64,000 nt of DNA from Natronosalvus amylolyticus (lineage in GTDB: Archaea > Halobacteriota > Halobacteria > Halobacteriales > Natrialbaceae): assembly GCF_024298845.1 (NCBI RefSeq), contig NZ_CP101156.1, forward strand, positions 2,976,001 to 3,040,000, written 5' to 3'. The notes beneath the pieces were generated by a model. That model saw only the letters and a program-made list of their open reading frames with translations, did no database searches and was not told the origin of the DNA. A program made the translations under genes and the position numbers. Below, in pieces: positions 1 through 64,000 of the stretch; within the stretch, counting starts at the first letter, position 1; every line of letters begins with the position of its first letter.

Positions 1-645
1 TCCGAACAGGAACTGGCGTCCGTCGCCATCGTCGACTACGGGCTTGGGAACCTCCGCAGCGTCACTCGCGGCCTCGAGCGCGCCGGTGCGAGCGTCGAAA
101 TTACCGAAGACCCCGATGACTTCCGTGCGGCAGACGGCGTCGTCCTGCCGGGCGTCGGGGCCTTTCGCGAGGGGGTCGAAAACGCCGACCCACTCCGCGA
201 GGATCTGCTGGCGGTCGCCGAGCGCGGCCAACCGCTCTTCGGTATCTGTCTTGGAATGCAGATGCTGTTGACGACCTCCGAGGAGGCCGAAACGGCGGGC
301 GACGCCGCAGTGACCGGCCTCGATCTGATTCCGGGGACGAACGTCCGCTTCGCCGAAGGGCAAAAGGTGCCACACATGGGCTGGAACGAACTCGCGGTCG
401 AACGCGATCATCCACTGGTCGAGGGTGTCGATGGGGAACATGCCTACTTCGTCCACTCGTATTACGCGGTTCCTGACGACGAGGCTGCGACGGTCGCGAC
501 GACCGACTACGACCGTCAGTTCCCTTCCATCGTCGCAAACGAGGCGGGCAACGTCTTCGGGACGCAGTTCCATCCAGAAAAGAGCGGTGAGACGGGACTC
601 CGGATTCTGCGAAACTTCGTCGAAATCTGTGCGGACACAGCGTAG
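1..645 (+). CDS. hisH: Imidazole glycerol phosphate synthase subunit HisH (5' truncated by window)
   Basis: This is the glutaminase subunit of IGP synthase. It supplies ammonia to HisF in histidine biosynthesis in the cytoplasm. The reading frame is open from base 1, so the start codon lies just outside the window; the visible part begins with the family's N-terminal strand (VAIVDYGLGN). The class I glutamine amidotransferase nucleophile is seen in GICLGMQ (Cys at bases 247-249), and the His/Glu pair in TQFHPEKSG near the C-terminus. The visible length of 214 codons is close to the whole family length, so only a few residues are missing. The next gene downstream is a decayed minus-strand remnant. 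Confidence 0.95.
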   Translation, partial: SEQELASVAIVDYGLGNLRSVTRGLERAGASVEITEDPDDFRAADGVVLPGVGAFREGVENADPLREDLLAVAERGQPLFGICLGMQMLLTTSEEAETAGDAAVTGLDLIPGTNVRFAEGQKVPHMGWNELAVERDHPLVEGVDGEHAYFVHSYYAVPDDEAATVATTDYDRQFPSIVANEAGNVFGTQFHPEKSGETGLRILRNFVEICADTA

Positions 646-662
646 TCTCTCGAGGCAGTGAA

Positions 663-1034
663 TCATCGGGTCTGCCGCCGTCTCTTACCGGTGATTACCA
701 ATACCGGGTCGGCAATCGCCGAGAAAACGTTACAGCAGACCGTATCAGCTGAAAGCGTTTGCTTGGCCTTCTCAAACGACTGCAGTCGTGGGATTTCTCT
801 CTCGAGGTCGAGTCGTTCTCGACACCGATCGAGTTTCTCGGGGCTTCAACTCTGGGCCGAATGTGTGTTTCGACGTCGTACGGACACTGCTTGTTGTAGA
901 CGTCGACGAACCCGTTTTGGACGATTCCGCGCTCGAGTGAGTCGTCCGTGACCCATGGGTATGCGTCAACGAGCTATTCCGTGGTCGTTTCAGCGATCAG
1001 GTCACAGTACGGGTTCCAAATTATCGATGTGCCC
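663..1034 (-). pseudogene. Decayed gene of unknown function: one internal stop and one frameshift
   Basis: On the minus strand a coherent protein can be read if two lesions are repaired. From about 1033 the frame gives IIWNPYCDLIAETTTE, then an in-frame TAG at 974-976. It continues with LVDAYPWVTDD, GFVDVYNKQCPYDVETHIRP, and then shifts frame near 845. The second frame gives SPEKLDRCRERLDLEREIP, FEKAKQTLSADTVCCNVFS and AIADPVLVITG before TGA at 663-665. Third codon positions in the first part are strongly G/C, as in a genuine haloarchaeal gene. No start codon is clear, because the upstream end runs into the adjacent DUF3006-like gene. I do not recognise the family. It could instead be a functional gene carrying sequencing errors. 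Confidence 0.55.
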
Positions 1035-1446
1035 TGATCGCCCGAACGACCCTGTTGGGAAGTGGCCAGCCAGCGACGAACTTGCCCTCGTTGACGAGCA
1101 CGAGGAGGTGATCGCGTTCTGCCACGTTCGGGAGGCGGTCACGTTCGACGACCAGTTGGTCGACGGTTTGTCCACCTTCCTCGAGCAGGATGACGACGTG
1201 GCGACCGTCGACGATTCGATCGACAGTGCCGATGTAGGTCTCGTAGGGAGTGGCGGGCAGGTGATCGTCGATGTCGATAGCAGATAGATCACTTCCCGCC
1301 GACGATGCGTGGTTACTCGCTGTCGTGTCAGGGTTCTCGGTGTCGTCTCGGGTAGCGCCCGTGGCACCGGCGAACCCGAGACCGGTTACGAGGGTGGCGA
1401 GGGTTCCGAGTGCGGTTCGTCGCGTCGTCAGTGGCTGTCGTGCCAT
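1021..1446 (-). CDS. Tat-exported DUF3006-like protein
   Basis: A 141-residue protein. The start is set at the ATG of 1444-1446 because it gives a twin-arginine signal (TTRRTALGTLATL) followed by a hydrophobic stretch; upstream extensions have no coding character. After an acidic linker, the last ~80 residues (YIGTVDRIVDGRHVVILLEE, then QLVVERDRLP) match the pattern of the small DUF3006 domain, which usually has a VD-R-GD/G-AVLL core. It is probably an extracytoplasmic or membrane-surface protein of unknown function. It ends at TAA 1021-1023, where the decayed gene begins. Confidence 0.7.
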   Translation of the reverse strand: MARQPLTTRRTALGTLATLVTGLGFAGATGATRDDTENPDTTASNHASSAGSDLSAIDIDDHLPATPYETYIGTVDRIVDGRHVVILLEEGGQTVDQLVVERDRLPNVAERDHLLVLVNEGKFVAGWPLPNRVVRAIRAHR

Positions 1447-1539
1447 GGACGCTCTGGCCGCCCTATCGCATTTAAAATCCGACCTCACTCGATTGCCGGT
1501 TCCCGGGGGCTCGAGTAACCGGACGTACTCGAACCACCT

Positions 1540-2340
1540 ATGGCAGTCAACGGTATCCCACAGCCCGGATTCGGCACCTCCGGTCACGACGACGACACGT
1601 GCGTCGAAAGCGTCGAACGCGCCCTCGAGGTTGGCTATCGACACGTCGATACGGCACAGATGTACGACAACGAAGAACTGGTCGGCGAGGCCCTCGAACG
1701 CGTGGACCTCGACCGCGACGACGTCTTTTTGGCGACGAAAGTACACCCCTCGAACCTCGCGTACGAAGACGTCCTCGAGTCGACGGAGGTGAGCCTCGAA
1801 CGACTCGGCGTCGAAAGCGTCGACTTGCTGTACGTCCACTGGCCGACCGACGCCTACGACTCTGCGGAAACGTTGCCCGCGATGGACGAGGTGGTCGACC
1901 GGGGACTGACACGGCACGTCGGCGTGAGCAACTTTACGATCGAGTTACTCGAGGAGGCCCGTTCGATTCTCGAGGCACCCATCGTGGCCAATCAGGTGGA
2001 ACTGCACCCCCGACTTCAGCAGCCCGAACTGGTCGACTACGGGCGCGAACACGACATTACGACGGTCGCGTACTGCCCGGTCGCACAGGGGTCGGTGGCC
2101 GATATCGACACGCTTAGAAAGATTGCTGCAACCCATGGAGCGACGCCGTTCCAGATCGCACTCGCCTGGCAGCACGCTCGAGAAGGCGTCGTCCCCATTC
2201 CGAAAGCGACGGGGGCACACATCGAGGAGAATTTCACGGCGTCCGAGATCGAACTTACGGAGGCCGAACTCGAGGCCATCGAAGGGCTGGACCGGGGTGA
2301 ACGACTCATCGACCCCGAGGCGGCTGCCTGGAATCAGTGA
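1540..2340 (+). CDS. Aldo/keto reductase
   Basis: A 266-residue cytoplasmic NAD(P)H-dependent oxidoreductase with the (beta/alpha)8 fold. The full catalytic tetrad is visible: Asp37 and Tyr42 (HVDTAQMYDNE), Lys67 (ATKVHP) and His100 (YVHWP). The C-terminal nucleotide-binding signature IPKATGAHIEENF is present. Length is typical of the short archaeal/bacterial 2,5-diketo-gluconate-reductase-like branch. The physiological substrate cannot be read from sequence. It is divergent from the DUF3006-like gene and looks monocistronic. Confidence 0.92.
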   Translation: MAVNGIPQPGFGTSGHDDDTCVESVERALEVGYRHVDTAQMYDNEELVGEALERVDLDRDDVFLATKVHPSNLAYEDVLESTEVSLERLGVESVDLLYVHWPTDAYDSAETLPAMDEVVDRGLTRHVGVSNFTIELLEEARSILEAPIVANQVELHPRLQQPELVDYGREHDITTVAYCPVAQGSVADIDTLRKIAATHGATPFQIALAWQHAREGVVPIPKATGAHIEENFTASEIELTEAELEAIEGLDRGERLIDPEAAAWNQ

Positions 2341-2425
2341 GCGTTGCCTGGCGTCTCTCGAGACTGGCTTCGTTCGGATATGGTGCGAGTTGAGACAGTG
2401 AAATGACAGCTCTTCATCCAAACAT

Positions 2426-2433
2426 GATATATA
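2426..2433 (+). promoter_or_regulatory. TATA box for the histidine kinase gene
   Basis: GATATATA lies 31-38 nt upstream of the ATG at 2464, inside an AT-rich 40-bp patch. That places transcription initiation only a few nucleotides before the start codon, as usual for haloarchaeal near-leaderless mRNAs. Confidence 0.55.
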
Positions 2434-2463
2434 GAATGTGTCCGTATAGCATGTGTATCTTCC

Positions 2464-4149
2464 ATGGAGTGGCAGTCGACGCCGTATAGCCTGTTGCTCT
2501 TTCTGGCGGGCGGTACCTCGCTATTGTGGGCGCTGTACGGACTCAGAATACGTCGAAGCGACGGCCCGAAGCCCTACGTCACGACGTTCATCGTGCTGTC
2601 GGCTGCCGTCGCCGTCTGGGCGGTGAGCTACGGATTTCAACTCGCGATACCGACTCTCGAGGGTAAGCTCATCGTCTACAGTCTCTTACACGTTGGTGGC
2701 GTTCTCGTCCCGCCGGCGTGGTTTGCATTCGCGATGACGTACACTGGGAGGGACGACTGGTTGACGAAGCCAATCGTCGCCGGACTGCTCGTCGTTCCGT
2801 TGTCGCTGTTGATCGCGATTCCAACGAACCCGTATTCGCTGGCGTTGACGGATGTCACGCTCGAGATGCAGGGATCGATAACCGTCCTTTCCGTGACGAC
2901 TGGGCCGTTATATCTCCTGTTTTTGGGCTATTCGTACGTTCTGTTGCTGGCTGGGCTTGCACTGATCGTATTCGACACGGTTCGTTCGCCGGGACCGATC
3001 AAACGTCAGGGTCTCTTGCTCATGACCGGTGCGAGCGTGCCGTTCGTGGTAAACGTACTGACCGTGTTGGATCTCCCGCCCCTGGGAATTGTCGGTATCA
3101 ACCTCACGCCCGTCTCACTCGCCCTCTCGTCGGTTCTGTTCGGGATTGCTGTCGTCCGGTACCGGCTGTTGGATTTGCAACCGATAGGCTGGGATGTCGC
3201 GATGGCACAGATGGAAGACGGTATCGTGATTCTCGACACGGCCGAACGCGTGGTCGATCTGAACCCTGCAGCCAAACGGCTACTCGGGGATCGTACGCCT
3301 GTCGTTGGTCTCGACGCCGAATCTGTGCTCCCCTCCTACGAACGGTTGGCGTCGGGTGAGCCGGTTTCGATGCAGGTAACGGAATCTGACGGAAACGATC
3401 GAGTGGTCCAGTTGACCAGATCGCGCCTCGCGAACGCTGACGCCACCTACGGATGGGTCATCGTGTTCCAGGACGTGACCGTCCTCGAGCAACAGCGACA
3501 GCAACTTATCCGGCAAAACGAACGCCTCGACGCCTTCGCCAGAGGCGTTTCTCACGACCTTCGCAATCCGCTGACGATCATCGATGGCTACGCGAGGCTG
3601 GCCGAGGAGACTGGGGAGCCACAACACTTCGACGAAATACACGAGACTGTTTCCCACATGAGTACGTTTCTGGAAGATTTACTCACTCTTTCACAGCAGG
3701 GGCAGACGGTGACAGACCCGCAGCCGATATCACTCGAGTCGGTCGTTCGTGGCGCTGCAGACGCCCTTTCCGAACACGACCTCGAGGTCCGGCTTCAGGC
3801 GGATGCCGTTATTCTGGCTGACCGAAAACGGCTTCGACAGGCCCTCGACAATCTGTTTCGAAACGCCTGCGATCACAGCGAGGGGTCGGTGGTCGTCGAC
3901 GTTGGGTTGCTCGAGAACGGGTTTTTCGTCGAGGATGACGGCCCCGGTATCGACGACGACGCGCTCGAAACGGTCTTCGAAACAGGATATTCGACACGGA
4001 AAGCGGGCACCGGATTCGGATTGGCCATCGTTCGAGATATCGTCGACGCCCACGGGTGGGCAATCGAAGCCACTCGTGGTGTCGGCGGTGGGGCACGGTT
4101 CGAGATTATCGGCGTCGAAACGGAGTCAACACTCGAATCGAAGTATTAA
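2464..4149 (+). CDS. Membrane sensor histidine kinase (7TM N-terminus, PAS, HisKA, HATPase)
   Basis: A 561-residue two-component sensor. Residues 1-235 contain about seven hydrophobic segments, matching the archaeal N-terminal 7TM histidine-kinase region. A PAS-like domain follows (about 243-345; EDGIVILDTAERVVDLNPAA). Then come HisKA with the phospho-acceptor His364 (GVSHDLRNPLT) and a HATPase with N box (NLFRNACDH), G1 (DDGPGI) and G2 (GTGFGLAIV). No receiver domain or response regulator is adjacent, so the partner is unknown. The signal is probably membrane-associated or a small molecule. Confidence 0.9.
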   Translation: MEWQSTPYSLLLFLAGGTSLLWALYGLRIRRSDGPKPYVTTFIVLSAAVAVWAVSYGFQLAIPTLEGKLIVYSLLHVGGVLVPPAWFAFAMTYTGRDDWLTKPIVAGLLVVPLSLLIAIPTNPYSLALTDVTLEMQGSITVLSVTTGPLYLLFLGYSYVLLLAGLALIVFDTVRSPGPIKRQGLLLMTGASVPFVVNVLTVLDLPPLGIVGINLTPVSLALSSVLFGIAVVRYRLLDLQPIGWDVAMAQMEDGIVILDTAERVVDLNPAAKRLLGDRTPVVGLDAESVLPSYERLASGEPVSMQVTESDGNDRVVQLTRSRLANADATYGWVIVFQDVTVLEQQRQQLIRQNERLDAFARGVSHDLRNPLTIIDGYARLAEETGEPQHFDEIHETVSHMSTFLEDLLTLSQQGQTVTDPQPISLESVVRGAADALSEHDLEVRLQADAVILADRKRLRQALDNLFRNACDHSEGSVVVDVGLLENGFFVEDDGPGIDDDALETVFETGYSTRKAGTGFGLAIVRDIVDAHGWAIEATRGVGGGARFEIIGVETESTLESKY

Positions 4150-4179
4150 AGGCCGATTCGCGGGGAGTTATCCACAGGA

Positions 4180-4440
4180 ATGATCGAGGTACCTCTCCAG
4201 ACAATCGACAACATCATGCTCGAGTTGCACATGGGACACGCGCTCATCGGGCTGCTCGTGCTGGCGATTCTCGGGACGCTGCCGCTGAAGTCGATGAAAA
4301 TCATGGGGCTGAATCTGATGCTGGTTGGCTCACTGTTCGTGTTGACGCCCGTTAGCACCACCGGCGACATGGTTATCTTCCGGCTGATCGGCGTCGCGCT
4401 GGTGATGGTCGGTCCGATGCTGTATTTCATCGGCCGATAA
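4180..4440 (+). CDS. Small membrane protein of unknown function
   Basis: 86 residues with three hydrophobic segments (roughly 18-34, 40-56 and 63-84), ending in YFIGR. It starts 30 nt after the histidine kinase stop on the same strand, so the two may be cotranscribed. The ATG at 4180 is taken because TM1 follows it directly; an internal ATG at 4195+ is possible. I recognise no characterised domain. Confidence 0.65.
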   Translation: MIEVPLQTIDNIMLELHMGHALIGLLVLAILGTLPLKSMKIMGLNLMLVGSLFVLTPVSTTGDMVIFRLIGVALVMVGPMLYFIGR

Positions 4441-4602
4441 CGCACGCGCTCAGCTTCTCGCTTCTCGAAGTCGCCGTATTCTCTCTCTCTCGCGCTCGGA
4501 GTCGGATCGATAGCCGGTTCGATCGACAACGGACGCCCTTTGCAGCGCACGTTACTCGATACCCTCGAGCAATACCGTCTGCGCTCGAGTGACTACAGTA
4601 AC

Positions 4603-4670
4603 CGCTATCAGTCGTCGCCCGATCAGTCGCTATCAGCCATCACTCGATCAGTCGCTATCAGTCGTCACCC
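4603..4670. repeat. 25-bp tandem repeat, 2.7 copies, spanning a stop codon
   Basis: The unit beginning CGCTATCAG starts at 4603, 4628 and 4653 (exact 25-bp spacing, with a few substitutions in the middle of the unit). The copy nearest the gene contains the TGA stop (4658-4660) of the minus-strand siroheme decarboxylase gene, and the others lie beyond it in the intergenic space. It looks like slippage duplication of the end of the gene. Confidence 0.8.
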
Positions 4671-5776
4671 ACCAGATTCTCGTACCGAGCGCCGGTCTGT
4701 TTCAACGTGGCCGTCGAATACAGTCGCTCGTGGGTAACCGGGAGATACTCGCCAGCCAGTTCATCGATTTTCTCGTCGACAGCGGCCTCATCGCGGCCGT
4801 GGATCATCGTAAACAGGTTGTAGGGCCACTCGAGGTCGGGTCGACGGGGCCGGTGATAACACAGCGTGACGTACGGTAACGAACCGACCCGCTCGCCCCA
4901 CTCGTCGAGTTTCTCGTCGGGGACGTCCCAGACGACCATGCAGTTCGCGTCGAAGCCGGTGACCACGTGATTGACGATACAGCCGATGCGTTTGATACAG
5001 CCGTCGTCTTGGAGACTGGTGATGGCTTCGATCACCCTGCCCACCTCGACCGACTCGGAGAGGCGACTCTCGAGGGAATCAGCCACGTCTCGATAGGGTG
5101 TCTTCGTGAGTGGGAATCCGTCTTGAATCTCGAGTAAGAGCGCGGCGTCGAATGCCGAGAGGTCACCGGCGGCGTCCTCGCTGATGCGGGTTGCCGAGGC
5201 GTCGGTGCCGCCTTGGAGGGTCGTGGCGTCGCCGCCTTCGTGTTCTGTGGATCGTCGATCCGTGCCCTCGCGGGCGAAACTGTCGCTGTTGACGACCGGG
5301 AACTCGAGGTCGATGTAGTAGTCGGTGAGCATCGGGAGCACGAGGACGGTACAGCCGGTTTCGGCCTCGATTTCGGCGATGATGTCGTCGCGCGTCTCTC
5401 GAGAGCCAGCGGTTACGACGAACCACATGTTCCACTCGTGATCTCGAGCGTAGTTGTGGTTGACCTGCTGGTATCCGTTGATAACCTCGGCGATGTCGTC
5501 GAAGCGGTCCTCGGGGGCTTTGACGGCCGCTAGCGTCGACGACCCGATCACTGGCGGGTTGAGGACGGCACCGAACCGCCGAAAGACGCCCTGCTCTCGA
5601 AGCCGTTGTACGCGCTCGAGGGCGTCGTCTTCCTCGATCTCGAGGGCTTCACCAAGCGCACGAAACGGACGTTCCTCGATCGGAAAGCCGCTCTGGTAAC
5701 CGTCGATGATCGCGGCGTCGATCGCGTCGATACCCTCGCGCCAGTCGCCTGGGTCCGACCGCGTCCGGGAACTCAT
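4658..5776 (-). CDS. ahbA-ahbB: Siroheme decarboxylase, fused AhbA-AhbB (Lrp/AsnC-like)
   Basis: A 372-residue protein with two tandem Lrp/AsnC-like halves. Each half has a winged-helix N-part and a RAM-like C-part. The first half (about 15-160) has VFRRFGAVLNP and QVNHNYARDHEWNMWFV. The second (about 205-372) has CIKRIGCIVNH, LCYHRPRRP and WPYNLFTMIHGR. These are the AhbA and AhbB signatures of the enzyme that converts siroheme to 12,18-didecarboxysiroheme in the archaeal/sulfate-reducer route to heme. A long acidic, low-complexity linker (about 160-205) joins the halves. AhbA and AhbB are separate subunits in many organisms. A regulatory role is less likely because the catalytic His-rich loops are kept. 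Confidence 0.87.
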   Translation of the reverse strand: MSSRTRSDPGDWREGIDAIDAAIIDGYQSGFPIEERPFRALGEALEIEEDDALERVQRLREQGVFRRFGAVLNPPVIGSSTLAAVKAPEDRFDDIAEVINGYQQVNHNYARDHEWNMWFVVTAGSRETRDDIIAEIEAETGCTVLVLPMLTDYYIDLEFPVVNSDSFAREGTDRRSTEHEGGDATTLQGGTDASATRISEDAAGDLSAFDAALLLEIQDGFPLTKTPYRDVADSLESRLSESVEVGRVIEAITSLQDDGCIKRIGCIVNHVVTGFDANCMVVWDVPDEKLDEWGERVGSLPYVTLCYHRPRRPDLEWPYNLFTMIHGRDEAAVDEKIDELAGEYLPVTHERLYSTATLKQTGARYENLVGDD

Positions 5777-5908
5777 TATCGGGGCTAGGGACGGTCCCTA
5801 CCTATCCCTTTCGGGTTTTGCATCGGTTGGTCATGTACTCGAACGCGATCACCAACGACGAATTCGACAGGGGGATTATCCCCATGCAGTACGAATGAAC
5901 CGATAGCT

Positions 5909-6355
5909 ATGACCCGAATTGAAGTCGTGACACTGGACGAATCGGAGCGTGCATCGCTGCTCGATAACGGCGGAACCGGCGTCCTGTCGTTTTCGACCGA
6001 GGGTGACGAACCGCCGCGGACGATTCCGGTTTCGTACGGCTACGACGCCGTGACGTCGAACTTTTACTTTCGACTCGCGACGAGTTCGGAGTGGCCCGCC
6101 GACGAGTTCGACGGTCACGCGGTGTCGTTCGTCACCTACGACGTCGACGACGGCTGGTGGAGTATCATCGCGAAGGGTCGCCTCGAGGACATCGAACACG
6201 AGGATGTCGCCACGGAATCGTTGGACGCCCTCGAACGGGTCGAAATCCCGTTGATCGACATCTTCGGGACGCACCCGCGCGAAATCGACTTTAGCTTCTG
6301 TCGACTCGATCCGACGGAGTGTACGGGTCGCCACGAGGCCAGCACCTCGCTGTGA
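5909..6355 (+). CDS. Pyridoxamine 5'-phosphate oxidase-like FMN split-barrel protein
   Basis: A 148-residue protein. The N-terminal half (LLDNGGTGVLSFSTEG, PRTIPVSYGYD, FYFRLATSSEWPA) and the middle (SFVTYDVDDGWWSIIAKGRL) have the pattern of split-barrel flavin- or F420-binding proteins that haloarchaea carry in many copies. Such proteins bind FMN, F420 or heme and reduce small substrates; the exact activity is not deducible. It is divergent from the siroheme decarboxylase gene (133 nt apart), which may hint at a tetrapyrrole or redox connection but proves nothing. Confidence 0.8.
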   Translation: MTRIEVVTLDESERASLLDNGGTGVLSFSTEGDEPPRTIPVSYGYDAVTSNFYFRLATSSEWPADEFDGHAVSFVTYDVDDGWWSIIAKGRLEDIEHEDVATESLDALERVEIPLIDIFGTHPREIDFSFCRLDPTECTGRHEASTSL

Positions 6356-6577
6356 GACGATTTACCGACGTTTCTTCCCGGTGAGTGTCGACCCGGTACG
6401 GGCAATCATTGGTCAAAAGGTGCACCAAACCGGATGCATCGCGTGATTGGAACGAACTCGTTAGCACACTCGATCGGCGCGTTACCGCCACGCGTGTCGG
6501 CTGCGTAGCGAGGAGTCTCTGTTATTTCCCTCACCGCAAACGGGACGCTTTTGGCCCGTCCGTCCCAACCCCGTGAT

Positions 6578-7669
6578 ATGGCCCAGGCTACCCAGGAATT
6601 CGGCGAGTGGCCGCTGAAACGCCTGCTGACTGAACTCGTCGGCTCCGGCCCGAAATCGGCCGACGACATGAACCGCGAACAGGCTCGAGAGGCGTTCGGG
6701 CGTATTCTGGCCGGCAAGCCGGATCACACCACGCTCGGCGCGTTCTGGCTGGCAAACCGGTGGAAGAAGAACACGCCCGAGGAACTGGCGGCGTTTTCGG
6801 ACGTCATGCGAGAAGAGAGCGTCGTCACGGCCGAACCCGACTGTGACCCCGTCGACTGTGGCGCGAACTACGACGGCAAACACACTTCAGCCGTCCTCGG
6901 CGTGGCCTCGGGCGTCGTCGCCGCCGCAGCGGGCACTCCCGTCGTGACGCACTCGGGCGACCGCGTCCCGACCCAGAAGGCGACGGCGTACAAACACGTC
7001 CTCGACGAACTCGGCGTTCGGACGGAACTCGAGCCCGAATCGTCGGCGCGGATGGTCGACGAAACCGGCTTCGGCTTCTACTACCAGCCGAATTTCAATC
7101 CCGGTATCCACGCGCTGTACGACCGACGCGACCAGATGGGCGTTCGAACGTTCGTCAACACAATCGAGACCGTCGCCAATCCGGCCAACGCCGACGTCCA
7201 CCTCGGCTCGTTCTACCACCTCGCGTTCGCGAAGAAAATGTGTGACCTCGTCGCCGAGAGCGAGGCACTCAGTTACAGCCGCGTCCTGATGTTCCAGGGG
7301 ATGGAAGGCTACGACGATATCCGTCCCGGTTACACCAAAGTCGCAGACTGGTGCGAGGCGCCACGGGCCTCGGAAGGGGCGAGTGGTGACTTCGACGACT
7401 TCGAAATCGAAACGGCCGAGTACGGCATGGACATGGAAAGCGAGGATCTGGCGGTCGAGGACGTGACGGCCGACTCCGCGGCGATTACCGAGGCCGTTCT
7501 GGCTGGCGAGCGCGACGACCACTTCGCCGACGCAGTCGCCCTCAACGCCGCCTTCCGAATGTTCGCTCGTGACGACGTCGCCGATCTCGAGGCGGGCCTC
7601 GAGCGCGCTCGAGACGTCATCGCTGACGGGAGTGGCGAAGCGGTCCTCGAGGATCTGCGGGCGTTTTAA
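6578..7669 (+). CDS. Anthranilate phosphoribosyltransferase-like protein (glycosyltransferase family 3)
   Basis: A 363-residue TrpD/nucleoside-phosphorylase-fold protein. The start at ATG 6578 is supported by a TATA-like GCTTTTGG at 6547-6554, about 27 nt upstream (leaderless). The N-terminal helical domain (MNREQAREAFGRILAG) is typical. The PRPP-loop region is seen in THSGDRVPTQKATAYKHVL and GFGFYYQPNFNPGIHAL, which resemble but do not exactly match canonical TrpD motifs, so the substrate may differ. It has no trp genes as neighbours. It is probably the haloarchaeal TrpD2-like homologue rather than the trp-operon enzyme. Confidence 0.8.
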   Translation: MAQATQEFGEWPLKRLLTELVGSGPKSADDMNREQAREAFGRILAGKPDHTTLGAFWLANRWKKNTPEELAAFSDVMREESVVTAEPDCDPVDCGANYDGKHTSAVLGVASGVVAAAAGTPVVTHSGDRVPTQKATAYKHVLDELGVRTELEPESSARMVDETGFGFYYQPNFNPGIHALYDRRDQMGVRTFVNTIETVANPANADVHLGSFYHLAFAKKMCDLVAESEALSYSRVLMFQGMEGYDDIRPGYTKVADWCEAPRASEGASGDFDDFEIETAEYGMDMESEDLAVEDVTADSAAITEAVLAGERDDHFADAVALNAAFRMFARDDVADLEAGLERARDVIADGSGEAVLEDLRAF

Positions 7670-7792
7670 CCACCCGTACTCCACCAGGCGTTGACGCCTG
7701 CGTCGAATCTGGCAACCACAATCGCTCCGTCTCACCCGTTCAGGCGCGACGAACCACTGACGGAACCGCTCCTCGCTCACTTTCTCTGGTTG

Positions 7793-8227
7793 TTACCCAT
7801 CCCGGTCCTCGAGGTGCTGCGCTCTCCGGTCACGTCGTCGCTTCCCGCGGGCAGCATCATCTTTCGGGAGGCACGTCCCATATTGAGCGAGGCTGTCCCT
7901 GACTGGGGCTGGAACGGGAATCGAGTGCGGGACGTCTTCGGCTCGGACGAGGTGCCCTTCTACCTGTACGGTGTCCAGGACGGCTCGAGTGCCATCGGTT
8001 GTGAAATGATAGAGGAAGTGGCGATACCGTTCATCAATCGCCATCACTGTCACCTGGGGAGGCTGATGGGGTGCAGCGATATCGACGTCGGCGACACACA
8101 ACAACTTTCCAGCCTGACTCACACAGTGGGACGAACAGCGCGGACACCGACCTGGATGGCGGCCTCGACCGAGATACCGATAGGAATGACCGCAGGCAAA
8201 GCAGGTCACCCGTTTGCTTTCATTCAC
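7793..8227 (-). CDS. Zinc-ribbon protein coupled to TFB
   Basis: A 144-residue protein with an N-terminal zinc ribbon (Cys9, Cys12, Cys28, Cys31; CFACGH and CPRCSSHC). A middle region of unknown fold and a very basic tail (GKRRRDRRAQ) follow. Its ATG overlaps the TGA of the TFB gene (ATGA), so the two are almost surely translated from one mRNA. The ribbon suggests nucleic-acid or protein binding in transcription, but no known family is evident. Coding character weakens over the last ~40 codons, so the true C-terminus is uncertain. Confidence 0.6.
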   Translation of the reverse strand: MNESKRVTCFACGHSYRYLGRGRHPGRCPRCSSHCVSQAGKLLCVADVDIAAPHQPPQVTVMAIDERYRHFLYHFTTDGTRAVLDTVQVEGHLVRAEDVPHSIPVPAPVRDSLAQYGTCLPKDDAARGKRRRDRRAQHLEDRDG

Positions 8228-9186
8228 GCACTCTCCTCCTCGGTTCCGGCGTCGAGTATTTCGCGATATCGGCTTCGAATGGTTACCTCGCTCACGTTTG
8301 CGGCTTCCGATACGACGGACTGCGTTACGTGATCGTTCGTCAAGCGACCGGCTGCGTACAGGGCGCTCGCTGCAACACCGACGGGATCTTTCCCGCTGTG
8401 AACGCCGTGTTCGATCGCGTTTTCGAGCAACTCCTTTGCCCGCCGTTCGGTTTCGGTCGTACAGGAAATTTCAGATCCCAATCGTGTCAGGTACTCCAGT
8501 GGGCTCGTTGGCGGAATTTCGAGTTCGAGTTCACGAGACAGGTATCGATAGGCCCGTTTGATTTTCAGATCATCGACTCGACTCACTGCGGCAACTTCGT
8601 CGATTGGACGGGGAATTCCTTCGAGTCGGGAGGCCGCATAGAGCGACGCTGTTGCCATCCCTTCGATCGATCGTCCGGGGAGGAGTTCGTTGTCCAGCGC
8701 TTGCCGATACAGGACACTCGCCACTTCTCGAGCTTGCTCCGGGATGCCCAATGCGGATGACATTCGATCGATCTCGCCCAGCGCCTGTTTGAGGTTGCGA
8801 TCACGGGAATCTCGGGTTCGAAACCGTTCATCCCACGTCCGAAGCCGGGCCAACTGTTGGCGCTTTTCACCTGTAATCGTTTGCCCATAGACGTCTTTGT
8901 TTTTCCACCCGATCGTCGTCGAGAGCCCGTTGTCGTGCATCCGTTGTGTGGTTGGTGCACCGGTTCGGGATTTCTGTTCACGCTCGTCAGCAGTGTAAGC
9001 GCGCCATTCGGGTCCTGCATCGATTTCCTGTTCGGCGACGATGAGACCACAATCCGCACACACCAGATCTGCTTCGTCCGGATCGTGAACGATCGGCCCG
9101 CCACATTCCGAACAGCTGACAGCCAGGTTTGCCTGTGATGGCTTGGTTCGTTCTTGCCTACCGTGTACAGACCGACGCTCACGCAT
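8224..9186 (-). CDS. tfb: Transcription initiation factor IIB (TFB)
   Basis: A 320-residue general transcription factor that bridges TBP-DNA and RNA polymerase. The start is ATG 9184-9186; a Shine-Dalgarno-like GAGAGGTGG lies just upstream. It has an N-terminal zinc ribbon (Cys25, Cys28, Cys43, Cys46: CSECGG, CADCG), a B-reader/linker segment (EWRAYTADEREQKSRTGAP) and two cyclin-like repeats (about 120-215 and 216-310). Haloarchaea carry several TFB paralogues that select promoter subsets. The coupled zinc-ribbon gene suggests this is a specialised paralogue rather than the main housekeeping copy (inference). Confidence 0.93.
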   Translation of the reverse strand: MRERRSVHGRQERTKPSQANLAVSCSECGGPIVHDPDEADLVCADCGLIVAEQEIDAGPEWRAYTADEREQKSRTGAPTTQRMHDNGLSTTIGWKNKDVYGQTITGEKRQQLARLRTWDERFRTRDSRDRNLKQALGEIDRMSSALGIPEQAREVASVLYRQALDNELLPGRSIEGMATASLYAASRLEGIPRPIDEVAAVSRVDDLKIKRAYRYLSRELELEIPPTSPLEYLTRLGSEISCTTETERRAKELLENAIEHGVHSGKDPVGVAASALYAAGRLTNDHVTQSVVSEAANVSEVTIRSRYREILDAGTEEESA

Positions 9187-9551
9187 CAAATACCACCTCT
9201 CCGTTCGAACACATCCTTTCAACACCTGCTTTCGGTGGCCCGCTCGATGATCGCCAGCAACCAGTACTGACGACTATCTGGGTTCGTGGTTGGCACCGCC
9301 CCTCTCGAAATCTTCCGGAGTACACGTCAGACGTAAGGTAACTCATACCAAGTCATTCCAACGCCAGATATGTAAGTGTTATCAGTTGTTAAAATTGGTG
9401 CAAGACTTTTAGAGTAACCATTATTGGTTTCTCCTCTCTCGCTCGAGCCACCGCCCAGGGCTGGGAGTGGTTGTCGGTCGAGTGGGATCCCTGTCGACCT
9501 CGTAGTCTCGAGACCACCACTGTTTTCACCTCCCCGCCCGTCGGGCGCAGT
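9187..9551. other. Intergenic region between divergent TFB and cyclophilin genes
   Basis: This stretch holds the TFB leader (purine-rich Shine-Dalgarno next to the start) and an AT-rich block at about 9339-9430, in an otherwise GC-rich neighbourhood. The AT-rich block contains several TATA-like strings on both strands (for example TTTTAA). I see no convincing gene. A minus-strand frame ending near 9340 is open but has no recognisable content. Confidence 0.5.
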
Positions 9552-10067
9552 ATGGCAAATCCCACAGCGACGCTGCACACGAGCGAGGGAGATATCACGG
9601 TCGAACTGTTCGAGGAGAAAGTACCACGGACGGTCGGCAACTTCCTCGGGCTCGCAACGGGCGAGCGCGAGTGGACGGACCCGGAGACTGGCGAGCGCGT
9701 GACCGACCGACCGCTGTACGACGACGTCATCTTCCACCGGATCATCGAGGGCTTCATGATCCAATGTGGCGATCCGACAGGCACCGGCCGCGGCGGCCCT
9801 GGGTACACCTTCGACGACGAGTTCCACGACGACCTGAGCCACGATGGCCCCGGAACCCTCTCGATGGCCAACGCCGGCCCCAACACTAACGGCTCGCAGT
9901 TTTTCATCACGCTCGATGCGACCCCGCACCTCGACGGCCGTCACTCCGTCTTCGGTGAAGTCACCGACGGCATGGACGTCGTTCGAGAAATCGGCTCCGT
10001 CGACACCGACGGCAACGACAAGCCGCTGCAGGATGTCGTCCTCGAGTCGGTCTCCGTCGACCGCTAG
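9552..10067 (+). CDS. Peptidyl-prolyl cis-trans isomerase, cyclophilin type
   Basis: A 171-residue single-domain cyclophilin that catalyses prolyl isomerisation in protein folding in the cytoplasm. The ATG at 9552 is chosen because the family's first strand ([18 protein letters not shown]) follows at once. Signature segments are visible: [17 protein letters not shown] (catalytic Arg in FHRII), [16 protein letters not shown] and [12 protein letters not shown]. No signal peptide is present. It is monocistronic and convergent with the peroxiredoxin gene. Confidence 0.95.
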
Positions 10068-10195
10068 AATCCCCGTCAGCGCGTTTTCCCGAAACGTCTC
10101 GAGAGTACGGAGAGACATCTCGTATTGCGACCGGAGGAACACCGTGTCTCGAGACCAGCAGACAGCCGCCTCGAGCCGTCATCGATTTTCAGGAC

Positions 10196-10678
10196 TCAGG
10201 AGAGATGCTCGAGCAGGCCGTCGACGAGGTCGTCGAAGTCCGGATTCTCGCCGGAGCGGACCCACTTGTGGGTGACGAAACCGTCGGCGTCGAGGACGAA
10301 AATGCTCCGCCTCGCAGCCTCGATGGAGCCGTACAGGTCGGGTCTGACAACGTCGTACTTGTGGATTACCTCGTGGTTCCAGTCGGCCAGTATCGGGAAG
10401 TTCAGATCTTCCTGTTCGATCCAGACGTTCTGGGCGAACGGGAGGTCGACGCTGATGCCGTACACCTGCGCCTCGAGCTCCTCGAACGCGTCCATCGAAT
10501 CCCGAAAGGCACACATCTCGTCGGTACAGCCGCTGGTGAACGCGGCTGGATAGAACGCGAGCACGACTGGCCCGTCTTCGAGGGCGTCAGAGAGGGTGAA
10601 CTCGGTGATGTCGTTGTAAGTGGTCCCACCGGCTTTCGGGAGCGTAAAGTCGGGTGCGCGGTCGCCAATCGAAACCAT
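10196..10678 (-). CDS. Peroxiredoxin (BCP/PrxQ-like, two cysteines five residues apart)
   Basis: A 160-residue thioredoxin-fold peroxidase that reduces hydroperoxides. The peroxidatic Cys51 sits in FYPAAFTSGC and a second Cys56 follows (CTDEMC). This C-x4-C spacing is typical of the BCP/PrxQ subclass with an intramolecular resolving cysteine. An active-site Arg is likely in AARRSIFVLD. It is cytoplasmic, with no signal sequence. Confidence 0.92.
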   Translation of the reverse strand: MVSIGDRAPDFTLPKAGGTTYNDITEFTLSDALEDGPVVLAFYPAAFTSGCTDEMCAFRDSMDAFEELEAQVYGISVDLPFAQNVWIEQEDLNFPILADWNHEVIHKYDVVRPDLYGSIEAARRSIFVLDADGFVTHKWVRSGENPDFDDLVDGLLEHLS

Positions 10679-10813
10679 ACGGCCTAACGGGCGGCCCCCG
10701 GCTTAGCTTTCCGGTCCCCGGCAACAGTTTTTCTGCGTTTCAGACGCGTGAGCGTGGCCCCTCCAGCGAGCGCCTTCGATACGCTCATGGTGGCCCCGTG
10801 ACGTGCCTCGAGT

Positions 10814-11740
10814 ATGCAGGTAATCGTCCACGGAGGCGCTGGGAGCACGCCGGATGAACCCGAACCACGACAGGCCGTCCTCGACGAGGCGGCGAACGCG
10901 GGTGGGACGGCCGAGACACCGGTCGACGCCGTCGAGGCCGCGATTCACGTCCTCGAATCGTCACCCCGGTTCAATGCGGGCGTCGGCGGTGCGGTCCAGA
11001 GCGACGGGGTTGTCAGGACGGACGCGTCGATCATGACCGACGACCGGTCGGTCGGCGCGGCGTGCTCGATGCCAGGTGTCGAACACGCCGTCAGCGTCGC
11101 GCGGGTAGTGATGGAAGAGACGCCACACGGGTTCGTCTCGGGGGAACACGCCGTCGCGCTCGCCGAGGCGTACGGGGTCGAGACGGCGGTCGATCTCTGG
11201 TCGGATCGCACTCGAGAGCAGTGGGCCGACCTCGAGGTACCCGAGGGCGACGTTGAGACCCAACTCGAGTGGATTCGTGACCAGTACGGCCGGAGCGACC
11301 CTGATGGCCGGGACGAGGAGTCCGACGGTGTGGGTGACGAACACGACCACGACACCGTGGGCGCGGTCGCCTTCGACGGCGAGTCGCTCGCGGCGGCGAC
11401 CTCGACGGGCGGTCGCTGGCTCGCCCTGGCCGGCCGCGTCGGCGACGTGCCACAGGTCGGCTCCGGCTTCTATTGCTGTCCGGCCGCGGGTGTGAGTGCG
11501 ACCGGTGCGGGCGAAGACATCGCTCGAGTGACCCTCTCGAGGCGCGTCGCTCGTCACGTCGAGCGAGGGCTGGATGCGGGGGCGGCAGCGGACCTCGCCA
11601 TCGAGGAATTCGGCGAGTTGACTGGCTCGAGCGCGGGCGTCATCGCCATCGACTCGAGCGGGCGATTGGGGTCGGCGTTCAACAGCGATGGGATGCAGAC
11701 GGCACGATACGACACCACCGACCTCGAGTTGACCGAGTGA
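10814..11740 (+). CDS. Isoaspartyl peptidase/L-asparaginase family (Ntn hydrolase)
   Basis: A 308-residue threonine-nucleophile hydrolase, made as one chain and expected to cleave itself before Thr181 (HDTVGAVAFD) into alpha and beta subunits. VIVHGGAG at the N-terminus, FNAGVGGAV with DASIM, and TSTGG plus GRVGDVPQVGSGFY after the nucleophile are family signatures. The residues after TSTGG (RWLALAGRVGD) differ from the usual M-x-K-x-PGRVGD form, so specificity may be shifted. A His/Asp-rich acidic insert (about 160-180) precedes the cleavage site. Confidence 0.9.
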   Translation: MQVIVHGGAGSTPDEPEPRQAVLDEAANAGGTAETPVDAVEAAIHVLESSPRFNAGVGGAVQSDGVVRTDASIMTDDRSVGAACSMPGVEHAVSVARVVMEETPHGFVSGEHAVALAEAYGVETAVDLWSDRTREQWADLEVPEGDVETQLEWIRDQYGRSDPDGRDEESDGVGDEHDHDTVGAVAFDGESLAAATSTGGRWLALAGRVGDVPQVGSGFYCCPAAGVSATGAGEDIARVTLSRRVARHVERGLDAGAAADLAIEEFGELTGSSAGVIAIDSSGRLGSAFNSDGMQTARYDTTDLELTE

Positions 11741-11769
11741 ACGGCTTCCTCGAGCGGTTTCCTTGTGCT

Positions 11770-11915
11770 ACAGGCATTGTCGAATTGATATAGCTGTTGT
11801 AGCATATACTATAACTTTTGTGGTATTTACTCCCGATACTGTATTATTTTGGTCTAAAAACACAACTAAATTAATAGCTACACAATATCGTTGAGCTATT
11901 ATATCACTACTGAGG
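11770..11915. other. AT-rich island between convergent genes
   Basis: About 145 bp dominated by A/T between the convergent asparaginase and threonine synthase genes, in sharp contrast to both flanks. It contains short TATA-like and T-rich strings that could terminate transcription from both sides. No gene or clear inverted repeat is seen. Confidence 0.5.
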
Positions 11916-11969
11916 TGCTGGCTACGGACTCGGCACACTTTCTGTCGTTTCTGCACGCGAATTGTGGTT

Positions 11970-13253
11970 TTACTCGTGCAGTACCTCGAGCACGCCGTCG
12001 GTGTCGGCGGGGACCGGTTCGGGGTCACGGCCCGCGGCGGCGGCCGCGTCGGGGTCTTTGAGCAGGTGGCCGGTGGTCAGGCAGGCGACGCGCTCGTCAC
12101 TACTCACGACTCCCTGCTCGCGGAGTTTCCGGAGGCCGGCGACGGACGCCGCGGAGGCGGGTTCGACGCCGATCCCTTCCTCGGCGAGGTCGCGCTGGGC
12201 GGTCGTAATCTCCTCGTCGGAGACGGCGATCGCCGTCCCGCCGGTTTCGCGGATGCCGGGCAACGCTTTCGGTGCGTTGACCGGGTTTCCGATTCGAATC
12301 GCCGTGGCTTTCGTCTCGACTGACTCCCAGCGCCGAACTTCGTCGGCCCCGTTCTCGACGGCTTCGACCATCGGGGCCGCCCCCTCGGCCTGGACGCCGG
12401 TCAGTTTGGGGACCTCCTCCGGCGTCAACTCGCCCGCCTGCACCAGTTCGCGGAAGGCTTTGTACAGCGCCGAGGTGTTACCAGCGTTGCCCACGGGAAG
12501 GACGATGCGATCCGGCCAGGCTCCGTAATCGTCTCGGAACCCCTCGAGGATTTCGAGGCCGATGGTCTTCTGACCCTCGAGTCGGAACGGATTCAGCGAG
12601 TTGAGCAAGTAGACTTCGCCGCGGCCGGCCAGTTCCTGTACGATGTCGAGACAGCGGTCGAAGTTGCCGTCCACCTCGAGGATGCGCGCGCCGTGTAAGC
12701 TGGCCTGAGCGATTTTGCCGGCGGCGACCTTGCCCGCTGGCAACAACACGAGCGTCTCCATCCCACCGCGCGAGCCGTAGGCGGCCAGGGCGGCGCTCGT
12801 GTTTCCGGTCGATGCACAGGCGAGTCGGTCGACGCCGAGTTCGCGGGCGACGGCCACGCCGACGGTCATCCCGCGGTCTTTGAAACTCCCCGTCGGATTC
12901 ATCCCCTCGTGTTTGATTCGGAGGGCTTCGACGCCGATGTCAGTCTCGAGGCGGGGCACCCGGTACAGCGGTGTGTCGCCCTCCTGGGTGGTGACGCCTT
13001 CCTCGAGGGGCAGCGCGTCGGCGTAGCGCCAGACGCCGGTGCCCGAGAAGTCATCGAAGGTCGGTAACTCGTCGTACCGGACCTCGAGCAAGCCGTCACA
13101 GGCATCACAGGTGTACCGGACGGATTCGAAGGGAGCGAAGGTCTCGCCACACTCGATACACTCGAGCCAGGTGCCGTCGACGGCAGCGGCGGGTGCTGGC
13201 TGGGACTCTCCAGTGAGGGCGAGCGGGGATGGGGAACGATCGGGCTGACTCAT
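11970..13253 (-). CDS. thrC: Threonine synthase
   Basis: A 427-residue PLP enzyme converting O-phosphohomoserine to threonine. An N-terminal zinc-ribbon-like segment (Cys32, Cys35, Cys49, Cys52: CIECGE, CDACDG) precedes the fold-type II core, as in other archaeal ThrC. The PLP lysine is Lys125 in GSFKDRGMT. The phosphate-binding loop is VGNAGNTSALYKA. Threonine synthase is favoured over threonine deaminase or cysteine synthase by the ribbon and the GSFKDRG context. Confidence 0.93.
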   Translation of the reverse strand: MSQPDRSPSPLALTGESQPAPAAAVDGTWLECIECGETFAPFESVRYTCDACDGLLEVRYDELPTFDDFSGTGVWRYADALPLEEGVTTQEGDTPLYRVPRLETDIGVEALRIKHEGMNPTGSFKDRGMTVGVAVARELGVDRLACASTGNTSAALAAYGSRGGMETLVLLPAGKVAAGKIAQASLHGARILEVDGNFDRCLDIVQELAGRGEVYLLNSLNPFRLEGQKTIGLEILEGFRDDYGAWPDRIVLPVGNAGNTSALYKAFRELVQAGELTPEEVPKLTGVQAEGAAPMVEAVENGADEVRRWESVETKATAIRIGNPVNAPKALPGIRETGGTAIAVSDEEITTAQRDLAEEGIGVEPASAASVAGLRKLREQGVVSSDERVACLTTGHLLKDPDAAAAAGRDPEPVPADTDGVLEVLHE

Positions 13254-13407
13254 TATCCGCCGGGAGGGGAGGCAGAGCCAAAAGTGGGGTGGTTGTCGTG
13301 GATGTTGCCAGCAGACTCGATATCGAGCGCGCCGACCTCGAGTGCAGGGGACATTCGAACCGACCTCGAGTGCTTGGAGGTTCGGTAGGTCTTGGGCCGA
13401 ACGCTCG

Positions 13408-13794
13408 TTAATTTGCTGTAGAACCGTCGAACTCGTCGATCACGCCGTGAACCTGTTCGGTCCAGGCGTCCAGTGCCTCGTGTAACATCGTCTTCGCCTC
13501 GGGCAAGGCGATAGCCGTGTACTGGTAGATGTAGCCACCGCCGTCGAGCAGCCGACGGTCGCGGGTGGCGAGGCCGCGGTCGACTAACGTCGATAGCGAG
13601 CGGTTGACCGTACTCCGGTCGCGCTCGAGTACCGACGCCAGTTCTTCGATGGTACTGCCCGGATAGTCGAGCAAAACGAGATAGGTTCGCGTCTCGTGAT
13701 CTTCGATCCCGAAGACACAGCTCAGGACGTTCCGGAACGGCGGGTTCGATTGCTCCATCAACTCCCCGAGTCGGTGTTGTGGTTTCTCAGACAT
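13408..13794 (-). CDS. Winged-helix transcriptional regulator
   Basis: A 128-residue DNA-binding protein. A helix-turn-helix is clear at about 50-75 (TIEELASVLERDRSTVNRSL), followed by a wing (RRLLDGGGYIYQYTAI) and a C-terminal helix (ALDAWTEQVHGVIDEF) likely used for dimerisation. The pattern is TrmB/MarR-like, a type common in haloarchaea. It is separated from threonine synthase by 155 nt on the same strand. The regulon is unknown. Confidence 0.8.
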   Translation of the reverse strand: MSEKPQHRLGELMEQSNPPFRNVLSCVFGIEDHETRTYLVLLDYPGSTIEELASVLERDRSTVNRSLSTLVDRGLATRDRRLLDGGGYIYQYTAIALPEAKTMLHEALDAWTEQVHGVIDEFDGSTAN

Positions 13795-13989
13795 CGGTGC
13801 TGGCTCGCTATTGGAGTGCCGGTCTCAAAACTCCACCCCCCGAGCCGGTGCCGTAGTCGTCACGATGTGTACTGGCCGAGTTCTGCCGCCTCGGCCCTGG
13901 AGAGTCGGACTCGACCCGTGAAACCGATATACAGTCACACAAAACCGAACTGTCTCGAGTGCGATAACGTGCCCACCACTCGCCATCGG

Positions 13990-14238
13990 TCAGGCTTCTT
14001 CGGCCGCGTACCCCATCTTTCGAATACACGTTCGCATCTCGTCCGGACGGTCGTGTCGGTGCAGTCGCGTTGGCGTGTCACAGTAGTAGATACCGTCGTC
14101 GTATCGAAGCGTCACGTCGTGTTCGTTGCCCATGGTTTCGACGGTGACGACGATACGCCGTCCCTCGTGCATCGCCTCCAGAATCGCATCAGTCGTGAGG
14201 TCGCCGGCCGAGATGTACAGTGGAGCTCCCATTGTCAC
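13990..14238 (-). CDS. Small conserved-type haloarchaeal protein, unknown function
   Basis: 82 residues, acidic/basic mixed, with no membrane segment. A compact alpha/beta pattern is visible (AGDLTTDAILEAMHEG, IVVTVETMGNEHDVTLRYDD), ending with an Arg/His-rich helix. It starts 37 nt downstream of the serS stop on the same strand, so it may share the serS transcript. An alternative start two codons inside is equally possible. Confidence 0.6.
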   Translation of the reverse strand: MTMGAPLYISAGDLTTDAILEAMHEGRRIVVTVETMGNEHDVTLRYDDGIYYCDTPTRLHRHDRPDEMRTCIRKMGYAAEEA

Positions 14239-14274
14239 CTCTTTTGCCCGGTGAAAAAAGTAACTTCGTTCCCG

Positions 14275-15654
14275 TTACTCGCGTTCGCCGGCACCCAGCG
14301 CGCTTTCGCCGACCTTGCTGTGCCCGTCGATCAGTTCCTGTCCGTCCATGTACGGGCGGAGCGCTTCGGGAACCGTCACCGTCCCGTCCTCGTTCTGGTA
14401 GTACTCGAGGACTGCCACCATCACGCGGGGCAACGCAAGCCCCGAAGCGTTGAGCGTGTGGAGGTACTCCGCCGATTCGTGGCGCTCGGGCCGGTAGCGA
14501 AGCCCGGCACGGCGGGCCTGGAACGCCTTGAAATTCGAAGCACTCGAGACCTCGAGCCAGCGGCCGCCTTCGTCGGGGCCGTCGTCCATATCGTCGGCGG
14601 GGGCCCACACCTCGATGTCGTAGGTCTTCGCACTCGCGAACGTCAGGTCGCCGGTGCAGAGTTCGAGGATGCGGTATGGGAGCCCGAGCTGTTTGAGGAC
14701 TTCTTCGGCCTCCCCGAGCAGGGTCTCGAGGCGATCGAAGCTTGTCTCCGGTTCGACGAAGTTGACGAGTTCGACCTTGTTGAACTGGTGGACGCGAACG
14801 ATACCGCGCGTTTCGGTGCCGTGTTCGCCGGCCTCGCGACGGAAGTTCGGGGAGTACGCCTGGTGTTTCAGCGGGAGGTCGTCTTTCAGGAGGATTTCCT
14901 CGGCGTACATGTTTGTGACGGGTACCTCTGCGGTCGGACAGAGCCAGAGGTCGTCGTCCTCGTAGTCGTCCTCGTTACTCCCGCCGAGTCGATAGGCGTC
15001 GTCGGCGAACTTCGGGAGCTGTCCCGTCCCGCGCATCGACGTGCTTTTGACCGGAACGGGTGGGAGCACGTCGACGTACTCCTGTTCGCGGTGGACGTCC
15101 AGCATGAACTGGATGAGGGCGTGTTCGAGTCGTGCACCGTCTCCCTTGAGGAAATAAAAGCCAGCGCCGGTGGTCTTCGCGCCACGAGCTTCGTCGATGA
15201 TGTCGAGCTCCTCGCCGAGATCGTAGTGGGGGACGACGGTATCCGGCAACTCACGGATGTCCTCGAAGCCCCAGCGGCGATGTTCGACGTTGTCCGATTC
15301 GTCCGCGCCGACTGGCACGCTCTCGTCCGGGAGCTGTGGAAGTTCGAGCATGGCTTCCTCGAGTTCGGCCTCGAGTTCGTTCGCTCGGCTTTCGACCGCC
15401 TCGATCTCGGTTTTGAGCGATTGTGAGCGCTCGATGGCTTCCTGGGCGGCTTCCTCTTCCCCGGCCTGTTTCAACTCGCCGATTTTCGAGCTGACTTCGT
15501 TTCGCTGGTGTCGAAGGTCGTCACCGCGGGCTTTCAACTCGCGCCACTCTTCGTCGGCGTCGAGAATCCGCTCGAGGTCGACGTCCGCGCCTCGGTTCTC
15601 GAGGGCGGTACGGACCCGCTCGGGGTTCTCGCGTAGTATCGTCCGGTCGATCAT
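14275..15654 (-). CDS. serS: Seryl-tRNA synthetase
   Basis: A 459-residue class II aminoacyl-tRNA synthetase of the common (bacterial-like) type. The start at ATG 15652-15654 gives the standard N-terminus MIDRTILRENPERVR; a longer reading from upstream would add unrelated residues. A long antiparallel coiled-coil arm (about 25-105) that contacts tRNA(Ser) is visible as heptad-rich Glu/Lys/Arg sequence. Class II motif 2 (FRREAGEHGTETRGIVRVHQF region) and motif 3 (GLALPRVMVAVLEYYQ) are both present. Confidence 0.96.
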   Translation of the reverse strand: MIDRTILRENPERVRTALENRGADVDLERILDADEEWRELKARGDDLRHQRNEVSSKIGELKQAGEEEAAQEAIERSQSLKTEIEAVESRANELEAELEEAMLELPQLPDESVPVGADESDNVEHRRWGFEDIRELPDTVVPHYDLGEELDIIDEARGAKTTGAGFYFLKGDGARLEHALIQFMLDVHREQEYVDVLPPVPVKSTSMRGTGQLPKFADDAYRLGGSNEDDYEDDDLWLCPTAEVPVTNMYAEEILLKDDLPLKHQAYSPNFRREAGEHGTETRGIVRVHQFNKVELVNFVEPETSFDRLETLLGEAEEVLKQLGLPYRILELCTGDLTFASAKTYDIEVWAPADDMDDGPDEGGRWLEVSSASNFKAFQARRAGLRYRPERHESAEYLHTLNASGLALPRVMVAVLEYYQNEDGTVTVPEALRPYMDGQELIDGHSKVGESALGAGERE

Positions 15655-15929
15655 TGCCCGAGGGTTCTCTGTGGCGGGCAAAAACCGTGTCGGATGTGTG
15701 TCAGTGGTCGCCATTCGATAGGCCGGTGCCTCCTCAAGCGCTAACCCATAACACGAAGCCGACAACCGCTATCGGTTCAGGCCACGAGGCGATAGGGGTC
15801 TCCAAACCCGAAGGGACTCGTGAAAACCGAATACGGGTATTCGGATGCACCACTCGACGGTTGGGAATACGACGGGAGCGCTCAGGCAAGCGGGAAACGT
15901 TTTTTTCCACGGGGTGGGTGGGTACGGGT

Positions 15930-17138
15930 ATGGACCCACTCGCGGACGAGGCACCGTCGACGCCGATCGAGTACGAACCGGTCAGCGTCAAGGACGTGTT
16001 GATCGAAATGAAAGACACCGCAGAGCTGTTGATCGATCTCGCGTATTCTGCCGTGCTTCACCGAAACGAGGACCTCGCGAGGGAAGTCGTCCGTCTCGAG
16101 GCGCGTATGGACCTCCTCGAGATGCGAGCCCGGATGAGTCTCATGATGGCTGCCAGAAATCCCGACGATGCCGAACGACTCGCGCCGGTGCTCGGAATCG
16201 TCGCCGCGGCGGGACAGATCAGCGACGCTGCCGGCGACATCGCCAAAGTGGTCCTCGAGGATATCGGACTGCCCGAAGCCATGCGCGCGGCTATCCCCGA
16301 GGCCGTCGAAACCCTCGTCAGGGGCATCGTCGTCCCGGAATCGGACTACACCGGTCACACGCTCAAAGACATCAACCTCGAGTCCGAAACGGGTGTTCGA
16401 GTTATCGCCCTGCGACGCGGTGACGACTGGTTGCTCAACCCCGGACCGGAGACGACCATCGAAGCCGACGACGTCGCGTTCCTTCGCGGGCCGGATATCG
16501 GTATCGACGAGGTGTACGAGGGAATGACTGGTACGGTCCACGAGCCCCCAGTTATCGAAGCACAGCCCATCCCCGACCTCGAGCGCGCCGTCGACACCAT
16601 CGTCCACATGAAAAACCTCTCCGAACTGGCCGTCGACCTCGCTTACAGCAGCGTGCTGTTCGACAGTGAAGGGCTTGCCGAGGAGGTCGGCAACCTCGAG
16701 GTCGAAGTCGACGCCCTCGAGTCCCGATTCGAGGCATGGACGCTCCAGGCGGCTGCAGACGCCGAGGACCCGGTAACGCTCCGTGGACTCATCCACCTCG
16801 GCAGCGCGACGGAGGTCATCAGCGACGCGGCAATCGGGATCAGCGAAGGTGTCTTGCGCGACATCGAGGTCCATCCGGTCGTTCGGATGGCCGTCGAGGA
16901 GAGCGACGAGATTATCTCTCGTGTCGAAGTCGAAGCCGGCAGCACACTCGACGGCCGGGCGATTCTCGAGGGCGTTCCCGACACCGAGACGACGATGTCG
17001 GTCATCGCTATTCGTCGCCCCGATGAGGGCTGGTTGCTGGTCGGAGATGCTGACGAGACCGCATCGGCTGGTGACGTTCTCATCGCGAAAGGAACTCGGA
17101 CGGCTGCCGCCGAGTTCGAGGATCTGGCTCGAGCCTGA
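15930..17138 (+). CDS. Tandem PhoU-like/TrkA-C protein (potassium channel or transport regulator)
   Basis: A 402-residue protein built as two copies of PhoU-like helical domain plus TrkA-C/RCK-C domain. The copies run from about 1 to 205 and about 206 to 402. Matching segments include LLIDLAYSAVL / LAVDLAYSSVL, GQISDAAGDIAKVVLEDI / EVISDAAIGISEGVLRDI, and GVRVIALRRGDDWLLNP / TMSVIAIRRPDEGWLLV. TrkA-C domains bind ligand and regulate K+ transport, and PhoU domains act in phosphate signalling. Here a soluble regulator of an unlinked K+ system is the best guess. ATG 15930 is used because the repeat begins there. Confidence 0.85.
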   Translation: MDPLADEAPSTPIEYEPVSVKDVLIEMKDTAELLIDLAYSAVLHRNEDLAREVVRLEARMDLLEMRARMSLMMAARNPDDAERLAPVLGIVAAAGQISDAAGDIAKVVLEDIGLPEAMRAAIPEAVETLVRGIVVPESDYTGHTLKDINLESETGVRVIALRRGDDWLLNPGPETTIEADDVAFLRGPDIGIDEVYEGMTGTVHEPPVIEAQPIPDLERAVDTIVHMKNLSELAVDLAYSSVLFDSEGLAEEVGNLEVEVDALESRFEAWTLQAAADAEDPVTLRGLIHLGSATEVISDAAIGISEGVLRDIEVHPVVRMAVEESDEIISRVEVEAGSTLDGRAILEGVPDTETTMSVIAIRRPDEGWLLVGDADETASAGDVLIAKGTRTAAAEFEDLARA

Positions 17139-17146
17139 TTTTTCTC
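17139..17146 (+). terminator. Possible T-run terminator after the PhoU/TrkA-C gene
   Basis: Five T residues directly follow the TGA stop (TGATTTTTCTC). Archaeal intrinsic termination needs only a short T-run, so this may end the transcript before the downstream methyltransferase gene. Support is weak. Confidence 0.3.
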
Positions 17147-17209
17147 GGTCCGTGCGGATGTAACGCACACTGACCGAACACTATTTAGGGTTCCTCGAGA
17201 CGACCCAAT

Positions 17210-17878
17210 ATGGTATCCCCCGAACGGGTTCGACGGGCTTACGACGACCTCGCCGACGTGTACGCCGCCCAGCGGTCCGAAGACGGTCCCAGTCTGGCGA
17301 TTCTGACGGAGTTTATCGACGGCCTCGACGAGCCGACGGTCATCCTCGACGCGGGCTGTGGCCAGGGAACCCCGGTGTTGGCCCGGCTAACCGAGTCGAC
17401 GACGGCTGTCGGCCTCGATTTCTCTCGCGAACAGCTTCGATTGGCGAGTCAAAACGCCCCCGAGAGCGCGCTCGCTCAGGCCGATATGACCGCCCTCCCG
17501 TTCGAAGCCGGCAGTTTCGACGCCGTCGTCGCTTACTGGTCGCTGATTCACGTTCCGAACGCGGCACAGCCGCTGATGCTCGAAGAGTGCGCTCGCGTGC
17601 TTTCGCCCGGTGGCCGAATCCTGGTCTGTGATGGGACAAACGAGTGGGCGGGCGAGAACCCCGACTGGCTCGATAGTGGCGTCGAGATGGAGTGGGACAT
17701 CGCCGGCGCGTCGACTACCCGGAGGCAACTCGAGGACGCGGGCTTTTCGATCACGGAACGGTGGGCCATCTCGCAGGACGTTGAATCCAACGGTGATGAG
17801 AAAGTGTCCCTCGATCCGGACGACCCAGACGAGGTCGACTATCCGTGGACGTTTTTGGCCGCCACGTTCGAAGGGTAA
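17210..17878 (+). CDS. Class I SAM-dependent methyltransferase
   Basis: A 222-residue Rossmann-fold methyltransferase. SAM motif I is VILDAGCGQGTPVLARL (about 44-60), motif II is TAVGLDFSREQL, and the motif IV region is ALPFEAGSFDAVVAYWSLIH. The pattern is that of small-molecule methyltransferases of the UbiE/COQ5-like or Methyltransf_11 group. The substrate cannot be told. A C-terminal acidic stretch (DPDDPDEVDY) is lineage-typical. Confidence 0.88.
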   Translation: MVSPERVRRAYDDLADVYAAQRSEDGPSLAILTEFIDGLDEPTVILDAGCGQGTPVLARLTESTTAVGLDFSREQLRLASQNAPESALAQADMTALPFEAGSFDAVVAYWSLIHVPNAAQPLMLEECARVLSPGGRILVCDGTNEWAGENPDWLDSGVEMEWDIAGASTTRRQLEDAGFSITERWAISQDVESNGDEKVSLDPDDPDEVDYPWTFLAATFEG

Positions 17879-17950
17879 CTTCGCTCGAGGAAGGGCGGGT
17901 TCGGTGAATTTGAGTTGGAATAGTGTTACACTGTACCATCAATCGTCTAA

Positions 17951-17994
17951 CATAGGATCAGCGAGTGGCAGTCGTGACTCCACTGATCCCTATG
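17951..17994. terminator. Inverted repeat between convergent genes (bidirectional terminator candidate)
   Basis: CATAGG-ATCAG-(cgag)TGG at 17951-17968 pairs with CCACTGATCCCTATG at 17980-17994, interrupted by a small bulge. The hairpin lies midway between the ends of the methyltransferase and argS genes, which converge. It could separate the two transcripts or stabilise their 3' ends. Confidence 0.45.
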
Positions 17995-18016
17995 ACCGTC
18001 GAAACATCTCGGCTGG

Positions 18017-19786
18017 CTACATCGACTCCGGAGCGGCGACACCGAGGACGCCGAGCGCGTTCGCGATGGTGTGCCTCGAGGCCGCCACGAGCGCCAGGCG
18101 GGCTTCGCGAACGTCCTGATCGACGTCGTCTGCGAGGACGGGACACTCGCGGTAGAAGCCGTTGAACGCCTCCGCGAACTCGCGGGTGTACGTGGCAACC
18201 TGGTGGGGCTCTAAGTCGTCGGCGGCCTCCTCGATGACGGCGGGGAAGCGAGCGATAGTCTCGATGAGGTGTTGTTCGGCCTCGGTCTCGAGCAGGCTGG
18301 CGTCCACGTCGGTTTCCATGTCGCCGTCAACGCCGACCCCAGCCTCATCCAGGATGCCACAACACCGGGCGTGAACGTACTGGACGTACGGCGCTGACTG
18401 AGCCTCGAAGTTGAGCGCTTGCTCCCACTCGAACGTGATTGCTTTCGTGGGCTGTTTGGAGACGATGTCGTAGCGAACCGCGCCGATGCCGACCTGGTGG
18501 GCGATACGCTCGATATCGTCCTCGTCGAGGTCGTCGTCACGGATGCGGTCGTCCAGCCGGCTCTCGACTTCCTCGCGGGCGCGGTCGATGGCCTCGTCCA
18601 GCAGGTCGTCCAGGTCGATGCCGGTCCCGCGGCGGGTACTCATCTTCCCCTCCGGCAGATTCACGTAGGAGTAGAGTACTTGGCGAAGCTGGTCGGTGTC
18701 GTTGCCCAGCAACTCGAGGGCCGCCCGAAGCTGTCTGGCCTGCAGTTTGTGGTCCTCGCCGAGGACCGTCACCGCGCGGTCGTAGTTGTCGAACTTCCAC
18801 TCGTGGTGTGTCAGGTCGCGGGTCGGGTACAGCGAGGTATCGTCCGAGCGCAAGAAGACGAGATTCTTGTCGATGCCCTGCTCCTCGAGTTCGAGTTGCC
18901 AGGCGTCTTCCTCGTAGACCGCGCCCTCGAGTTCCTTGAGTCGGGCGACGACGTCGTCGGTCGAGCCGTCGCGCATGAACTGCGTCTCCTTGACGAACGC
19001 GTCGAACTCGGCGGGGAGCCGGGCGAGACAGGCTTTCATCCCGCCCAGCACCTGGTCGACCACTTCGCTGACGCGTTCGTAGGCCTCCTCGTCGCCGGCC
19101 TCGAGACCCTGCATGATGGACTGGATTTCGGCCTCGGCGGCTTCGACGGCGTCGTCGTCGGCGTCCTCGAGGAAGGCGTTGCCCTTGCGGTAGTACCGGA
19201 CGAGGTCGTACTCGATTCGGTCGCGCTCTGGGTCGTCGTCGAGGTCGGCCTCGTCGAAGGTTTCGTAGGCCCAGGTGAAGACGGCCATCTGGCGACCGGC
19301 GTCGTTGACGTAGTAGTGGCGGTCGACGTCGTAGCCGGCGATCTCGAGCAGGTTTGAGACGGCGTCGCCGATGATCGGGTTACGAGCGCGGCCGACGTGG
19401 ACCGGACCGGTCGGGTTCGCGCTGGTGTGTTCGACCACGACGCTCGTCTCGCGGTCGGGGAGGGCTCCGTACCCGGGGTCGACCCCGGCGGCGACCGTCT
19501 CCGCGGCGTAGGCGTCACTCGGCAGGAAGTTAAGGTACGGCCCCTGTGTCTCGATTTGTGTGACGTAGGTGAGTTCGTCGACGTCGATTTCTCCAGCCAG
19601 CTGCACGGCGGCCTGTGGCGGTGCCACGCCCAGTTCGCCGGCCAGTCTGAAGGCGACGCTCGAGGCCAGGACTGCGGGAACGTCTTCGGGTGGTTCTTCA
19701 ATTCCGAGGTCGTCGGTGGGGAGGTCGAGTGAGGAGAGTGCCCCTTCGAGGGCGTCCTCGACCTCCGCGCGCAGGGCGATGAACAT
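18017..19786 (-). CDS. argS: Arginyl-tRNA synthetase
   Basis: A 589-residue class I synthetase charging tRNA(Arg). It has an N-terminal additional domain (about 1-100). The HIGH-like signature lies in [13 protein letters not shown], with a downstream catalytic segment [17 protein letters not shown]-like loop is seen in [13 protein letters not shown]. The C-terminal anticodon-binding DALR domain is about 460-589. A TATA-like TTTACTC lies about 28 nt upstream of the ATG on the minus strand (around 19810-19818), supporting this start. Confidence 0.96.
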
Positions 19787-20163
19787 ACCCTCCGTTTTCG
19801 GGGCTCGAGTAAAGGGATGTCGGGTTTTGGTCGTCGCTCGAGGGGTGTGCCACAGTGTACCATTGGTTTAAGTCGTTCTCGTCACAAGGTGAAGCTATGA
19901 AGGGCATTTTGGCCAGTCACCATCGCTCCCAGTGAGCGCGCAGTATCTCTTCTCTCGTCCCTGTCGCGGTCAGCAACGACAGCGTGTTCAGTGGCGGCGG
20001 TGGACGACTGGTATGACCGATTCCTGGACGTCCTGAGACACTCGAGTTGTCCCGCTTCCGCTCGAGTGTCTCGATAGTTCCAAGAATCACTATATCGACA
20101 GCGCCAGGATGACTATCGAAACCCGAGCGAGGATTTTTCCCTGTCCTCGTTAGAGTCGTTCGT
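19787..20163. other. Intergenic region between divergent argS and RNA polymerase epsilon-like genes
   Basis: The left edge holds the argS promoter. A second TATA-like GGTTTAAG at about 19865-19872 lies 25-32 nt before an ATG at 19897 that opens a 12-codon mini-ORF ending at TGA 19933-19935. This could be a short leaderless peptide or simply the start of a small RNA. Nothing else is recognisable. Confidence 0.35.
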
Positions 20164-20970
20164 ATGTCCCGCGAGCGCTCGAGTGACGCCCCCACCCAAT
20201 CGCCACCTGTGAGACCGACCGTGCGACAGCGGCCGGACGAACCGGTTCGCCTCGAGACCCGGCCCGGTGCGGGGGCGCTCTCCCGGGCTGACCACCAGCG
20301 CGACGGTGCCGTCCGGCGCTGGGGTGTCCAGACCCCGAGTGCGACGACCATCGGTCGCCCGGAGCGTCCCGACGGCGACCTCTCGGACAGCGTGCGCCGC
20401 CTTCACGACGAACAACATCCGGCGACCCCCGGCTACGCCGAGCGTGCCCACCACCTCGACCGCCTGCGAACCACGCAGGCGCTGTGCAACGCCCTCGAAC
20501 TGACACCCTGGCAACGCGACCGCGCACTGGGCGTGATGGACGTGCTCGACCTCCGCGAGTTCGGCAGCCAGCGAGCGATTCCTGTCGTCGCGCTCGTCGT
20601 CATCCGTCACGTCGTCGACCGCGACCGGCGGGCGTATTTCGGCCTCGAGGATCTGGACGTGAGTTCGCTCTCGCCGGAACGGATGGACGAACTGTTCGGT
20701 CGGTACCGTGCCCACGACATTACCGACGAGGAACCGTTCAAGCGACTGGCGGCACACCACGGCCTCGACACCACGAACCTGAATCGCCTTCGTCGCATCG
20801 TCAAACGCCAACTCGAGGACGCCCAGCCGGCGTTCGGTCGTGAACCGAACCGTGATCCGAATCTGCCTCGAGCGCGCGAGGAGCAGGATGTGGGGTCGCC
20901 ACCGGTCGATAGTGCCCCGGATACTGATGATTCATCGGACGACGGAGGCGCTGTTGACGACGCTCCATAG
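20164..20970 (+). CDS. Haloarchaeal RNA polymerase epsilon-like subunit
   Basis: A 268-residue protein with a disordered Pro/Arg-rich N-terminus and an acidic tail. The core between about 75 and 215 resembles the protein annotated in haloarchaea as DNA-directed RNA polymerase subunit epsilon. Diagnostic stretches are LTPWQRDRALGVMDVLDL, FGSQRAIPVVALVVIRHVVD and HHGLDTTNLNRLRR. The assignment rests on memory of that family, not on a catalytic motif. It is expected to associate with the polymerase; its role is little studied. A TFIIB-cyclin-like helical fold is an alternative reading. Confidence 0.68.
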   Translation: MSRERSSDAPTQSPPVRPTVRQRPDEPVRLETRPGAGALSRADHQRDGAVRRWGVQTPSATTIGRPERPDGDLSDSVRRLHDEQHPATPGYAERAHHLDRLRTTQALCNALELTPWQRDRALGVMDVLDLREFGSQRAIPVVALVVIRHVVDRDRRAYFGLEDLDVSSLSPERMDELFGRYRAHDITDEEPFKRLAAHHGLDTTNLNRLRRIVKRQLEDAQPAFGREPNRDPNLPRAREEQDVGSPPVDSAPDTDDSSDDGGAVDDAP

Positions 20971-21019
20971 CGATTCCTGGAACCACCCGGACACTCGGTA
21001 ATACCGTCTCGACGAACAG

Positions 21020-21850
21020 TCACTCGAGTTTCTCGAGCGCCTCGAAGAAGTCGACCGTGGGTCCGGCCAGCGTAATCGGGCTGTCAGCTCGGGTGACGGT
21101 CACGGTTTCGCCAGGCTCGAGCGGCTGGCGGTTGCGTCCGTCGCTGATGGCCCAGGCCGTTTCAGCGTCGGAGACGGTGAACGTGATTTCGCTATCTCCG
21201 TCGACGATCAGTGACGGCCTCGCGTCGGCTGCACACATTTGCGTGACGACGAGCGCGTCGACCGTCGGATGAACGAGCGGTCCGCCGTCGCTCAAATTGT
21301 AGGCCGTCGACCCCGTCGACGTCGCGACGAGGGCACCATCAGCCCAGCTCGAGGCGTAAGATTCGCCGTCGACGGCGATGTCGACGGTTAGGCCGCCAGC
21401 CGGTCCGCGGCGAGGACCATGAACGACCACTTCGTTGAGTGCTGGCTCGAGGCACCAGTTTTCCCCGCGTGCCGTCAGTCGAGACACCGAGCGACCCGAA
21501 ACGGCACCCTGGGTGTGGACTTCCTCGAGGAGTGCAGCGACCGCGTCGACGGCATTTGCCGGGGCGACGGCGTTGAGAAAGCCTACTTCGCCGAGGTTCA
21601 CGCCCAACAGTGGGGTGTCGCCGGCTTCGCGGGCGACGAACAGGAACGTGCCGTCACCGCCGATGCTGACGACGAACGCACACCCGTTCATCGCGTCTAC
21701 CGGGACCCCGCTCGAGTCGATAGCTTCGGCGGTTGCGTTGTCGACGAGGACGTCGTCTCCCCGTTTCTCGACCAGTCCGACGAGAGACTCGGCGAGTTGC
21801 TGTGCTCGCTCGTTCTCTCGCTGTGCGACGATACCGACGGTGACTGCCAT
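21020..21850 (-). CDS. nadK: NAD kinase
   Basis: A 276-residue enzyme phosphorylating NAD to NADP. The start ATG 21848-21850 gives the family's first strand (VTVGIVAQRENERA). The hallmark GGDGTF is at residues 64-69 (SIGGDGTFLF). The NE and TGSTAYNLSDGGPLVHP motifs follow. Length is usual. It converges on the epsilon-like gene, 49 nt away. Confidence 0.94.
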   Translation of the reverse strand: MAVTVGIVAQRENERAQQLAESLVGLVEKRGDDVLVDNATAEAIDSSGVPVDAMNGCAFVVSIGGDGTFLFVAREAGDTPLLGVNLGEVGFLNAVAPANAVDAVAALLEEVHTQGAVSGRSVSRLTARGENWCLEPALNEVVVHGPRRGPAGGLTVDIAVDGESYASSWADGALVATSTGSTAYNLSDGGPLVHPTVDALVVTQMCAADARPSLIVDGDSEITFTVSDAETAWAISDGRNRQPLEPGETVTVTRADSPITLAGPTVDFFEALEKLE

Positions 21851-22271
21851 CACGTGCCGGTTATCTCGCAGGACGCAAAAAGGCACCTCCCGTGGCCCTC
21901 GACCACTCGTTCCAGACTCCCCATCACGGTATCGTGGCAACAACATTCATCGTCGTGGAACGTTTCGTTGCTGGTAGACAGCCGGTAATGTCGCTTACAC
22001 CGTTTCACCGCGTCGACCAATCGCCCCCAGGCTCACTTCTGTGCTCTTGGAAAGAGCCGATTCACCCGCCGAGAGCCACGATACGAACCTCGAGTGAGTT
22101 CATGTATCGAGATTTCCTCACCTGGCCGAACCACGCCACGCGACGCCTTCAAACGATGCGACTGCCCTGCGCCACGGGAGTAATGCACACAACGCGGCGC
22201 ATACGCCCCCGAGAACGCACCGTTCCCCGCGATGAGCGTAGACCACTGGTCGAAACCCTTCGGGTGAGCGC
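21851..22271. other. 420-bp intergenic region upstream of the KaiC-like gene
   Basis: This lies between divergent nadK and the KaiC-like gene. Several short frames are open in both directions, but none shows a recognisable protein or consistent G/C third positions. No strong hairpin or TATA box close to 22272 was found, so the KaiC-like gene probably has a longer leader or a different start. Confidence 0.4.
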
Positions 22272-23297
22272 ATGACGCGGGAACTCGAGGAGGACTGGTT
22301 CGAGCGGGCAATTGGAGAGGGGGCGAGCGAGGGGAAGGACGACGTGGAACAGTCCGACGCGACTGATGCCGAGATGGAGACAGAACGGGGTGACGCTGCC
22401 GACGAAGACGAAACGAGGGACATGGGTGCGTCATCAGAGCCGCTCTTCGATGATGACTTTGGCAGCGCACTCGAGGGTGTGGAGCTGCCTGACCTCGACG
22501 ACGCTGACGGTTCGGGGGACGCTATCGCCGGATTCGAAGCCCTCGATTTCGACCTCGGCCCTCAGGGCGAGTCGGATTTCGACGCGGAACTCGAGACCAA
22601 CCTCCCCCGAATCGACCTCGGTATCGACGGGCTCGATCGCATGATTCACGGCGGAGTCCCCGAGCGAAGTTTGATCGTCGCGATGGGGTCGGCCGGGACG
22701 GGCAAAACGACGTTCGGCCTGCAGTTTCTCAATCACGGCCTCGCACAGGGCGAACGCGCCGTCTACTTCACGCTCGAGGAAAGCCGCAGTCGCGTCATCA
22801 ACAGTGCGACGGAGAAGGGATTCCCGTTCGACGAGTACATCGAGGAGGAGCGACTGGCCGTCGTCGACATCGACCCGATCGAGATGGCAAACAGTCTCAC
22901 GTCTATCCGGAACGAACTGCCCCGCCTCATCGAGGAGTTCGGTGCGAGTCGATTGGTTCTCGATTCGGTTTCCCTGCTCGAGATGATGTACGACGACCGG
23001 GCCAAACGCCGCAACGAGATCTACGATTTCACCCGGAGTTTGAAGAAAGCTGGTGTCACCTCGCTGTTGACCAGCGAGGCCTCAGAGTCGAGTCCCTACG
23101 CCTCGCGCTACGGTATCGTCGAGTATCTGACCGACGCCGTGTTCGTCTTGCAGTACGTCCGGCCGGACGATTTCAGAGAGACACGGATGGCAGTCGAGAT
23201 TCAGAAAATCCGGGATGCGAATCACTCTCGAGACAAAAAACCCTACGAGATCACCGAGGAAGGAATCTCCGTCTACCAGCAAGCGAACCTGTTTTGA
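22272..23297 (+). CDS. KaiC-like RecA-family ATPase
   Basis: A 341-residue single-KaiC-domain ATPase. The first ~110 residues are extremely acidic and probably disordered. The core has Walker A GSAGTGKT (139-146), the catalytic Glu pair (TLEES, 168-172) and a Walker B strand (RLVLDSVS, about 227-234). Haloarchaea carry several KaiC-like proteins, some with light/dark-cycling expression, without KaiA or KaiB. This one may act in signalling. It ends 3 nt from the convergent phosphoesterase gene, so the two transcripts must overlap. Confidence 0.9.
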   Translation: MTRELEEDWFERAIGEGASEGKDDVEQSDATDAEMETERGDAADEDETRDMGASSEPLFDDDFGSALEGVELPDLDDADGSGDAIAGFEALDFDLGPQGESDFDAELETNLPRIDLGIDGLDRMIHGGVPERSLIVAMGSAGTGKTTFGLQFLNHGLAQGERAVYFTLEESRSRVINSATEKGFPFDEYIEEERLAVVDIDPIEMANSLTSIRNELPRLIEEFGASRLVLDSVSLLEMMYDDRAKRRNEIYDFTRSLKKAGVTSLLTSEASESSPYASRYGIVEYLTDAVFVLQYVRPDDFRETRMAVEIQKIRDANHSRDKKPYEITEEGISVYQQANLF

Positions 23298-23300
23298 TAT

Positions 23301-23822
23301 TCACTCGAGTCGGTCGCCTTCGAGTGTGAGCGAGTCGAGGGGCTCTCCAGCGGGCGTCCGAAGTCGGATATCGAACGCGCCTTCGAGCCGTTCGACCGTG
23401 GCGAATCCCGGCCGGTTCCCTCGCGGTTGGGTGTGACTGCCCGGGTTGAGCAAGACGACGTCCTCGAGGTCGAGGATTCGGGGCCGATGGGTATGCCCGA
23501 AGACGACGATATCCGCGTTCCCGGCGCGACCGAACATCGCGAGGCCGGTGTCACCGCCATCACGTCGGTGTGTCACCGCAATGGTGAGGCCGTCGTACTC
23601 GACGGTTCTGGTCGTGGGTAACGCCTCGATGACGTCGTAGTTGTCGGCATTTCCGTGGACGGGATAAAAGACGGGACACCGTTCTTTGAAGGCCTCGAGG
23701 GCTGACTGGCTGGTAAAATCGCCGGCGTGGATGACGGCCTCGGCCTCGGTGGCCGCGTTCAGTGCCGCGCCCTCGAGTTCGTGGCCTCTAGGGCTGTGTG
23801 TATCAGAGAAGATCGCGAGCAT
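23301..23822 (-). CDS. YfcE/MJ0936-type metallophosphoesterase
   Basis: A 173-residue calcineurin-like phosphodiesterase with a two-metal site. Ligand motifs in order are FSDTHSPRG (Asp7, His9), HAGDFTS, VHGNADN, VTHRRDG and FGHTHRP. These are the canonical D-x-H, GD, GN(H), H and GHTH elements. Small archaeal members hydrolyse phosphodiesters; the physiological substrate is unknown. Confidence 0.93.
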   Translation of the reverse strand: MLAIFSDTHSPRGHELEGAALNAATEAEAVIHAGDFTSQSALEAFKERCPVFYPVHGNADNYDVIEALPTTRTVEYDGLTIAVTHRRDGGDTGLAMFGRAGNADIVVFGHTHRPRILDLEDVVLLNPGSHTQPRGNRPGFATVERLEGAFDIRLRTPAGEPLDSLTLEGDRLE

Positions 23823-23872
23823 GGCGGGCCCTACACTCTGGGGGGCTACGACCTTTTCGAAATCGTGGGAAT

Positions 23873-23880
23873 CCTTTTAT
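23873..23880 (+). promoter_or_regulatory. TATA box for the XPD-type helicase gene
   Basis: CCTTTTAT is centred 27 nt upstream of the GTG at 23904. This predicts a leaderless transcript beginning at that codon. It decides the start against longer upstream readings that overlap the divergent phosphoesterase gene. Confidence 0.65.
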
Positions 23881-23903
23881 CCGATGCGGACCCATCATCG
23901 AGC

Positions 23904-26081
23904 GTGTCCGAACTGGCTTCGTATCTGCGGTTTTTCCCCTACGAGCAGCCATACGAGAACCAGCGGGAAGCGATGGACCGGATCTACAACACGCTCGTTC
24001 GGGGACAGAACGTTCTCTTCGAGGGGGCCTGTGGGACGGGAAAAACGCTCTCCGCACTGGTCCCTGCCCTCGAGGTGGCTTGCGAACAGGACAAAACCGT
24101 CGTTATCTCGACGAACGTCCACCAGCAGATGCGCCAGTTCATCGCCGAAGCCCGTGCGATCACTCGCGAGGAACCGATTCGTGCGGTGGTTTTCAAGGGT
24201 AAAGCGTCGATGTGTCACATCGACGTCGGTTACGAAGAGTGTCAAGCGCTTCGGGATAACACCCGGGCGCTCGTGGACGCCGAAAGCGACCACGCCCAAC
24301 TCGAGTCCCGACAGCGGGAACTGCTCGAAGCGAGTCAGGAGGGCAGCGATTCGGCCGCTGATGCTCGAGCAGCCGTGATGGACGAACTCGAGAGCCTCGA
24401 AGACCGAATCGACGACCTCGAAGACGCCAACGTCTGCTCGTACTACAGGAACAACTTGCTCGATACTGAGGCGACCGAGAACTTCTTCGAGTGGCTGTTC
24501 GAGGACGTCCGCACGCCGGAGGAAATCTACGAACACGCCGACCGACAGGAACTCTGTGGCTACGAACTGTTGAAAGAAGGGCTCGAGGGCGTCGACCTGG
24601 TCGTCTGTAACTACCACCATCTGCTCGACCCGATGATCCGCGAGCAGTTTTTCCGCTGGCTCGGTCGTGATCCAGAAGACGTCATCACCGTCTTCGACGA
24701 GGCCCACAACGTCGAAGACGCCGCCCGCGACCACGCCTCGCGTGAGTGCTCCGAACGAACGTTCGACAGCGCTCTCGAGGAGCTGAACGAGACGAGCGAC
24801 CCGCGCGCTGAGGATGCCCGAAACGTCATCGCGGCGTTTCGAGCGGCGCTGGTCGACACGTACGAGGACGGCCTGGGCTTTGGCGGGCGTGAACGAGTCG
24901 GCGAGAACTGGGAAGACGTCCCTATCAGCAACGAGGACCGACGCGACGAACTGACCCTCGCCTTCTTACAGGCTTACTCCGGGCAGGGAATCGACGGCGA
25001 CCTCGAGGCGGCGTTACAACTCGGCCAGCAACTCGACGAGGAGTACGAGGAAGCCTATCGCGAAGGTGAGTCCGCGACGCGAACCGAGTGTCAGGCCCTC
25101 CAGGCGGCGGCGTTCGTCCGCGCCTGGATGGACGAGGGAAACGACGAGGGACTGTATCCGGTCGTCTCGGTCCGCCGGGATTCGGGGACCGACGAGGTGT
25201 ACGGTCGCGCCGAACTGTACAGCTGTCTCCCGCGACACGTGACCGGTCAGCTGTTCGAGGAGGTGGCCGGAACCGTCCTGATGAGCGCCACGATCCAGCC
25301 CTTCGAGGTGACCGAAAACGTGCTCGGCCTCGAGGAGTGCGTCACGATGGCCTACGGGTTGCAGTTTCCCGAAACGCGGCGACGAACCTACGCCGTCGAG
25401 ACGCCGGCACTGTTTGCCTCCGCTCGAGACGACCCCGACGTGCAGTCGGCGGTCGCCGACGCCATCCACGACGCCGTTCGGATGACGCCCGGCAACACGC
25501 TCGCGTTTTTCCCCAACTACGGCGAGGCAGCTCGCTACGCCGAACGTCTCGAAGGGCGAACTGAGGCGTCGGTCTACCTGGACGAACCGGGTGTCGCCGC
25601 CGAGGATCTCCGCCAGTCGTTCGTCGACGACGACCACGCGATCTGTTTCACCTCGCTGTGGGGCACCCTCGCGGAGGGTGTCAGTTTCGATGGCGACGAC
25701 GCACACACCGTGTTGGTCATCGGCGTCCCGTATCCGCACCTGGACGACCGGGCCGAAGCCGTGCAAGCGGCGTACGACGGTGCGTTCGAGGGAACCGATA
25801 CCGGCTGGCGGTACGCCGTCGAAATCCCTACCGTGCGGAAGACGCGCCAGGCGCTCGGCCGAGTGATTCGCTCGCCCGAAGACGTCGGCGTCAGAATCCT
25901 GCTCGATAGACGCTACTCGAGGCGGATGAAATCCGACCTCGGGAAATACAGCGTCAACGGTACCTTTCCCCACGAAGAGCGCGAGGAACTACTCGATATC
26001 GACCCGGAAAAACTCAAGTTTGCGATGCTCAACTTCTACGCCGACCACGACCGGTACGCGGACGAGCCGCCGGTACCGTAA
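23904..26081 (+). CDS. XPD/Rad3-like ATP-dependent DNA helicase with Fe-S cysteines
   Basis: A 725-residue superfamily 2 helicase. Walker A is GACGTGKT (41-48), and the DEAH box is VFDEAHN (264-270). Motifs V/VI appear as FTSLWGTLAEGVSFDG and RQALGRVIRSPEDVG. Four cysteines at 104, 113, 178 and 218 between motifs Ia and II are placed like the 4Fe-4S cluster ligands of XPD. An unusually long Glu/Asp-rich segment (about 125-175) lies between Cys113 and Cys178. The protein probably unwinds damaged or structured DNA 5'-to-3'. GTG 23904 is preferred because of the well-placed TATA box. Confidence 0.92.
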   Translation: MSELASYLRFFPYEQPYENQREAMDRIYNTLVRGQNVLFEGACGTGKTLSALVPALEVACEQDKTVVISTNVHQQMRQFIAEARAITREEPIRAVVFKGKASMCHIDVGYEECQALRDNTRALVDAESDHAQLESRQRELLEASQEGSDSAADARAAVMDELESLEDRIDDLEDANVCSYYRNNLLDTEATENFFEWLFEDVRTPEEIYEHADRQELCGYELLKEGLEGVDLVVCNYHHLLDPMIREQFFRWLGRDPEDVITVFDEAHNVEDAARDHASRECSERTFDSALEELNETSDPRAEDARNVIAAFRAALVDTYEDGLGFGGRERVGENWEDVPISNEDRRDELTLAFLQAYSGQGIDGDLEAALQLGQQLDEEYEEAYREGESATRTECQALQAAAFVRAWMDEGNDEGLYPVVSVRRDSGTDEVYGRAELYSCLPRHVTGQLFEEVAGTVLMSATIQPFEVTENVLGLEECVTMAYGLQFPETRRRTYAVETPALFASARDDPDVQSAVADAIHDAVRMTPGNTLAFFPNYGEAARYAERLEGRTEASVYLDEPGVAAEDLRQSFVDDDHAICFTSLWGTLAEGVSFDGDDAHTVLVIGVPYPHLDDRAEAVQAAYDGAFEGTDTGWRYAVEIPTVRKTRQALGRVIRSPEDVGVRILLDRRYSRRMKSDLGKYSVNGTFPHEEREELLDIDPEKLKFAMLNFYADHDRYADEPPVP

Positions 26082-26123
26082 GCTCCCCCACTCATCAAAC
26101 CGGCTTCGGGCGGTCGAGGCGAA

Positions 26124-28013
26124 TCACTCGTCACGGTAAGGGATGGACTCGAGGTCGAGTTTCCCATCGGTGATTTCGTGCGCGGCAGCGACGACTTCGC
26201 GATACCGGTCACCGCGCAATTGCTCGTTGGGATCGGCGTCCTCGAGGTCGTAGCCAGTTTTGAGCTGAATTCGCGCCAGTGCGTGCCACGGTGGCTCATC
26301 GCCGGGGTAGGCGTCGATGACGGCCTGTCTGAGTCGAGTGGCAGCAATAGCGGGCGTATCGGTATCCTGGGTGTCACGCTCGCGATCAGCCGGTTTCGAC
26401 GTGTGGCCGGTCGTCTGTGCCGCTCGTACGGCCGATTCGAGCCGGTCTTCGACGGTGTTACTCGAGCTTGCGTCCGGTTCGGCAGGCACGGTTTCGGTTG
26501 AGGCGATCCACTCACCGGGGAACGGGTCGACATCGACCTCGACGTCAGTGTTGAACGCCTCGAGACTGCTGCTGAGTTGCTCCGATTGATGGGTGAGGTC
26601 GCTGGCGCTTTTCGCAACGCGGCTGATCGCGGCGTTTTGATCCTGTGCCGCCGTTGCCACGTTCGCCGCTTCCTCGCTCGTTCGTTCGGCGATAGTGGTC
26701 ACTTCGTCGACGACGGCGACGACCTCCTGCGTGTTTGCGGCCTGCGCTTCCGTCGCAGTCGTAATCTCTCGAATCCCATCGTCCGTCTTCTCGGAGTACA
26801 CCGCAATTTCGTCGAGCGCTTCCACGACATTGTCGACAGTGTCGGCGTTTTCGGCGACCTGTTCACCGGTATCACGAACGACGGACACCGTGGTGTCCGT
26901 CATCCGTTGTATTCGCTCGAGACGCTGCTCGATGGCTTCTGCTGCCTCTTTCGTGTCGACGGCGAGCTCTTTCACTTCGTCAGCGACCACAGAGAACCCT
27001 TCGCCGTCGCTCGTATTCGACCCCGATCGGGAGGCTTCGATGTTGGCGTTGAGCGCGAGCAGGTTCGTTTGATCGGCGACTTCGGTAATGAACTCGATCA
27101 GTTCGTCGATTTCGGCGATTTCGTCCGCCAGTTGCTCGATTTCGCCAACGGCCGTTTCACTGACCGATTCGATCTGTTCGATCCCGTCAATCGCGTTCTT
27201 TGCTGCCACACGACCACGACGGCCGCTTTCTGCAGTTTTTCCGGCGAGTTCGGCGACCTGGTTCGAGGAGGCGGCGATCTCTTCGATCGTCGTCGAGAGG
27301 TCGTCCATTCTGGTACCGACCGTCGCGAGATTCTCGTGTTGGCGGTTTGCACCGTGGCTAATCGTCTCGATCGACCGGCTTACCTGAGTGCTGGTGGATT
27401 CGATTGCGTGGGTCTCTTCGGTCACGGTCTCGGCCGAGGTCGCGACGCCATCGGCGACGGTCTGTAACTCTTCGATCGTTCGCTCGAGGTCGGCCATCGT
27501 TTCGTTGAATTCGGTTCCCAGGGCAGCCAGTGCGTCACTCTCGACGTCGGGGTCCATCCGTCGCGTCAGATCGCCAGTGTTCGTCGCCTCGAGGACGGCC
27601 CTATACTCGGCGAGGGTCGCTTCGATGCTTTCGAGGCGCTCAGTTGCTGACTGTCGATCGGACGCTGATTGTGCGGCTTTCGCCTCGGCTTCGACCCGTT
27701 CGCGCTCGAGCGTTTCGATCGTCCGCGCTAGCTCACCGATGGCGTCTTCCCGATCGGTCGGCAGCGATGCGTTTTGCCCTGTCGTAAACTGCTCGACGTC
27801 CGTCTGTAGTTGCTCGATTGGCCGAACGGTCTGGGCTGTCAGTATCGCTCCGGTCCCGACGACTGCAATACTCGCGATACCCAGCACGAACGCGAAGAGC
27901 GCATCGCCGGAGAGGCCGCCAAGTTGTGCGATGAGTCCCGCCGAAAGAACCAGGACAAGCCCACCGACGACCGCTAGTATGGCCGTCCCGCGTGAGAGGC
28001 CAGGTCCGTTCAT
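26124..28013 (-). CDS. Methyl-accepting chemotaxis transducer lacking an external sensor domain
   Basis: A 629-residue transducer. Two membrane segments (about 11-31 and 37-60) are joined by a tiny loop, so there is no extracellular sensor. HAMP follows (about 60-115), then a long coiled coil and the MCP signalling hairpin (VVADEVKELAVDTKEAAEAI region). The last ~75 residues, after an acidic linker, form an extra domain (TRLRQAVIDAYPGDEPPWHA, YREVVAAAHEITDGKLDLES) that I do not recognise. The stimulus may be intracellular or come from a partner membrane protein. Confidence 0.88.
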   Translation of the reverse strand: MNGPGLSRGTAILAVVGGLVLVLSAGLIAQLGGLSGDALFAFVLGIASIAVVGTGAILTAQTVRPIEQLQTDVEQFTTGQNASLPTDREDAIGELARTIETLERERVEAEAKAAQSASDRQSATERLESIEATLAEYRAVLEATNTGDLTRRMDPDVESDALAALGTEFNETMADLERTIEELQTVADGVATSAETVTEETHAIESTSTQVSRSIETISHGANRQHENLATVGTRMDDLSTTIEEIAASSNQVAELAGKTAESGRRGRVAAKNAIDGIEQIESVSETAVGEIEQLADEIAEIDELIEFITEVADQTNLLALNANIEASRSGSNTSDGEGFSVVADEVKELAVDTKEAAEAIEQRLERIQRMTDTTVSVVRDTGEQVAENADTVDNVVEALDEIAVYSEKTDDGIREITTATEAQAANTQEVVAVVDEVTTIAERTSEEAANVATAAQDQNAAISRVAKSASDLTHQSEQLSSSLEAFNTDVEVDVDPFPGEWIASTETVPAEPDASSSNTVEDRLESAVRAAQTTGHTSKPADRERDTQDTDTPAIAATRLRQAVIDAYPGDEPPWHALARIQLKTGYDLEDADPNEQLRGDRYREVVAAAHEITDGKLDLESIPYRDE

Positions 28014-28208
28014 CGTTGATCCCTCTCCGTCAACTGAGAGGATAACGCAGCCTCTTCACTCGCTTTACTCTCGATCGTGGTGTGGGGAAGGGAGGTTTTG
28101 CGGGACATCGATCGTGTTACCTATACCCTCCATTCTGCTTTCAGTAAATGATTGTTCCGGTGAAGAAAGATCCAGTGGCGTCCATCGTGCGTCTGCTCTC
28201 GAACCCGA

Positions 28209-28712
28209 TCAGGCAGGCAGCGAGATTCGACTGATCGGCAGCCGATACCCCCCGTCGTAAAACGCGAGTTCGCTCACCGTCCAGGTGACCGGGTCGATGT
28301 CGCGTTCGGAAAGCGTTCGTGCCCGCTCGAGGTCACCACCACGGGCGAGGGTGACGTGCGGGACGTACGCATCGCCTTCGAGACCGTCGACCGGTCCGAA
28401 CGTCTCGCTAAGCGTCTGGTGAATCGACTCCAGGCCGGGGCTCTCGACGGCCAGGTAGACGACGGGTGCGGTGCCAAGCGGTGGGTCTTCGAAGTAGTCG
28501 ATCCCGGTGATCTGGGCTTCGACGGCCGGCGCACCCTCGAGTGCGCGATGGGTTCGCTGCTGGAGGTGTGCGTGACCGTGTTCGGCCTCACCGAGTCGTT
28601 TGAGGAGACAGGTGTGGTCCTCTCGAACGGTGTCGAAGGCGACCAGATCTGGGTACAGTTCGCCGGCGAGTGCACGGACCCGGCCGGGAACGGGAACGGT
28701 GACGCTGTACAC
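28209..28712 (-). CDS. 2'-5' RNA ligase/cyclic phosphodiesterase family protein (LigT-like)
   Basis: A 167-residue member of the 2H phosphoesterase superfamily. The two His motifs are visible: DHTCLLKRLG near residue 36 and PHVTLARGG in the C-terminal half. A GTG at 28710-28712 is the likely start, because it gives the family-like N-terminus VYSVTVPVPG; an ATG ten codons upstream is possible. The enzyme group acts on 2',3'-cyclic phosphates or 2'-5' linkages in RNA. It is separate from the transducer gene by about 196 nt. Confidence 0.8.
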   Translation of the reverse strand: MYSVTVPVPGRVRALAGELYPDLVAFDTVREDHTCLLKRLGEAEHGHAHLQQRTHRALEGAPAVEAQITGIDYFEDPPLGTAPVVYLAVESPGLESIHQTLSETFGPVDGLEGDAYVPHVTLARGGDLERARTLSERDIDPVTWTVSELAFYDGGYRLPISRISLPA

Positions 28713-28864
28713 GCCACAGCCTAGGGCGTTGCGGTGTATCACTCTACTGGTCTCTGTGTCCGGCGGGGTGTCTCAACACGCCTGCTGATCACGATGGGAT
28801 GGCGGATCGGCCAACTCGAGTTTGTCGGACAACTGCCACGTCAACGAGTGCCGTGTCGGAAAGA

Positions 28865-28872
28865 CATATTTG
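28865..28872 (+). promoter_or_regulatory. TATA box for the membrane-anchored winged-helix gene
   Basis: CATATTTG is centred 27-28 nt upstream of the ATG at 28896, predicting a leaderless mRNA and supporting that start codon. Confidence 0.55.
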
Positions 28873-28895
28873 TACGGCCATACCAACTGTGAACG

Positions 28896-30269
28896 ATGGA
28901 TGCGAGGGAGCACCGAGCGCTCCTCTGTGCGCTCGTCGTGCTCGGGTGCTGCATTACAGGATTTCCATCGCTTGTGACGGCCGACGGAAGTACCACTGGT
29001 GCCGGTACGACCCCATTCGAGCCGACCGAACAAGCGGTGGAATCGGTCACCGTGAGCGGGCCGTCCGTCATTGTGCTCAACGAGACCGATGACGGCCTCG
29101 AGGACGGAAACGAGACGACGACTGACAACGAAAGTACGGAGAACGAGACGGACTCGAGTGACAACGATACCGTTACTGATGGGAACGTCAGTACTGACGA
29201 GGAGTCGACGGCGAACGAGAGCCAGCGCATCGGGCCGACGCCAAAAGGGTACGACGAACTCGTCGTCAGCGTCGACGTTCGAGAGAACGGTTCGGCTACC
29301 TGGAGTCTCGAGTATCGCTATCGGCTTGACGAGGACAACAACGCGAGCGACCGCTGGGAAGATGCCCGCGAGGAGATCGAATCGGACCCTGACGGCTATC
29401 TCGAGATTTTCGAATCGAACTGGTCGGATCGTGTCGATGCGGCGGCCGAGTCCACGGGCCGTGAGATGGGTGCGAGCGACTTCCGTCTCGAGATCGACGA
29501 GGAGTCGACACCACAGGAAACGGGCTACATCCGGTTTAGTTTCCAGTGGGAGGAGTTTGCGAGAGTCGAACTCAACCGGATCGAAGTCGGTGATTCGTTC
29601 GGTGCGTTCGCTCTGGACGACCGGATGCAACTGATCGTCACCTGGCCGGAGGCCTACGAGCATCGGACGATCGAACCGGAACCCGACGATAGCCGAGACC
29701 GGGCGGCCATCTGGAACGGCGAGGCAACGGACTTTCTCGAGGGGGAGCCGTTCATCGAACTGATGGAGCGAACTGCAGGGGAGGCCGAGAGCGAATCGGA
29801 ACCAGACTCACTCGTCCCTGTTTCGTGGCTGGTGGGCTTGCTCTTGCTCGTGATGGTGCTTGCTGGTACACTCGGCTGGTGGGTGTTCCGCCCGGAGACA
29901 GAACGGGCGCATCAGACGGATGCGAGTGCGTCGACACCGCCTGTCACCGGTCCTCAGCGACCACCCGAAGAGCTGTTGAGCAACGAAGAGCGGGTGTTGA
30001 AACTGCTCGCCGAAGAGGGCGGCCGGATGAAACAACAGGAAGTTGTTTCGACGCTCGAGTGGACCGAGGCGAAGACCAGTCAGGTCGTCGGTAGGCTACG
30101 CGAGGACGGATCGATCGACGCGTTTCGAATCGGTCGCGAGAACGTGCTGACGCTGACGGAAACGGGTGAGGCAGCGGTGCCGGGCAGCGAATCCGGTCCG
30201 ACGGATGCGACTCCCTACGAATCAACGCCCTCGAGCGAACGTGGCTCTGACACTGATGAAGGGAACTAG
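28896..30269 (+). CDS. Membrane-anchored protein with exported domain and cytoplasmic winged helix
   Basis: 457 residues. A hydrophobic signal/anchor (about 8-28) leads to an exported Thr/Asn/Glu-rich linker with many N-x-T/S sites, then a beta-rich domain (about 120-290; ELVVSVDVRENGSATWSLEY, IRFSFQWEEFARVEL). One membrane segment (about 305-331) follows. The cytoplasmic part holds a MarR-like winged helix (about 365-430; RVLKLLAEEGGRMKQQEVV, VGRLREDGSID). The layout suggests sensing outside and DNA binding inside by one chain. Similar haloarchaeal proteins exist without known function. Confidence 0.8.
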   Translation: MDAREHRALLCALVVLGCCITGFPSLVTADGSTTGAGTTPFEPTEQAVESVTVSGPSVIVLNETDDGLEDGNETTTDNESTENETDSSDNDTVTDGNVSTDEESTANESQRIGPTPKGYDELVVSVDVRENGSATWSLEYRYRLDEDNNASDRWEDAREEIESDPDGYLEIFESNWSDRVDAAAESTGREMGASDFRLEIDEESTPQETGYIRFSFQWEEFARVELNRIEVGDSFGAFALDDRMQLIVTWPEAYEHRTIEPEPDDSRDRAAIWNGEATDFLEGEPFIELMERTAGEAESESEPDSLVPVSWLVGLLLLVMVLAGTLGWWVFRPETERAHQTDASASTPPVTGPQRPPEELLSNEERVLKLLAEEGGRMKQQEVVSTLEWTEAKTSQVVGRLREDGSIDAFRIGRENVLTLTETGEAAVPGSESGPTDATPYESTPSSERGSDTDEGN

Positions 30270-30493
30270 TCCCCCCGAACTGTTGTCACTGTGAATCAGC
30301 CAAGCGCAAACCGAGATGGTCGTTGACCACAACACCGAACGCTATCGGGAGATCAAATCGCGACACCTGTTCCCCGGTGGCCGAGGTAATTCAGATGTGA
30401 TGTCACGGTTTTGCCCCGCCACACTCGAGTGACCGTTTCCCCTCCTCGAACCTGTTTGTGAATCTGAAAATGTAACATTTGCCCATCCAGCAG

Positions 30494-30503
30494 CCTTTAA
30501 TAG
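30494..30503 (+). promoter_or_regulatory. TATA box of the Arg-rich mini-ORF transcript
   Basis: CCTTTAATAG is centred about 29 nt upstream of the ATG at 30528. This is the distance expected for a leaderless or near-leaderless transcript, and it makes expression of the mini-ORF plausible. Confidence 0.5.
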
Positions 30504-30527
30504 TCGCAAAACGTTACGATTGTGTAG

Positions 30528-30614
30528 ATGACCCGTTTCGCTGCCTCCGCGCTCGCTCTCGCTGGACGCAGCGACGCCTCCGTTCGACCGCGGCGACCAC
30601 GGCCGGGCCGCTAG
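30528..30614 (+). CDS. 28-codon Arg-rich leader peptide candidate upstream of argG
   Basis: ATG to TAG encodes 28 residues with seven arginines, five of them within the last nine codons (RPRRPRPGR). It has its own TATA box at the correct distance and ends 147 nt before argG. Two mutually exclusive GC hairpins overlap its last codons and stop. A T-run follows at about 30671-30676, before the argG promoter. This is the layout of a leader peptide sensing charged tRNA(Arg), but no such system is established for haloarchaeal arginine genes. It could also be an unrelated small protein or chance. Confidence 0.4.
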   Translation: MTRFAASALALAGRSDASVRPRRPRPGR

Positions 30615-30618
30615 GCCC
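30590..30618 (+). other. Alternative hairpins over the mini-ORF stop codon
   Basis: GCGGC (30590-30594) can pair with GCCGC (30607-30611). GGGCC (30605-30609) can pair with GGCCC (30614-30618) around a GCTA loop. The two stems share bases and cannot coexist. The TAG stop at 30612-30614 sits in the second hairpin. GC-rich DNA makes such pairs often, so function is only suggested. Confidence 0.4.
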
Positions 30619-30704
30619 ACTCTTACTTCATCCCCTGACCCCAGTATATTGCAACTTTGCAGGAAACCCTGTTTTTCCCGGTTAGCGTCCGCCACGCACC
30701 TAAA

Positions 30705-30732
30705 TTACAAAAACTAAACCAATGAATTTAAG
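30705..30732 (+). promoter_or_regulatory. argG promoter: TTACAAAAACT box plus TATA (TTTAAG)
   Basis: TTACAAAAACT (30705-30715) precedes TTTAAG (30727-30732), which lies 30-35 nt before the argG ATG. Nearly the same pair in the same order and spacing occurs upstream of argW (33647-33672). The upstream box would overlap the factor-B recognition region, a usual place for archaeal operators. Confidence 0.55.
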
Positions 30733-30761
30733 TCCGTACTCCCGCTTTCCTCGAGTACCAC

Positions 30762-31994
30762 ATGACACGCGTTGCACTTGCGTTCTCGGGCGGACTGGAC
30801 ACGACGATTTGTGTGCCGCTGCTCGAGGAAGAGTACGGATACGACGACGTCATCGGCGTCACCGTCGACGTTGGCCAGCCGGCCAGCGAGTTCGACGAAG
30901 CCGAAGAAACAGCTGAAGCCCTCGGTCTCGAACACTACGTCGTCGACGCGCGAGCGGAATTCGCTCAACTCTGTCTCGACGGCGTTCGCGCGAACGCGAC
31001 CTATCAGGGGTATCCGCTCGGGACGGCGCTCGCACGTCCGATCATCGCCTCGAAGATTCTCGAGGTTGCACAGGAACACGACTGTACGGGCGTCGCACAC
31101 GGTTGTACCGGCAAAGGAAACGACCAGTTGCGTTTCGAGGCAATCTGGCGTGATTCGGATCTCGAGGTCATCGCGCCGATCCGTGAACTCGGGCTCACCC
31201 GCGACTGGGAAAAGGAGTACGCTGCAGAGAAGAACCTGCCCGTCCAGGGCGGGAACGAAGGTGACTGGTCCATCGACACGAACATCTGGTCGCGCGCGGT
31301 GGAAGGGAACGAACTAGAGGACCCGGCCTACGTCCCCGGCGAGGAGATTTACGAGTGGACGTCGGCACCAACCGGCGATAGCGAGACGATCGAAATCGAG
31401 TTCGAAAACGGCTACCCGGTCGCCCTCGATGGCGAGGAACTCGACCCCGTGACGCTCATCGAGACGCTCAACGAGCAAGCCGGAGCCTACGGCGTCGGGC
31501 GCTCCGACGTGATGGAAGACCGCATGCTCGGACTCAAAGTTCGTGAGAACTACGAGCACCCCGCCGCGACGACGCTGCTCAACGCTCACGAAGCGCTCGA
31601 GGCGCTCGTTCTAACGCAGGAAGAACGTTCGTTCAAGGCCCAGGTCGACCAGCAGTGGTCACAGAAAGCCTACGAGGGGCTCATCGACGCGCCGCTCGTG
31701 GACGCTCTCGAGGGCTTCATCGCCGAAACGCAAAAACGCGTGACGGGAACCGTCACGATCCGCTTCGAGGGTGGGCAGGCACGCGCGGTCGGGCGTGACA
31801 GCGCCTACGCGGCCTACTCCGCTGCGGCAGCCTCTTTCGACACCGAATCCGTCGGCGATATCGCCCAGGAGGACGCAACGGGCGTCGCGAAGTATCACGG
31901 CTTCCAGCGTCGCCTGGCGAAAAAGGCGGCCAAAGCGGCCGAGGAAGACCAGCAGGTCGAACTCGCCACTGACGGCGGGGCAAGCGAGGAATAA
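30762..31994 (+). CDS. argG: Argininosuccinate synthase
   Basis: A 410-residue ATP-dependent ligase joining citrulline and aspartate. The N-type ATP-pyrophosphatase P-loop is ALAFSGGLDTTI at the N-terminus. HGCTGKGNDQLRFE and the substrate segment WSIDTNIWSRA are family signatures. It leads the arginine cluster and is followed by argH after 2 nt. A short acidic/Gly tail ends the protein. Confidence 0.97.
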   Translation: MTRVALAFSGGLDTTICVPLLEEEYGYDDVIGVTVDVGQPASEFDEAEETAEALGLEHYVVDARAEFAQLCLDGVRANATYQGYPLGTALARPIIASKILEVAQEHDCTGVAHGCTGKGNDQLRFEAIWRDSDLEVIAPIRELGLTRDWEKEYAAEKNLPVQGGNEGDWSIDTNIWSRAVEGNELEDPAYVPGEEIYEWTSAPTGDSETIEIEFENGYPVALDGEELDPVTLIETLNEQAGAYGVGRSDVMEDRMLGLKVRENYEHPAATTLLNAHEALEALVLTQEERSFKAQVDQQWSQKAYEGLIDAPLVDALEGFIAETQKRVTGTVTIRFEGGQARAVGRDSAYAAYSAAAASFDTESVGDIAQEDATGVAKYHGFQRRLAKKAAKAAEEDQQVELATDGGASEE

Positions 31995-31996
31995 CC

Positions 31997-33499
31997 ATGT
32001 CCGAGGAATCCAGCGACAGTGTCGTCCGCCGCGACCGCTTCAGCGGCGGCCCCGCTCGAGGGTTCCTCTCCTCGCTCGCGGCCGACGAACGGATTTTCGA
32101 GGCCGACCTCGCGGTCGACCGCGCACACGTCGTGATGCTCGCCGAGTGTGACGTCATCGACGACGAGACGGCAGGCGACATCCTGAGCGCGCTCGACGCC
32201 ATCGAAGTCGAGGGCCACGGGAACCTGCCCGATGGCGAAGACGTCCACGAGGCTATCGAAACGGCCGTCATCGAGACGGTTGGGCCCGACGGCGGAAGGA
32301 TGCACACTGCTCGCTCTCGCAACGACGAGGTGGCGACGTGTATCCGCTATCGCCTTCGCGAAGACGTCCTCGCGACCCTCGAGGCAACGCTCACGCTTCG
32401 AGAAACGTTGGCTGACGTAGCCGCCGAACACACCGAGACGACGATGCCCGGGTACACCCACCTGCAGCCGGCCCAGCCGGTGACGGTCGGTCACTGGGCG
32501 CTCTCGTACGAACAGGCGGTTCGCCGCGACACCGAACGCCTGCTCGAAGCGTACGATCGGATTAACGTCTCGCCGCTCGGTGCGGCGGCGTTCGGCGGGA
32601 CGACCTTCGACATCAACCGCGAACGTACGGCGGCGTTGCTCGGGTTCGACGGCGGTGTCGCGAGTCGGACGAGTGACACCTCGTCGGGGCTTCGCTCCGA
32701 TGGTGTCCTCGAGAACTCGATGGACGCCGCCTCGAGCCGTGATTTCCTGCTCGAGACCGTGCAGGCGCTGTCGACGCTCGCGACGACGCTTTCCGGGCTG
32801 GCTGAGGATGTGATACTCTTCGCGAACCGCGGCTTCGTCGTCCTCTCGGACGACTATTCGTCGACGTCGTCGATCATGCCTCAGAAGAAAAATCCGGACA
32901 CGCTCGAACTCGTCCGCGCGGTCGCGGGCGATGCGGCCGGCGGAGTCCAGGGGCTGACGACGACGCTCAAGGGACTGCCACGGGCGTACAACCGCGACTT
33001 ACAGCGTGCGACGCCACACGCGTGGTCGACCGTCGACGCCGTCCTCGAGGCGACGAACGTTGCGGCGGGTGCAGTCGGGACGGCCGACTGGAACGAGGCG
33101 GCGCTGGCCGCGGAAGCCGGCGCTGGCTTTTCGACGGCGACGGGCGTTGCCGACCTGCTCGCAGCGAACGGCGTCCCGTTCCGTACCGCACACGAACTCG
33201 TCGCGCTCGCGGCTGAACGCGGCGGGGACGCCGCAGCAATCGAGGCGGCCGCCGGCGAGGTGCTCGCAGAACCGCTCGACGCGTACGTCGACGGCGAGAC
33301 GCTCGAGACGGCACTCGATCCCGACCACAGCGTCGCGAGTCGTGATTCCGTTGGCGGGCCCGCCCCCGAGGCGGTTCACGCCCAGATCGAGTCGGCCGCG
33401 GCCGCCCTCGAGGCGGATACCGACGCCGTCGACGAACGGGTATCGGGCCTCGAGGCCGCTCACGACGCGCTCCGTACGGCGGTGATGGCGTATGTGTGA
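31997..33499 (+). CDS. argH: Argininosuccinate lyase
   Basis: A 500-residue member of the fumarase/aspartase superfamily, releasing arginine and fumarate. The signature GSSIMPQKKNP appears here as STSSIMPQKKNPD (about 290). The conserved TARSRNDEV (HTARSRNDE) and PGYTHLQPAQP segments are present. Two nucleotides separate it from argG, implying cotranscription. The protein is slightly long because of Ala/Glu-rich C-terminal helices. Confidence 0.97.
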   Translation: MSEESSDSVVRRDRFSGGPARGFLSSLAADERIFEADLAVDRAHVVMLAECDVIDDETAGDILSALDAIEVEGHGNLPDGEDVHEAIETAVIETVGPDGGRMHTARSRNDEVATCIRYRLREDVLATLEATLTLRETLADVAAEHTETTMPGYTHLQPAQPVTVGHWALSYEQAVRRDTERLLEAYDRINVSPLGAAAFGGTTFDINRERTAALLGFDGGVASRTSDTSSGLRSDGVLENSMDAASSRDFLLETVQALSTLATTLSGLAEDVILFANRGFVVLSDDYSSTSSIMPQKKNPDTLELVRAVAGDAAGGVQGLTTTLKGLPRAYNRDLQRATPHAWSTVDAVLEATNVAAGAVGTADWNEAALAAEAGAGFSTATGVADLLAANGVPFRTAHELVALAAERGGDAAAIEAAAGEVLAEPLDAYVDGETLETALDPDHSVASRDSVGGPAPEAVHAQIESAAAALEADTDAVDERVSGLEAAHDALRTAVMAYV

Positions 33500-33646
33500 A
33501 CCGCGTCGGAAACCGCCGCGGATGCGGCCGCGACGACGGCCGCCGTCCCCCGCCGGGGACAAACTACCTATTCGATGATACTCGAAAACGAAAACGCGGC
33601 CTGAAGCATTTTAACTCCGTTAGAGGCAACCATAGGATACTTAATT

Positions 33647-33672
33647 TTACAAACACTTTCGAAGGGTTTAAG
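33647..33672 (+). promoter_or_regulatory. argW promoter: TTACAAACACT box plus TATA (TTTAAG)
   Basis: TTACAAACACT (33647-33657) precedes TTTAAG (33667-33672), 28-33 nt before the argW ATG. The pair mirrors the argG promoter. The argW-F operon therefore has its own start point in addition to any read-through from argGH. Confidence 0.55.
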
Positions 33673-33699
33673 GGCTATCGCCGCCGATGATGGAGTACA

Positions 33700-33864
33700 A
33701 TGACCCAATGCGTTGAGTGCGGGGCGGACCTGACCCTGCACGCCGATCTGGAAGTGGGAGAGATCGTGGACTGTACGACCTGTGGAGCCGAGCTGGAAGT
33801 AATCGATGTCGAGCCGCCAGTCCTCGAGAAAGCCCCCGAGCTTGAAGAGGACTGGGGTGAGTGA
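33700..33864 (+). CDS. argW: Amino-group carrier protein ArgW/LysW
   Basis: A 54-residue acidic carrier protein. The zinc-binding pairs CVEC and CTTC and the C-terminal EDWGE are diagnostic. The gamma-carboxyl/amino group of the terminal Glu is where glutamate is attached, so that the following enzymes work on a protein-bound intermediate. Its stop overlaps the GTG start of argX (GTGA). In haloarchaea, which make lysine by another route, this set is expected to serve arginine. Confidence 0.95.
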   Translation: MTQCVECGADLTLHADLEVGEIVDCTTCGAELEVIDVEPPVLEKAPELEEDWGE

Positions 33865-34748
33865 CCTTGAAAGTAGGAATCCTCTACTCGCGAATCCGCC
33901 GGGACGAGAAGCTCCTGTTGAACGAACTTCGCGAGCGCGGCCACGAGGTCGAAAAGATCGACGTCCGCAAGCAGGCGTTCGATATCCAGGAAGCTGGCGA
34001 GGCGTTCGACGACCTCGATCTGGTCATCGACCGCTGTCTCGCCACGAGTCGTAGCCTGTACGCGACGCGCTTCTGTGAAGCCTACGACATCCCCGTCGTC
34101 AACAGCAACGAAACGGCGGAGGTGTGTGCGGACAAAGTCAAAAACAGCCTCGCACTCGAGGCTGCTGGCGTTCCCACACCTGCGACGAAGGTTGCGTTTA
34201 CCAAAGAGAGCGCCCTCGAGGCTATCGAATCGTTCGGCTACCCCTGCGTGTTGAAACCCGTCGTGGGTTCGTGGGGGCGACTGATGGCCAAAATCGACTC
34301 GAAAAGCGCTGCCGAGGCTATTCTCGAACACAAGGCCACGCTCGGTCACTACGAGCACAAGGTGTTCTACGTCCAGGAGTTCGTCGACAAACCTGGCCGC
34401 GACATGCGCGTGCTGGCTGTCGACGGCGAGCCCATCGCGGCGATGGCGCGCTCTTCGGAGCACTGGCTGACCAACGCGGCGAAAGGTGCGGAGACCGAAC
34501 CGTTCGAACTGGACGACGAGGCGCTCGACCTTGTCGAGAAAGCGAGCGACGCCGTCGGCGGCGGCCTGCTCGGCGTCGACCTCATGGAGACCGGTGATTC
34601 CTATACGGTCCACGAGGTCAACCACACCGTCGAGTTCAAGGCGCTCAACGACGCGGTCGACATCGACGTTCCCGGTGCCGTCGTCGACTGGCTCGAGGAG
34701 AAAGCGGCCGCGGAAGCCGACACCCCGTCGATGGAGGTGCGTGCCTGA
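33861..34748 (+). CDS. argX: Glutamate-ArgW ligase (LysX-type ATP-grasp)
   Basis: A 295-residue ATP-grasp ligase that joins glutamate to the C-terminal Glu of ArgW. KVGILYSRIRRDEKLLL at the start, PCVLKPVVGSWGRL and the metal site segment EVNHTVEFK are recognisable. GTG at 33861 is used since it overlaps the argW stop and gives the full N-terminal strand. It is followed by argC with a 1-nt overlap. Confidence 0.94.
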   Translation: MTLKVGILYSRIRRDEKLLLNELRERGHEVEKIDVRKQAFDIQEAGEAFDDLDLVIDRCLATSRSLYATRFCEAYDIPVVNSNETAEVCADKVKNSLALEAAGVPTPATKVAFTKESALEAIESFGYPCVLKPVVGSWGRLMAKIDSKSAAEAILEHKATLGHYEHKVFYVQEFVDKPGRDMRVLAVDGEPIAAMARSSEHWLTNAAKGAETEPFELDDEALDLVEKASDAVGGGLLGVDLMETGDSYTVHEVNHTVEFKALNDAVDIDVPGAVVDWLEEKAAAEADTPSMEVRA

Positions 34749-35830
34749 TGGCAACGGAAGCGGCCGGTTCGTCTGTTGATGCCACCGGGAACGAGACGGT
34801 CACGGCATCCGTCGTCGGCGGCACCGGCTTCACCGGTGGTGAACTCCTGCGATTGCTCGACGGACACCCCAATTTTGCGATTCAACAGGCGACCAGCCGT
34901 TCGGCTGCGGGCAAGAGCGTCGGCTCGAAACATCCACCGCTTCGGGGCAGCGACCTGCGATTTAGCGAACCCGGCGACCTCGAGAGCGTCGACGTCCTCT
35001 TTACGGCGACGCCACACGGCGTCTCGATGGACCAGATCGACCACTTCTTCGAGGTCGCAGACACCGTCGTCGACCTCTCGGCTGACTTTCGTCTCGAGAC
35101 CGAAACACAGTACGACGAGTGGTACGACGGCCACAGCGCGCCCGAGTACCTCGAGCGTGCGGAGTACGCACTTCCCGAAATTAACCGTGAGAACCTGCCG
35201 GGCGCGGACCTGATCGCCGGCGGGGGCTGTAACGCTACGGCGACCATCCTCGGCCTTTACCCGCTGTTCGAACACGGGATCCTCGATGGGGGAGAGCAAA
35301 TCGTCGTCGACGTGAAAGTCGGCTCCTCCGAAGGCGGGGCCGGCGGCGGCGAAGCCTCGAGCCACCCTGAACGCTCTGGCATCGTACGCCCGTACGCGCC
35401 GACGGGGCACCGCCACGAGGCCGAAATCGAGCAGTTTCTGGGCACTTCGGTCGCGTTCACCTGCCACGCCGTGGATATGATTCGTGGGGCCAGCGCGACG
35501 GCCCACGTGTTCCCTTCGGGCCCGGTTTCGAAGGGCGACCTCTGGCAGGCCTACCGGGGGTGTTACGAGGACGAACCGTTCGTCCGCATGGCCGCCGGCG
35601 GGTCGGGCGTCTACCGCTACCCCGAACCGAAAGCGGTTGCCGGGACGAACTACGGCGACGTCGGGTTCGAACTCGACCCCTCGAACAAGCGGATCGTCGT
35701 CTTCTCGGCCATCGACAACATGATGAAAGGCTCGGCTGGACAGGCCGTCCACGCCGCGAACATCGCACTCGGCCTCGAGGAAACGGCCGGCCTCGAGTTT
35801 ACGGGACTTCATCCCGTGGGGGCGCCGTAG
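34748..35830 (+). CDS. argC: ArgW-bound glutamyl-phosphate reductase (ArgC/LysY)
   Basis: A 360-residue NADPH-dependent semialdehyde dehydrogenase. The dinucleotide loop is VVGGTGFTGGELLR. The catalytic cysteine is Cys161 (GGGCNATA). HRHEAEIEQFL carries the conserved His region. It acts on the phosphorylated carrier-bound substrate made by ArgB. The start ATG overlaps the argX stop by one base. Confidence 0.95.
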   Translation: MATEAAGSSVDATGNETVTASVVGGTGFTGGELLRLLDGHPNFAIQQATSRSAAGKSVGSKHPPLRGSDLRFSEPGDLESVDVLFTATPHGVSMDQIDHFFEVADTVVDLSADFRLETETQYDEWYDGHSAPEYLERAEYALPEINRENLPGADLIAGGGCNATATILGLYPLFEHGILDGGEQIVVDVKVGSSEGGAGGGEASSHPERSGIVRPYAPTGHRHEAEIEQFLGTSVAFTCHAVDMIRGASATAHVFPSGPVSKGDLWQAYRGCYEDEPFVRMAAGGSGVYRYPEPKAVAGTNYGDVGFELDPSNKRIVVFSAIDNMMKGSAGQAVHAANIALGLEETAGLEFTGLHPVGAP

Positions 35831-36748
35831 ATGGCGACGAACTCGTCTCCCGAAAGCGAGACGGTCGTCGTCAAAATCGGCGGCGCTCGCGCCGTCGACC
35901 CGGCCGGTGCGCTGGCTGACGTGGCTGCCCTCGTCGAAGCGGGCACGAACGTCGTCGTCGTTCACGGGGGCTCGACCGCCGTCGACGAGACGCTCGAGGA
36001 ACTGGGCGAGGAACCCACCTACGTGGAGACTCCCGGCGGCGTCGTCGGGCGGTTCACCGACGAGCGAACGATGGACGTGTTCAAGATGGTGATGCCCGGG
36101 AAGCTCAACACCGACCTGGTCGAGGCCCTTCAGAACGAGGGCGTCGACGCCGTTGGACTCTCTGGCGTCGACGGCCAGTTGCTCGCGGGCAAGCGCAAAT
36201 CCGCCGTCCGCGTCAAAGAAGACGGCAAAAAGAAGATCAAACGCGGCGACCACTCGGGTACCATCGACGAGGTCAACGCCGACCTGCTCGAGACGCTGTT
36301 TTCGGGCGGGTACGTGCCTGTTGTGGGCGGTCCCGTCCTCGGGGCCGAAAAGGGCGGTGGCTACACAGCCGTCAACGCCGACGCTGACCGCACTGCCGCG
36401 GCCGTCGCAGGGGCACTCGAGGCCGACCTCGTGCTCCTGACTGACGTCTCGGGCATCTATGCCGACCCAGACGACGAGTCGACGAAGATCGACGAAGCGA
36501 CGACCGAAGCGGCACTCGAGGCCGTCGAAGACGCCGCTGAAGGGTTCATGACGAAGAAAGTCATGGCCGCGAAAGAAGCACTCGAAACGGGGGCCACGAG
36601 CGTCGTTGTTGGCGATGCGAACGCCGACGGACCGGTCACGAGCGCACTCGCGGGCGACGGGACGACGATGACCCCCGGCGCGTTGGGCCTCGAGGGAGCA
36701 TCGGTTGCGGAGGACGCGGTCGCACCCACTGGAGGTGATTCCACGTGA
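35831..36748 (+). CDS. argB: ArgW-bound glutamate kinase (ArgB/LysZ)
   Basis: A 305-residue amino-acid kinase. VVVKIGGARA at the N-terminus, VVVHGGSTAVDE and the ATP-site LLTDVSGIYADPDD are typical. It phosphorylates the carrier-bound glutamate. It begins at the base after the argC stop, and its own stop overlaps argD. A Gly/Ala/Thr-rich tail of ~35 residues extends beyond the usual family end. Confidence 0.95.
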   Translation: MATNSSPESETVVVKIGGARAVDPAGALADVAALVEAGTNVVVVHGGSTAVDETLEELGEEPTYVETPGGVVGRFTDERTMDVFKMVMPGKLNTDLVEALQNEGVDAVGLSGVDGQLLAGKRKSAVRVKEDGKKKIKRGDHSGTIDEVNADLLETLFSGGYVPVVGGPVLGAEKGGGYTAVNADADRTAAAVAGALEADLVLLTDVSGIYADPDDESTKIDEATTEAALEAVEDAAEGFMTKKVMAAKEALETGATSVVVGDANADGPVTSALAGDGTTMTPGALGLEGASVAEDAVAPTGGDST

Positions 36749-37899
36749 GCGGTTTCGTCTTCTCGGAGAAACCGATTTCCATCGCCTCGGGCGAAGGGGT
36801 CTACCTGACGAGCGAAGCTGGCGACCAGTATCTCGACGCGGGAGCGAGTTACGCCTGTACCCCGACGGGCCACTGTCACCCGAGCGTCGTCGAAGCCGTT
36901 CAGGAGCAAGCGGGCGAACTGCTGTACGTACAGGGTTCGTATCCGGTGAGTGCTCGCACCGACTTGCACACGCGTCTGGCCGCGCTGGCCCCGGGCGACC
37001 TCGAGAACGTGTGGCTCTGTAACTCCGGGACCGAGGCCAACGAAGCGGCCCTCAAATTCGCCCGCAGCGCGACCGGCGGGCGGAAAATCGTCGCCGCGAA
37101 ACGGGCCTTCCACGGACGTACCGCGGGGACGCTCTCGGCTACCTGGAAACCAAAGTACAAAAAGCCGTTCGAGCCGCTGCTCGAGGATATCGAGTTCGTC
37201 ACCTACGGCGACAGCGAGGAACTCGCGGCGGCCGTCGACGACGACACCGCCGCGCTCATCCTCGAGCCGATTCAGGGTGAGGGTGGCATCCATCCCGCTC
37301 CCGAGGGCTACCTCGAGACGGCTCGCGAGATTACCGAAGAAACGAACACTGCACTGGTCTTCGACGAGATTCAGACCGGACTGGGTCGCACGGGTGCGAC
37401 CTGGGCCTGCCAGCACGAGGCTGTCGCAGGTGCGGGCGTCACCCCTGACATCCTGACGAGCGCGAAAGGCCTCGCCAGCGGCCTGCCCCTCGGCGCGACG
37501 CTCTGTGCCGACTGGATTGCCGACGACGCGGGGCCACACGGCTCGACGTTCTCTGGTAACCCGGTCGTCTGTGCGGCTGCAAACGCCACCATCGACGTCC
37601 TCGTCGACGACGACCTGGCTGGCAACGCGGCAGAGGTCGGTAACTACCTGCAAGCACAACTCGAGGAATCCGAGATTCCCCTCCGCGACGTTCGCGGCGA
37701 GGGACTGATGGTCGGCGTCGAGGTCAAACGTGGCGCCAATCGTGTCCTCCGTGACCTGGCTCTCGAACACCAGATTCTGGCGTTGCCGGCCGGTCGAACC
37801 GTCGTCAGACTGTTGCCGCCGCTGGTGCTCGAGCGCGAACACGCCGACGACCTGGTCGCGGCGCTCTCTGACATCCTGGCACCGAAAGCCGAATCATGA
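36745..37899 (+). CDS. argD: ArgW-ornithine aminotransferase (ArgD/LysJ)
   Basis: A 384-residue class III PLP aminotransferase. The PLP lysine is Lys241 (TSAKGLASGLP). LCNSGTEANEAALKFAR and FDEIQTGLGRTG are family signatures. It converts the carrier-bound semialdehyde to carrier-bound ornithine. The GTG start overlaps the argB stop (GTGA), and its stop overlaps argE (ATGA). Confidence 0.95.
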   Translation: MSGFVFSEKPISIASGEGVYLTSEAGDQYLDAGASYACTPTGHCHPSVVEAVQEQAGELLYVQGSYPVSARTDLHTRLAALAPGDLENVWLCNSGTEANEAALKFARSATGGRKIVAAKRAFHGRTAGTLSATWKPKYKKPFEPLLEDIEFVTYGDSEELAAAVDDDTAALILEPIQGEGGIHPAPEGYLETAREITEETNTALVFDEIQTGLGRTGATWACQHEAVAGAGVTPDILTSAKGLASGLPLGATLCADWIADDAGPHGSTFSGNPVVCAAANATIDVLVDDDLAGNAAEVGNYLQAQLEESEIPLRDVRGEGLMVGVEVKRGANRVLRDLALEHQILALPAGRTVVRLLPPLVLEREHADDLVAALSDILAPKAES

Positions 37900-39095
37900 C
37901 CGCAGAAACCGATATGAACGGCGAGAGCGACGAAGAATACAATTCGGATATCGACGCCGAATCGACGACCGACCCGGAGGCCGACGCCGAATCGACGACT
38001 GAATCGGATGACGGCGACGACCGTTCGGTCTCGCTCGAAGCCGCCCGCGAGTTGCTGATTGACCTCGTTTCGATTCCGTCGCCCTCAGGTGATGAATCCG
38101 CGGCGGCCGGACGATTGCTCGAGTTCTTCGAGGCCCACGACCGCGAGGTCTGGCTGGATTCGGTCGGCAACGTACGCGCGCCGGCCGACGACGCCGTACT
38201 CATGACCTCACACATCGATACCGTGCCTGGGGACATTCCGGTGCGTGTCGAACCCGCCGCTGCGGACGACCCGGTCGCCGACCCCGACGAGGACGTCCTC
38301 TGGGGGCGCGGCAGCGTCGATGCGACCGGCCCGCTGGCGGCGATGGCCGTCGCCGCCGTCAACACTGGCGTCTCGTTCGTCGGTGTCGTCGGCGAGGAGA
38401 CCGACTCGAGGGGTGCGCGCCACCTCGTCGAAGACCGGGAGGCTCCCGACGCCGTCGTCAACGGCGAACCGTCCGGCGTCGACGGCATCACCCTCGGGTA
38501 CCGCGGCTTTCTGGCCGGTACGTACGTCTCGACCAGCGAGTCCGGGCACACCTCCCGGCCGGAACCGAACGCGATTCAACAGGCGATTCGCTGGTGGTCG
38601 GCGGTCGAAACTGCGTTCGAAGGTGACGATTACGAACCCGTCTTCGAGCAGGTGACCGCAAAGCCGGTCTCCCTCGAGGGCGGCACCAGCGATGACGGCC
38701 TCTCGGTAGAGGCGACGCTCGAGGCGCAGTTGCGCATTCCGCCGAGCCTCGACGCCGATAGCGTGCGCGAGACGGCCGAAGCCGAACTCGAGACGGGCAC
38801 CGTCGCCTGGCGGGAGCCGATTCCGCCGGTGATGGAGAGCCCGCGAACCGATCTCGCGAGGGCGTTTCGCGTGGCGATTCGCCAGGCGGGCGGTGATCCA
38901 CGTCTCGTCAGAAAAACTGGAACCAGTGATATGAACCTCTATGCCGGCGCGTGGTCGTGCCCGATGGTCACCTACGGTCCGGGCGAATCCAACCTCGATC
39001 ACGCCCCAGACGAACGACTCGCACTGTCCGATTACGACCGATCGATCGCCGTCCTCGAGGGGGTCGGCGCTTCGTTGCGGGGTGATGGATCGTGA
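37896..39095 (+). CDS. argE: ArgW-ornithine hydrolase (ArgE/LysK), with acidic N-terminal extension
   Basis: A 399-residue M20-type metallopeptidase that frees ornithine from ArgW. Metal-site segments are TSHIDTVPGD, WGRGSVDATGP and VGEETDSRGAR. The first ~48 residues are Asp/Glu/Ser/Thr-rich and contain an approximate internal repeat (DAESTT seen twice). They are absent from usual LysK proteins and are likely disordered. The ATG overlap with argD favours this start over an internal one. Confidence 0.93.
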   Translation: MTAETDMNGESDEEYNSDIDAESTTDPEADAESTTESDDGDDRSVSLEAARELLIDLVSIPSPSGDESAAAGRLLEFFEAHDREVWLDSVGNVRAPADDAVLMTSHIDTVPGDIPVRVEPAAADDPVADPDEDVLWGRGSVDATGPLAAMAVAAVNTGVSFVGVVGEETDSRGARHLVEDREAPDAVVNGEPSGVDGITLGYRGFLAGTYVSTSESGHTSRPEPNAIQQAIRWWSAVETAFEGDDYEPVFEQVTAKPVSLEGGTSDDGLSVEATLEAQLRIPPSLDADSVRETAEAELETGTVAWREPIPPVMESPRTDLARAFRVAIRQAGGDPRLVRKTGTSDMNLYAGAWSCPMVTYGPGESNLDHAPDERLALSDYDRSIAVLEGVGASLRGDGS

Positions 39096-40033
39096 GCCCC
39101 GATGCAGCCGGGGGCCAGGCCTCGGATGGGGTCAGACACGTCCTCGACATCGACGACCTCAGCCGCGAGGAACTCATCACCGTCCTGGATCGGGCGGCCG
39201 ATTACAAACTCGCTCAACACCGCGGTGAACCTCACGAGGACCTCGACGGGAAAACGCTCGGCATGCTCTTTCAGAAACCGAGCACCCGGACGCGCGTCTC
39301 CTTCGAGACGGGGATGACTCAACTCGGCGGCCACGCTATCTTCCTCGGCGCTGATGACATCCAGCTCGGTCGCGGCGAGCCGTTGAAAGATACCTCGAGG
39401 ACGCTCTCGCGGTACGTCGACGCGGTGATGGCGCGGGTGTTCAAACACGAGAACATCGAGGTACTGGCCGAATACGCCGAGGTCCCGATCGTTAACGGCC
39501 TGACCGACGACGCCCACCCGTGCCAGACGCTCGCCGACTTGCTCACGATTCGAGAGCGCTTTGGCGACCTCGAGTCCGTCTCGGCGACCTGGATCGGTGA
39601 CGGCAACAACGTCGCCCAGTCGTTCGTGCTCGGCTGTGCCATCGCGGGCATCGACCTCACGGTCGTCACCCCCGAAGACCACGCCGTCGACGACGAAGTC
39701 CTCGAGCGGGCGGCCGAACTCGGGCGAGCGCCCACGACGACGACCGACCCGGTCGAGGGTGTCGCCGACGCAAACGTCGTCTACACCGACGTCTGGGTCA
39801 GCATGGGACAGGAGGATGAACGCGAGATCCGACTGCGCAAGTTCGACGGATTCCAGGTCAACGAGGACCTGCTCGAGGGTGCGCCCGAAGCCGCGATCAT
39901 GCACTGTCTGCCGGCTCACCGGGGCGAAGAGATCACCGACGCCGTGATCGAAAGCGAGCGCTCGGTGGTCTTCGATCAGGCGGAAAATCGACTCCACGCG
40001 CAGAAAGCACTGTTGAGCTGGCTGCTCGAGTGA
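39092..40033 (+). CDS. argF: Ornithine carbamoyltransferase
   Basis: A 313-residue transferase forming citrulline. The carbamoyl-phosphate loop is FQKPSTRTRVSFE. The ornithine-binding side has DAHPCQTLAD and MHCLPAHRGEE. The GTG start overlaps the argE stop. Together with argG, argH and carrier-linked argWXCBDE this completes glutamate-to-arginine synthesis in one ~9.3-kb block. Confidence 0.96.
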   Translation: MSPDAAGGQASDGVRHVLDIDDLSREELITVLDRAADYKLAQHRGEPHEDLDGKTLGMLFQKPSTRTRVSFETGMTQLGGHAIFLGADDIQLGRGEPLKDTSRTLSRYVDAVMARVFKHENIEVLAEYAEVPIVNGLTDDAHPCQTLADLLTIRERFGDLESVSATWIGDGNNVAQSFVLGCAIAGIDLTVVTPEDHAVDDEVLERAAELGRAPTTTTDPVEGVADANVVYTDVWVSMGQEDEREIRLRKFDGFQVNEDLLEGAPEAAIMHCLPAHRGEEITDAVIESERSVVFDQAENRLHAQKALLSWLLE

Positions 40034-40074
40034 GAACGCACGCTTTCTTGGACGAAACCACTCGAGTAATCGAC

Positions 40075-40851
40075 TCACTCGAATGAGTCGTCGGTGTTTG
40101 ATTCGTCCTGTTCGTTGTCGCCGCTCTCCTCCTGTTCCTCGTCAGTGTCCGATTCGTCCTGTTCCCCGTCGGTGTCTGCCTCGTCCTGTTCCCCGTCGGT
40201 GTCTGCCTCGTCCTGTTCGTCGTTCTCCTCCTGATCACCGTCGTCAGTACCGGGGCTGTACTCGTCAGCTTCGGTATCACCGTCGGATTCGGCGTCAGCG
40301 TCCTCGGTTTCGTCTTCGCTCTCCGAGTTCGTATCAGTATCTTCCTGCTCGCCCGTTTCGTCGGAATCGGACGAACCTTCGTCGTCTGGGGCTCCCTCAG
40401 TGTCGTCTTGAGTGGTGGCTTCGTCACCCTCGTCATCAGCGGCTTCCTGATCGTTCTGGGCTTCGGCGTCGGTCTCAGATTCGTTCTGCTCCTGGTCGCC
40501 ATTCTCTGCAGCTTTGCTCTCGGTGGCTGAGTCGTTTTGCGCGTCGCTGTCTCCCGGCCCGTCCGTGCCAGCGGGTGGCCCGTCAGCAAACGCAGGTGGT
40601 TCAGTAGCTGAACCGTTATCGGTGTCAGGTCCACTCGAGTCGTTGGCGTCCGGTTGCGGACTCTCGTTGCCGCCAAAGCCTTCGAGTGAGTCGTTCGACG
40701 CGGCTTGCTCGCTGAACGTATCGGCCGTGGTAAACGTCGCCTCGAGGCGCTCCTGATCGGAGAACACCGCGACGGTGGCCAGTCCGCCGAGGAAGCTGGT
40801 GGTGACGACCAGTAGACAGACGAGGACGACGAATCCTCGAGTCGCCTTCAT
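40075..40851 (-). CDS. Secreted highly acidic repeat protein, SipW-type signal peptide
   Basis: 258 residues. The N-terminus is a Sec-like signal (Lys2, hydrophobic 8-28) ending in ATVAVFSDQE. That matches the TasA/camelysin pattern in which processing precedes a F-S/N-D motif and is followed by an A-[TF] strand. The remaining ~200 residues are almost only Asp, Glu, Ser, Thr, Gln, Asn and Gly, with 9-residue repeats (EQDEADTDG). Its ATG overlaps the stop of the signal peptidase gene (ATGA), making it the last gene of the operon. It is possibly an anchor, spacer or cation-binding cap of the fibre; the function is unknown. Confidence 0.75.
   Translation of the reverse strand: MKATRGFVVLVCLLVVTTSFLGGLATVAVFSDQERLEATFTTADTFSEQAASNDSLEGFGGNESPQPDANDSSGPDTDNGSATEPPAFADGPPAGTDGPGDSDAQNDSATESKAAENGDQEQNESETDAEAQNDQEAADDEGDEATTQDDTEGAPDDEGSSDSDETGEQEDTDTNSESEDETEDADAESDGDTEADEYSPGTDDGDQEENDEQDEADTDGEQDEADTDGEQDESDTDEEQEESGDNEQDESNTDDSFE
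40127..40222. repeat. 27-bp tandem repeats in the acidic protein gene
   Basis: The unit TCGTCCTGTTCCCCGTCGGT plus seven further bases is repeated exactly at 40154 and 40181. Degenerate copies lie before (40127) and after (40208). The repeats are in frame and encode EQDEADTDG-like nonapeptides, so repeat number could vary between strains. Confidence 0.8.
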
Positions 40852-42011
40852 CGGTCGATCACCTCGTCGCCGCCGTCGGTCTCCGGAACGGGTCGGACGC
40901 TCGCCGGTTCGAACTCGTCGAACGCATCGTCGATCGCTCCTGATCGATCGACACGGTGCGAACCGTCCGCAGTCGTCGACTCGAGTTCGGTTCGATCAGT
41001 CGAGTGGTCCGAAATCTGGTCGTCGGACCCGTCGCCCGGCTCGGTGTCGGTTGCTCCCCTCGAGGCCCCATACCAGGCCCCTACCTGGAGCGCGCCGACG
41101 GCAAGCAGCGAGAACGTCGCCCCAAACGCGACCGAGAACGCGAGCCCGGTTCGTAACTCGAGAGCGACATAGATCGCATACGGGGCGACGAGTATCAGGA
41201 GCCCGGTCGAGAGCGTGAGATCGGCGGCGGTGATCGACACGCCGTTCGCGCTCGAGGCTGGCTCCGGTTCGACGGCCGCTTCGTCTTCGAGTGAGGTCAC
41301 CGGTTCGTCGCCATCCAACACCTCGGCGTTGGTGGGCCTTTCGGCGACAACTTCCGCGAGGCTCTCCTCTCCACCGTTGATTTGCGCGTCTGCATCCTTT
41401 GGTGGGGTCGTCTCGGTTTCCCCGGTTGGGATCGTCTCAGCCTCCCCGGATGGTGACGCATCCGGCTCCGCAACTGAGGCCACGTCTGTGTGCGCTGCGT
41501 GAGCCACTTTGCTTCCTCGAGCCGCTTTGAACAGCCGCCAGAGTTCGGAACCGACGAACAGTGCTACCGGAAGCAACACGACGACGGCGAAGCCGACCGG
41601 CGTATTGGTCGCCTGAATCACGTAGCCGATGTACGGAATCGAGAGGATGACGACGCCGAGAACGTTTTCGGCGGGAACCAGCGAGGCATCTACCTCGTTG
41701 TTGGCATCGCCTTTCGTTTCGAACGCGATGCCAGCGTCACTTTCGTACACGTCAGTGACGCGGTGGGTCACCGGCGCTTCAGCGTCCCCCCGAAGGAAGG
41801 TGATGACGTCTCCGTCGCCGATCGATCCTGGATCGGTTTCACCGACGATGACGACGTCTCCGGGTTCGATGGCTGGGGCCATGCTCCCGGTGAGGACGAC
41901 GAAGCTGTACTCGCCGCCGATCACCCACGGCGCGCCGTAGATAGCGAACGGCACCACGATGGCGATCAACAGGAGCAATCCCAGCACGTTCACGATTCGT
42001 TTGAAACTCAT
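40848..42011 (-). CDS. sipW: Signal peptidase I of the SipW/ER type (S26B)
   Basis: A 387-residue membrane protease. After one N-terminal membrane segment (about 8-24), the catalytic Ser43 lies in LTGSMAPAIEPGD. The general base is His83 (VTHRVTD) rather than Lys, with Asp102 in KGDANNEVD. This Ser-His arrangement is that of SipW, ER and archaeal signal peptidases. More membrane segments follow (about 125-155 and two near 280-330), with a charged tail. It is embedded in an operon of TasA-like substrates, as SipW is with TasA in Bacillus. The start overlaps the upstream gene's TAA by one base. Confidence 0.9.
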   Translation of the reverse strand: MSFKRIVNVLGLLLLIAIVVPFAIYGAPWVIGGEYSFVVLTGSMAPAIEPGDVVIVGETDPGSIGDGDVITFLRGDAEAPVTHRVTDVYESDAGIAFETKGDANNEVDASLVPAENVLGVVILSIPYIGYVIQATNTPVGFAVVVLLPVALFVGSELWRLFKAARGSKVAHAAHTDVASVAEPDASPSGEAETIPTGETETTPPKDADAQINGGEESLAEVVAERPTNAEVLDGDEPVTSLEDEAAVEPEPASSANGVSITAADLTLSTGLLILVAPYAIYVALELRTGLAFSVAFGATFSLLAVGALQVGAWYGASRGATDTEPGDGSDDQISDHSTDRTELESTTADGSHRVDRSGAIDDAFDEFEPASVRPVPETDGGDEVIDR

Positions 42012-42979
42012 TAGTTGGATACCTCACAGAGGCGATTCCCGTCGGTGTCGACCGCCTCGAGGACGGTCAGCGTGTGCGTTCCGTCCGTGATCTCGAGTCC
42101 GGGACCGAACGGGCGGGAACAGCTGATGTGGAAGTCACCGATCGTGGTACCGTCCACGATGACGTCGAAGTCGGCATTCCCCTTGATATCGGGCGGATCG
42201 TGCAAGAGCGCGGTAAACGTGTCACCGGGTTCGACCGTGCGACCCGGTTCCGACGTCCCGACGGAACGGACGAGCTCGAGGCCAACTGGGCCGCCCGGGC
42301 CGTCGTATTCGAACGTTGCACTCGCGATTCGTTTGCCACCCGAACGCGGACACTCCACACACGCCGGCGGCTCTGCACAGGGTTCGACGCCGGCGAAGGG
42401 ATCGGCCACGGACGCTTCGTCGACGTGTCGACATTGTTCGGCGACCAGGGAGACGACGAACGTCGTCGATTCGCCTGCCAGCGTGTCAGAGACTGTCTCC
42501 GGGAGTTCCCACTCGAGTTCGAGGTCGAACGGCGTAGCCGGCTCGAGACAGTCGCTATCCAGCCGGACGCCCGTGGCGAGCACTCGAGAGATGGTTGTGA
42601 GCGTTCCTGTAGCGAGGCGTGTGCCGTCGGCGGTGAGGGAGCCCTCGATGGCGTCGCCCAACGGGTCCGTTTCCGGTGGACAGCTCGTCCGCAACCAGAG
42701 TCGGGCGGGATTCGACTCGACGCTGATGGATGCCTCGAGCGTCCCGGCTGCGCCACGGTCGAGGTCGTCGAAACCGAACGCGAGTGTCCCGCCGACGGCC
42801 GAACACGCGTCACACGCGACGTCGATGTCGACCGTGCCGGCGGTAGCTGCGTTCGTGTAGGTTTCGCGATCGCTGAGGTACGCGCTGGTGCCAGCACCGG
42901 CGACGGCACCGACGGTACCGACGGTTCCCACTGCGGCGAGGACTTGCCGGCGACTCAGGTACATGTGACGACGGCTCAT
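42011..42979 (-). CDS. TasA/camelysin-like secreted protein with SipW-type signal
   Basis: 322 residues. The start ATG 42977-42979 overlaps the stop of the preceding gene (ATGA). The signal has twin arginine (LSRRQVLAAVGTVG) and ends in GTSAYLSDRETY, the SipW-type junction. A TasA-like beta domain follows (about 50-205), then a Cys-rich region (CVECPRSGG) and a second beta domain (about 225-320; FDVIVDGTTIGDFHISC). The second domain is not in the other paralogues. It is a probable fibre subunit or accessory subunit. Confidence 0.75.
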   Translation of the reverse strand: MSRRHMYLSRRQVLAAVGTVGTVGAVAGAGTSAYLSDRETYTNAATAGTVDIDVACDACSAVGGTLAFGFDDLDRGAAGTLEASISVESNPARLWLRTSCPPETDPLGDAIEGSLTADGTRLATGTLTTISRVLATGVRLDSDCLEPATPFDLELEWELPETVSDTLAGESTTFVVSLVAEQCRHVDEASVADPFAGVEPCAEPPACVECPRSGGKRIASATFEYDGPGGPVGLELVRSVGTSEPGRTVEPGDTFTALLHDPPDIKGNADFDVIVDGTTIGDFHISCSRPFGPGLEITDGTHTLTVLEAVDTDGNRLCEVSN

Positions 42980-43656
42980 AGCAGCCCACCACACTGCGTG
43001 GCAACGAACGTGAGCCCGAACTCGAGTCCCTGCCCTTGCCACTCGTTTCCTATCGATTCGTCGAGCCACCAGGCGAAGCCCAGACAGTGTCTGTCGCCCT
43101 CTGAGAGGCAGTTACTGAAGCCGTTTCGCAACAGCAAGCCGTTCTCGCCGTAGGCCTCGCTGAACGCGGCCAGCGTTCCTCGATAGGCGGGGTTGTCGGG
43201 TATTTGGTCGGTGCCGGCACAGCCGCCGATTCCGAGGACGCCGGTGTCGTGCCAGAACGCAATCTCGACGATTTGGCTCAGATCACCAGCGACCGTTGGA
43301 AACAGTCGTATTCGCGCATCCATCTCCTCGGCTACGCAGCTGAGTGCAATCGTTCCCGAATCGCCGGGTAACACGTTGGATTCGGCGACGAGCGGGCCGT
43401 AGATCGTCTCGCTGTAGCCGTCGACGTACTCGTCGGTCCCTGGTGTCGTATTTTTCACGGCTCCGTTGTACGTGCTGTACCAGGCAACGCGAAGTCGCGG
43501 CCCGTTCTCGTCGTCGGGTCGGGCGTACGTGTAGTCGGTATACGCCGGCCCATCGTCGGTGACGCCGGGTCTACGAAACCCGAGCCCCACCATTCCGACG
43601 ACGCCGACGCTCCCAAGAACCTGTCGACGGCTGATTGTTTCTAGTTGTGGTTTCAC
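42976..43656 (-). CDS. TasA-related secreted protein, first gene of the SipW operon
   Basis: 226 residues from a GTG at 43654-43656, which has a strong purine-rich Shine-Dalgarno (GGAGAGGA, 43661-43668). An upstream ATG would add an unrelated 20 residues. A twin-arginine signal (ISRRQVLGSVGVVGMVGLG) starts the protein. The SipW-type FSD junction is lost, and the mature part has the TasA-like patterns LPGDSGTIALSC and LGFAWWLDESIGNEWQGQ found in the paralogues. It is translationally coupled to the next gene. It may be a minor subunit processed by another peptidase. Confidence 0.65.
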   Translation of the reverse strand: MKPQLETISRRQVLGSVGVVGMVGLGFRRPGVTDDGPAYTDYTYARPDDENGPRLRVAWYSTYNGAVKNTTPGTDEYVDGYSETIYGPLVAESNVLPGDSGTIALSCVAEEMDARIRLFPTVAGDLSQIVEIAFWHDTGVLGIGGCAGTDQIPDNPAYRGTLAAFSEAYGENGLLLRNGFSNCLSEGDRHCLGFAWWLDESIGNEWQGQGLEFGLTFVATQCGGLL

Positions 43657-43977
43657 TGTTTCCTCTCCGTAGTGTTCGCAGCCGGGGCCGCGATGTTCGG
43701 TCTCGCGTCGGTGCACAGCCGTTTCGCGTGCTCGAGTGCGAGGGCAGTCGATAGCTTCTGCGTCGTGTAGCTGGATATGGATGATCGGCTTACCGCCTGT
43801 GAACGGTTCCGACAGGGCGATACTACCGCCGCGAACGAACGCGCAAGCACGCCCCTCGAGGCCGACAGGCTCATCCTACCAGTGATATCGAGCCCTGGTG
43901 GACTGCACCCGAGGGCGATCATCGGGCTGTACTCGAGGGTCCCTCCTGTTTCTCGAAACCGGCCCGAACGAATCGAC

Positions 43978-45342
43978 TCATTCCTGCTCGAACGGATTCG
44001 CCGGATCCGGGTTGTGCCGGCACTGTTCGGTGTAGAACGACAGGTCGAATGCGACGCTATCTCCCTGCACTTCGTTCCCGACGAAGGCGGGGAGGCTCCA
44101 CTCGAACGCGATGAACCGGGTGTTCGACGGCTGGAAGCAGGGCGAGTCCTCTTCTGGTGGTTCTTCCGGTGGCACGACGTCGTAGCAGAAGCTGATGTGG
44201 CTCACGCCGTATGGCTGGTTGTTGTTCTGATTTATTGGGGCCTGGAGTCCTTCGCCCGAGTTCGCTGTGAGGTACCCATCGGTGTCCGATTTGCTGTACA
44301 CGTTCGCAACCGGCCCGCCTTTGACGATGACGGCGCTCACTTCGAACCCGTCGAGTTCGAAGTCGAACTCCCGGACGTCGTCGTCGGAGATGGCAGTCAC
44401 CGTGACCGTGACGTCACCGACCGGCGTCGGGTAGGTCTCGGAGTCGCCCACGTTTTCCGGCAGATCCTCCGATTCGATCTTGATCGCCCGGAACAGGCCG
44501 AGGTCTTCACACGTCGGATTTCCCTGGACGCGTTCTTCGTCACCGGATTCGAGCGTCTCGCCGTCTCCCGATACCCCCGTCCCGTCGTTTGGAACGCCGA
44601 GGTCCGAATCGGGGTCGTACGCGAGCATGACGCCCTCGTTCAGTGCCTCGAGGACCTCTCTGAGGGTGCCGGTGATAATTCCTGGCTCGCCAACGTCGAA
44701 CACGTTGTTCCCGTTCAGGTCGTACCAGGCACGCGCGGTCATCAGGTCGGCGAGTTCGGGGCCGTTGCTCTCGGGATGTCCCCCGTCGCCTTCCGCCACG
44801 AGATCGCCGTGAAGCCAGATGTATCCGGGGTTGTCACAGAGTTTGATACCAAAGGTTATCTCACCCGAGTCGCCCGGTTTCACGTCCTCGAGTTCGATGA
44901 GCGACTCCTGGTTCGGTGCGAACGACGGCTCGTCAAACGTGGCAATCTCCGCACAGGCGAACGCGAGGTTCGTGCCGGCTTTCGCCGCATCGATCGGGTC
45001 GTTGTACGCTCCGAGGTCGACGTACTGGTGGACGCCGTCATCGCGCTCGAACGATTGGAGCCCATCTCCGTCGTGGTCCGGGTAGGCGTTGACGAACGGT
45101 CGACCAACGCCTCCGTAGTCCTGTGGTCGGACCGACTGATCTGCCCCGAAGTAGAGCTGTTGCCAGGTCACGCTCAGGTCGAGCACCCCCGCGGTGAGGG
45201 TGTTGCCCTCGAACGATTGATTGTCGCTGAAGTACGCCGTCGTGCCGATTCCGGCACCAGCGCTCGCTACCCCGACGGCACCGAGGCCGGCCAGGAGGCG
45301 GCGGCGAGTGAGTTCGATGGTGTTTGGTTGTTTGGTTGTCAT
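43978..45342 (-). CDS. TasA/camelysin-like secreted protein (large form) with structured leader
   Basis: 454 residues. A twin-arginine SipW-type signal (ELTRRRLLAGLGAVGVASAG, then TTAYFSDNQSF) is followed by the strand GNTLTAGVLDLSVTW. Conserved paralogue blocks are RPQDY, VKPGDSGEITFGIKLCDNPG and FIAFEWSLP. The protein ends with FYTEQCRHN. A long insert (about 190-370) contains an Asp-rich DLNGNNVFDVG calcium-binding-like loop. It is expected to be surface-exported and possibly polymerising. It is monocistronic, with a conserved T-arm-like RNA leader. Confidence 0.78.
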   Translation of the reverse strand: MTTKQPNTIELTRRRLLAGLGAVGVASAGAGIGTTAYFSDNQSFEGNTLTAGVLDLSVTWQQLYFGADQSVRPQDYGGVGRPFVNAYPDHDGDGLQSFERDDGVHQYVDLGAYNDPIDAAKAGTNLAFACAEIATFDEPSFAPNQESLIELEDVKPGDSGEITFGIKLCDNPGYIWLHGDLVAEGDGGHPESNGPELADLMTARAWYDLNGNNVFDVGEPGIITGTLREVLEALNEGVMLAYDPDSDLGVPNDGTGVSGDGETLESGDEERVQGNPTCEDLGLFRAIKIESEDLPENVGDSETYPTPVGDVTVTVTAISDDDVREFDFELDGFEVSAVIVKGGPVANVYSKSDTDGYLTANSGEGLQAPINQNNNQPYGVSHISFCYDVVPPEEPPEEDSPCFQPSNTRFIAFEWSLPAFVGNEVQGDSVAFDLSFYTEQCRHNPDPANPFEQE

Positions 45343-45449
45343 GGTGTGTCCCCGAGGGGAGTCCCACCGGCGGAGTCGAACCGCCGTTCCGCGAACTGGT
45401 TTCGCGTCATGCTCCTCGAGTCGACTCGAGGAGTGTGTTCCAAGTGGGA
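45343..45449 (-). promoter_or_regulatory. Structured 5' leader with tRNA T-arm lookalike (copy A)
   Basis: On the minus strand, a perfect 5-7-5 hairpin with loop TTCGACT (45369-45385) is followed by GGTGGGA (45362-45368). That heptamer can pair over seven positions (one G-T) with TCCCACT (45443-45449), 88 nt end to end. Between them lie a 22-bp perfect palindrome (45412-45433) and a 6-bp hairpin (CGCGAA/TTCGCG). A small hairpin over the Shine-Dalgarno position precedes the ATG. The shape is a four-armed cloverleaf, but there is no D-loop or anticodon arm, so it is not an ordinary tRNA. Confidence 0.55.
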
Positions 45450-45498
45450 AAGGTGCCGCGTCGGTGAGTGCGGACGTGGCCGATTGTTTCAGCGCGAT

Positions 45499-47028
45499 TC
45501 AGGCAGCCATCGTCGGATCGTCGTTGTGGCGGCACTGTTCGGCGTAGAAGCCGACGTCGAACGAGACGCTCTCGCCTTGAGCATCGTTGACGTCGTCCTG
45601 GCCGATCGGGAACCACCACTCGAAGGCTACGCACGTCGAGTCTGCGACCGGGTAGAAGCAGGCGTCTCCGTCCTCGTTGGTGAGTGGCATCCCCTGGAAA
45701 CTGCCGTCGCCAATAGCCGCGAACACTTCGTTGAGCGTTCCCTCGAAGACGGCGGGGCCATCGTAGTCGGCGATGTCGTCGAACCCATCGAGCTCGTTCA
45801 GACAGCCAGGGACGAGTCGAACCCTCGCGCGAACGAACTCGCCGAGGATGCTCTCGGCCGGGAAGTTTGCTGCGCCGACCCAGATGTACGCTGGGTTGTC
45901 ACAGACGTGGAGCGAGAACGTCACCTCGCCACTGTCGCCCGGTTTCACGTCATCGAGTTCGATCAGCGAGTTTTCGTTCGGACCGAAAGAAGCGCTGGCT
46001 GCCTCCATGTCCAGCCCACACTCGCTGTGGATCACGATGTCCGAGAGGTCGTCGTCGGCCTGTGGGCCTCCAAGGTCGGACTCGAGCACGATGTCTCCGG
46101 AGGCGTCGCCGTCCAGGATGACGAGACTGGTGACGCCGGTGTCGAAGTCGGGATCGAAGTTCGGTCCACCGCCGCTGAGGGTTGCTGCTCCGTTGAGGTT
46201 GGGATTGATTCGAAGGGCGAAATTTTCGGTGAGCGAGCCGAGTACGCCACCGTCGGTGCGCTCGTCACCCCAGATCCAGTCGGCGGTCGCTTCGCTGGCG
46301 GTGATCGAGTAGTCGTCGTCGCTCGTGGCTCCGGGATCGTCCTCGACTTCCCAGTCCAGGCTCTCCCAGTTGGCATTGGTGAGATCGCCCTCGATCACGA
46401 ACGATGCGTAGCCGCCACCGTCTTCGTTCCCGAACTTGTCGAGGACGAAAAACAGGCGTGGGTCGCCCAGTTCGCCGTCGCCCAGATCCTGCCGGTAGAT
46501 GAAGAGGACGGCCGCGCTCTCCCGTTGAATGTCGAGGAATCTCGAGGAGACCGAACTGCGGTCGTCGTCGTAGAACGCTTCGGGTGTGCGTTCGTCGATG
46601 ATCGGTGCGATACAGTAGGACTGCCCTTCGTAGGTCACGTAGTACTCGTACTCAGCACAGGGACAGCACGCTGGGACGTCGGCAGCGCTGAAGACGGCGT
46701 TCTCGCCGCCGTAGACGACGCCACCGAGATCCTGTTCGCCGTCGCCCGCGTCGTCCGGGAACGCGTTTACGTACGGGTAGTTCGGTACTTCCCCTTTCGT
46801 CGCGTAGTCCTGCGGTCGGACGTCCGGCGCGGCACCCCAGTAGCGCTGTTGCCAGTCAACCTTGATTCCGAGTGTCCCCGCAGTCAACGTGTTCCCGCTG
46901 AACGATTGCTGGTCGCTGAAGTACGCGGTCGTGCCGATGCCGACTCCCGCGGACGCGACACCGATCGCTCCGATGCTCCCGAGAATCTGGCGTCTCGAGA
47001 GCCCTAGTTTGTCGTTTGTGTTCGTCAT
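45499..47028 (-). CDS. TasA/camelysin-like secreted protein (509 residues) with structured leader
   Basis: The start ATG is 47026-47028, preceded by GGAGG at a good distance. A twin-arginine SipW-type signal (GLSRRQILGSIGAIGVASAG, TTAYFSDQQSF) leads to GNTLTAGTLGIKVDW and then WGAAPDVRPQDY, paralogous to the neighbouring 454-residue protein. The ends also match (VKPGDSGEVTFSLHVCDNP, FYAEQCRHN). A Cys cluster (CCPCAEYEYYV) and a beta-rich insert lie at about 120-330. It is a probable major or variant fibre subunit. Confidence 0.78.
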   Translation of the reverse strand: MTNTNDKLGLSRRQILGSIGAIGVASAGVGIGTTAYFSDQQSFSGNTLTAGTLGIKVDWQQRYWGAAPDVRPQDYATKGEVPNYPYVNAFPDDAGDGEQDLGGVVYGGENAVFSAADVPACCPCAEYEYYVTYEGQSYCIAPIIDERTPEAFYDDDRSSVSSRFLDIQRESAAVLFIYRQDLGDGELGDPRLFFVLDKFGNEDGGGYASFVIEGDLTNANWESLDWEVEDDPGATSDDDYSITASEATADWIWGDERTDGGVLGSLTENFALRINPNLNGAATLSGGGPNFDPDFDTGVTSLVILDGDASGDIVLESDLGGPQADDDLSDIVIHSECGLDMEAASASFGPNENSLIELDDVKPGDSGEVTFSLHVCDNPAYIWVGAANFPAESILGEFVRARVRLVPGCLNELDGFDDIADYDGPAVFEGTLNEVFAAIGDGSFQGMPLTNEDGDACFYPVADSTCVAFEWWFPIGQDDVNDAQGESVSFDVGFYAEQCRHNDDPTMAA

Positions 47029-47150
47029 GATGATGTCCCCCTCCGGGGAATCCCACCGGCGGAGTCGAACCGCCACTGCATCACGAAATGTGGCTGCAGT
47101 CACTGGAGCGTGAAGGCCCTCGAGCGCTCGAGCGCCCGGTGCCTGGATGG
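47029..47150 (-). promoter_or_regulatory. Structured 5' leader with tRNA T-arm lookalike (copy B)
   Basis: The 24 bases at 47051-47074 are identical to 45362-45385 of copy A: the T-arm-like hairpin plus GGTGGGA. A second hairpin (CTGCA/TGCAG) lies directly upstream, as in copy A. TCCCC/GGGGA encloses GGAG, part of the Shine-Dalgarno, just before the ATG. The 5' partner of GGTGGGA is less clear here (CCCA-t-CC, with a bulge). Confidence 0.5.
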
Positions 47151-47176
47151 GTATTGGTGGTCGATAGCGGTTCCTC

Positions 47177-47935
47177 TCAGTCGTCCATCGCCGCAGCCAA
47201 CACGCCAGCAGGGTCGTTGTGGCGAGCCTGTTCGGCGTAGAACGTCATGCTCGAGGTCAGGACTGCGCCCTGGATCTCGTTCCCAACGTCGGTTGGAATC
47301 GTGATCTCGAGACAGACGGTCACCGTCTCGCCGGGCTGGAAGGTTACTGCGTTGCCGCTGTCGTCCGAGACGATGATGCCGCTCTCGAGGCTGGCCAGGA
47401 GACTGGCGAGTGAGCTGTACTGTACCGAGTAGTCATCACCGCCGACGGTCGTCGTGAGGGCCGCGGTCGCCGATTCACCGATCGTCGAAAGGTCGTCCAT
47501 ATCGTCGATGTCCCAGAGGTCGGACAGGCTGACGTTCTCCGCCTGCACACCGTTCATCTCGCTCGAATCGCCGACAACAACCACGTAGCCGGGGTTGTCG
47601 TCGACGGTAATGTCCCAGCAGAACTTGTACTCGTCACCGGGTTTTGCGTCCTCGATGTCGATTGGTGACTGTACCCAGATACCGTCACCGTCCGCACCGT
47701 TTTCGTAGGCGTCTTGATCCGGACCCATATCGTCCTGATCGAGGTGCTGGATCGACTGCTCGACGGTGAGCGCGAACGTCCCTGCAGTGATCGTGTTGTT
47801 CTCGAAGCTCTGCTGGTCGCTGAAGTACGCTGTCGTCCCGATCCCCGCCCCCGCGGATGCGATGCCAATAGCGCCGATGCCGCCGAGCACGCGTCGACGG
47901 GACAGTCCAATTGTGTTGATTTTGTCGTCGGTCAT
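47177..47935 (-). CDS. TasA/camelysin-like secreted protein (252 residues)
   Basis: A twin-arginine SipW-type signal (GLSRRRVLGGIGAIGIASAG, TTAYFSDQQSF) is followed by NNTITAGTFALTVEQ, the TasA-like first strand. AKPGDEYKFCWDITVDDNPG and TVCLEITIPTDVGNEIQG match the order of motifs in the paralogues, and the protein ends near FYAEQARHN. It is the shortest paralogue and closest in size to Bacillus TasA/camelysin. It lacks the T-arm-like leader, but a CTCGGGG string sits at the same place before the ATG. Confidence 0.78.
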   Translation of the reverse strand: MTDDKINTIGLSRRRVLGGIGAIGIASAGAGIGTTAYFSDQQSFENNTITAGTFALTVEQSIQHLDQDDMGPDQDAYENGADGDGIWVQSPIDIEDAKPGDEYKFCWDITVDDNPGYVVVVGDSSEMNGVQAENVSLSDLWDIDDMDDLSTIGESATAALTTTVGGDDYSVQYSSLASLLASLESGIIVSDDSGNAVTFQPGETVTVCLEITIPTDVGNEIQGAVLTSSMTFYAEQARHNDPAGVLAAAMDD

Positions 47936-48378
47936 GGTTTATTCCCCGAGCGGCCGTGAACCCCAACGGGCGTCGGTGGTCGCTCAGTTAGCTCTATCCG
48001 GGGTGTGGAGGGGTCGTAGTTAGGAGTGAGAACGTCATCTTCGAACGACACGTTCGGCCTCGAGACGCCCGACCAAATCACCCATTCGGAGGCTGTAGGC
48101 CCGACTTGCCGGTCGTTCGAGGCTCCCTTGACGCGCCGTCATGTCACGGCTACCGGTCTCCTCGAGCACCGGCTTTGCGACCCTACCGGTGTCATCTCGG
48201 CTGATGAGTGGTCCTTGCTCGAAACAGGGCTTGCGTACCACTCACGGTACGGTCCGCGTAGTGACGAGTGTTGACGACGATAGACTCGTACCGACCTGTG
48301 ATAGGGATACGGTGTCATCACGCCTTGCCGACTGTCGTTACGTCGGTTAACAGGTGACAAACCGTTCCCTGAGCCGGT
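47936..48378. other. Intergenic region between the TasA-like genes and a divergent regulator
   Basis: This 440-bp stretch should hold the promoters of the TasA-like gene (minus) and the DUF7344-like gene (plus). A TATA-like GGTTAACA near 48345-48352 is placed correctly for a leaderless start at 48379. No gene is supported. A minus-strand frame at 48035-48241 is open but lacks G/C-rich third positions. Confidence 0.4.
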
Positions 48379-48981
48379 GTGGAGGATCACGAGACCGAAT
48401 CCGAGATGGGGGGTCAGTACGGTCCAGTGGTTCCGGTGGGGGAGGCCCAAACTATGTTCAACACGACACGATTACCGGAGGGGGAGATTTACGAAATCCT
48501 GGCAAACGGTCGTCGCCGGGAAACCTTACGCGTCCTGACGACCGCGGAGCGGGGATCGATCGACTTACGAGAGCTGGCGACGGCCATCTCGGTCAGTGAA
48601 ACCGGCCAGTCGCCACCGCCACGAACGACCCTCGAGAGCGTCCGGAGTTCGCTCCATCAGACCCACCTGCCGAAACTGCAGGAACTTGGGGTCGTCACCT
48701 ACGACCGGACCGCACACACGGTGTCACTGTGTGATCACGCACGTGACGTCGAGCGGTACATGGAGGTCGTCACGCCATACGGCGTCACCTGGAGTGAAGT
48801 GTACCGCTCGCTCGGCATCGTCTCGCTGCTGATCGTTCTCGGGACGTTGCTCGAGGTACCGCTGGTGAGCCTGATCGATCCGTTGTTGTGGACCAGCGCG
48901 TTTCTCGCGGCATTTGCCGTCGTGATCGGTGCTCAACTCTGGTCGAACCGCTGGTTCCTGTTGCGGACGCTCCGTCGATAA
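48379..48981 (+). CDS. DUF7344-like winged-helix protein with two C-terminal membrane segments
   Basis: 200 residues. A winged-helix core at about 35-120 (EIYEILANGRRRETLRVL, IDLRELATAISV, LHQTHLPKLQELGVVTYD) is typical of haloarchaeal DUF7344-like regulators. Two hydrophobic segments (about 143-165 and 170-188) anchor it. The GTG at 48379 fits a TATA box ~27 nt upstream; ATG 48406 is an alternative. It is divergent from the TasA-like genes and so a candidate regulator of them. Confidence 0.75.
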   Translation: MEDHETESEMGGQYGPVVPVGEAQTMFNTTRLPEGEIYEILANGRRRETLRVLTTAERGSIDLRELATAISVSETGQSPPPRTTLESVRSSLHQTHLPKLQELGVVTYDRTAHTVSLCDHARDVERYMEVVTPYGVTWSEVYRSLGIVSLLIVLGTLLEVPLVSLIDPLLWTSAFLAAFAVVIGAQLWSNRWFLLRTLRR

Positions 48982-49017
48982 CCCCCGCTGCGGATCGCTT
49001 GCTCGAGACGACTTCGT

Positions 49018-49026
49018 CCTTTTTTG
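49018..49026 (+). terminator. Possible T-run terminator
   Basis: A run of six T residues (CCTTTTTTGG) lies about 40 nt after the DUF7344-like gene, consistent with archaeal intrinsic termination. No strong hairpin accompanies it. Confidence 0.3.
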
Positions 49027-49174
49027 GATCGTTACCGGACCCGTATTCGGCATCGAAAAAGAGCGCTGGCAACGATTTTGCCGACAGAGACGGTATGTTC
49101 TGGCCGGCTGTGCGTTCCGGTCTGTGGCGTGCGTTTCTCGCTCGTTGTGTGTCCTGTAGCTGCCAGTGGGCGAG

Positions 49175-50023
49175 TTACCCCTCGCCCAGGGTAGACAGAT
49201 CGACGTCCATCTCGAACAGCCGCGCGTTACAGTCCAGACAGGTGGCAGCGACCACGTCCCGTCGCCGACAGCAGGATTCGACGACGTCCTGTGAAAGGTC
49301 GACCGTGCCATCACAGGTCGGACACGTCTCGAGGAACAGTCGAAGGACGCCGAGCAGGTCGGCTTTGAACGGGAGCGACCGCTCTTCCCACGTTGGATCC
49401 CACTCGGTGACGCTGTCCACAGCGGCCGCGTCGGCGATACAGGCCGCCCGCGAGGGCCAGTTGGCGACGCGTTCGCCGTCGGCCCAGGCGGTGAAGGCGT
49501 GTGGACGTTCCTCGAGTTCGATCGCGTCCGCGCTGATTCTAGCGAGATCCGCCAGGGTGGTTTTCAGCGCCGACTCGTTCGAACGATACTGTGCAATCGA
49601 CCGGGTCCACTGACGCTCGAATGCGGGGTCGAGCACGAGGTCGCCGACCGACGGGTCGTCGACCACGATACCGACCTCGAGCAACACGTCCTGCGGGTCG
49701 GCGACGCTGCCTGTCGCGTGCGCAGGCGCTTTGTCGAAGAACGCGAGCACTCGGTCTGGGAAATAGCGTTTGGTGAATCGGGGCGTTCCCGGGACCAGAA
49801 ATCCGCGGAAGTAAATGACGGCGGCGGCGAACACGAACGTCCCGACGGCGACGCCGAGCGCAAATCCGCCGTCCGACCGCGCCGTGATCAGTCCGACGGC
49901 TACTGAGAGCCCGCCAGCGATGGCCAGATTGAGTACTGTACACGGGATACATCGGTTTTCGCCGGTGTACGTTGGATTTTTGACTGCTAGAAGGGCCGCT
50001 CGCGCTCGCGTTACCGGATGCAT
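49175..50023 (-). CDS. Membrane protein with C-terminal zinc-ribbon-like domain, unknown function
   Basis: 282 residues. The N-terminus has VKNPTYTGENRCIPCTVLNL, a Cys pair directly before membrane segment 1 (about 28-48); segment 2 is about 52-75. The rest is cytoplasmic. The last ~55 residues contain CPTC and CLDC pairs plus an extra CC, likely a zinc ribbon. I recall similar uncharacterised haloarchaeal proteins but no function. It lies between the two DUF7344-like genes on the opposite strand. Confidence 0.65.
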   Translation of the reverse strand: MHPVTRARAALLAVKNPTYTGENRCIPCTVLNLAIAGGLSVAVGLITARSDGGFALGVAVGTFVFAAAVIYFRGFLVPGTPRFTKRYFPDRVLAFFDKAPAHATGSVADPQDVLLEVGIVVDDPSVGDLVLDPAFERQWTRSIAQYRSNESALKTTLADLARISADAIELEERPHAFTAWADGERVANWPSRAACIADAAAVDSVTEWDPTWEERSLPFKADLLGVLRLFLETCPTCDGTVDLSQDVVESCCRRRDVVAATCLDCNARLFEMDVDLSTLGEG

Positions 50024-50190
50024 GATTCCTCATCGTTTTTCGAGGGTGTAGTTGCGTGTATCCTACCGTCTCCTCGTTGTCTTGTGTGGGTTCGATTGTC
50101 ACCAGTTGGCCGACACCTGGCGGGGGCGTCGCCTTGCGAAGGGGCACCCGAGCGAAAATATTAACACTGATGTATTATCCAGTAACGCAC

Positions 50191-50361
50191 ATGAATGACG
50201 AAGAGCAGGTCTGGGTCGCACTTTTGACTGCGGGTTTAGCGCTCGCTGTCGGCGGTATGGTTGTTCTGGATAGCGCCTCCTGGCACGTACAGTATGCAAC
50301 TATGGGGCTTGGACTGGTGTTGGTGGCTGCTGGGTTTTATTCCACATTACAATCGCGGTAG
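50191..50361 (+). CDS. 56-residue membrane protein
   Basis: ATG at 50191 begins MNDEEQVWVALL, followed by two hydrophobic segments (about 8-24 and 31-50) and a short basic end. An AT-rich TATA-like stretch (AAATATTA, near 50155) is placed about 33 nt upstream. It is too small for family assignment; codon use and topology support a real gene. Confidence 0.55.
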   Translation: MNDEEQVWVALLTAGLALAVGGMVVLDSASWHVQYATMGLGLVLVAAGFYSTLQSR

Positions 50362-50510
50362 CCGTCTGCTTGATACCTACCCACGGCGAAATCGTCGGCT
50401 ACCGTTTCGCCCGTCTCCAACCCTTAACAGTTCCAGTCCGTCGAAACGCTGGTAAGGATTGTTGTAACTGGTTATCAGTGATTGGCCAACTGGACCGACG
50501 ACTCACCTAT

Positions 50511-50531
50511 CAGAGACGATAATAGTCTCTG
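50511..50531. repeat. Perfect 7-bp inverted repeat (CAGAGAC/GTCTCTG)
   Basis: CAGAGAC (50511-50517) and GTCTCTG (50525-50531) flank GATAATA. It lies about 35 bp before the TATA-like ACTTTTAATA (50564-50573) of the next gene, a position suitable for an activator or autoregulator site. Confidence 0.45.
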
Positions 50532-50629
50532 TGAGTTAATTTGGTTTGCCGTGAATGTCTGTTACTTTTAATACTACTTCAAAATGGTAATTCAGTCAAG
50601 ATTATGCTGTTTGCTACCGAGTAGTAAAC

Positions 50630-51217
50630 ATGGGGGGAAATGACTCGAATAGAAGTGGCAACACCCTTGCCACCGGGGGAACCACGATGGCGCAGCCGTT
50701 GGGGGACGGCGAGCTGTCCAGAGACAAGATATTTCAGACGCTATCGAATCGTCGACGACGGCTGACGTTGCAGTATCTGAGCCAGAATCGGGGTACCGTT
50801 GTTCGGCTGCGTGATCTCTCGGAGTGGGTCGCAGCGACGGAGAACGAGATTTCACCGTCGGAAGTCACGTACAAACAACGCAAGCGGGTGTACACCTCGC
50901 TGTATCAATCACACTTGCCGGTGCTCAAACGTGACGGAATCGTTGCCTACGATAAATCGAGGGGGACAGTTAGTCTGACAGATACGCACAGTCTCTTCGA
51001 GACCTACCTCGAGCGCGATGACCCAGCGGCGTTTTCCTGGGGAACGTACTGGCTCGGTCTGGGGCTGACTGTGGCACTGGTCGCCATCGCGTTCTGGTTC
51101 GGTCTGGTGCCTCAATCGGTCACAGTAGCCACGGTGGTACTCGCGTCCACGGCTGCCGTGCTGGTGGTGTCGGCATTGCTATATACTCGCGCGGACGGCG
51201 ACCTATTCTCCCCATAA
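50630..51217 (+). CDS. DUF7344-like winged-helix protein with two C-terminal membrane segments
   Basis: 195 residues. The same architecture as the protein at 48379: a winged helix at about 30-120 (KIFQTLSNRRRRLTLQYL, LRDLSEWVAATENE, YQSHLPVLKRDGIVAYD) then two membrane segments (about 141-160 and 165-185). It is a paralogue by layout and motif order, though diverged in sequence. A TATA-like ACTTTTAATA about 60 nt upstream suggests a short leader. It is a candidate regulator of surface-protein genes. Confidence 0.75.
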   Translation: MGGNDSNRSGNTLATGGTTMAQPLGDGELSRDKIFQTLSNRRRRLTLQYLSQNRGTVVRLRDLSEWVAATENEISPSEVTYKQRKRVYTSLYQSHLPVLKRDGIVAYDKSRGTVSLTDTHSLFETYLERDDPAAFSWGTYWLGLGLTVALVAIAFWFGLVPQSVTVATVVLASTAAVLVVSALLYTRADGDLFSP

Positions 51218-51567
51218 CTCGGCGGTTCCTGGCCGACGTTTCGGGGCGTCTCGAACCACCGATGCTCGCCTGTCCGATTCAAGGTTCCCTTGTGCCGGCG
51301 ATTCGTTCGTCGTCTCACCGGACTAACCTACACAATTATATAGGATGGGCCATAAGCAATATATAGCAGCACGTTACCACACTGCTGCCCTCCCCGTTTG
51401 CCCTGCGTTTGGCGGGTCCATCTCGCCGGCGTGCCGGGCGTCCAAAGGGGAACCCATCGCAACGGCCGATCTGGGGGGATCGCGTACACCGTTGCCGTTT
51501 TTACACGCTCGAGCTGGCAGCATCTCGTTCTCGAGGAAACCTGACTCCATATTACTATGAAACACGT

Positions 51568-51661
51568 AGTGTATGGTCTTACAACTGAAGTGTAAGGTAC
51601 ACTCTCTGCGTATTTTACTATGGTTTCTATACTATACACTTCTTATATAATGCCATACACT
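51568..51661. promoter_or_regulatory. Cluster of five AGTGTA/TACACT hexamers
   Basis: AGTGTA at 51568 and 51589, and TACACT at 51598, 51635 and 51656, all lie within 94 bp of AT-rich DNA. AGTGTA-agg-TA-CACT at 51589-51603 forms a small inverted repeat. The arrangement suggests binding sites for a dimeric protein; none is known. Confidence 0.35.
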
Positions 51662-51921
51662 CTGATTATAGTGGCAAGTAGTGCACACTCGAGTATGAGC
51701 GGATGAGACCACACACGCTGGAGTGCTCTCGAGGCGTGGGCCTGCGTCAGAGGGGACACACCCGAACCACCGGTGTCGCTTGGGCCTGGAAGGGGGCCCG
51801 TCCATGTCAGGGGCGATGGGAGGTGGTGGCTCGAGCGATCAGCACTCCATCACGCATTGGCGTCTGAGCAGCCGACCGCACCGTGTCGCTGCTGACGTTC
51901 GGTCGTGACGGTTCGCTGGAT

Positions 51922-51965
51922 GACCCCGGTGTAGTGTCGAGGGTGACCGCGTGACACCCGGGGTC
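51922..51965 (-). ncRNA. Candidate small RNA beginning with a strong hairpin
   Basis: On the minus strand the sequence GACCCCGG-GTGTC (51965 down to 51953) pairs with GACAC-tgta... CCGGGGTC (51938-51922) in a 13-bp stem with one 4-nt bulge. A TATA box ends about 22 nt before it, so transcription should begin at the first base of the hairpin. The 3' end is not visible; the RNA may continue to about 51800. No protein frame follows. Confidence 0.4.
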
Positions 51966-51985
51966 TACGCTGGTGTATGTCAGTT

Positions 51986-51997
51986 GGGTAAAAAGCC
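51986..51997 (-). promoter_or_regulatory. Minus-strand TATA box for the candidate small RNA
   Basis: GGCTTTTTACCC read on the minus strand is centred about 27 nt upstream of position 51964, the base where the strong hairpin begins. Confidence 0.45.
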
Positions 51998-52186
51998 CCA
52001 CCGCAAGCTGAAATATCGGTTTTAGTTATCGTCGCCCGTGAAAGTCACTGTACACCCTACGAGGTTGGATCGCGGTTGGTGTGTAAATTGCCTCACTGGC
52101 TACTATCCCGTCGGCAGTAGTATGACCGGTAGCCTGGCTTCGACCACTGGCGAAACGGTTTTGATACCTCCAGTGAAACGGTCGGT

Positions 52187-52315
52187 ATGGTTGATCTCAT
52201 TCCGAGCGACCCGGTTATCATCGCGATGGTGCTCGTGTTGCTCTCGCTCATCTTCTTCCTGTATCTGCTGTTGCGACGAACCGTCCTCGAGTTCCGCGAA
52301 GGCATGGATCGGTAG
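52187..52315 (+). CDS. 42-residue single-span membrane protein
   Basis: ATG to TAG encodes MVDLIPSDPVIIAMV..., one long hydrophobic segment (about 8-29) and a basic/acidic tail (RRTVLEFREGMDR). A TATA-like TTTTGATA about 26 nt upstream predicts a leaderless mRNA. I recall very similar tiny proteins in other haloarchaea, without known function. It probably modulates a membrane complex. Confidence 0.65.
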   Translation: MVDLIPSDPVIIAMVLVLLSLIFFLYLLLRRTVLEFREGMDR

Positions 52316-52360
52316 GCGGTCTCCGACCAGCGCCGTCTCGAGTGAGTACCGCCACTCCCT

Positions 52361-52415
52361 TCGATCTCACTCGAGACCCTTCGATCTCACTCGAGACCCT
52401 TCGATCTCACTCGAG
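52361..52415. repeat. 20-bp tandem repeat, 2.75 copies, spanning a stop codon
   Basis: TCGATCTCACTCGAGACCCT occurs at 52361 and 52381, and its first 15 bases at 52401. The third copy contains the TGA stop (52407-52409) of the minus-strand threonine aldolase gene; the other two lie downstream of that stop. The first two copies are identical. Confidence 0.85.
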
Positions 52416-53423
52416 CGCTCGCCGCACACCCTCGAGTGCGGCCGTAATATCGTCTCGAGAGACGTCTCGATGGGTACAACATCGAATCGTGGTCGGGCCG
52501 AACGGCGTCGCGAGGACGCCTTCACCGCGCAGTCGCTCGAGGACGGTGTCGACGTCGAAACCGGTTCCCGCCACGTCGATGACGACGATATTGGTCTCCG
52601 GGGTGTCGACGGTGAGACCCGCTATGTCGGCCAGTCCGTCTGCCAGTTCGCGAGCGTTTTCGTGATCGGTCGCGAGGTCAGTTTGGTTCTCGAGGGCCTC
52701 GAGTCCGGGCCCGGCGATGATGCCGACCTGGCGCATGCCGCCGCCGAAGAGCTTTCGCGTTCGCCGGGCGCCTTCGATGAAGTCTTCGGAGCCAGCGAGT
52801 ATCGACCCGACGGGCGCGCCGAGTCCTTTCGAGAGACAGAACATGACGGAATCGACGTGCTCGGTGATGTCGGTGACGTCGACCTCGAGGGCTGTGGCCG
52901 CGTTGAACACCCGTGCACCGTCGAGGTGAACGGGAACGCCGTGGGCGTGGGCGGCCGTCGCGGTCGCCGCCACTCGTTCGGGGTCGATAGCCAGGCCGCC
53001 ACGGGCGTTGTGGGTGTTCTCGAGACAGAGCAGTCCGGTGCCGGGCCGGTGGAGGTCCTCGGCCACGTAGCCAGCGTCGACCTGTTCGGGAGTCGGCAAT
53101 CCGCGCTCGCCGTCGACCATCCGCACCTGTACGTTGGCGTGCTGGGCGATGCCGCCGAGTTCCCACTTGACGACGTGGCTCTCGCGGTCGGCGATGAGTT
53201 CCTGGCCGCGCTCGGTGTGCTCGCGAATCGCGATCTGGTTGCCCATCGTCCCCGTGGGGACGTACAGCGCCGCTTCTTTGCCGACGAGTTCGGCCGCGCG
53301 GGCCTCGAGTTTGTTCACGGTCGGGTCCTCTCCGTAGACGTCGTCACCGACGGCGGCTTCGGCGCTGGCGGTTCGCATGGCTTCGTCTGGGGTCGTCACC
53401 GTGTCCGAACGCAGGTCTATCAT
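52407..53423 (-). CDS. ltaE: Low-specificity L-threonine aldolase
   Basis: A 338-residue PLP enzyme cleaving threonine to glycine and acetaldehyde. The start [10 protein letters not shown] (ATG 53421-53423) is the family's hallmark N-terminus. The PLP lysine is Lys199 ([12 protein letters not shown]). [15 protein letters not shown] and [10 protein letters not shown] are further signatures. It could also act on allo-threonine or phenylserine. It is monocistronic. Confidence 0.94.
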
Positions 53424-53489
53424 GGGCCGGGATTGTCTCCCGAGACGCATAGTGATTGCCGTCCTGGCTTCCCGGACCCGAACTCCCGT

Positions 53490-55823
53490 TTATCGGTCAG
53501 CGGCCAGCTCCGGAACGGAGACCTCGAACCGAGCGCCGCCCGCTTTGCTTTCGGCTGCCGTGATCGACCAGTCGTGAGCTTCGGCGATCTCTCGAACGAT
53601 GGCGAGGCCGAGGCCGGTTCCATCTGGACTCGAGGTGTAGCCGTACTCGAACAGTGACTCCCGTGTCTCGGGGTCGAAGCCGACGCCGTCGTCGGCCACG
53701 TAAAAGCCGTTCTCGAACGTGTCGACGGTGACGGTCAACGTTGGCGTCGATTGCGTCTCGAGTGCCCCCGGTTCACTCCCCTCGGGGTGGCTCTCTTCGA
53801 AACCGTCGTCGGTAGCCGGTGGCATACCGTGTTCGATGCTGTTCCTGTACAGGTTCTCGAACAGCTGTCTACACCGGCCGGGGGCGGCCTCGAACTCGGC
53901 GTCACTGCCGGGTCCAATCTCGATGGTCGCATCCTGGGTCTCGACCCCTGCCCAGGCCCGCTCGGCGACCGCCTCGAGCGATACCCATTCGGTGTCGGTC
54001 GTTTCGACAGCAGCGCCCTGTCTGGCGAGTTCGAGCACGTCGTCGATGATGGCAAACGCTCGGTCGTGACTGCGCTCGATCTGCTCGAGAAACTCGAGAT
54101 TGTCGGTGTCACGGACGTGTTCGAGATACCCCTGCGCGACGCTGAGCGGGTTGCGCAGGTCGTGACTGACGACGCTCGCGAAGCGGTCCAGGCGTTCGGT
54201 CTTCTCGAGGAGTTCGCGTTCGCGGCGTTTCAACTCGGTGAGGTCGGTGAAGATGAGATACCCTTCGGGGCCGTCGACGTCGGGTCGGCTTCCAACGGGG
54301 ACGCTCCGCAGCAAGAACGGCCGAGTCCCATCGGCTGTGTGGCCAGTAACCTCGGTATCGATCGGGTTGCCGGCTGCTATTTTGTCGGTGAGTGCCTCGG
54401 GTGTCGAACCCGCTTCGGAGCCGGCGAGTAGCGAGCTAACCTGCTCCTCGACGATGGATGCCGGTTCACGACCAAACACCCGTACGAACGCCGAGTTGAT
54501 GGCCCGGACCTCCAATCCCCCGCTGGGCTGACGACGATAGCGAAGCGCGGGATCGGGAACGTTCTCGAAGAGGGCCGCGAAGTGGTCGCGCTCGACGGTC
54601 AGGGCTGCCTGATAGCGAACTCGCTTGAGCGCGTTGGTCACGTGGGTGACGAGCAACTCAGCGAGCATACGATCCCGATCGGAGAACCCATCGGCACTCG
54701 TCGAAACCGCCTGAAAGACGCCAGAGTCGCCCACTGGAATCGAGACGGCCGACTGAAACGCCTCGTGGGCTGGCTGGGCGTCCGGCTCGTTCGCAACGTC
54801 GTCCACGACGATGGTTTCGCCCGACTCGATGGTCTTTCCTGCAACCCCCTCCGTGACTCTCAACTGGTCGAAATCGATCGATAGCTTGGAGGCTGTGGCT
54901 GCTCGTGCGACGATTCGACCGTCCTCGAGTTCGCCGAGAGAACAGGCGTCGAACTCGAGGACGCGGCTCGCGGATTCGACCGCGAGCTCGAAAATCTCGC
55001 TCTCGACGTCCGCGTCATCGAGAGCCGTTGCGATGTCGTGTAACCGGCGAACCTTTCGCCTGACATCGGCGTCCGTACTCCGTCGCGTTCTATCGACGCT
55101 GACGGGGACAAACCGAACGATACACACTGGGTTGGACGTCGCCGAGATCGGGTGGGTCTCGACTCGATAGGTACGATCACGGAGGCCCACCTCGCGTCCG
55201 TTCGCGTCCCCCTGAAAGGTCGCCGCGTACAGGCTCTCTATCTGTGCCCGAACGGCTGGCCACTCGTTGAAGGCCTCTCGGACGGTTGCTCCCTCGAGTG
55301 TCGCCGCCTCGAGCGGTGACTCGAATGATTCGCCGGCGACAGCCCGGTGGCGAAAGCCGGCCGTCACCAGGGCGATGAGTTCACCGTCGCCAACGGTCCA
55401 GGAAAGGGCCGCTTCGAGCGTCTCGAGTGCTTCCGAATCGACCGCGTTCGACGACTGACTCGATTCGGGCCGACATGTCAGAAGGCGTTCGAGTCGGCGA
55501 GCGACGACGGTCGGATGGTCCTCGGGAGTGACGACCTCCGTCGCACCGGCAGCGAGCGCCAGGGGGGTGTCTACCCCGGTTTCGGGAAGGAACGCAACGA
55601 CGGGGACACCGGCTGGAACGGTATCGACGACCGTACGGATAGCTCCCTCGTCACTCACCGCGACTACCACCGCTCCCGGTTCACTCCCGCTCTCACCCTC
55701 CTCGAGGGCGTCGACGGATGCCACCCGGCGTACGGCGAGTTGGTCCGGGCCGTATCGCTCGAGCGCGCGAGCGACGCTCGCGGTGTCGCCGATCAGCGTC
55801 ACCGACTCCGACCGCAGAGTCAT
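53490..55823 (-). CDS. Soluble multi-domain histidine kinase (pseudo-receiver, GAF, PAS, HisKA, HATPase)
   Basis: 777 residues with no membrane segment. The N-terminal ~115 residues look like a receiver fold but lack the usual acidic pocket and the strand-5 lysine, so they are probably a pseudo-receiver. A PAS-like region (about 125-225), a GAF domain (about 245-385) and a PAS (about 395-520) follow. HisKA (FASVVSHDLRNPLS) and HATPase (NLYRNSIEHG, DDGVGFDP, GTGLGLAIV) end it. An acidic insert interrupts the ATPase after the N box. It is a cytoplasmic sensor; no response regulator is adjacent. Confidence 0.88.
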   Translation of the reverse strand: MTLRSESVTLIGDTASVARALERYGPDQLAVRRVASVDALEEGESGSEPGAVVVAVSDEGAIRTVVDTVPAGVPVVAFLPETGVDTPLALAAGATEVVTPEDHPTVVARRLERLLTCRPESSQSSNAVDSEALETLEAALSWTVGDGELIALVTAGFRHRAVAGESFESPLEAATLEGATVREAFNEWPAVRAQIESLYAATFQGDANGREVGLRDRTYRVETHPISATSNPVCIVRFVPVSVDRTRRSTDADVRRKVRRLHDIATALDDADVESEIFELAVESASRVLEFDACSLGELEDGRIVARAATASKLSIDFDQLRVTEGVAGKTIESGETIVVDDVANEPDAQPAHEAFQSAVSIPVGDSGVFQAVSTSADGFSDRDRMLAELLVTHVTNALKRVRYQAALTVERDHFAALFENVPDPALRYRRQPSGGLEVRAINSAFVRVFGREPASIVEEQVSSLLAGSEAGSTPEALTDKIAAGNPIDTEVTGHTADGTRPFLLRSVPVGSRPDVDGPEGYLIFTDLTELKRRERELLEKTERLDRFASVVSHDLRNPLSVAQGYLEHVRDTDNLEFLEQIERSHDRAFAIIDDVLELARQGAAVETTDTEWVSLEAVAERAWAGVETQDATIEIGPGSDAEFEAAPGRCRQLFENLYRNSIEHGMPPATDDGFEESHPEGSEPGALETQSTPTLTVTVDTFENGFYVADDGVGFDPETRESLFEYGYTSSPDGTGLGLAIVREIAEAHDWSITAAESKAGGARFEVSVPELAADR

Positions 55824-55947
55824 ACCACACAGGAGTTGGCTCGAGGCGAAGTAACTTGTGGCTCGATAACGGTCAGCCCATCGCCAGCGTACACCTACTC
55901 GTCTCCCGTTTCGTGCGAACAGCGTGAGACGACGACAGCGACTGCTC

Positions 55948-58119
55948 TCAAACGAACGGATAGAATGGGCCGATCTCGTCGGGACGATAGAGCGCCCCAT
56001 CGACAACGGGGAGATACCACCGCGTCTCGAGTAGCTCTTTGAGTTCGTACCACTCGAGGGTGACGTCGAACGGATTCCCCCCGATGTGCCAGGCCTCGAG
56101 GATAAGCCCGCCAAAGCCCAGGCCTGCGTCGGTGTACCACGTCGGAATTCGAACCCTGAACTGCTCGGACCCGGCGGGGGTAATCTCGAGTGGAAACACC
56201 TGTATCTGATCGAACGACCACAGTTCGGTGAGCCCGTCTCCGTACACCTCGAGTGAGAGAGCCGATGACGAGGATTCGACCGGTGGACGTTGCCCGGATG
56301 CAGTAGCGCTCGTCGTCGACTTCCCTACGTCGCCGTGGCGTTGGGGCGGCCTGGTCGCGAACCGACGCGCCAGATCGATCGTGAAGCCACCGATGACCCC
56401 GCGGAGGAACGTGTCGATTGCCTCGTCGGCGTGGGCGTCACTCGGTGTGAGCGGCGTGTCCGAGGTCGTCATCCCCGTGGTTGACGTGTCTGAGGCCGTC
56501 ATCCCCGTGGTTGACGTGTCCGAGGTCGCTCTCACATCCGCCGTCGCCACCGCCTGACTCCCGGCCTCGAGCAGTTCACGCGCGACCGAAGTCTCGACCC
56601 TCCCCTCGAGCAAGGCCGCCTGTATCCCCGACTCGTCGAGTACCTCCACCTGGAGGGGACCGTCTGCGGTGGGCAACCCCTCCTCACAGTTGCCGATCAC
56701 GTGACACCAGTCCGCACCGTCTTCGATGATCGCTCGGAGGTCCCTCCGGCTCGGTTTCCGATACACGGTACAGCGGATCGGTGGCGGATTACCCCTGTAA
56801 GCGTCTCGAGCGGCCCGGAACCGGTCGATGTCAGCGTCGGGTCCAACGACGAGAGCGACGTCGATGGCCTCCCCCTCGTCGAGGTATCGTTGTCTGTGGC
56901 GAAGGGCTGCCGGCGTCAGCTCGTAGCCACGAACGCCCGCTGGTTGAGTACGACCGAGCCAGCCGACGTGGGGGTCTTCCGGGGTATCCGATCCGGGGTG
57001 GCTGGAGGCTCTGTGCTCGCCCACGGTCGGTGTTCCGTTCCCGGTCACGGGGAGCACCTGCGTGAACGTCGACACCAGATGTGGGAGCACGGCGGCGTGC
57101 TCGTACGTCGGCTCGGCGTACACCCAGGCGTGCCAGCGCGGAAAGAGCGGCGAAACCCGTTCGAAATCAGCCGACAGATAACGGTCGACTCTGGTCGCCA
57201 TCGGGGCTTCGAGACACGTTTCGGGTTCGATATCGAGCATCGCGAAGGCGTCCGTCTCGACCCAGTCGGTATCCGACCGTTCCTGCCAGCGAACCGCCAC
57301 GTCGAGAAAGAACACTCGGCGGAGCATGGCGGCGGCCTCGTCACTGAACCGTTCGCCGGGTGAAAACGTCCAGTGACGGTCTCGAGCGGGAATCTTCAGT
57401 ATCGGTGTCTCGCGTTCGACCGTCTCGACTCGCGCTCCGAGGTAGGTAGCTAGCGTCGCTGCTGGAAACAGGGCCTCGAGTGTCGGCGGGACCTCGAGTA
57501 CGATTCCGGTGTCGGAAACCGACGCGGCGACGGCGTCGGGAATCGAAACTGAGTCGCCGTACTCGATTCGGGGTGGATGGCCCCGGCGGAGGAGGGAAGT
57601 GCGCTGGGGGTCGGTGGCGGTAAACGGCGCGGCAAAGACCGAGATTGCTTCGGCGACGCCCGCCGGCGTTCGGGGAACGGTCACGCTGTGTGAGGGGGCG
57701 TTGACCGTGCTCTGGCCGGCGATGGTCACGACGGTCGGATGCGGAAACGTAATTTCACAGCCGTCCGGTCCCCGCTGATCGATTACTGCCGGGCCGTCGA
57801 ACCGAATCCAGACGCCGATCAGTCCGGTAATCCAGATCAGATTCCGTCGGTCGGGAAGCTGTCGACGTTCGTTCGTTTCGATGTGATCGCGGTCGACGCT
57901 TACACCGTCTTCGCGAACGGCATCGAGGGTGATCGAGGAGGAGTGAAACCGCAACTTCGAAGCGCGGCCGCTCTGTCGTTCGGTCATCGAAAAGGGAACA
58001 TCGAGTGAGTGGTCCGTTTCGTCCCAGCCGACCGCCTCGATTTCGAACCGATTGCCAGCACCGTCGCTGAGGGTGACGGTCGTGTCCGCGACCGAAATAT
58101 CGACTGTCCCACCACTCAT
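55948..58119 (-). CDS. Large protein of unknown function with a weak CHAT-like region
   Basis: 723 residues. The N-terminal part (about 1-190) is beta-rich; the middle (about 190-480) is mixed. A segment DGADWCHVIGNCEEGL (about 460-475) is reminiscent of the catalytic-His strand of CHAT caspase-like peptidases, but the usual G-H-G is absent. A Ser/Thr/Asp linker with 10-residue repeats (about 525-560) follows. A C-terminal beta domain (about 600-723; FRVRIPTWYTDAGLGFGG) ends it. There is no signal peptide. I do not recognise the family with confidence; CHAT-like or pseudo-CHAT is one hypothesis. Confidence 0.55.
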   Translation of the reverse strand: MSGGTVDISVADTTVTLSDGAGNRFEIEAVGWDETDHSLDVPFSMTERQSGRASKLRFHSSSITLDAVREDGVSVDRDHIETNERRQLPDRRNLIWITGLIGVWIRFDGPAVIDQRGPDGCEITFPHPTVVTIAGQSTVNAPSHSVTVPRTPAGVAEAISVFAAPFTATDPQRTSLLRRGHPPRIEYGDSVSIPDAVAASVSDTGIVLEVPPTLEALFPAATLATYLGARVETVERETPILKIPARDRHWTFSPGERFSDEAAAMLRRVFFLDVAVRWQERSDTDWVETDAFAMLDIEPETCLEAPMATRVDRYLSADFERVSPLFPRWHAWVYAEPTYEHAAVLPHLVSTFTQVLPVTGNGTPTVGEHRASSHPGSDTPEDPHVGWLGRTQPAGVRGYELTPAALRHRQRYLDEGEAIDVALVVGPDADIDRFRAARDAYRGNPPPIRCTVYRKPSRRDLRAIIEDGADWCHVIGNCEEGLPTADGPLQVEVLDESGIQAALLEGRVETSVARELLEAGSQAVATADVRATSDTSTTGMTASDTSTTGMTTSDTPLTPSDAHADEAIDTFLRGVIGGFTIDLARRFATRPPQRHGDVGKSTTSATASGQRPPVESSSSALSLEVYGDGLTELWSFDQIQVFPLEITPAGSEQFRVRIPTWYTDAGLGFGGLILEAWHIGGNPFDVTLEWYELKELLETRWYLPVVDGALYRPDEIGPFYPFV
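56461..56529. repeat. 30-bp in-frame tandem repeat
   Basis: A 30-bp unit (core GTCATCCCCGTGGTTGACGT) occurs at 56461 and 56491, with a partial third copy from 56521. It encodes SDTSTTGMTA-like decapeptides in the linker of the 723-residue protein and may vary in number between strains. Confidence 0.8.
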
Positions 58120-58202
58120 GTCAGTCGATCATACGATGAGTGAGGGACGTGTAGCCTATAGCTGTGCTGGCCCTGGGTTGCCATCTGCCATCCCCAACTG
58201 GA

Positions 58203-59315
58203 TTACAGATCAGCGACGTCTTCGATGACGTCGGTCAGTGCGCGAATCGACTCGAGGTCGTGTTCGCCCATGTGGCCGATACGGAACGTTTTCTCGCCCA
58301 GCTGGGAGCCGTAGCCGTTCGAAAAGACCATGTCGTACTCCTCGGAGACGGTTTCGATGGTGTCGGCGACGTCGATGCCCTGGGTGTTCTCGATACAGCT
58401 CACCGTCTGCGATTCGTATCCCGACTCCGGGAACATATCGAAATGCTTGTGGGCCCAGTTCTGGGTGTACTCGGCCATCTCCCGGTGGCGGCCGTCGCGT
58501 GCGGTCATTCCCTCCTCGAGCAGGTACTTCATCTGTTTGCGGTAGGCGAGCATGACCGGGATGGCCGGCGTCGAGTGGGTCTGGCCCTTTCGGTCGTAGT
58601 AATCGAGACAGCGCTGGAAACCGCCGTACCACGAGGCGGTGTCGCGCTCGAGTTCCCGCTCGTAGGCGTCCTCGCTGACGACACAGACCGCCAGTCCCGG
58701 CGGCATGGCGAAGGCCTTCTGGGTGGAGGCGAAGATGACGTCGATGTCGTGTTCGTCGATATCGACGTGGTCGCCGCCCAGCGCCGAGACGGCGTCGACG
58801 ACGAAGTAGGTGTCCGGGTACTCGGCGACGACGTCACCGATCTCCTCGACCGGGTTGCGGACGCCCGTCGAACTCTCGTTCATCACACAGGCGACGACGT
58901 CGTACTGTTTGTCGCTGTTCTCGAGTGCCTCGTGGATATCCTCGGGTTTGACGGCCTGTCCCCACTCGTACTCGAGGCGGTCGACCGATTTGCCCAGACG
59001 TTCGGCGACGTTAGCGTGACGCTCGCTGAAACTTCCACAGGTCGCCACGAGCATGTGCTCGTCGACCAGGTTGAGCGTCGAAGCCTCCCAGAACTCGGTG
59101 CCCGAGGCGGTGAGGATGATGACGTCGTTGTCGGTCTCGAGGAACGTTTTCGTGTCCTCGACGATGGTGGTGTAGAGGTCGGTCATCCGGTCCATTCGGT
59201 GGCCGAACATCGGCTCGGCCATCGCGTCGATGACGTCCTCGCGCACCTCGGTCGGGCCGGGGATGTACAGGGTCTTTTCGCGGTAGTCGTCTCGGTATTC
59301 GCGTTTCTTTGTCAC
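58203..59315 (-). CDS. Class V aminotransferase (alanine-glyoxylate/serine-pyruvate type)
   Basis: 370 residues from a GTG at 59313-59315, which has a GGTGG Shine-Dalgarno six bases upstream; no ATG gives a better N-terminus. PGPTEVREDV near the start, the PLP lysine Lys200 (FASTQKAFAMPPG), VVDAVSALGGDHVD and the C-terminal FRIGHMGEHD are typical of the AGXT/serine-glyoxylate group. The likely role is transamination between small amino and keto acids (glyoxylate, serine, alanine). Confidence 0.9.
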   Translation of the reverse strand: MTKKREYRDDYREKTLYIPGPTEVREDVIDAMAEPMFGHRMDRMTDLYTTIVEDTKTFLETDNDVIILTASGTEFWEASTLNLVDEHMLVATCGSFSERHANVAERLGKSVDRLEYEWGQAVKPEDIHEALENSDKQYDVVACVMNESSTGVRNPVEEIGDVVAEYPDTYFVVDAVSALGGDHVDIDEHDIDVIFASTQKAFAMPPGLAVCVVSEDAYERELERDTASWYGGFQRCLDYYDRKGQTHSTPAIPVMLAYRKQMKYLLEEGMTARDGRHREMAEYTQNWAHKHFDMFPESGYESQTVSCIENTQGIDVADTIETVSEEYDMVFSNGYGSQLGEKTFRIGHMGEHDLESIRALTDVIEDVADL

Positions 59316-59475
59316 TGAACCACCTACTTGGAGGCTACTGCGACGGGAGATGGTTTGGGCCTTTGGTTTTGTGCAAACGAACCGGGGCACATCTGCTCGA
59401 GTGTCCGTGCTCGAGGCCGCGCTGGCGTATTTCGTTCCGAAAACGGTATGGCCTCGCTGGCAGAATTTGCGACGT

Positions 59476-60564
59476 ATGGATCCGCGAATCCGCGAACACG
59501 CACAGGTTATCGCCAACCACTCGGTCGACCTGCAGCCGGGTGACAACGTCGTCGTCGACGCCCACCCGGTCGCCGAGGACCTCGTCGTCGCATTGCACGA
59601 AGTGATCGGCGACGTCGGCGCGAACCCTATTACGACCAGCAAGCGGGCCGGAAAACGCCAGCACCGGGCGTTCCTTCGGGCGGGCAATGACGACTACGAG
59701 ACGCCCGAACACGAACTCGCGCTCATCGAAAACACCGACGTCTACATCGCAATTCGCGCGGGCGATAACGCGACTGAAACCGGTGACGTGGACGCCGAGA
59801 CCACGGCTGCCTACAACAAAGCCTACCGCCCCGTACAGGACGAACGCCTCTCGAAACGCTGGTGTCTGACCCAGTTCCCCGCCCCCGCCAACGCCCAGCT
59901 CGCCGAGATGTCTCGAGAGGGCTACGAGAACTTCGTCTGGGACGCCGTCAACAAAGACTGGGACGCCGTCCGCGAGCACCAACAGCAACTCGTGGAACTC
60001 CTCGACCCCGCCGACGAGGTGCGGATCAAAAGCGGGGACACAACCGACGTGACGATGTCGGTCGCGGGCAATCGCACGCTCAACGATTACGGCGAGCGCA
60101 ACCTCCCGGGCGGCGAAGTGTTCACCGCGCCGGTCCCCGACAGCGTCGAGGGCGAGGTGCTGTTCGACATGCCGCTGTATCACCAGGGACGAGAGATCAC
60201 CGATGCCCACCTCGAGTTCGAAAACGGCGAGGTCGTTTCCCACGCCGCCGGCAAGAACGAATCCCTGCTGACGGACGTGCTCGAGACGGACGACGGCGCG
60301 CGACGTCTCGGCGAACTCGGTATCGGGATGAACCGGGATATCGACCGCTTCACCTACAATATGCTGTTCGACGAGAAGATGGGCGATACGGTCCACATGG
60401 CGGTCGGTCGCGCCTACGACGACACCGTTGGCGAGGAGAACGAGGCCAACGAGTCGGCCGTCCACGTCGACATGATCGTCGATATGAGCGAGAATTCGGT
60501 TATCGAGGTCGATGGCGAGGTTGTCCAGCGCGATGGGACGTTCGTGTTCGAAGACGGGTTCTGA
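59476..60564 (+). CDS. M29-family aminopeptidase (thermophilic aminopeptidase type)
   Basis: A 362-residue cytoplasmic metallo-aminopeptidase. The ATG at 59476 gives the family N-terminus (DPRIREHAQVIANHSVDLQPG). Metal-site segments are LPGGEVFTAPVPDSVEG (Glu) and NMLFDEKMGDTVHMAVGRAYDD (His, Asp). It releases N-terminal residues from peptides. It is divergent from the aminotransferase gene. Confidence 0.9.
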   Translation: MDPRIREHAQVIANHSVDLQPGDNVVVDAHPVAEDLVVALHEVIGDVGANPITTSKRAGKRQHRAFLRAGNDDYETPEHELALIENTDVYIAIRAGDNATETGDVDAETTAAYNKAYRPVQDERLSKRWCLTQFPAPANAQLAEMSREGYENFVWDAVNKDWDAVREHQQQLVELLDPADEVRIKSGDTTDVTMSVAGNRTLNDYGERNLPGGEVFTAPVPDSVEGEVLFDMPLYHQGREITDAHLEFENGEVVSHAAGKNESLLTDVLETDDGARRLGELGIGMNRDIDRFTYNMLFDEKMGDTVHMAVGRAYDDTVGEENEANESAVHVDMIVDMSENSVIEVDGEVVQRDGTFVFEDGF

Positions 60565-60590
60565 GGGTTTTCTCGAGGGGGAGGTACTTC

Positions 60591-60656
60591 TCGAGGTGGC
60601 ATTGTTCACGTTTCCGTCCAGATTTTGCGAGCAAGGAGCGTAGCGACGAGCGAAAC
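60591..60656. repeat. Direct repeat, left copy, flanking the fasciclin gene
   Basis: About 66 bp nearly identical to 61412-61476 in the same orientation (shared core TTTCCGTCCAGATTTTGCGA, then GAGC-AGGAGCG). It lies between the aminopeptidase gene and the 3' end of the fasciclin gene. Confidence 0.8.
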
Positions 60657-60691
60657 AAAAGTAGGTTCTGCGGTACCTCTCGAGGCGTATA

Positions 60692-61204
60692 TCAGGGTAA
60701 CAAGACCCCGTCGATGACGTGGATCACGCCGTTCGAGGCCTCGATATCGGTGGCGATTATCTCGGCTTGCCCGTCGTTCAGTACGGTACCGTCGACGTCG
60801 ATTTTGGCGCCGTTCAGGGTCGGTAGACGCGGCGCGTTGACGACTGAATCGCTGTTTCGTCGGCCGGGAGTGACGTGGTACAGGAGGATGTCCGCCAGAT
60901 CCTCGAGCGCTAATAGCTCTTCGAGTTCGACACCCAGGTCCTCGGCCAGCGCTACGAACGCTTCGTCGGTGGGCGCGAAGACTGTCAGTTGTCGCCTTCC
61001 GCTGAGGGCGTCGACGAGTCCTGCTTCCTGAACGGCTGCCACGAGGATATTGAAATCGTCGGCTGCGACGGCCACATCAACGATCGTATCGTCACCGCTC
61101 GCTCCGCGTCGTCCCCTCGCCGTGGCCGTTCCGGCACCGGTCGCCAGCAACAGGCCCGTGCCTCCGAGTGTCTGCAGTATCTTCCGTCGGTTTGGATGTT
61201 TCAT
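60692..61204 (-). CDS. Tat-exported fasciclin (FAS1) domain protein
   Basis: A 170-residue surface or secreted protein. A twin-arginine-like signal (NRRKILQTLGGTGLLLATGA) is followed by one FAS1 domain (about 37-170). Its two conserved boxes are LTVFAPTDEAFVAL and the final NGVIHVIDGVLLP. FAS1 domains mediate adhesion or binding. The gene is flanked on both sides by copies of a 65-bp direct repeat. Confidence 0.92.
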   Translation of the reverse strand: MKHPNRRKILQTLGGTGLLLATGAGTATARGRRGASGDDTIVDVAVAADDFNILVAAVQEAGLVDALSGRRQLTVFAPTDEAFVALAEDLGVELEELLALEDLADILLYHVTPGRRNSDSVVNAPRLPTLNGAKIDVDGTVLNDGQAEIIATDIEASNGVIHVIDGVLLP

Positions 61205-61411
61205 GGAATTGGTACCCACCTGAGGGTTCTCCCGGGAGGATAATTCGCGCTCTCCTAACCAGTATGGGGGACGAACACGGTCCCGAGCGGTATGGCCACC
61301 GCTGCTTCCGTTCTTCGTTCGGGTTGGTGTGGAGACGTCTAGCCTGCAGGACCTTGCACCGGTCAGGCAGGCTATGGTAATCGAAGCGCTCGAGGGGGCG
61401 TATCGAGGCGC

Positions 61412-61476
61412 TCGAGGTGGCATCGTTCACTTTCCGTCCAGATTTTGCGAGCGAGGAGCGACGCGACCAGCGAGAC
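61412..61476. repeat. Direct repeat, right copy, flanking the fasciclin gene
   Basis: About 65 bp matching 60591-60656 with roughly a dozen differences including one single-base gap. It is upstream of the fasciclin gene, so gene plus promoter are bracketed by the repeats about 820 bp apart. Confidence 0.8.
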
Positions 61477-61617
61477 GGTTCTGAAACGCGTGCTGCTCGA
61501 GCGTGAGTCGGATTTTGGAGAAAGTATAATTCACTATCTCATATAATTTTCATATAAATATATAGACTCTTGACTTACAATAGAAAGTTATTACATCCAC
61601 CTCACAAACGAAAATCT

Positions 61618-64000
61618 ATGGGGACAAACCCTTCCGAAAACGAAGGCGTCTACGGACGCCGAACGTTTCTGACGGTAACCGGAACGGCCGCCGGGGCCGC
61701 ACTTACGGGCGTCGGCGCGGTCACGTCCGAGGATGATGAATCGGGAACGACCACGAGCACCGCCGAGACGGGCCTCGAGACGCTCTCGTTTTACTCGAGT
61801 GCGAGCCAGATCGCCGCAGACGGCGAGAGCGAACTGGTAGACGAGGAGACGGTCGTCGTCTGGGCGGAGCCGACGGCCGAGAACTTCGAGACGACCGACG
61901 ACGGACCGACGACGGTCGTCTACGAGGACGAAGCGATTCCGTTGGTCTCACAGGACGGCTCGGTCGTCGGGATCGGTTCGGTCGACTTCCTCAGCGACGA
62001 TCAGGGCGGATTCGACGCGGATAACGAAAAGTTCGCACTGAATCTCTTCGAGGAACTGATGGACGAAGGCGTCGTCCTCTGGGACGAAGGCCACGACCAG
62101 TTCGGCGGTCTCGCGCTGGAGAACTATCACTCGTTCCGGCAGTACGCTGCCGATTCGGGCTACGACCTCGAGGCGACGACGAACCTGCTCGGGACCGCTT
62201 CGCTGTTGTTCCCGTCGACGGCCAGCCAGGTCGCTCCCGACGGCGGGCCGTTGACCGACTCGAGCCACGTCGCCGTCTGGGCGGAACCGAGCGCCCAAAA
62301 CGTCGACGACGACGGTGACGAAGCGTCCCATATTTACGAAAATGTGGAGATTCCGCTCGTCTCTCGAGACGGTGACGTTGTCGGGTTCGGGACGCCGGAA
62401 CTGATCGAAGACGGCGATATGACCGAGGCGAACGAACGGTTCGTCTTGAACGTCCTCGAGGATACGGTCGGGAATTCGGGAACGGTCGTCTGGGACGACG
62501 CCCACGAGAGCTTTTATGACTCGTCGACGTTCGGCGAGTTCGCCGATGCAATCGAAGCCGAGGGCTACGAATTCGAGGCCAGCGAGGACCTGCTCGCGGG
62601 CGGGGAGAACGTCGACACTCTCGAGTTCTTCTCGACGGCGAGTTTGCTCGACGCCGACGAGCAACCGCTGACCGACGACTCGCTGGTGGCTGTCTGGGCC
62701 GAACCGACGGCCGAAAACGTCGACGAAGCCGGCGATGGCTACGTCAGCTACGACCAGGCCGATGCGGACATTCCGCTCGTCGCGGTCGATGGCAACGTCG
62801 TCGGGTTTGGCGCGGAACTCGGACCCGATGCCAGCGATGTCGATGCCAACCGCGAACTCATCGTCGATATTTGGGCAGATAGAATCGGCGCGAACGGGAC
62901 CGTGCTCTACGACGAGAGCCACGACCAGGAACTGTCGCTGTCTGACTACTCACAACTGCAATCGCTCGCTGCCGACCGCGGCTTCTCGCTCGAGGCGACC
63001 GATGACCTCGAGGCAGACCTGTCCGAGGCCGATGGCGTGATGCTGACGACGTTCGCGACCGCGTTCACCGCAGACGAACGCGCTACACTCACCGACTTCG
63101 TCGACGACGGCGGGAGTGTCTTCATCCACGACCAGGCCGACTTCGGCGGCCACGAGACGGCGAACCTGAACGCGGTCACCGAGACGCTCGAGGTGAGTTT
63201 CCGCTTCAACTCGGATCAGGTACTCGACGAGGAAAACAGCGGCTGGGCTCCCTTCGTCGTCCAGACGACGAACGTCAACGAGGCGTTCGACTTCTTCGGT
63301 GGGAGCGAGAGCGACGAGGTTGGAATCGCAGCCGCCGACGCCGTCGCCATCGCGTCTCCCGCAGATGCCTATACCGATGCGGAACTCGAGGCACTGGAGA
63401 GCCACGTCGTCGACGGCGGCGCACTCTTCCTGTTCGACGAGTCCGAGTTCGTCAACGAGGAGACGGCGAATCTGAACGAAATCGCCGAGACGCTCGAGGT
63501 GGCGTTCCGGTTCAACGCCGATCAGGTCGAAGACGACGCGAACAACGTCAGCGGCCAGCCGTTTTTGCCGACCACGACGAACTTCAACGGGGGGTTCGAT
63601 CTGTTCGAGGGCCTCGAGAGCCCCGGCCTCGAGGACGCCCAGGGACTCGTCGTCACCTCGCCCACGGAGTCGTTCAGCGGGGCGGAACTCGACGCACTCG
63701 AATCGTTCCGCGACGATGGTGGGGCGATTTTCCTGTTCGATCAGTCCGACTTCGGCGGACAGGGGAACGACTCGTTCGGTTTCGACGAGACCGAGAACCT
63801 CAACGCGATTGCCGACGCGTTGGCCCTGTCGTTTCGCTTTAACTCGGACCAGGTCAACGATCTGGGTGATTTCGACATCGAAACGGGGAACTTCAACACC
63901 GATTACGACTACTTCGCCGACCGCGAGAAGGCCATCGGGGTCGAGTTCGAGCGGGACGAAGCCTATTACGGGCGCGTAGTTCGGGTCTTCGACGGTGACA
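61618..64000 (+). CDS. Tat-exported repeat protein entering an SNase-like nuclease domain (3' truncated by window)
   Basis: About 794 codons are visible from the ATG at 61618. A twin-arginine signal (GRRTFLTVTGTAAGAAL) is followed by at least three ~140-residue repeats with the pattern VVWAEPTAENF, IPLVS-DG-VVG, VLWDEGHDQ. Two or three shorter units follow (DDGGSVFIHDQADFGGHETA, TANLNAI, LEVAFRFNSDQV) that resemble glutamine-amidotransferase-like/DUF4350 surface domains. The last residues (YYGRVVRVFDGD) match the first strand of staphylococcal-nuclease/thermonuclease domains. The whole protein is probably an exported modular nuclease. An AT-rich region (61510-61615) upstream holds the promoter. 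Confidence 0.75.
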   Translation, partial: MGTNPSENEGVYGRRTFLTVTGTAAGAALTGVGAVTSEDDESGTTTSTAETGLETLSFYSSASQIAADGESELVDEETVVVWAEPTAENFETTDDGPTTVVYEDEAIPLVSQDGSVVGIGSVDFLSDDQGGFDADNEKFALNLFEELMDEGVVLWDEGHDQFGGLALENYHSFRQYAADSGYDLEATTNLLGTASLLFPSTASQVAPDGGPLTDSSHVAVWAEPSAQNVDDDGDEASHIYENVEIPLVSRDGDVVGFGTPELIEDGDMTEANERFVLNVLEDTVGNSGTVVWDDAHESFYDSSTFGEFADAIEAEGYEFEASEDLLAGGENVDTLEFFSTASLLDADEQPLTDDSLVAVWAEPTAENVDEAGDGYVSYDQADADIPLVAVDGNVVGFGAELGPDASDVDANRELIVDIWADRIGANGTVLYDESHDQELSLSDYSQLQSLAADRGFSLEATDDLEADLSEADGVMLTTFATAFTADERATLTDFVDDGGSVFIHDQADFGGHETANLNAVTETLEVSFRFNSDQVLDEENSGWAPFVVQTTNVNEAFDFFGGSESDEVGIAAADAVAIASPADAYTDAELEALESHVVDGGALFLFDESEFVNEETANLNEIAETLEVAFRFNADQVEDDANNVSGQPFLPTTTNFNGGFDLFEGLESPGLEDAQGLVVTSPTESFSGAELDALESFRDDGGAIFLFDQSDFGGQGNDSFGFDETENLNAIADALALSFRFNSDQVNDLGDFDIETGNFNTDYDYFADREKAIGVEFERDEAYYGRVVRVFDGD

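Follow-up and report, generated by a model that had tools for sequence, protein, structure and literature searches.

In this study, we propose that the arginine operon in the window (the whole stretch of 64,000 nucleotides analysed here) is probably controlled by a cis-acting leader-peptide attenuator: a ribosome that stalls on Arg codons would mask a hairpin around the stop codon of a leader mini-ORF. By comparison of related sequences, the ORF, its frame, the Arg cluster, the hairpin and the spacing are conserved throughout the class, and an Ile/Val twin precedes ilvB. The broader reading is plausible, and we stop short of calling it probable: the Halobacteria would possess a class of leaderless, pathway-matched attenuators operating by direct masking, the stop hairpin otherwise leading to FttA-type termination in a G-free tract. 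An earlier note on this DNA had suggested an arginine-tied leader-peptide or stalling device. The conserved frame, the spacing between Arg cluster and hairpin, the conserved leaderless promoter and the Ile/Val version at ilvB strongly support this idea, but not the competing hairpins that it invoked.

The argG leader and its reading frame

The elements of the leader and of the adjoining arg cluster are arranged in the window as follows.

30496..30502, + strand: TATA element TTTAATA of the leader promoter P1 (from the sequence)
30528..30614, + strand: leader mini-ORF upstream of argG, 28 codons, MTRFAASALALAGRSDASVRPRRPRPGR and stop
30585..30602, + strand: Arg control codons CGA, CGG, CGA, CGG (codons 20, 22, 23, 25) with Pro between (from the sequence)
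30605..30618, + strand: stop-codon hairpin GGGCC-GCTA-GGCCC, arms 30605-30609 and 30614-30618 (predicted fold, compensatory changes)
30619..30636, + strand: G-free C/U/A tract, 18 nt directly 3' of the stop-codon hairpin
30659..30676, + strand: weak 5-bp hairpin GCAGG/CCTGT (30659-30672) plus TTTTT (30672-30676); no fold excess over shuffles, z -0.4
30680..30686, + strand: GGTTAGC, start of a conserved element 5' of the argG promoter (from alignment)
30727..30732, + strand: TATA element TTTAAG of a separate argG promoter, P2 (from the sequence)
30762..31994, + strand: argG, argininosuccinate synthase, first gene of the arg cluster (NCBIfam NF010392, E 1e-194; TIGR00032, E 8e-132)
31997..36748, + strand: argH, argX/lysX, argC and argB (TIGR00838, TIGR02144, TIGR01850 and NF010661, above cut-offs)

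As described before, the 28-codon ORF (30528-30614) carries seven Arg, five of them within the last nine codons, and a T-run precedes the argG promoter (five T at 30672-30676, argG TATA at 30727-30732). The TATA box placed 29 nt before the ATG is present too, but its first T lies 32 nt 5' of the leader ATG and the figure of 29 fits approximately the box centre. In most relatives the spacing from TATA to ATG is 29-34 nt, and the P1 transcript is predicted to begin at the ATG or adjoining it, i.e., to be leaderless. On the 5' side of the leader lies an ORF (window 28896-30269) for an acidic protein of 457 amino acids, apparently with a membrane segment and with a part resembling a helix-turn-helix at its C-terminus; NCBIfam gave no family match for it at E 1e-10.

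Upstream regions of argG were gathered from related genomes and named contigs, giving 155 distinct regions that span many families and retain little residual DNA similarity here; since the sequences are related, they do not represent independent events. Nearly all 155 regions, and nearly all sampled genera of Halobacteria, contain a leaderless mini-ORF whose Arg residues cluster at the C-terminus. Several apparent exceptions (L131, L140, L144, L044) are explained by a GTG start, and L103, from genome G046, is the only region clearly without a leader. In G046 both the arg and the ilv leader (L103, L203) are missing, and its lineage within the sampled order may mark either the origin or the loss of the leader system. 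An ORF preceded by a TATA element and containing at least three Arg in nine residues is present in 97% of the first 89 real argG upstream regions versus 0.6% of shuffled ones. Shuffles, the control with the other frames and the conservation together rule out a chance ORF; the mini-ORF is real.

The reading frame itself was examined in 127 cases by picking the ATG on promoter proximity alone, with no frame criterion. The promoter-proximal frame is open and stops within the hairpin in 124 of them; the two alternative frames do so in 9 of 254 cases. The earlier note had made its idea depend on conservation of the frame upstream of argG in relatives; the frame is kept and the idea survived. All three exceptions (L057, L065, L066) belong to Natronorubrum, where the Arg cluster is retained and the frame passes the hairpin stop. 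More generally, in Natronorubrum and some relatives (the same three, L021 and L030) the frame is shifted at the hairpin and the stop lies well downstream, and these leaders provide a natural test of the importance of the hairpin stop. Divergence at codon positions 1, 2 and 3 is 0.10, 0.18 and 0.25 in the last 11 leader codons and flat in the N-terminal ones (0.26, 0.23 and 0.26), indicating that the frame and the control codons are under selection and the remaining peptide is not. When a conserved arrest-peptide sequence was sought in the leaders, only Arg and the hairpin-encoded Gly recurred.

Arg residues in the last 12 codons number 4.9 on average (range 2 to 11, 124 leaders) and peak class-wide at codons -4 to -7 counted from the stop. 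All 124 leaders have their final pre-hairpin Arg codon starting within 5 nt of the 5' arm; given the size of its footprint, a ribosome reading this codon in the A site must also cover that arm. Among the Arg codons in the last 12 positions, 89% are CGA or CGG, as opposed to 9% in argG of the same group. The idea that these are globally rare codons is wrong: across 974 long ORFs of this genome they account for 49% of all Arg codons. Their use in the leader may partly reflect RNA pairing.

The stop-codon hairpin and two promoter layouts

The TAG (30612-30614) sits in the loop and 3' arm of the hairpin, and folding of 30595-30640 is predicted to yield the GGGCC/GGCCC stem (-11.5 kcal/mol). A rule-based search recovers the hairpin in 139 of the 155 regions, with co-varying arms among relatives (GGGCC/GGCCC, GGCCC/GGGCC, GGGGTC/GACCCC, CGGGCTC/GAGCCCG, GGGGC/GCCCC). 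All 37 gap-free rows are paired, with a covariation score matched by none of 500 shuffles and a single column pair that varies; an arm-swap test is weak because the same arms are common to most species. On these comparative grounds the stop-codon hairpin is taken to be real. Downstream of it, G accounts for 1-2% of the positions +6 to +20 past the leader stop (84 relatives), and C content exceeds U content in the tract. A comparison with Rfam gave no match near any gathering score for the leader region.

Two mutually exclusive GC stems had been described at the end of the ORF, of which only the stop-codon stem held up. Stems of at least five GC pairs that compete for its 5' arm are rarer than expected (18% observed, 38% shuffled), the window's own competitor scores 3 in this count of GC pairs, and such stems are not conserved; a two-stem switch is thus unsupported and was rejected. 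The leader anatomy suits direct masking of the hairpin by the ribosome.

Two layouts can be distinguished downstream of the leader. Type A regions (106 of 155, including the window) have a TATA-like element 20-40 nt before argG, and type B regions (49 of 155) have none there. In 44 of the 47 type B genomes with a detected hairpin, no TATA-like site occurs anywhere between leader and argG, so that the leader apparently resides on the argG mRNA; argG starts 64-193 nt past the hairpin, after A/C-rich, G/T-poor sequence. In type A, argG has its own promoter and P1 therefore need not matter for its expression. The weak hairpin with TTTTT in the window has A/T-rich palindromic counterparts in many, not all, type A relatives. 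It could be a terminator of the type A P1 transcript or part of a DNA operator. Nearby, a conserved GGTTAGC...GCTCTACC-like element precedes the argG promoter in the window (30680-30700) and in the matching type A region, and some other families have a TATAGGCATCTC-like element; both are possibly transcription-factor sites.

In type B genomes, pairing between the Arg segment and RNA downstream of it is somewhat stronger than in shuffled sequence (mean z -1.6). Universal pairing of this kind was rejected and judged lineage-specific, as type A is no better than swapped partners and type B moderately better. The extra structures of type B, i.e., pairing between Arg codons and downstream RNA and alternative helices before argG, include none that all lineages have in common; only the stop hairpin is common across lineages. 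Some type B leaders (L110, L145, L161, L082, L089) show a second hairpin with a GTCGGGT-type loop, which might pair with an ACCCGAC-type segment just 5' of argG as a possible alternative structure.

The ilvB counterpart, the proposed mechanism and its rivals

The same design, consisting of mini-ORF, stop-codon hairpin and G-poor tail, recurs before ilvB in 27 of 30 loci of the class, in most cases behind a suitably spaced TATA-like site. Here the C-terminal clusters are composed of Ile and Val, sometimes Leu (e.g., SLIIVGAA, PIIVGV, SIRIVGAL), and the hairpin on the stop is of the GGGGC-nnn-TAG-CCCC type. ATT accounts for 33 of 45 Ile codons versus 21% genome-wide and GTA for 34 of 58 Val codons versus 7% genome-wide, although part of the GTA preference may derive from pairing in the hairpin stem. 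Several ilvB starts carry a GGAGG-like motif. In this genome the ilvB leader (L204) is located at G000:C1:931336, between leuA and ilvB; further examples are L205-L223 and L226-L232. That the amino acid matches the pathway in each of two unrelated operons argues most strongly for the codons as the sensor.

A scan with strict criteria for the complete design, covering both strands of 2.06 Mb of this genome, returned the argG leader, the ilvB leader and one doubtful A/T-rich match. The scan recovers 28 of 30 argG loci and 15 of 30 ilvB loci, so further leaders may be missed. Applied to trpC, hisG and trpD loci it found no leader, and at leuA loci only the neighbouring ilvB leaders. The genes pheS and trpS of this genome (G000:C1 2015940-2020722) have Haloferax homologues with uORFs in their mapped 5' UTRs (PMC4983044), and by analogy they may be preceded by Phe or Trp leaders.

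We propose the following course of events. Transcription from P1 would yield a leaderless mRNA whose first codon opens the 28-codon leader, and a ribosome would translate it close behind the polymerase. With charged tRNA(Arg) in plentiful supply, the ribosome would reach the stop and depart; the GC hairpin around the stop would then form, the G-free tract would become exposed and the polymerase would be halted ahead of argG. With arginyl-tRNA scarce, the ribosome would stall on the Arg codons; with 0-5 nt between the last of them and the hairpin's 5' arm, it would mask this arm, preventing the hairpin and permitting transcription into argG. In the lineage of the window, P2 would supply additional argG mRNA, either unattenuated or under separate regulation. 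From this arrangement we infer translation of the leader, stalling, sensing of charged tRNA and the direction of control, and also that the regulated step is termination and not the translation of argG.

How termination would come about is more conjectural. Terminators in Haloferax include T stretches, and in one in vivo reporter assay a hairpin halted 59% of transcripts (PMC7237163). In the leaders no long U-run directly follows the stop hairpin, and an intrinsic terminator of the bacterial type is thus not evident. The factor FttA prefers U-rich RNA, and its exclusion by a coupled ribosome has been put forward as a hypothesis (PMC11616081); as the tract contains more C than U, the role we assign to FttA is a guess.

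The main rival concerns the controlled step and supposes a shared mRNA. Leader and stalling would be the same, and the translation of downstream argG or ilvB would be regulated as by a uORF of the fungal arg-2/CPA1 type: the 5'-terminal AUG would capture ribosomes, and the stall or stop site would decide whether argG or ilvB is reached. Such control would suit type B, where argG follows 64-193 nt past the hairpin on apparently one mRNA with A/C-rich, G/T-poor sequence between, where lineage-specific structures precede argG, and it would suit the GGAGG-like motif at several ilvB starts. It leaves type A unexplained, however, where argG has its own near-leaderless promoter, and the stop hairpin is the only structure that the lineages share. 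We consider translational control unlikely.

Much less likely still is an arrest peptide that senses free arginine, rather than charged tRNA, through the nascent chain at its C-terminus or stop codon, in the manner of fungal AAP or bacterial TnaC. The conserved part of the leader is indeed its C-terminal Arg/Pro/Gly segment (RPRPGL/R) adjoining the stop, but no residue beyond Arg and the hairpin-encoded Gly is conserved, leaders differ, from 2 to 11, in how many of their last 12 codons specify Arg, the Natronorubrum frame passes the hairpin stop, and the ilvB leaders have a different C-terminus in the same design.

The two weakest alternatives are both highly improbable. A small Arg-rich protein acting in trans, whose place before argG would be incidental or merely co-regulated, would account for the conserved frame with its own promoter, yet the N-terminal codons lack amino-acid constraint, the ORF stands beside argG all through a sample that was itself gathered by way of argG, the hairpin extends over the stop and the ilvB counterpart carries matching amino acids. 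A conserved RNA structure or DNA operator with an untranslated ORF, the Arg codons being a by-product of a GC-rich repeat (CGACGACG), agrees with the observation that CGA/CGG runs in several type B genomes pair with RNA further downstream, but not with the frames that end in the hairpin (124/127 versus 9/254 for other frames), the third-position excess of divergence in the control codons, the conserved spacing of the leaderless start, or the AT-rich ATT and GTA codons that ilvB uses instead.

Relation to known systems

In the openly licensed literature searched, leader-peptide attenuation is described only in bacteria, and according to a paper from 2021 neither attenuation nor antitermination was known in archaea (PMC8448881). 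A survey of transcription start sites in Haloferax volcanii from 2016 reported 16 uORFs in 5' UTRs of 150-250 nt; argG and ilvB are not among them, which speaks against our proposal, although all 16 had low isoelectric points. Two of these uORFs precede trpS and pheS, and the survey suggested neither a regulatory role nor a match to amino acids (PMC4983044). On the strength of the comparisons presented here, archaea probably use this type of control as well. If true, direct-masking leaders with FttA-type termination would represent the first case of transcription attenuation among the Archaea. From a class-wide pair of pathway-matched leaders it would follow that archaea, with their eukaryote-like polymerase and a different termination factor, also put the coupling of transcription and translation to use in amino-acid control. 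The leaders also offer a ready test of the competition between FttA and the ribosome, for which Haloferax and Haloarcula provide mature genetics.

Actinobacterial ilvB leaders, including the Corynebacterium ilvB-II motif, resemble the haloarchaeal ones in that an ORF rich in branched-chain amino acids precedes ilvB and the control codons overlap the hairpin; their hairpins run into poly-U, whereas those of haloarchaea do not (PMC10272879, PMC1262725). A leader survey of the Actinobacteria listed no comparable arginine leader (PMC1262725). With bacterial attenuators in general (trp, his, ilv, leu, thr), the argG leader shares a short ORF rich in codons for the end product, placed before a biosynthetic operon and overlapping with hairpins. 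It differs by its archaeal host, its leaderless 5'-terminal AUG and the position of the hairpin around the leader stop, and in having neither a direct U-run nor a conserved antiterminator stem. Among the features by which leader attenuators are recognized, the enrichment in pathway codons, the frame under selection and a hairpin within reach of a ribosome on the control codons are all borne out. For a terminator between leader and structural gene, the window offers the five T behind the weak hairpin; a U-run is not universal, and the signals for termination in archaea are different. A mutually exclusive antiterminator stem was not found, competing stems being depleted compared to shuffles. Since such a stem belongs to the classical trp-type subset and is unneeded for direct masking, we assign the leader to the attenuators only in the sense that it would work like one.

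A study by Canestrari from 2020, cited in PMC9031893, reportedly described leaderless polycysteine short ORFs in mycobacteria that act as attenuators of the downstream operon. These share with the argG leader the leaderless short ORF and a run of codons for one amino acid, and differ in being bacterial and in using cysteine. The arginine attenuator peptide of fungi, encoded by the uORF of arg-2/CPA1, is a conserved peptide that stalls the ribosome at its own stop upon free arginine. The likeness lies in an arginine-responsive uORF of an arginine-synthesis gene, as proposed here for argG; in the haloarchaeal leader, by contrast, it is the codons and not the peptide that are conserved.
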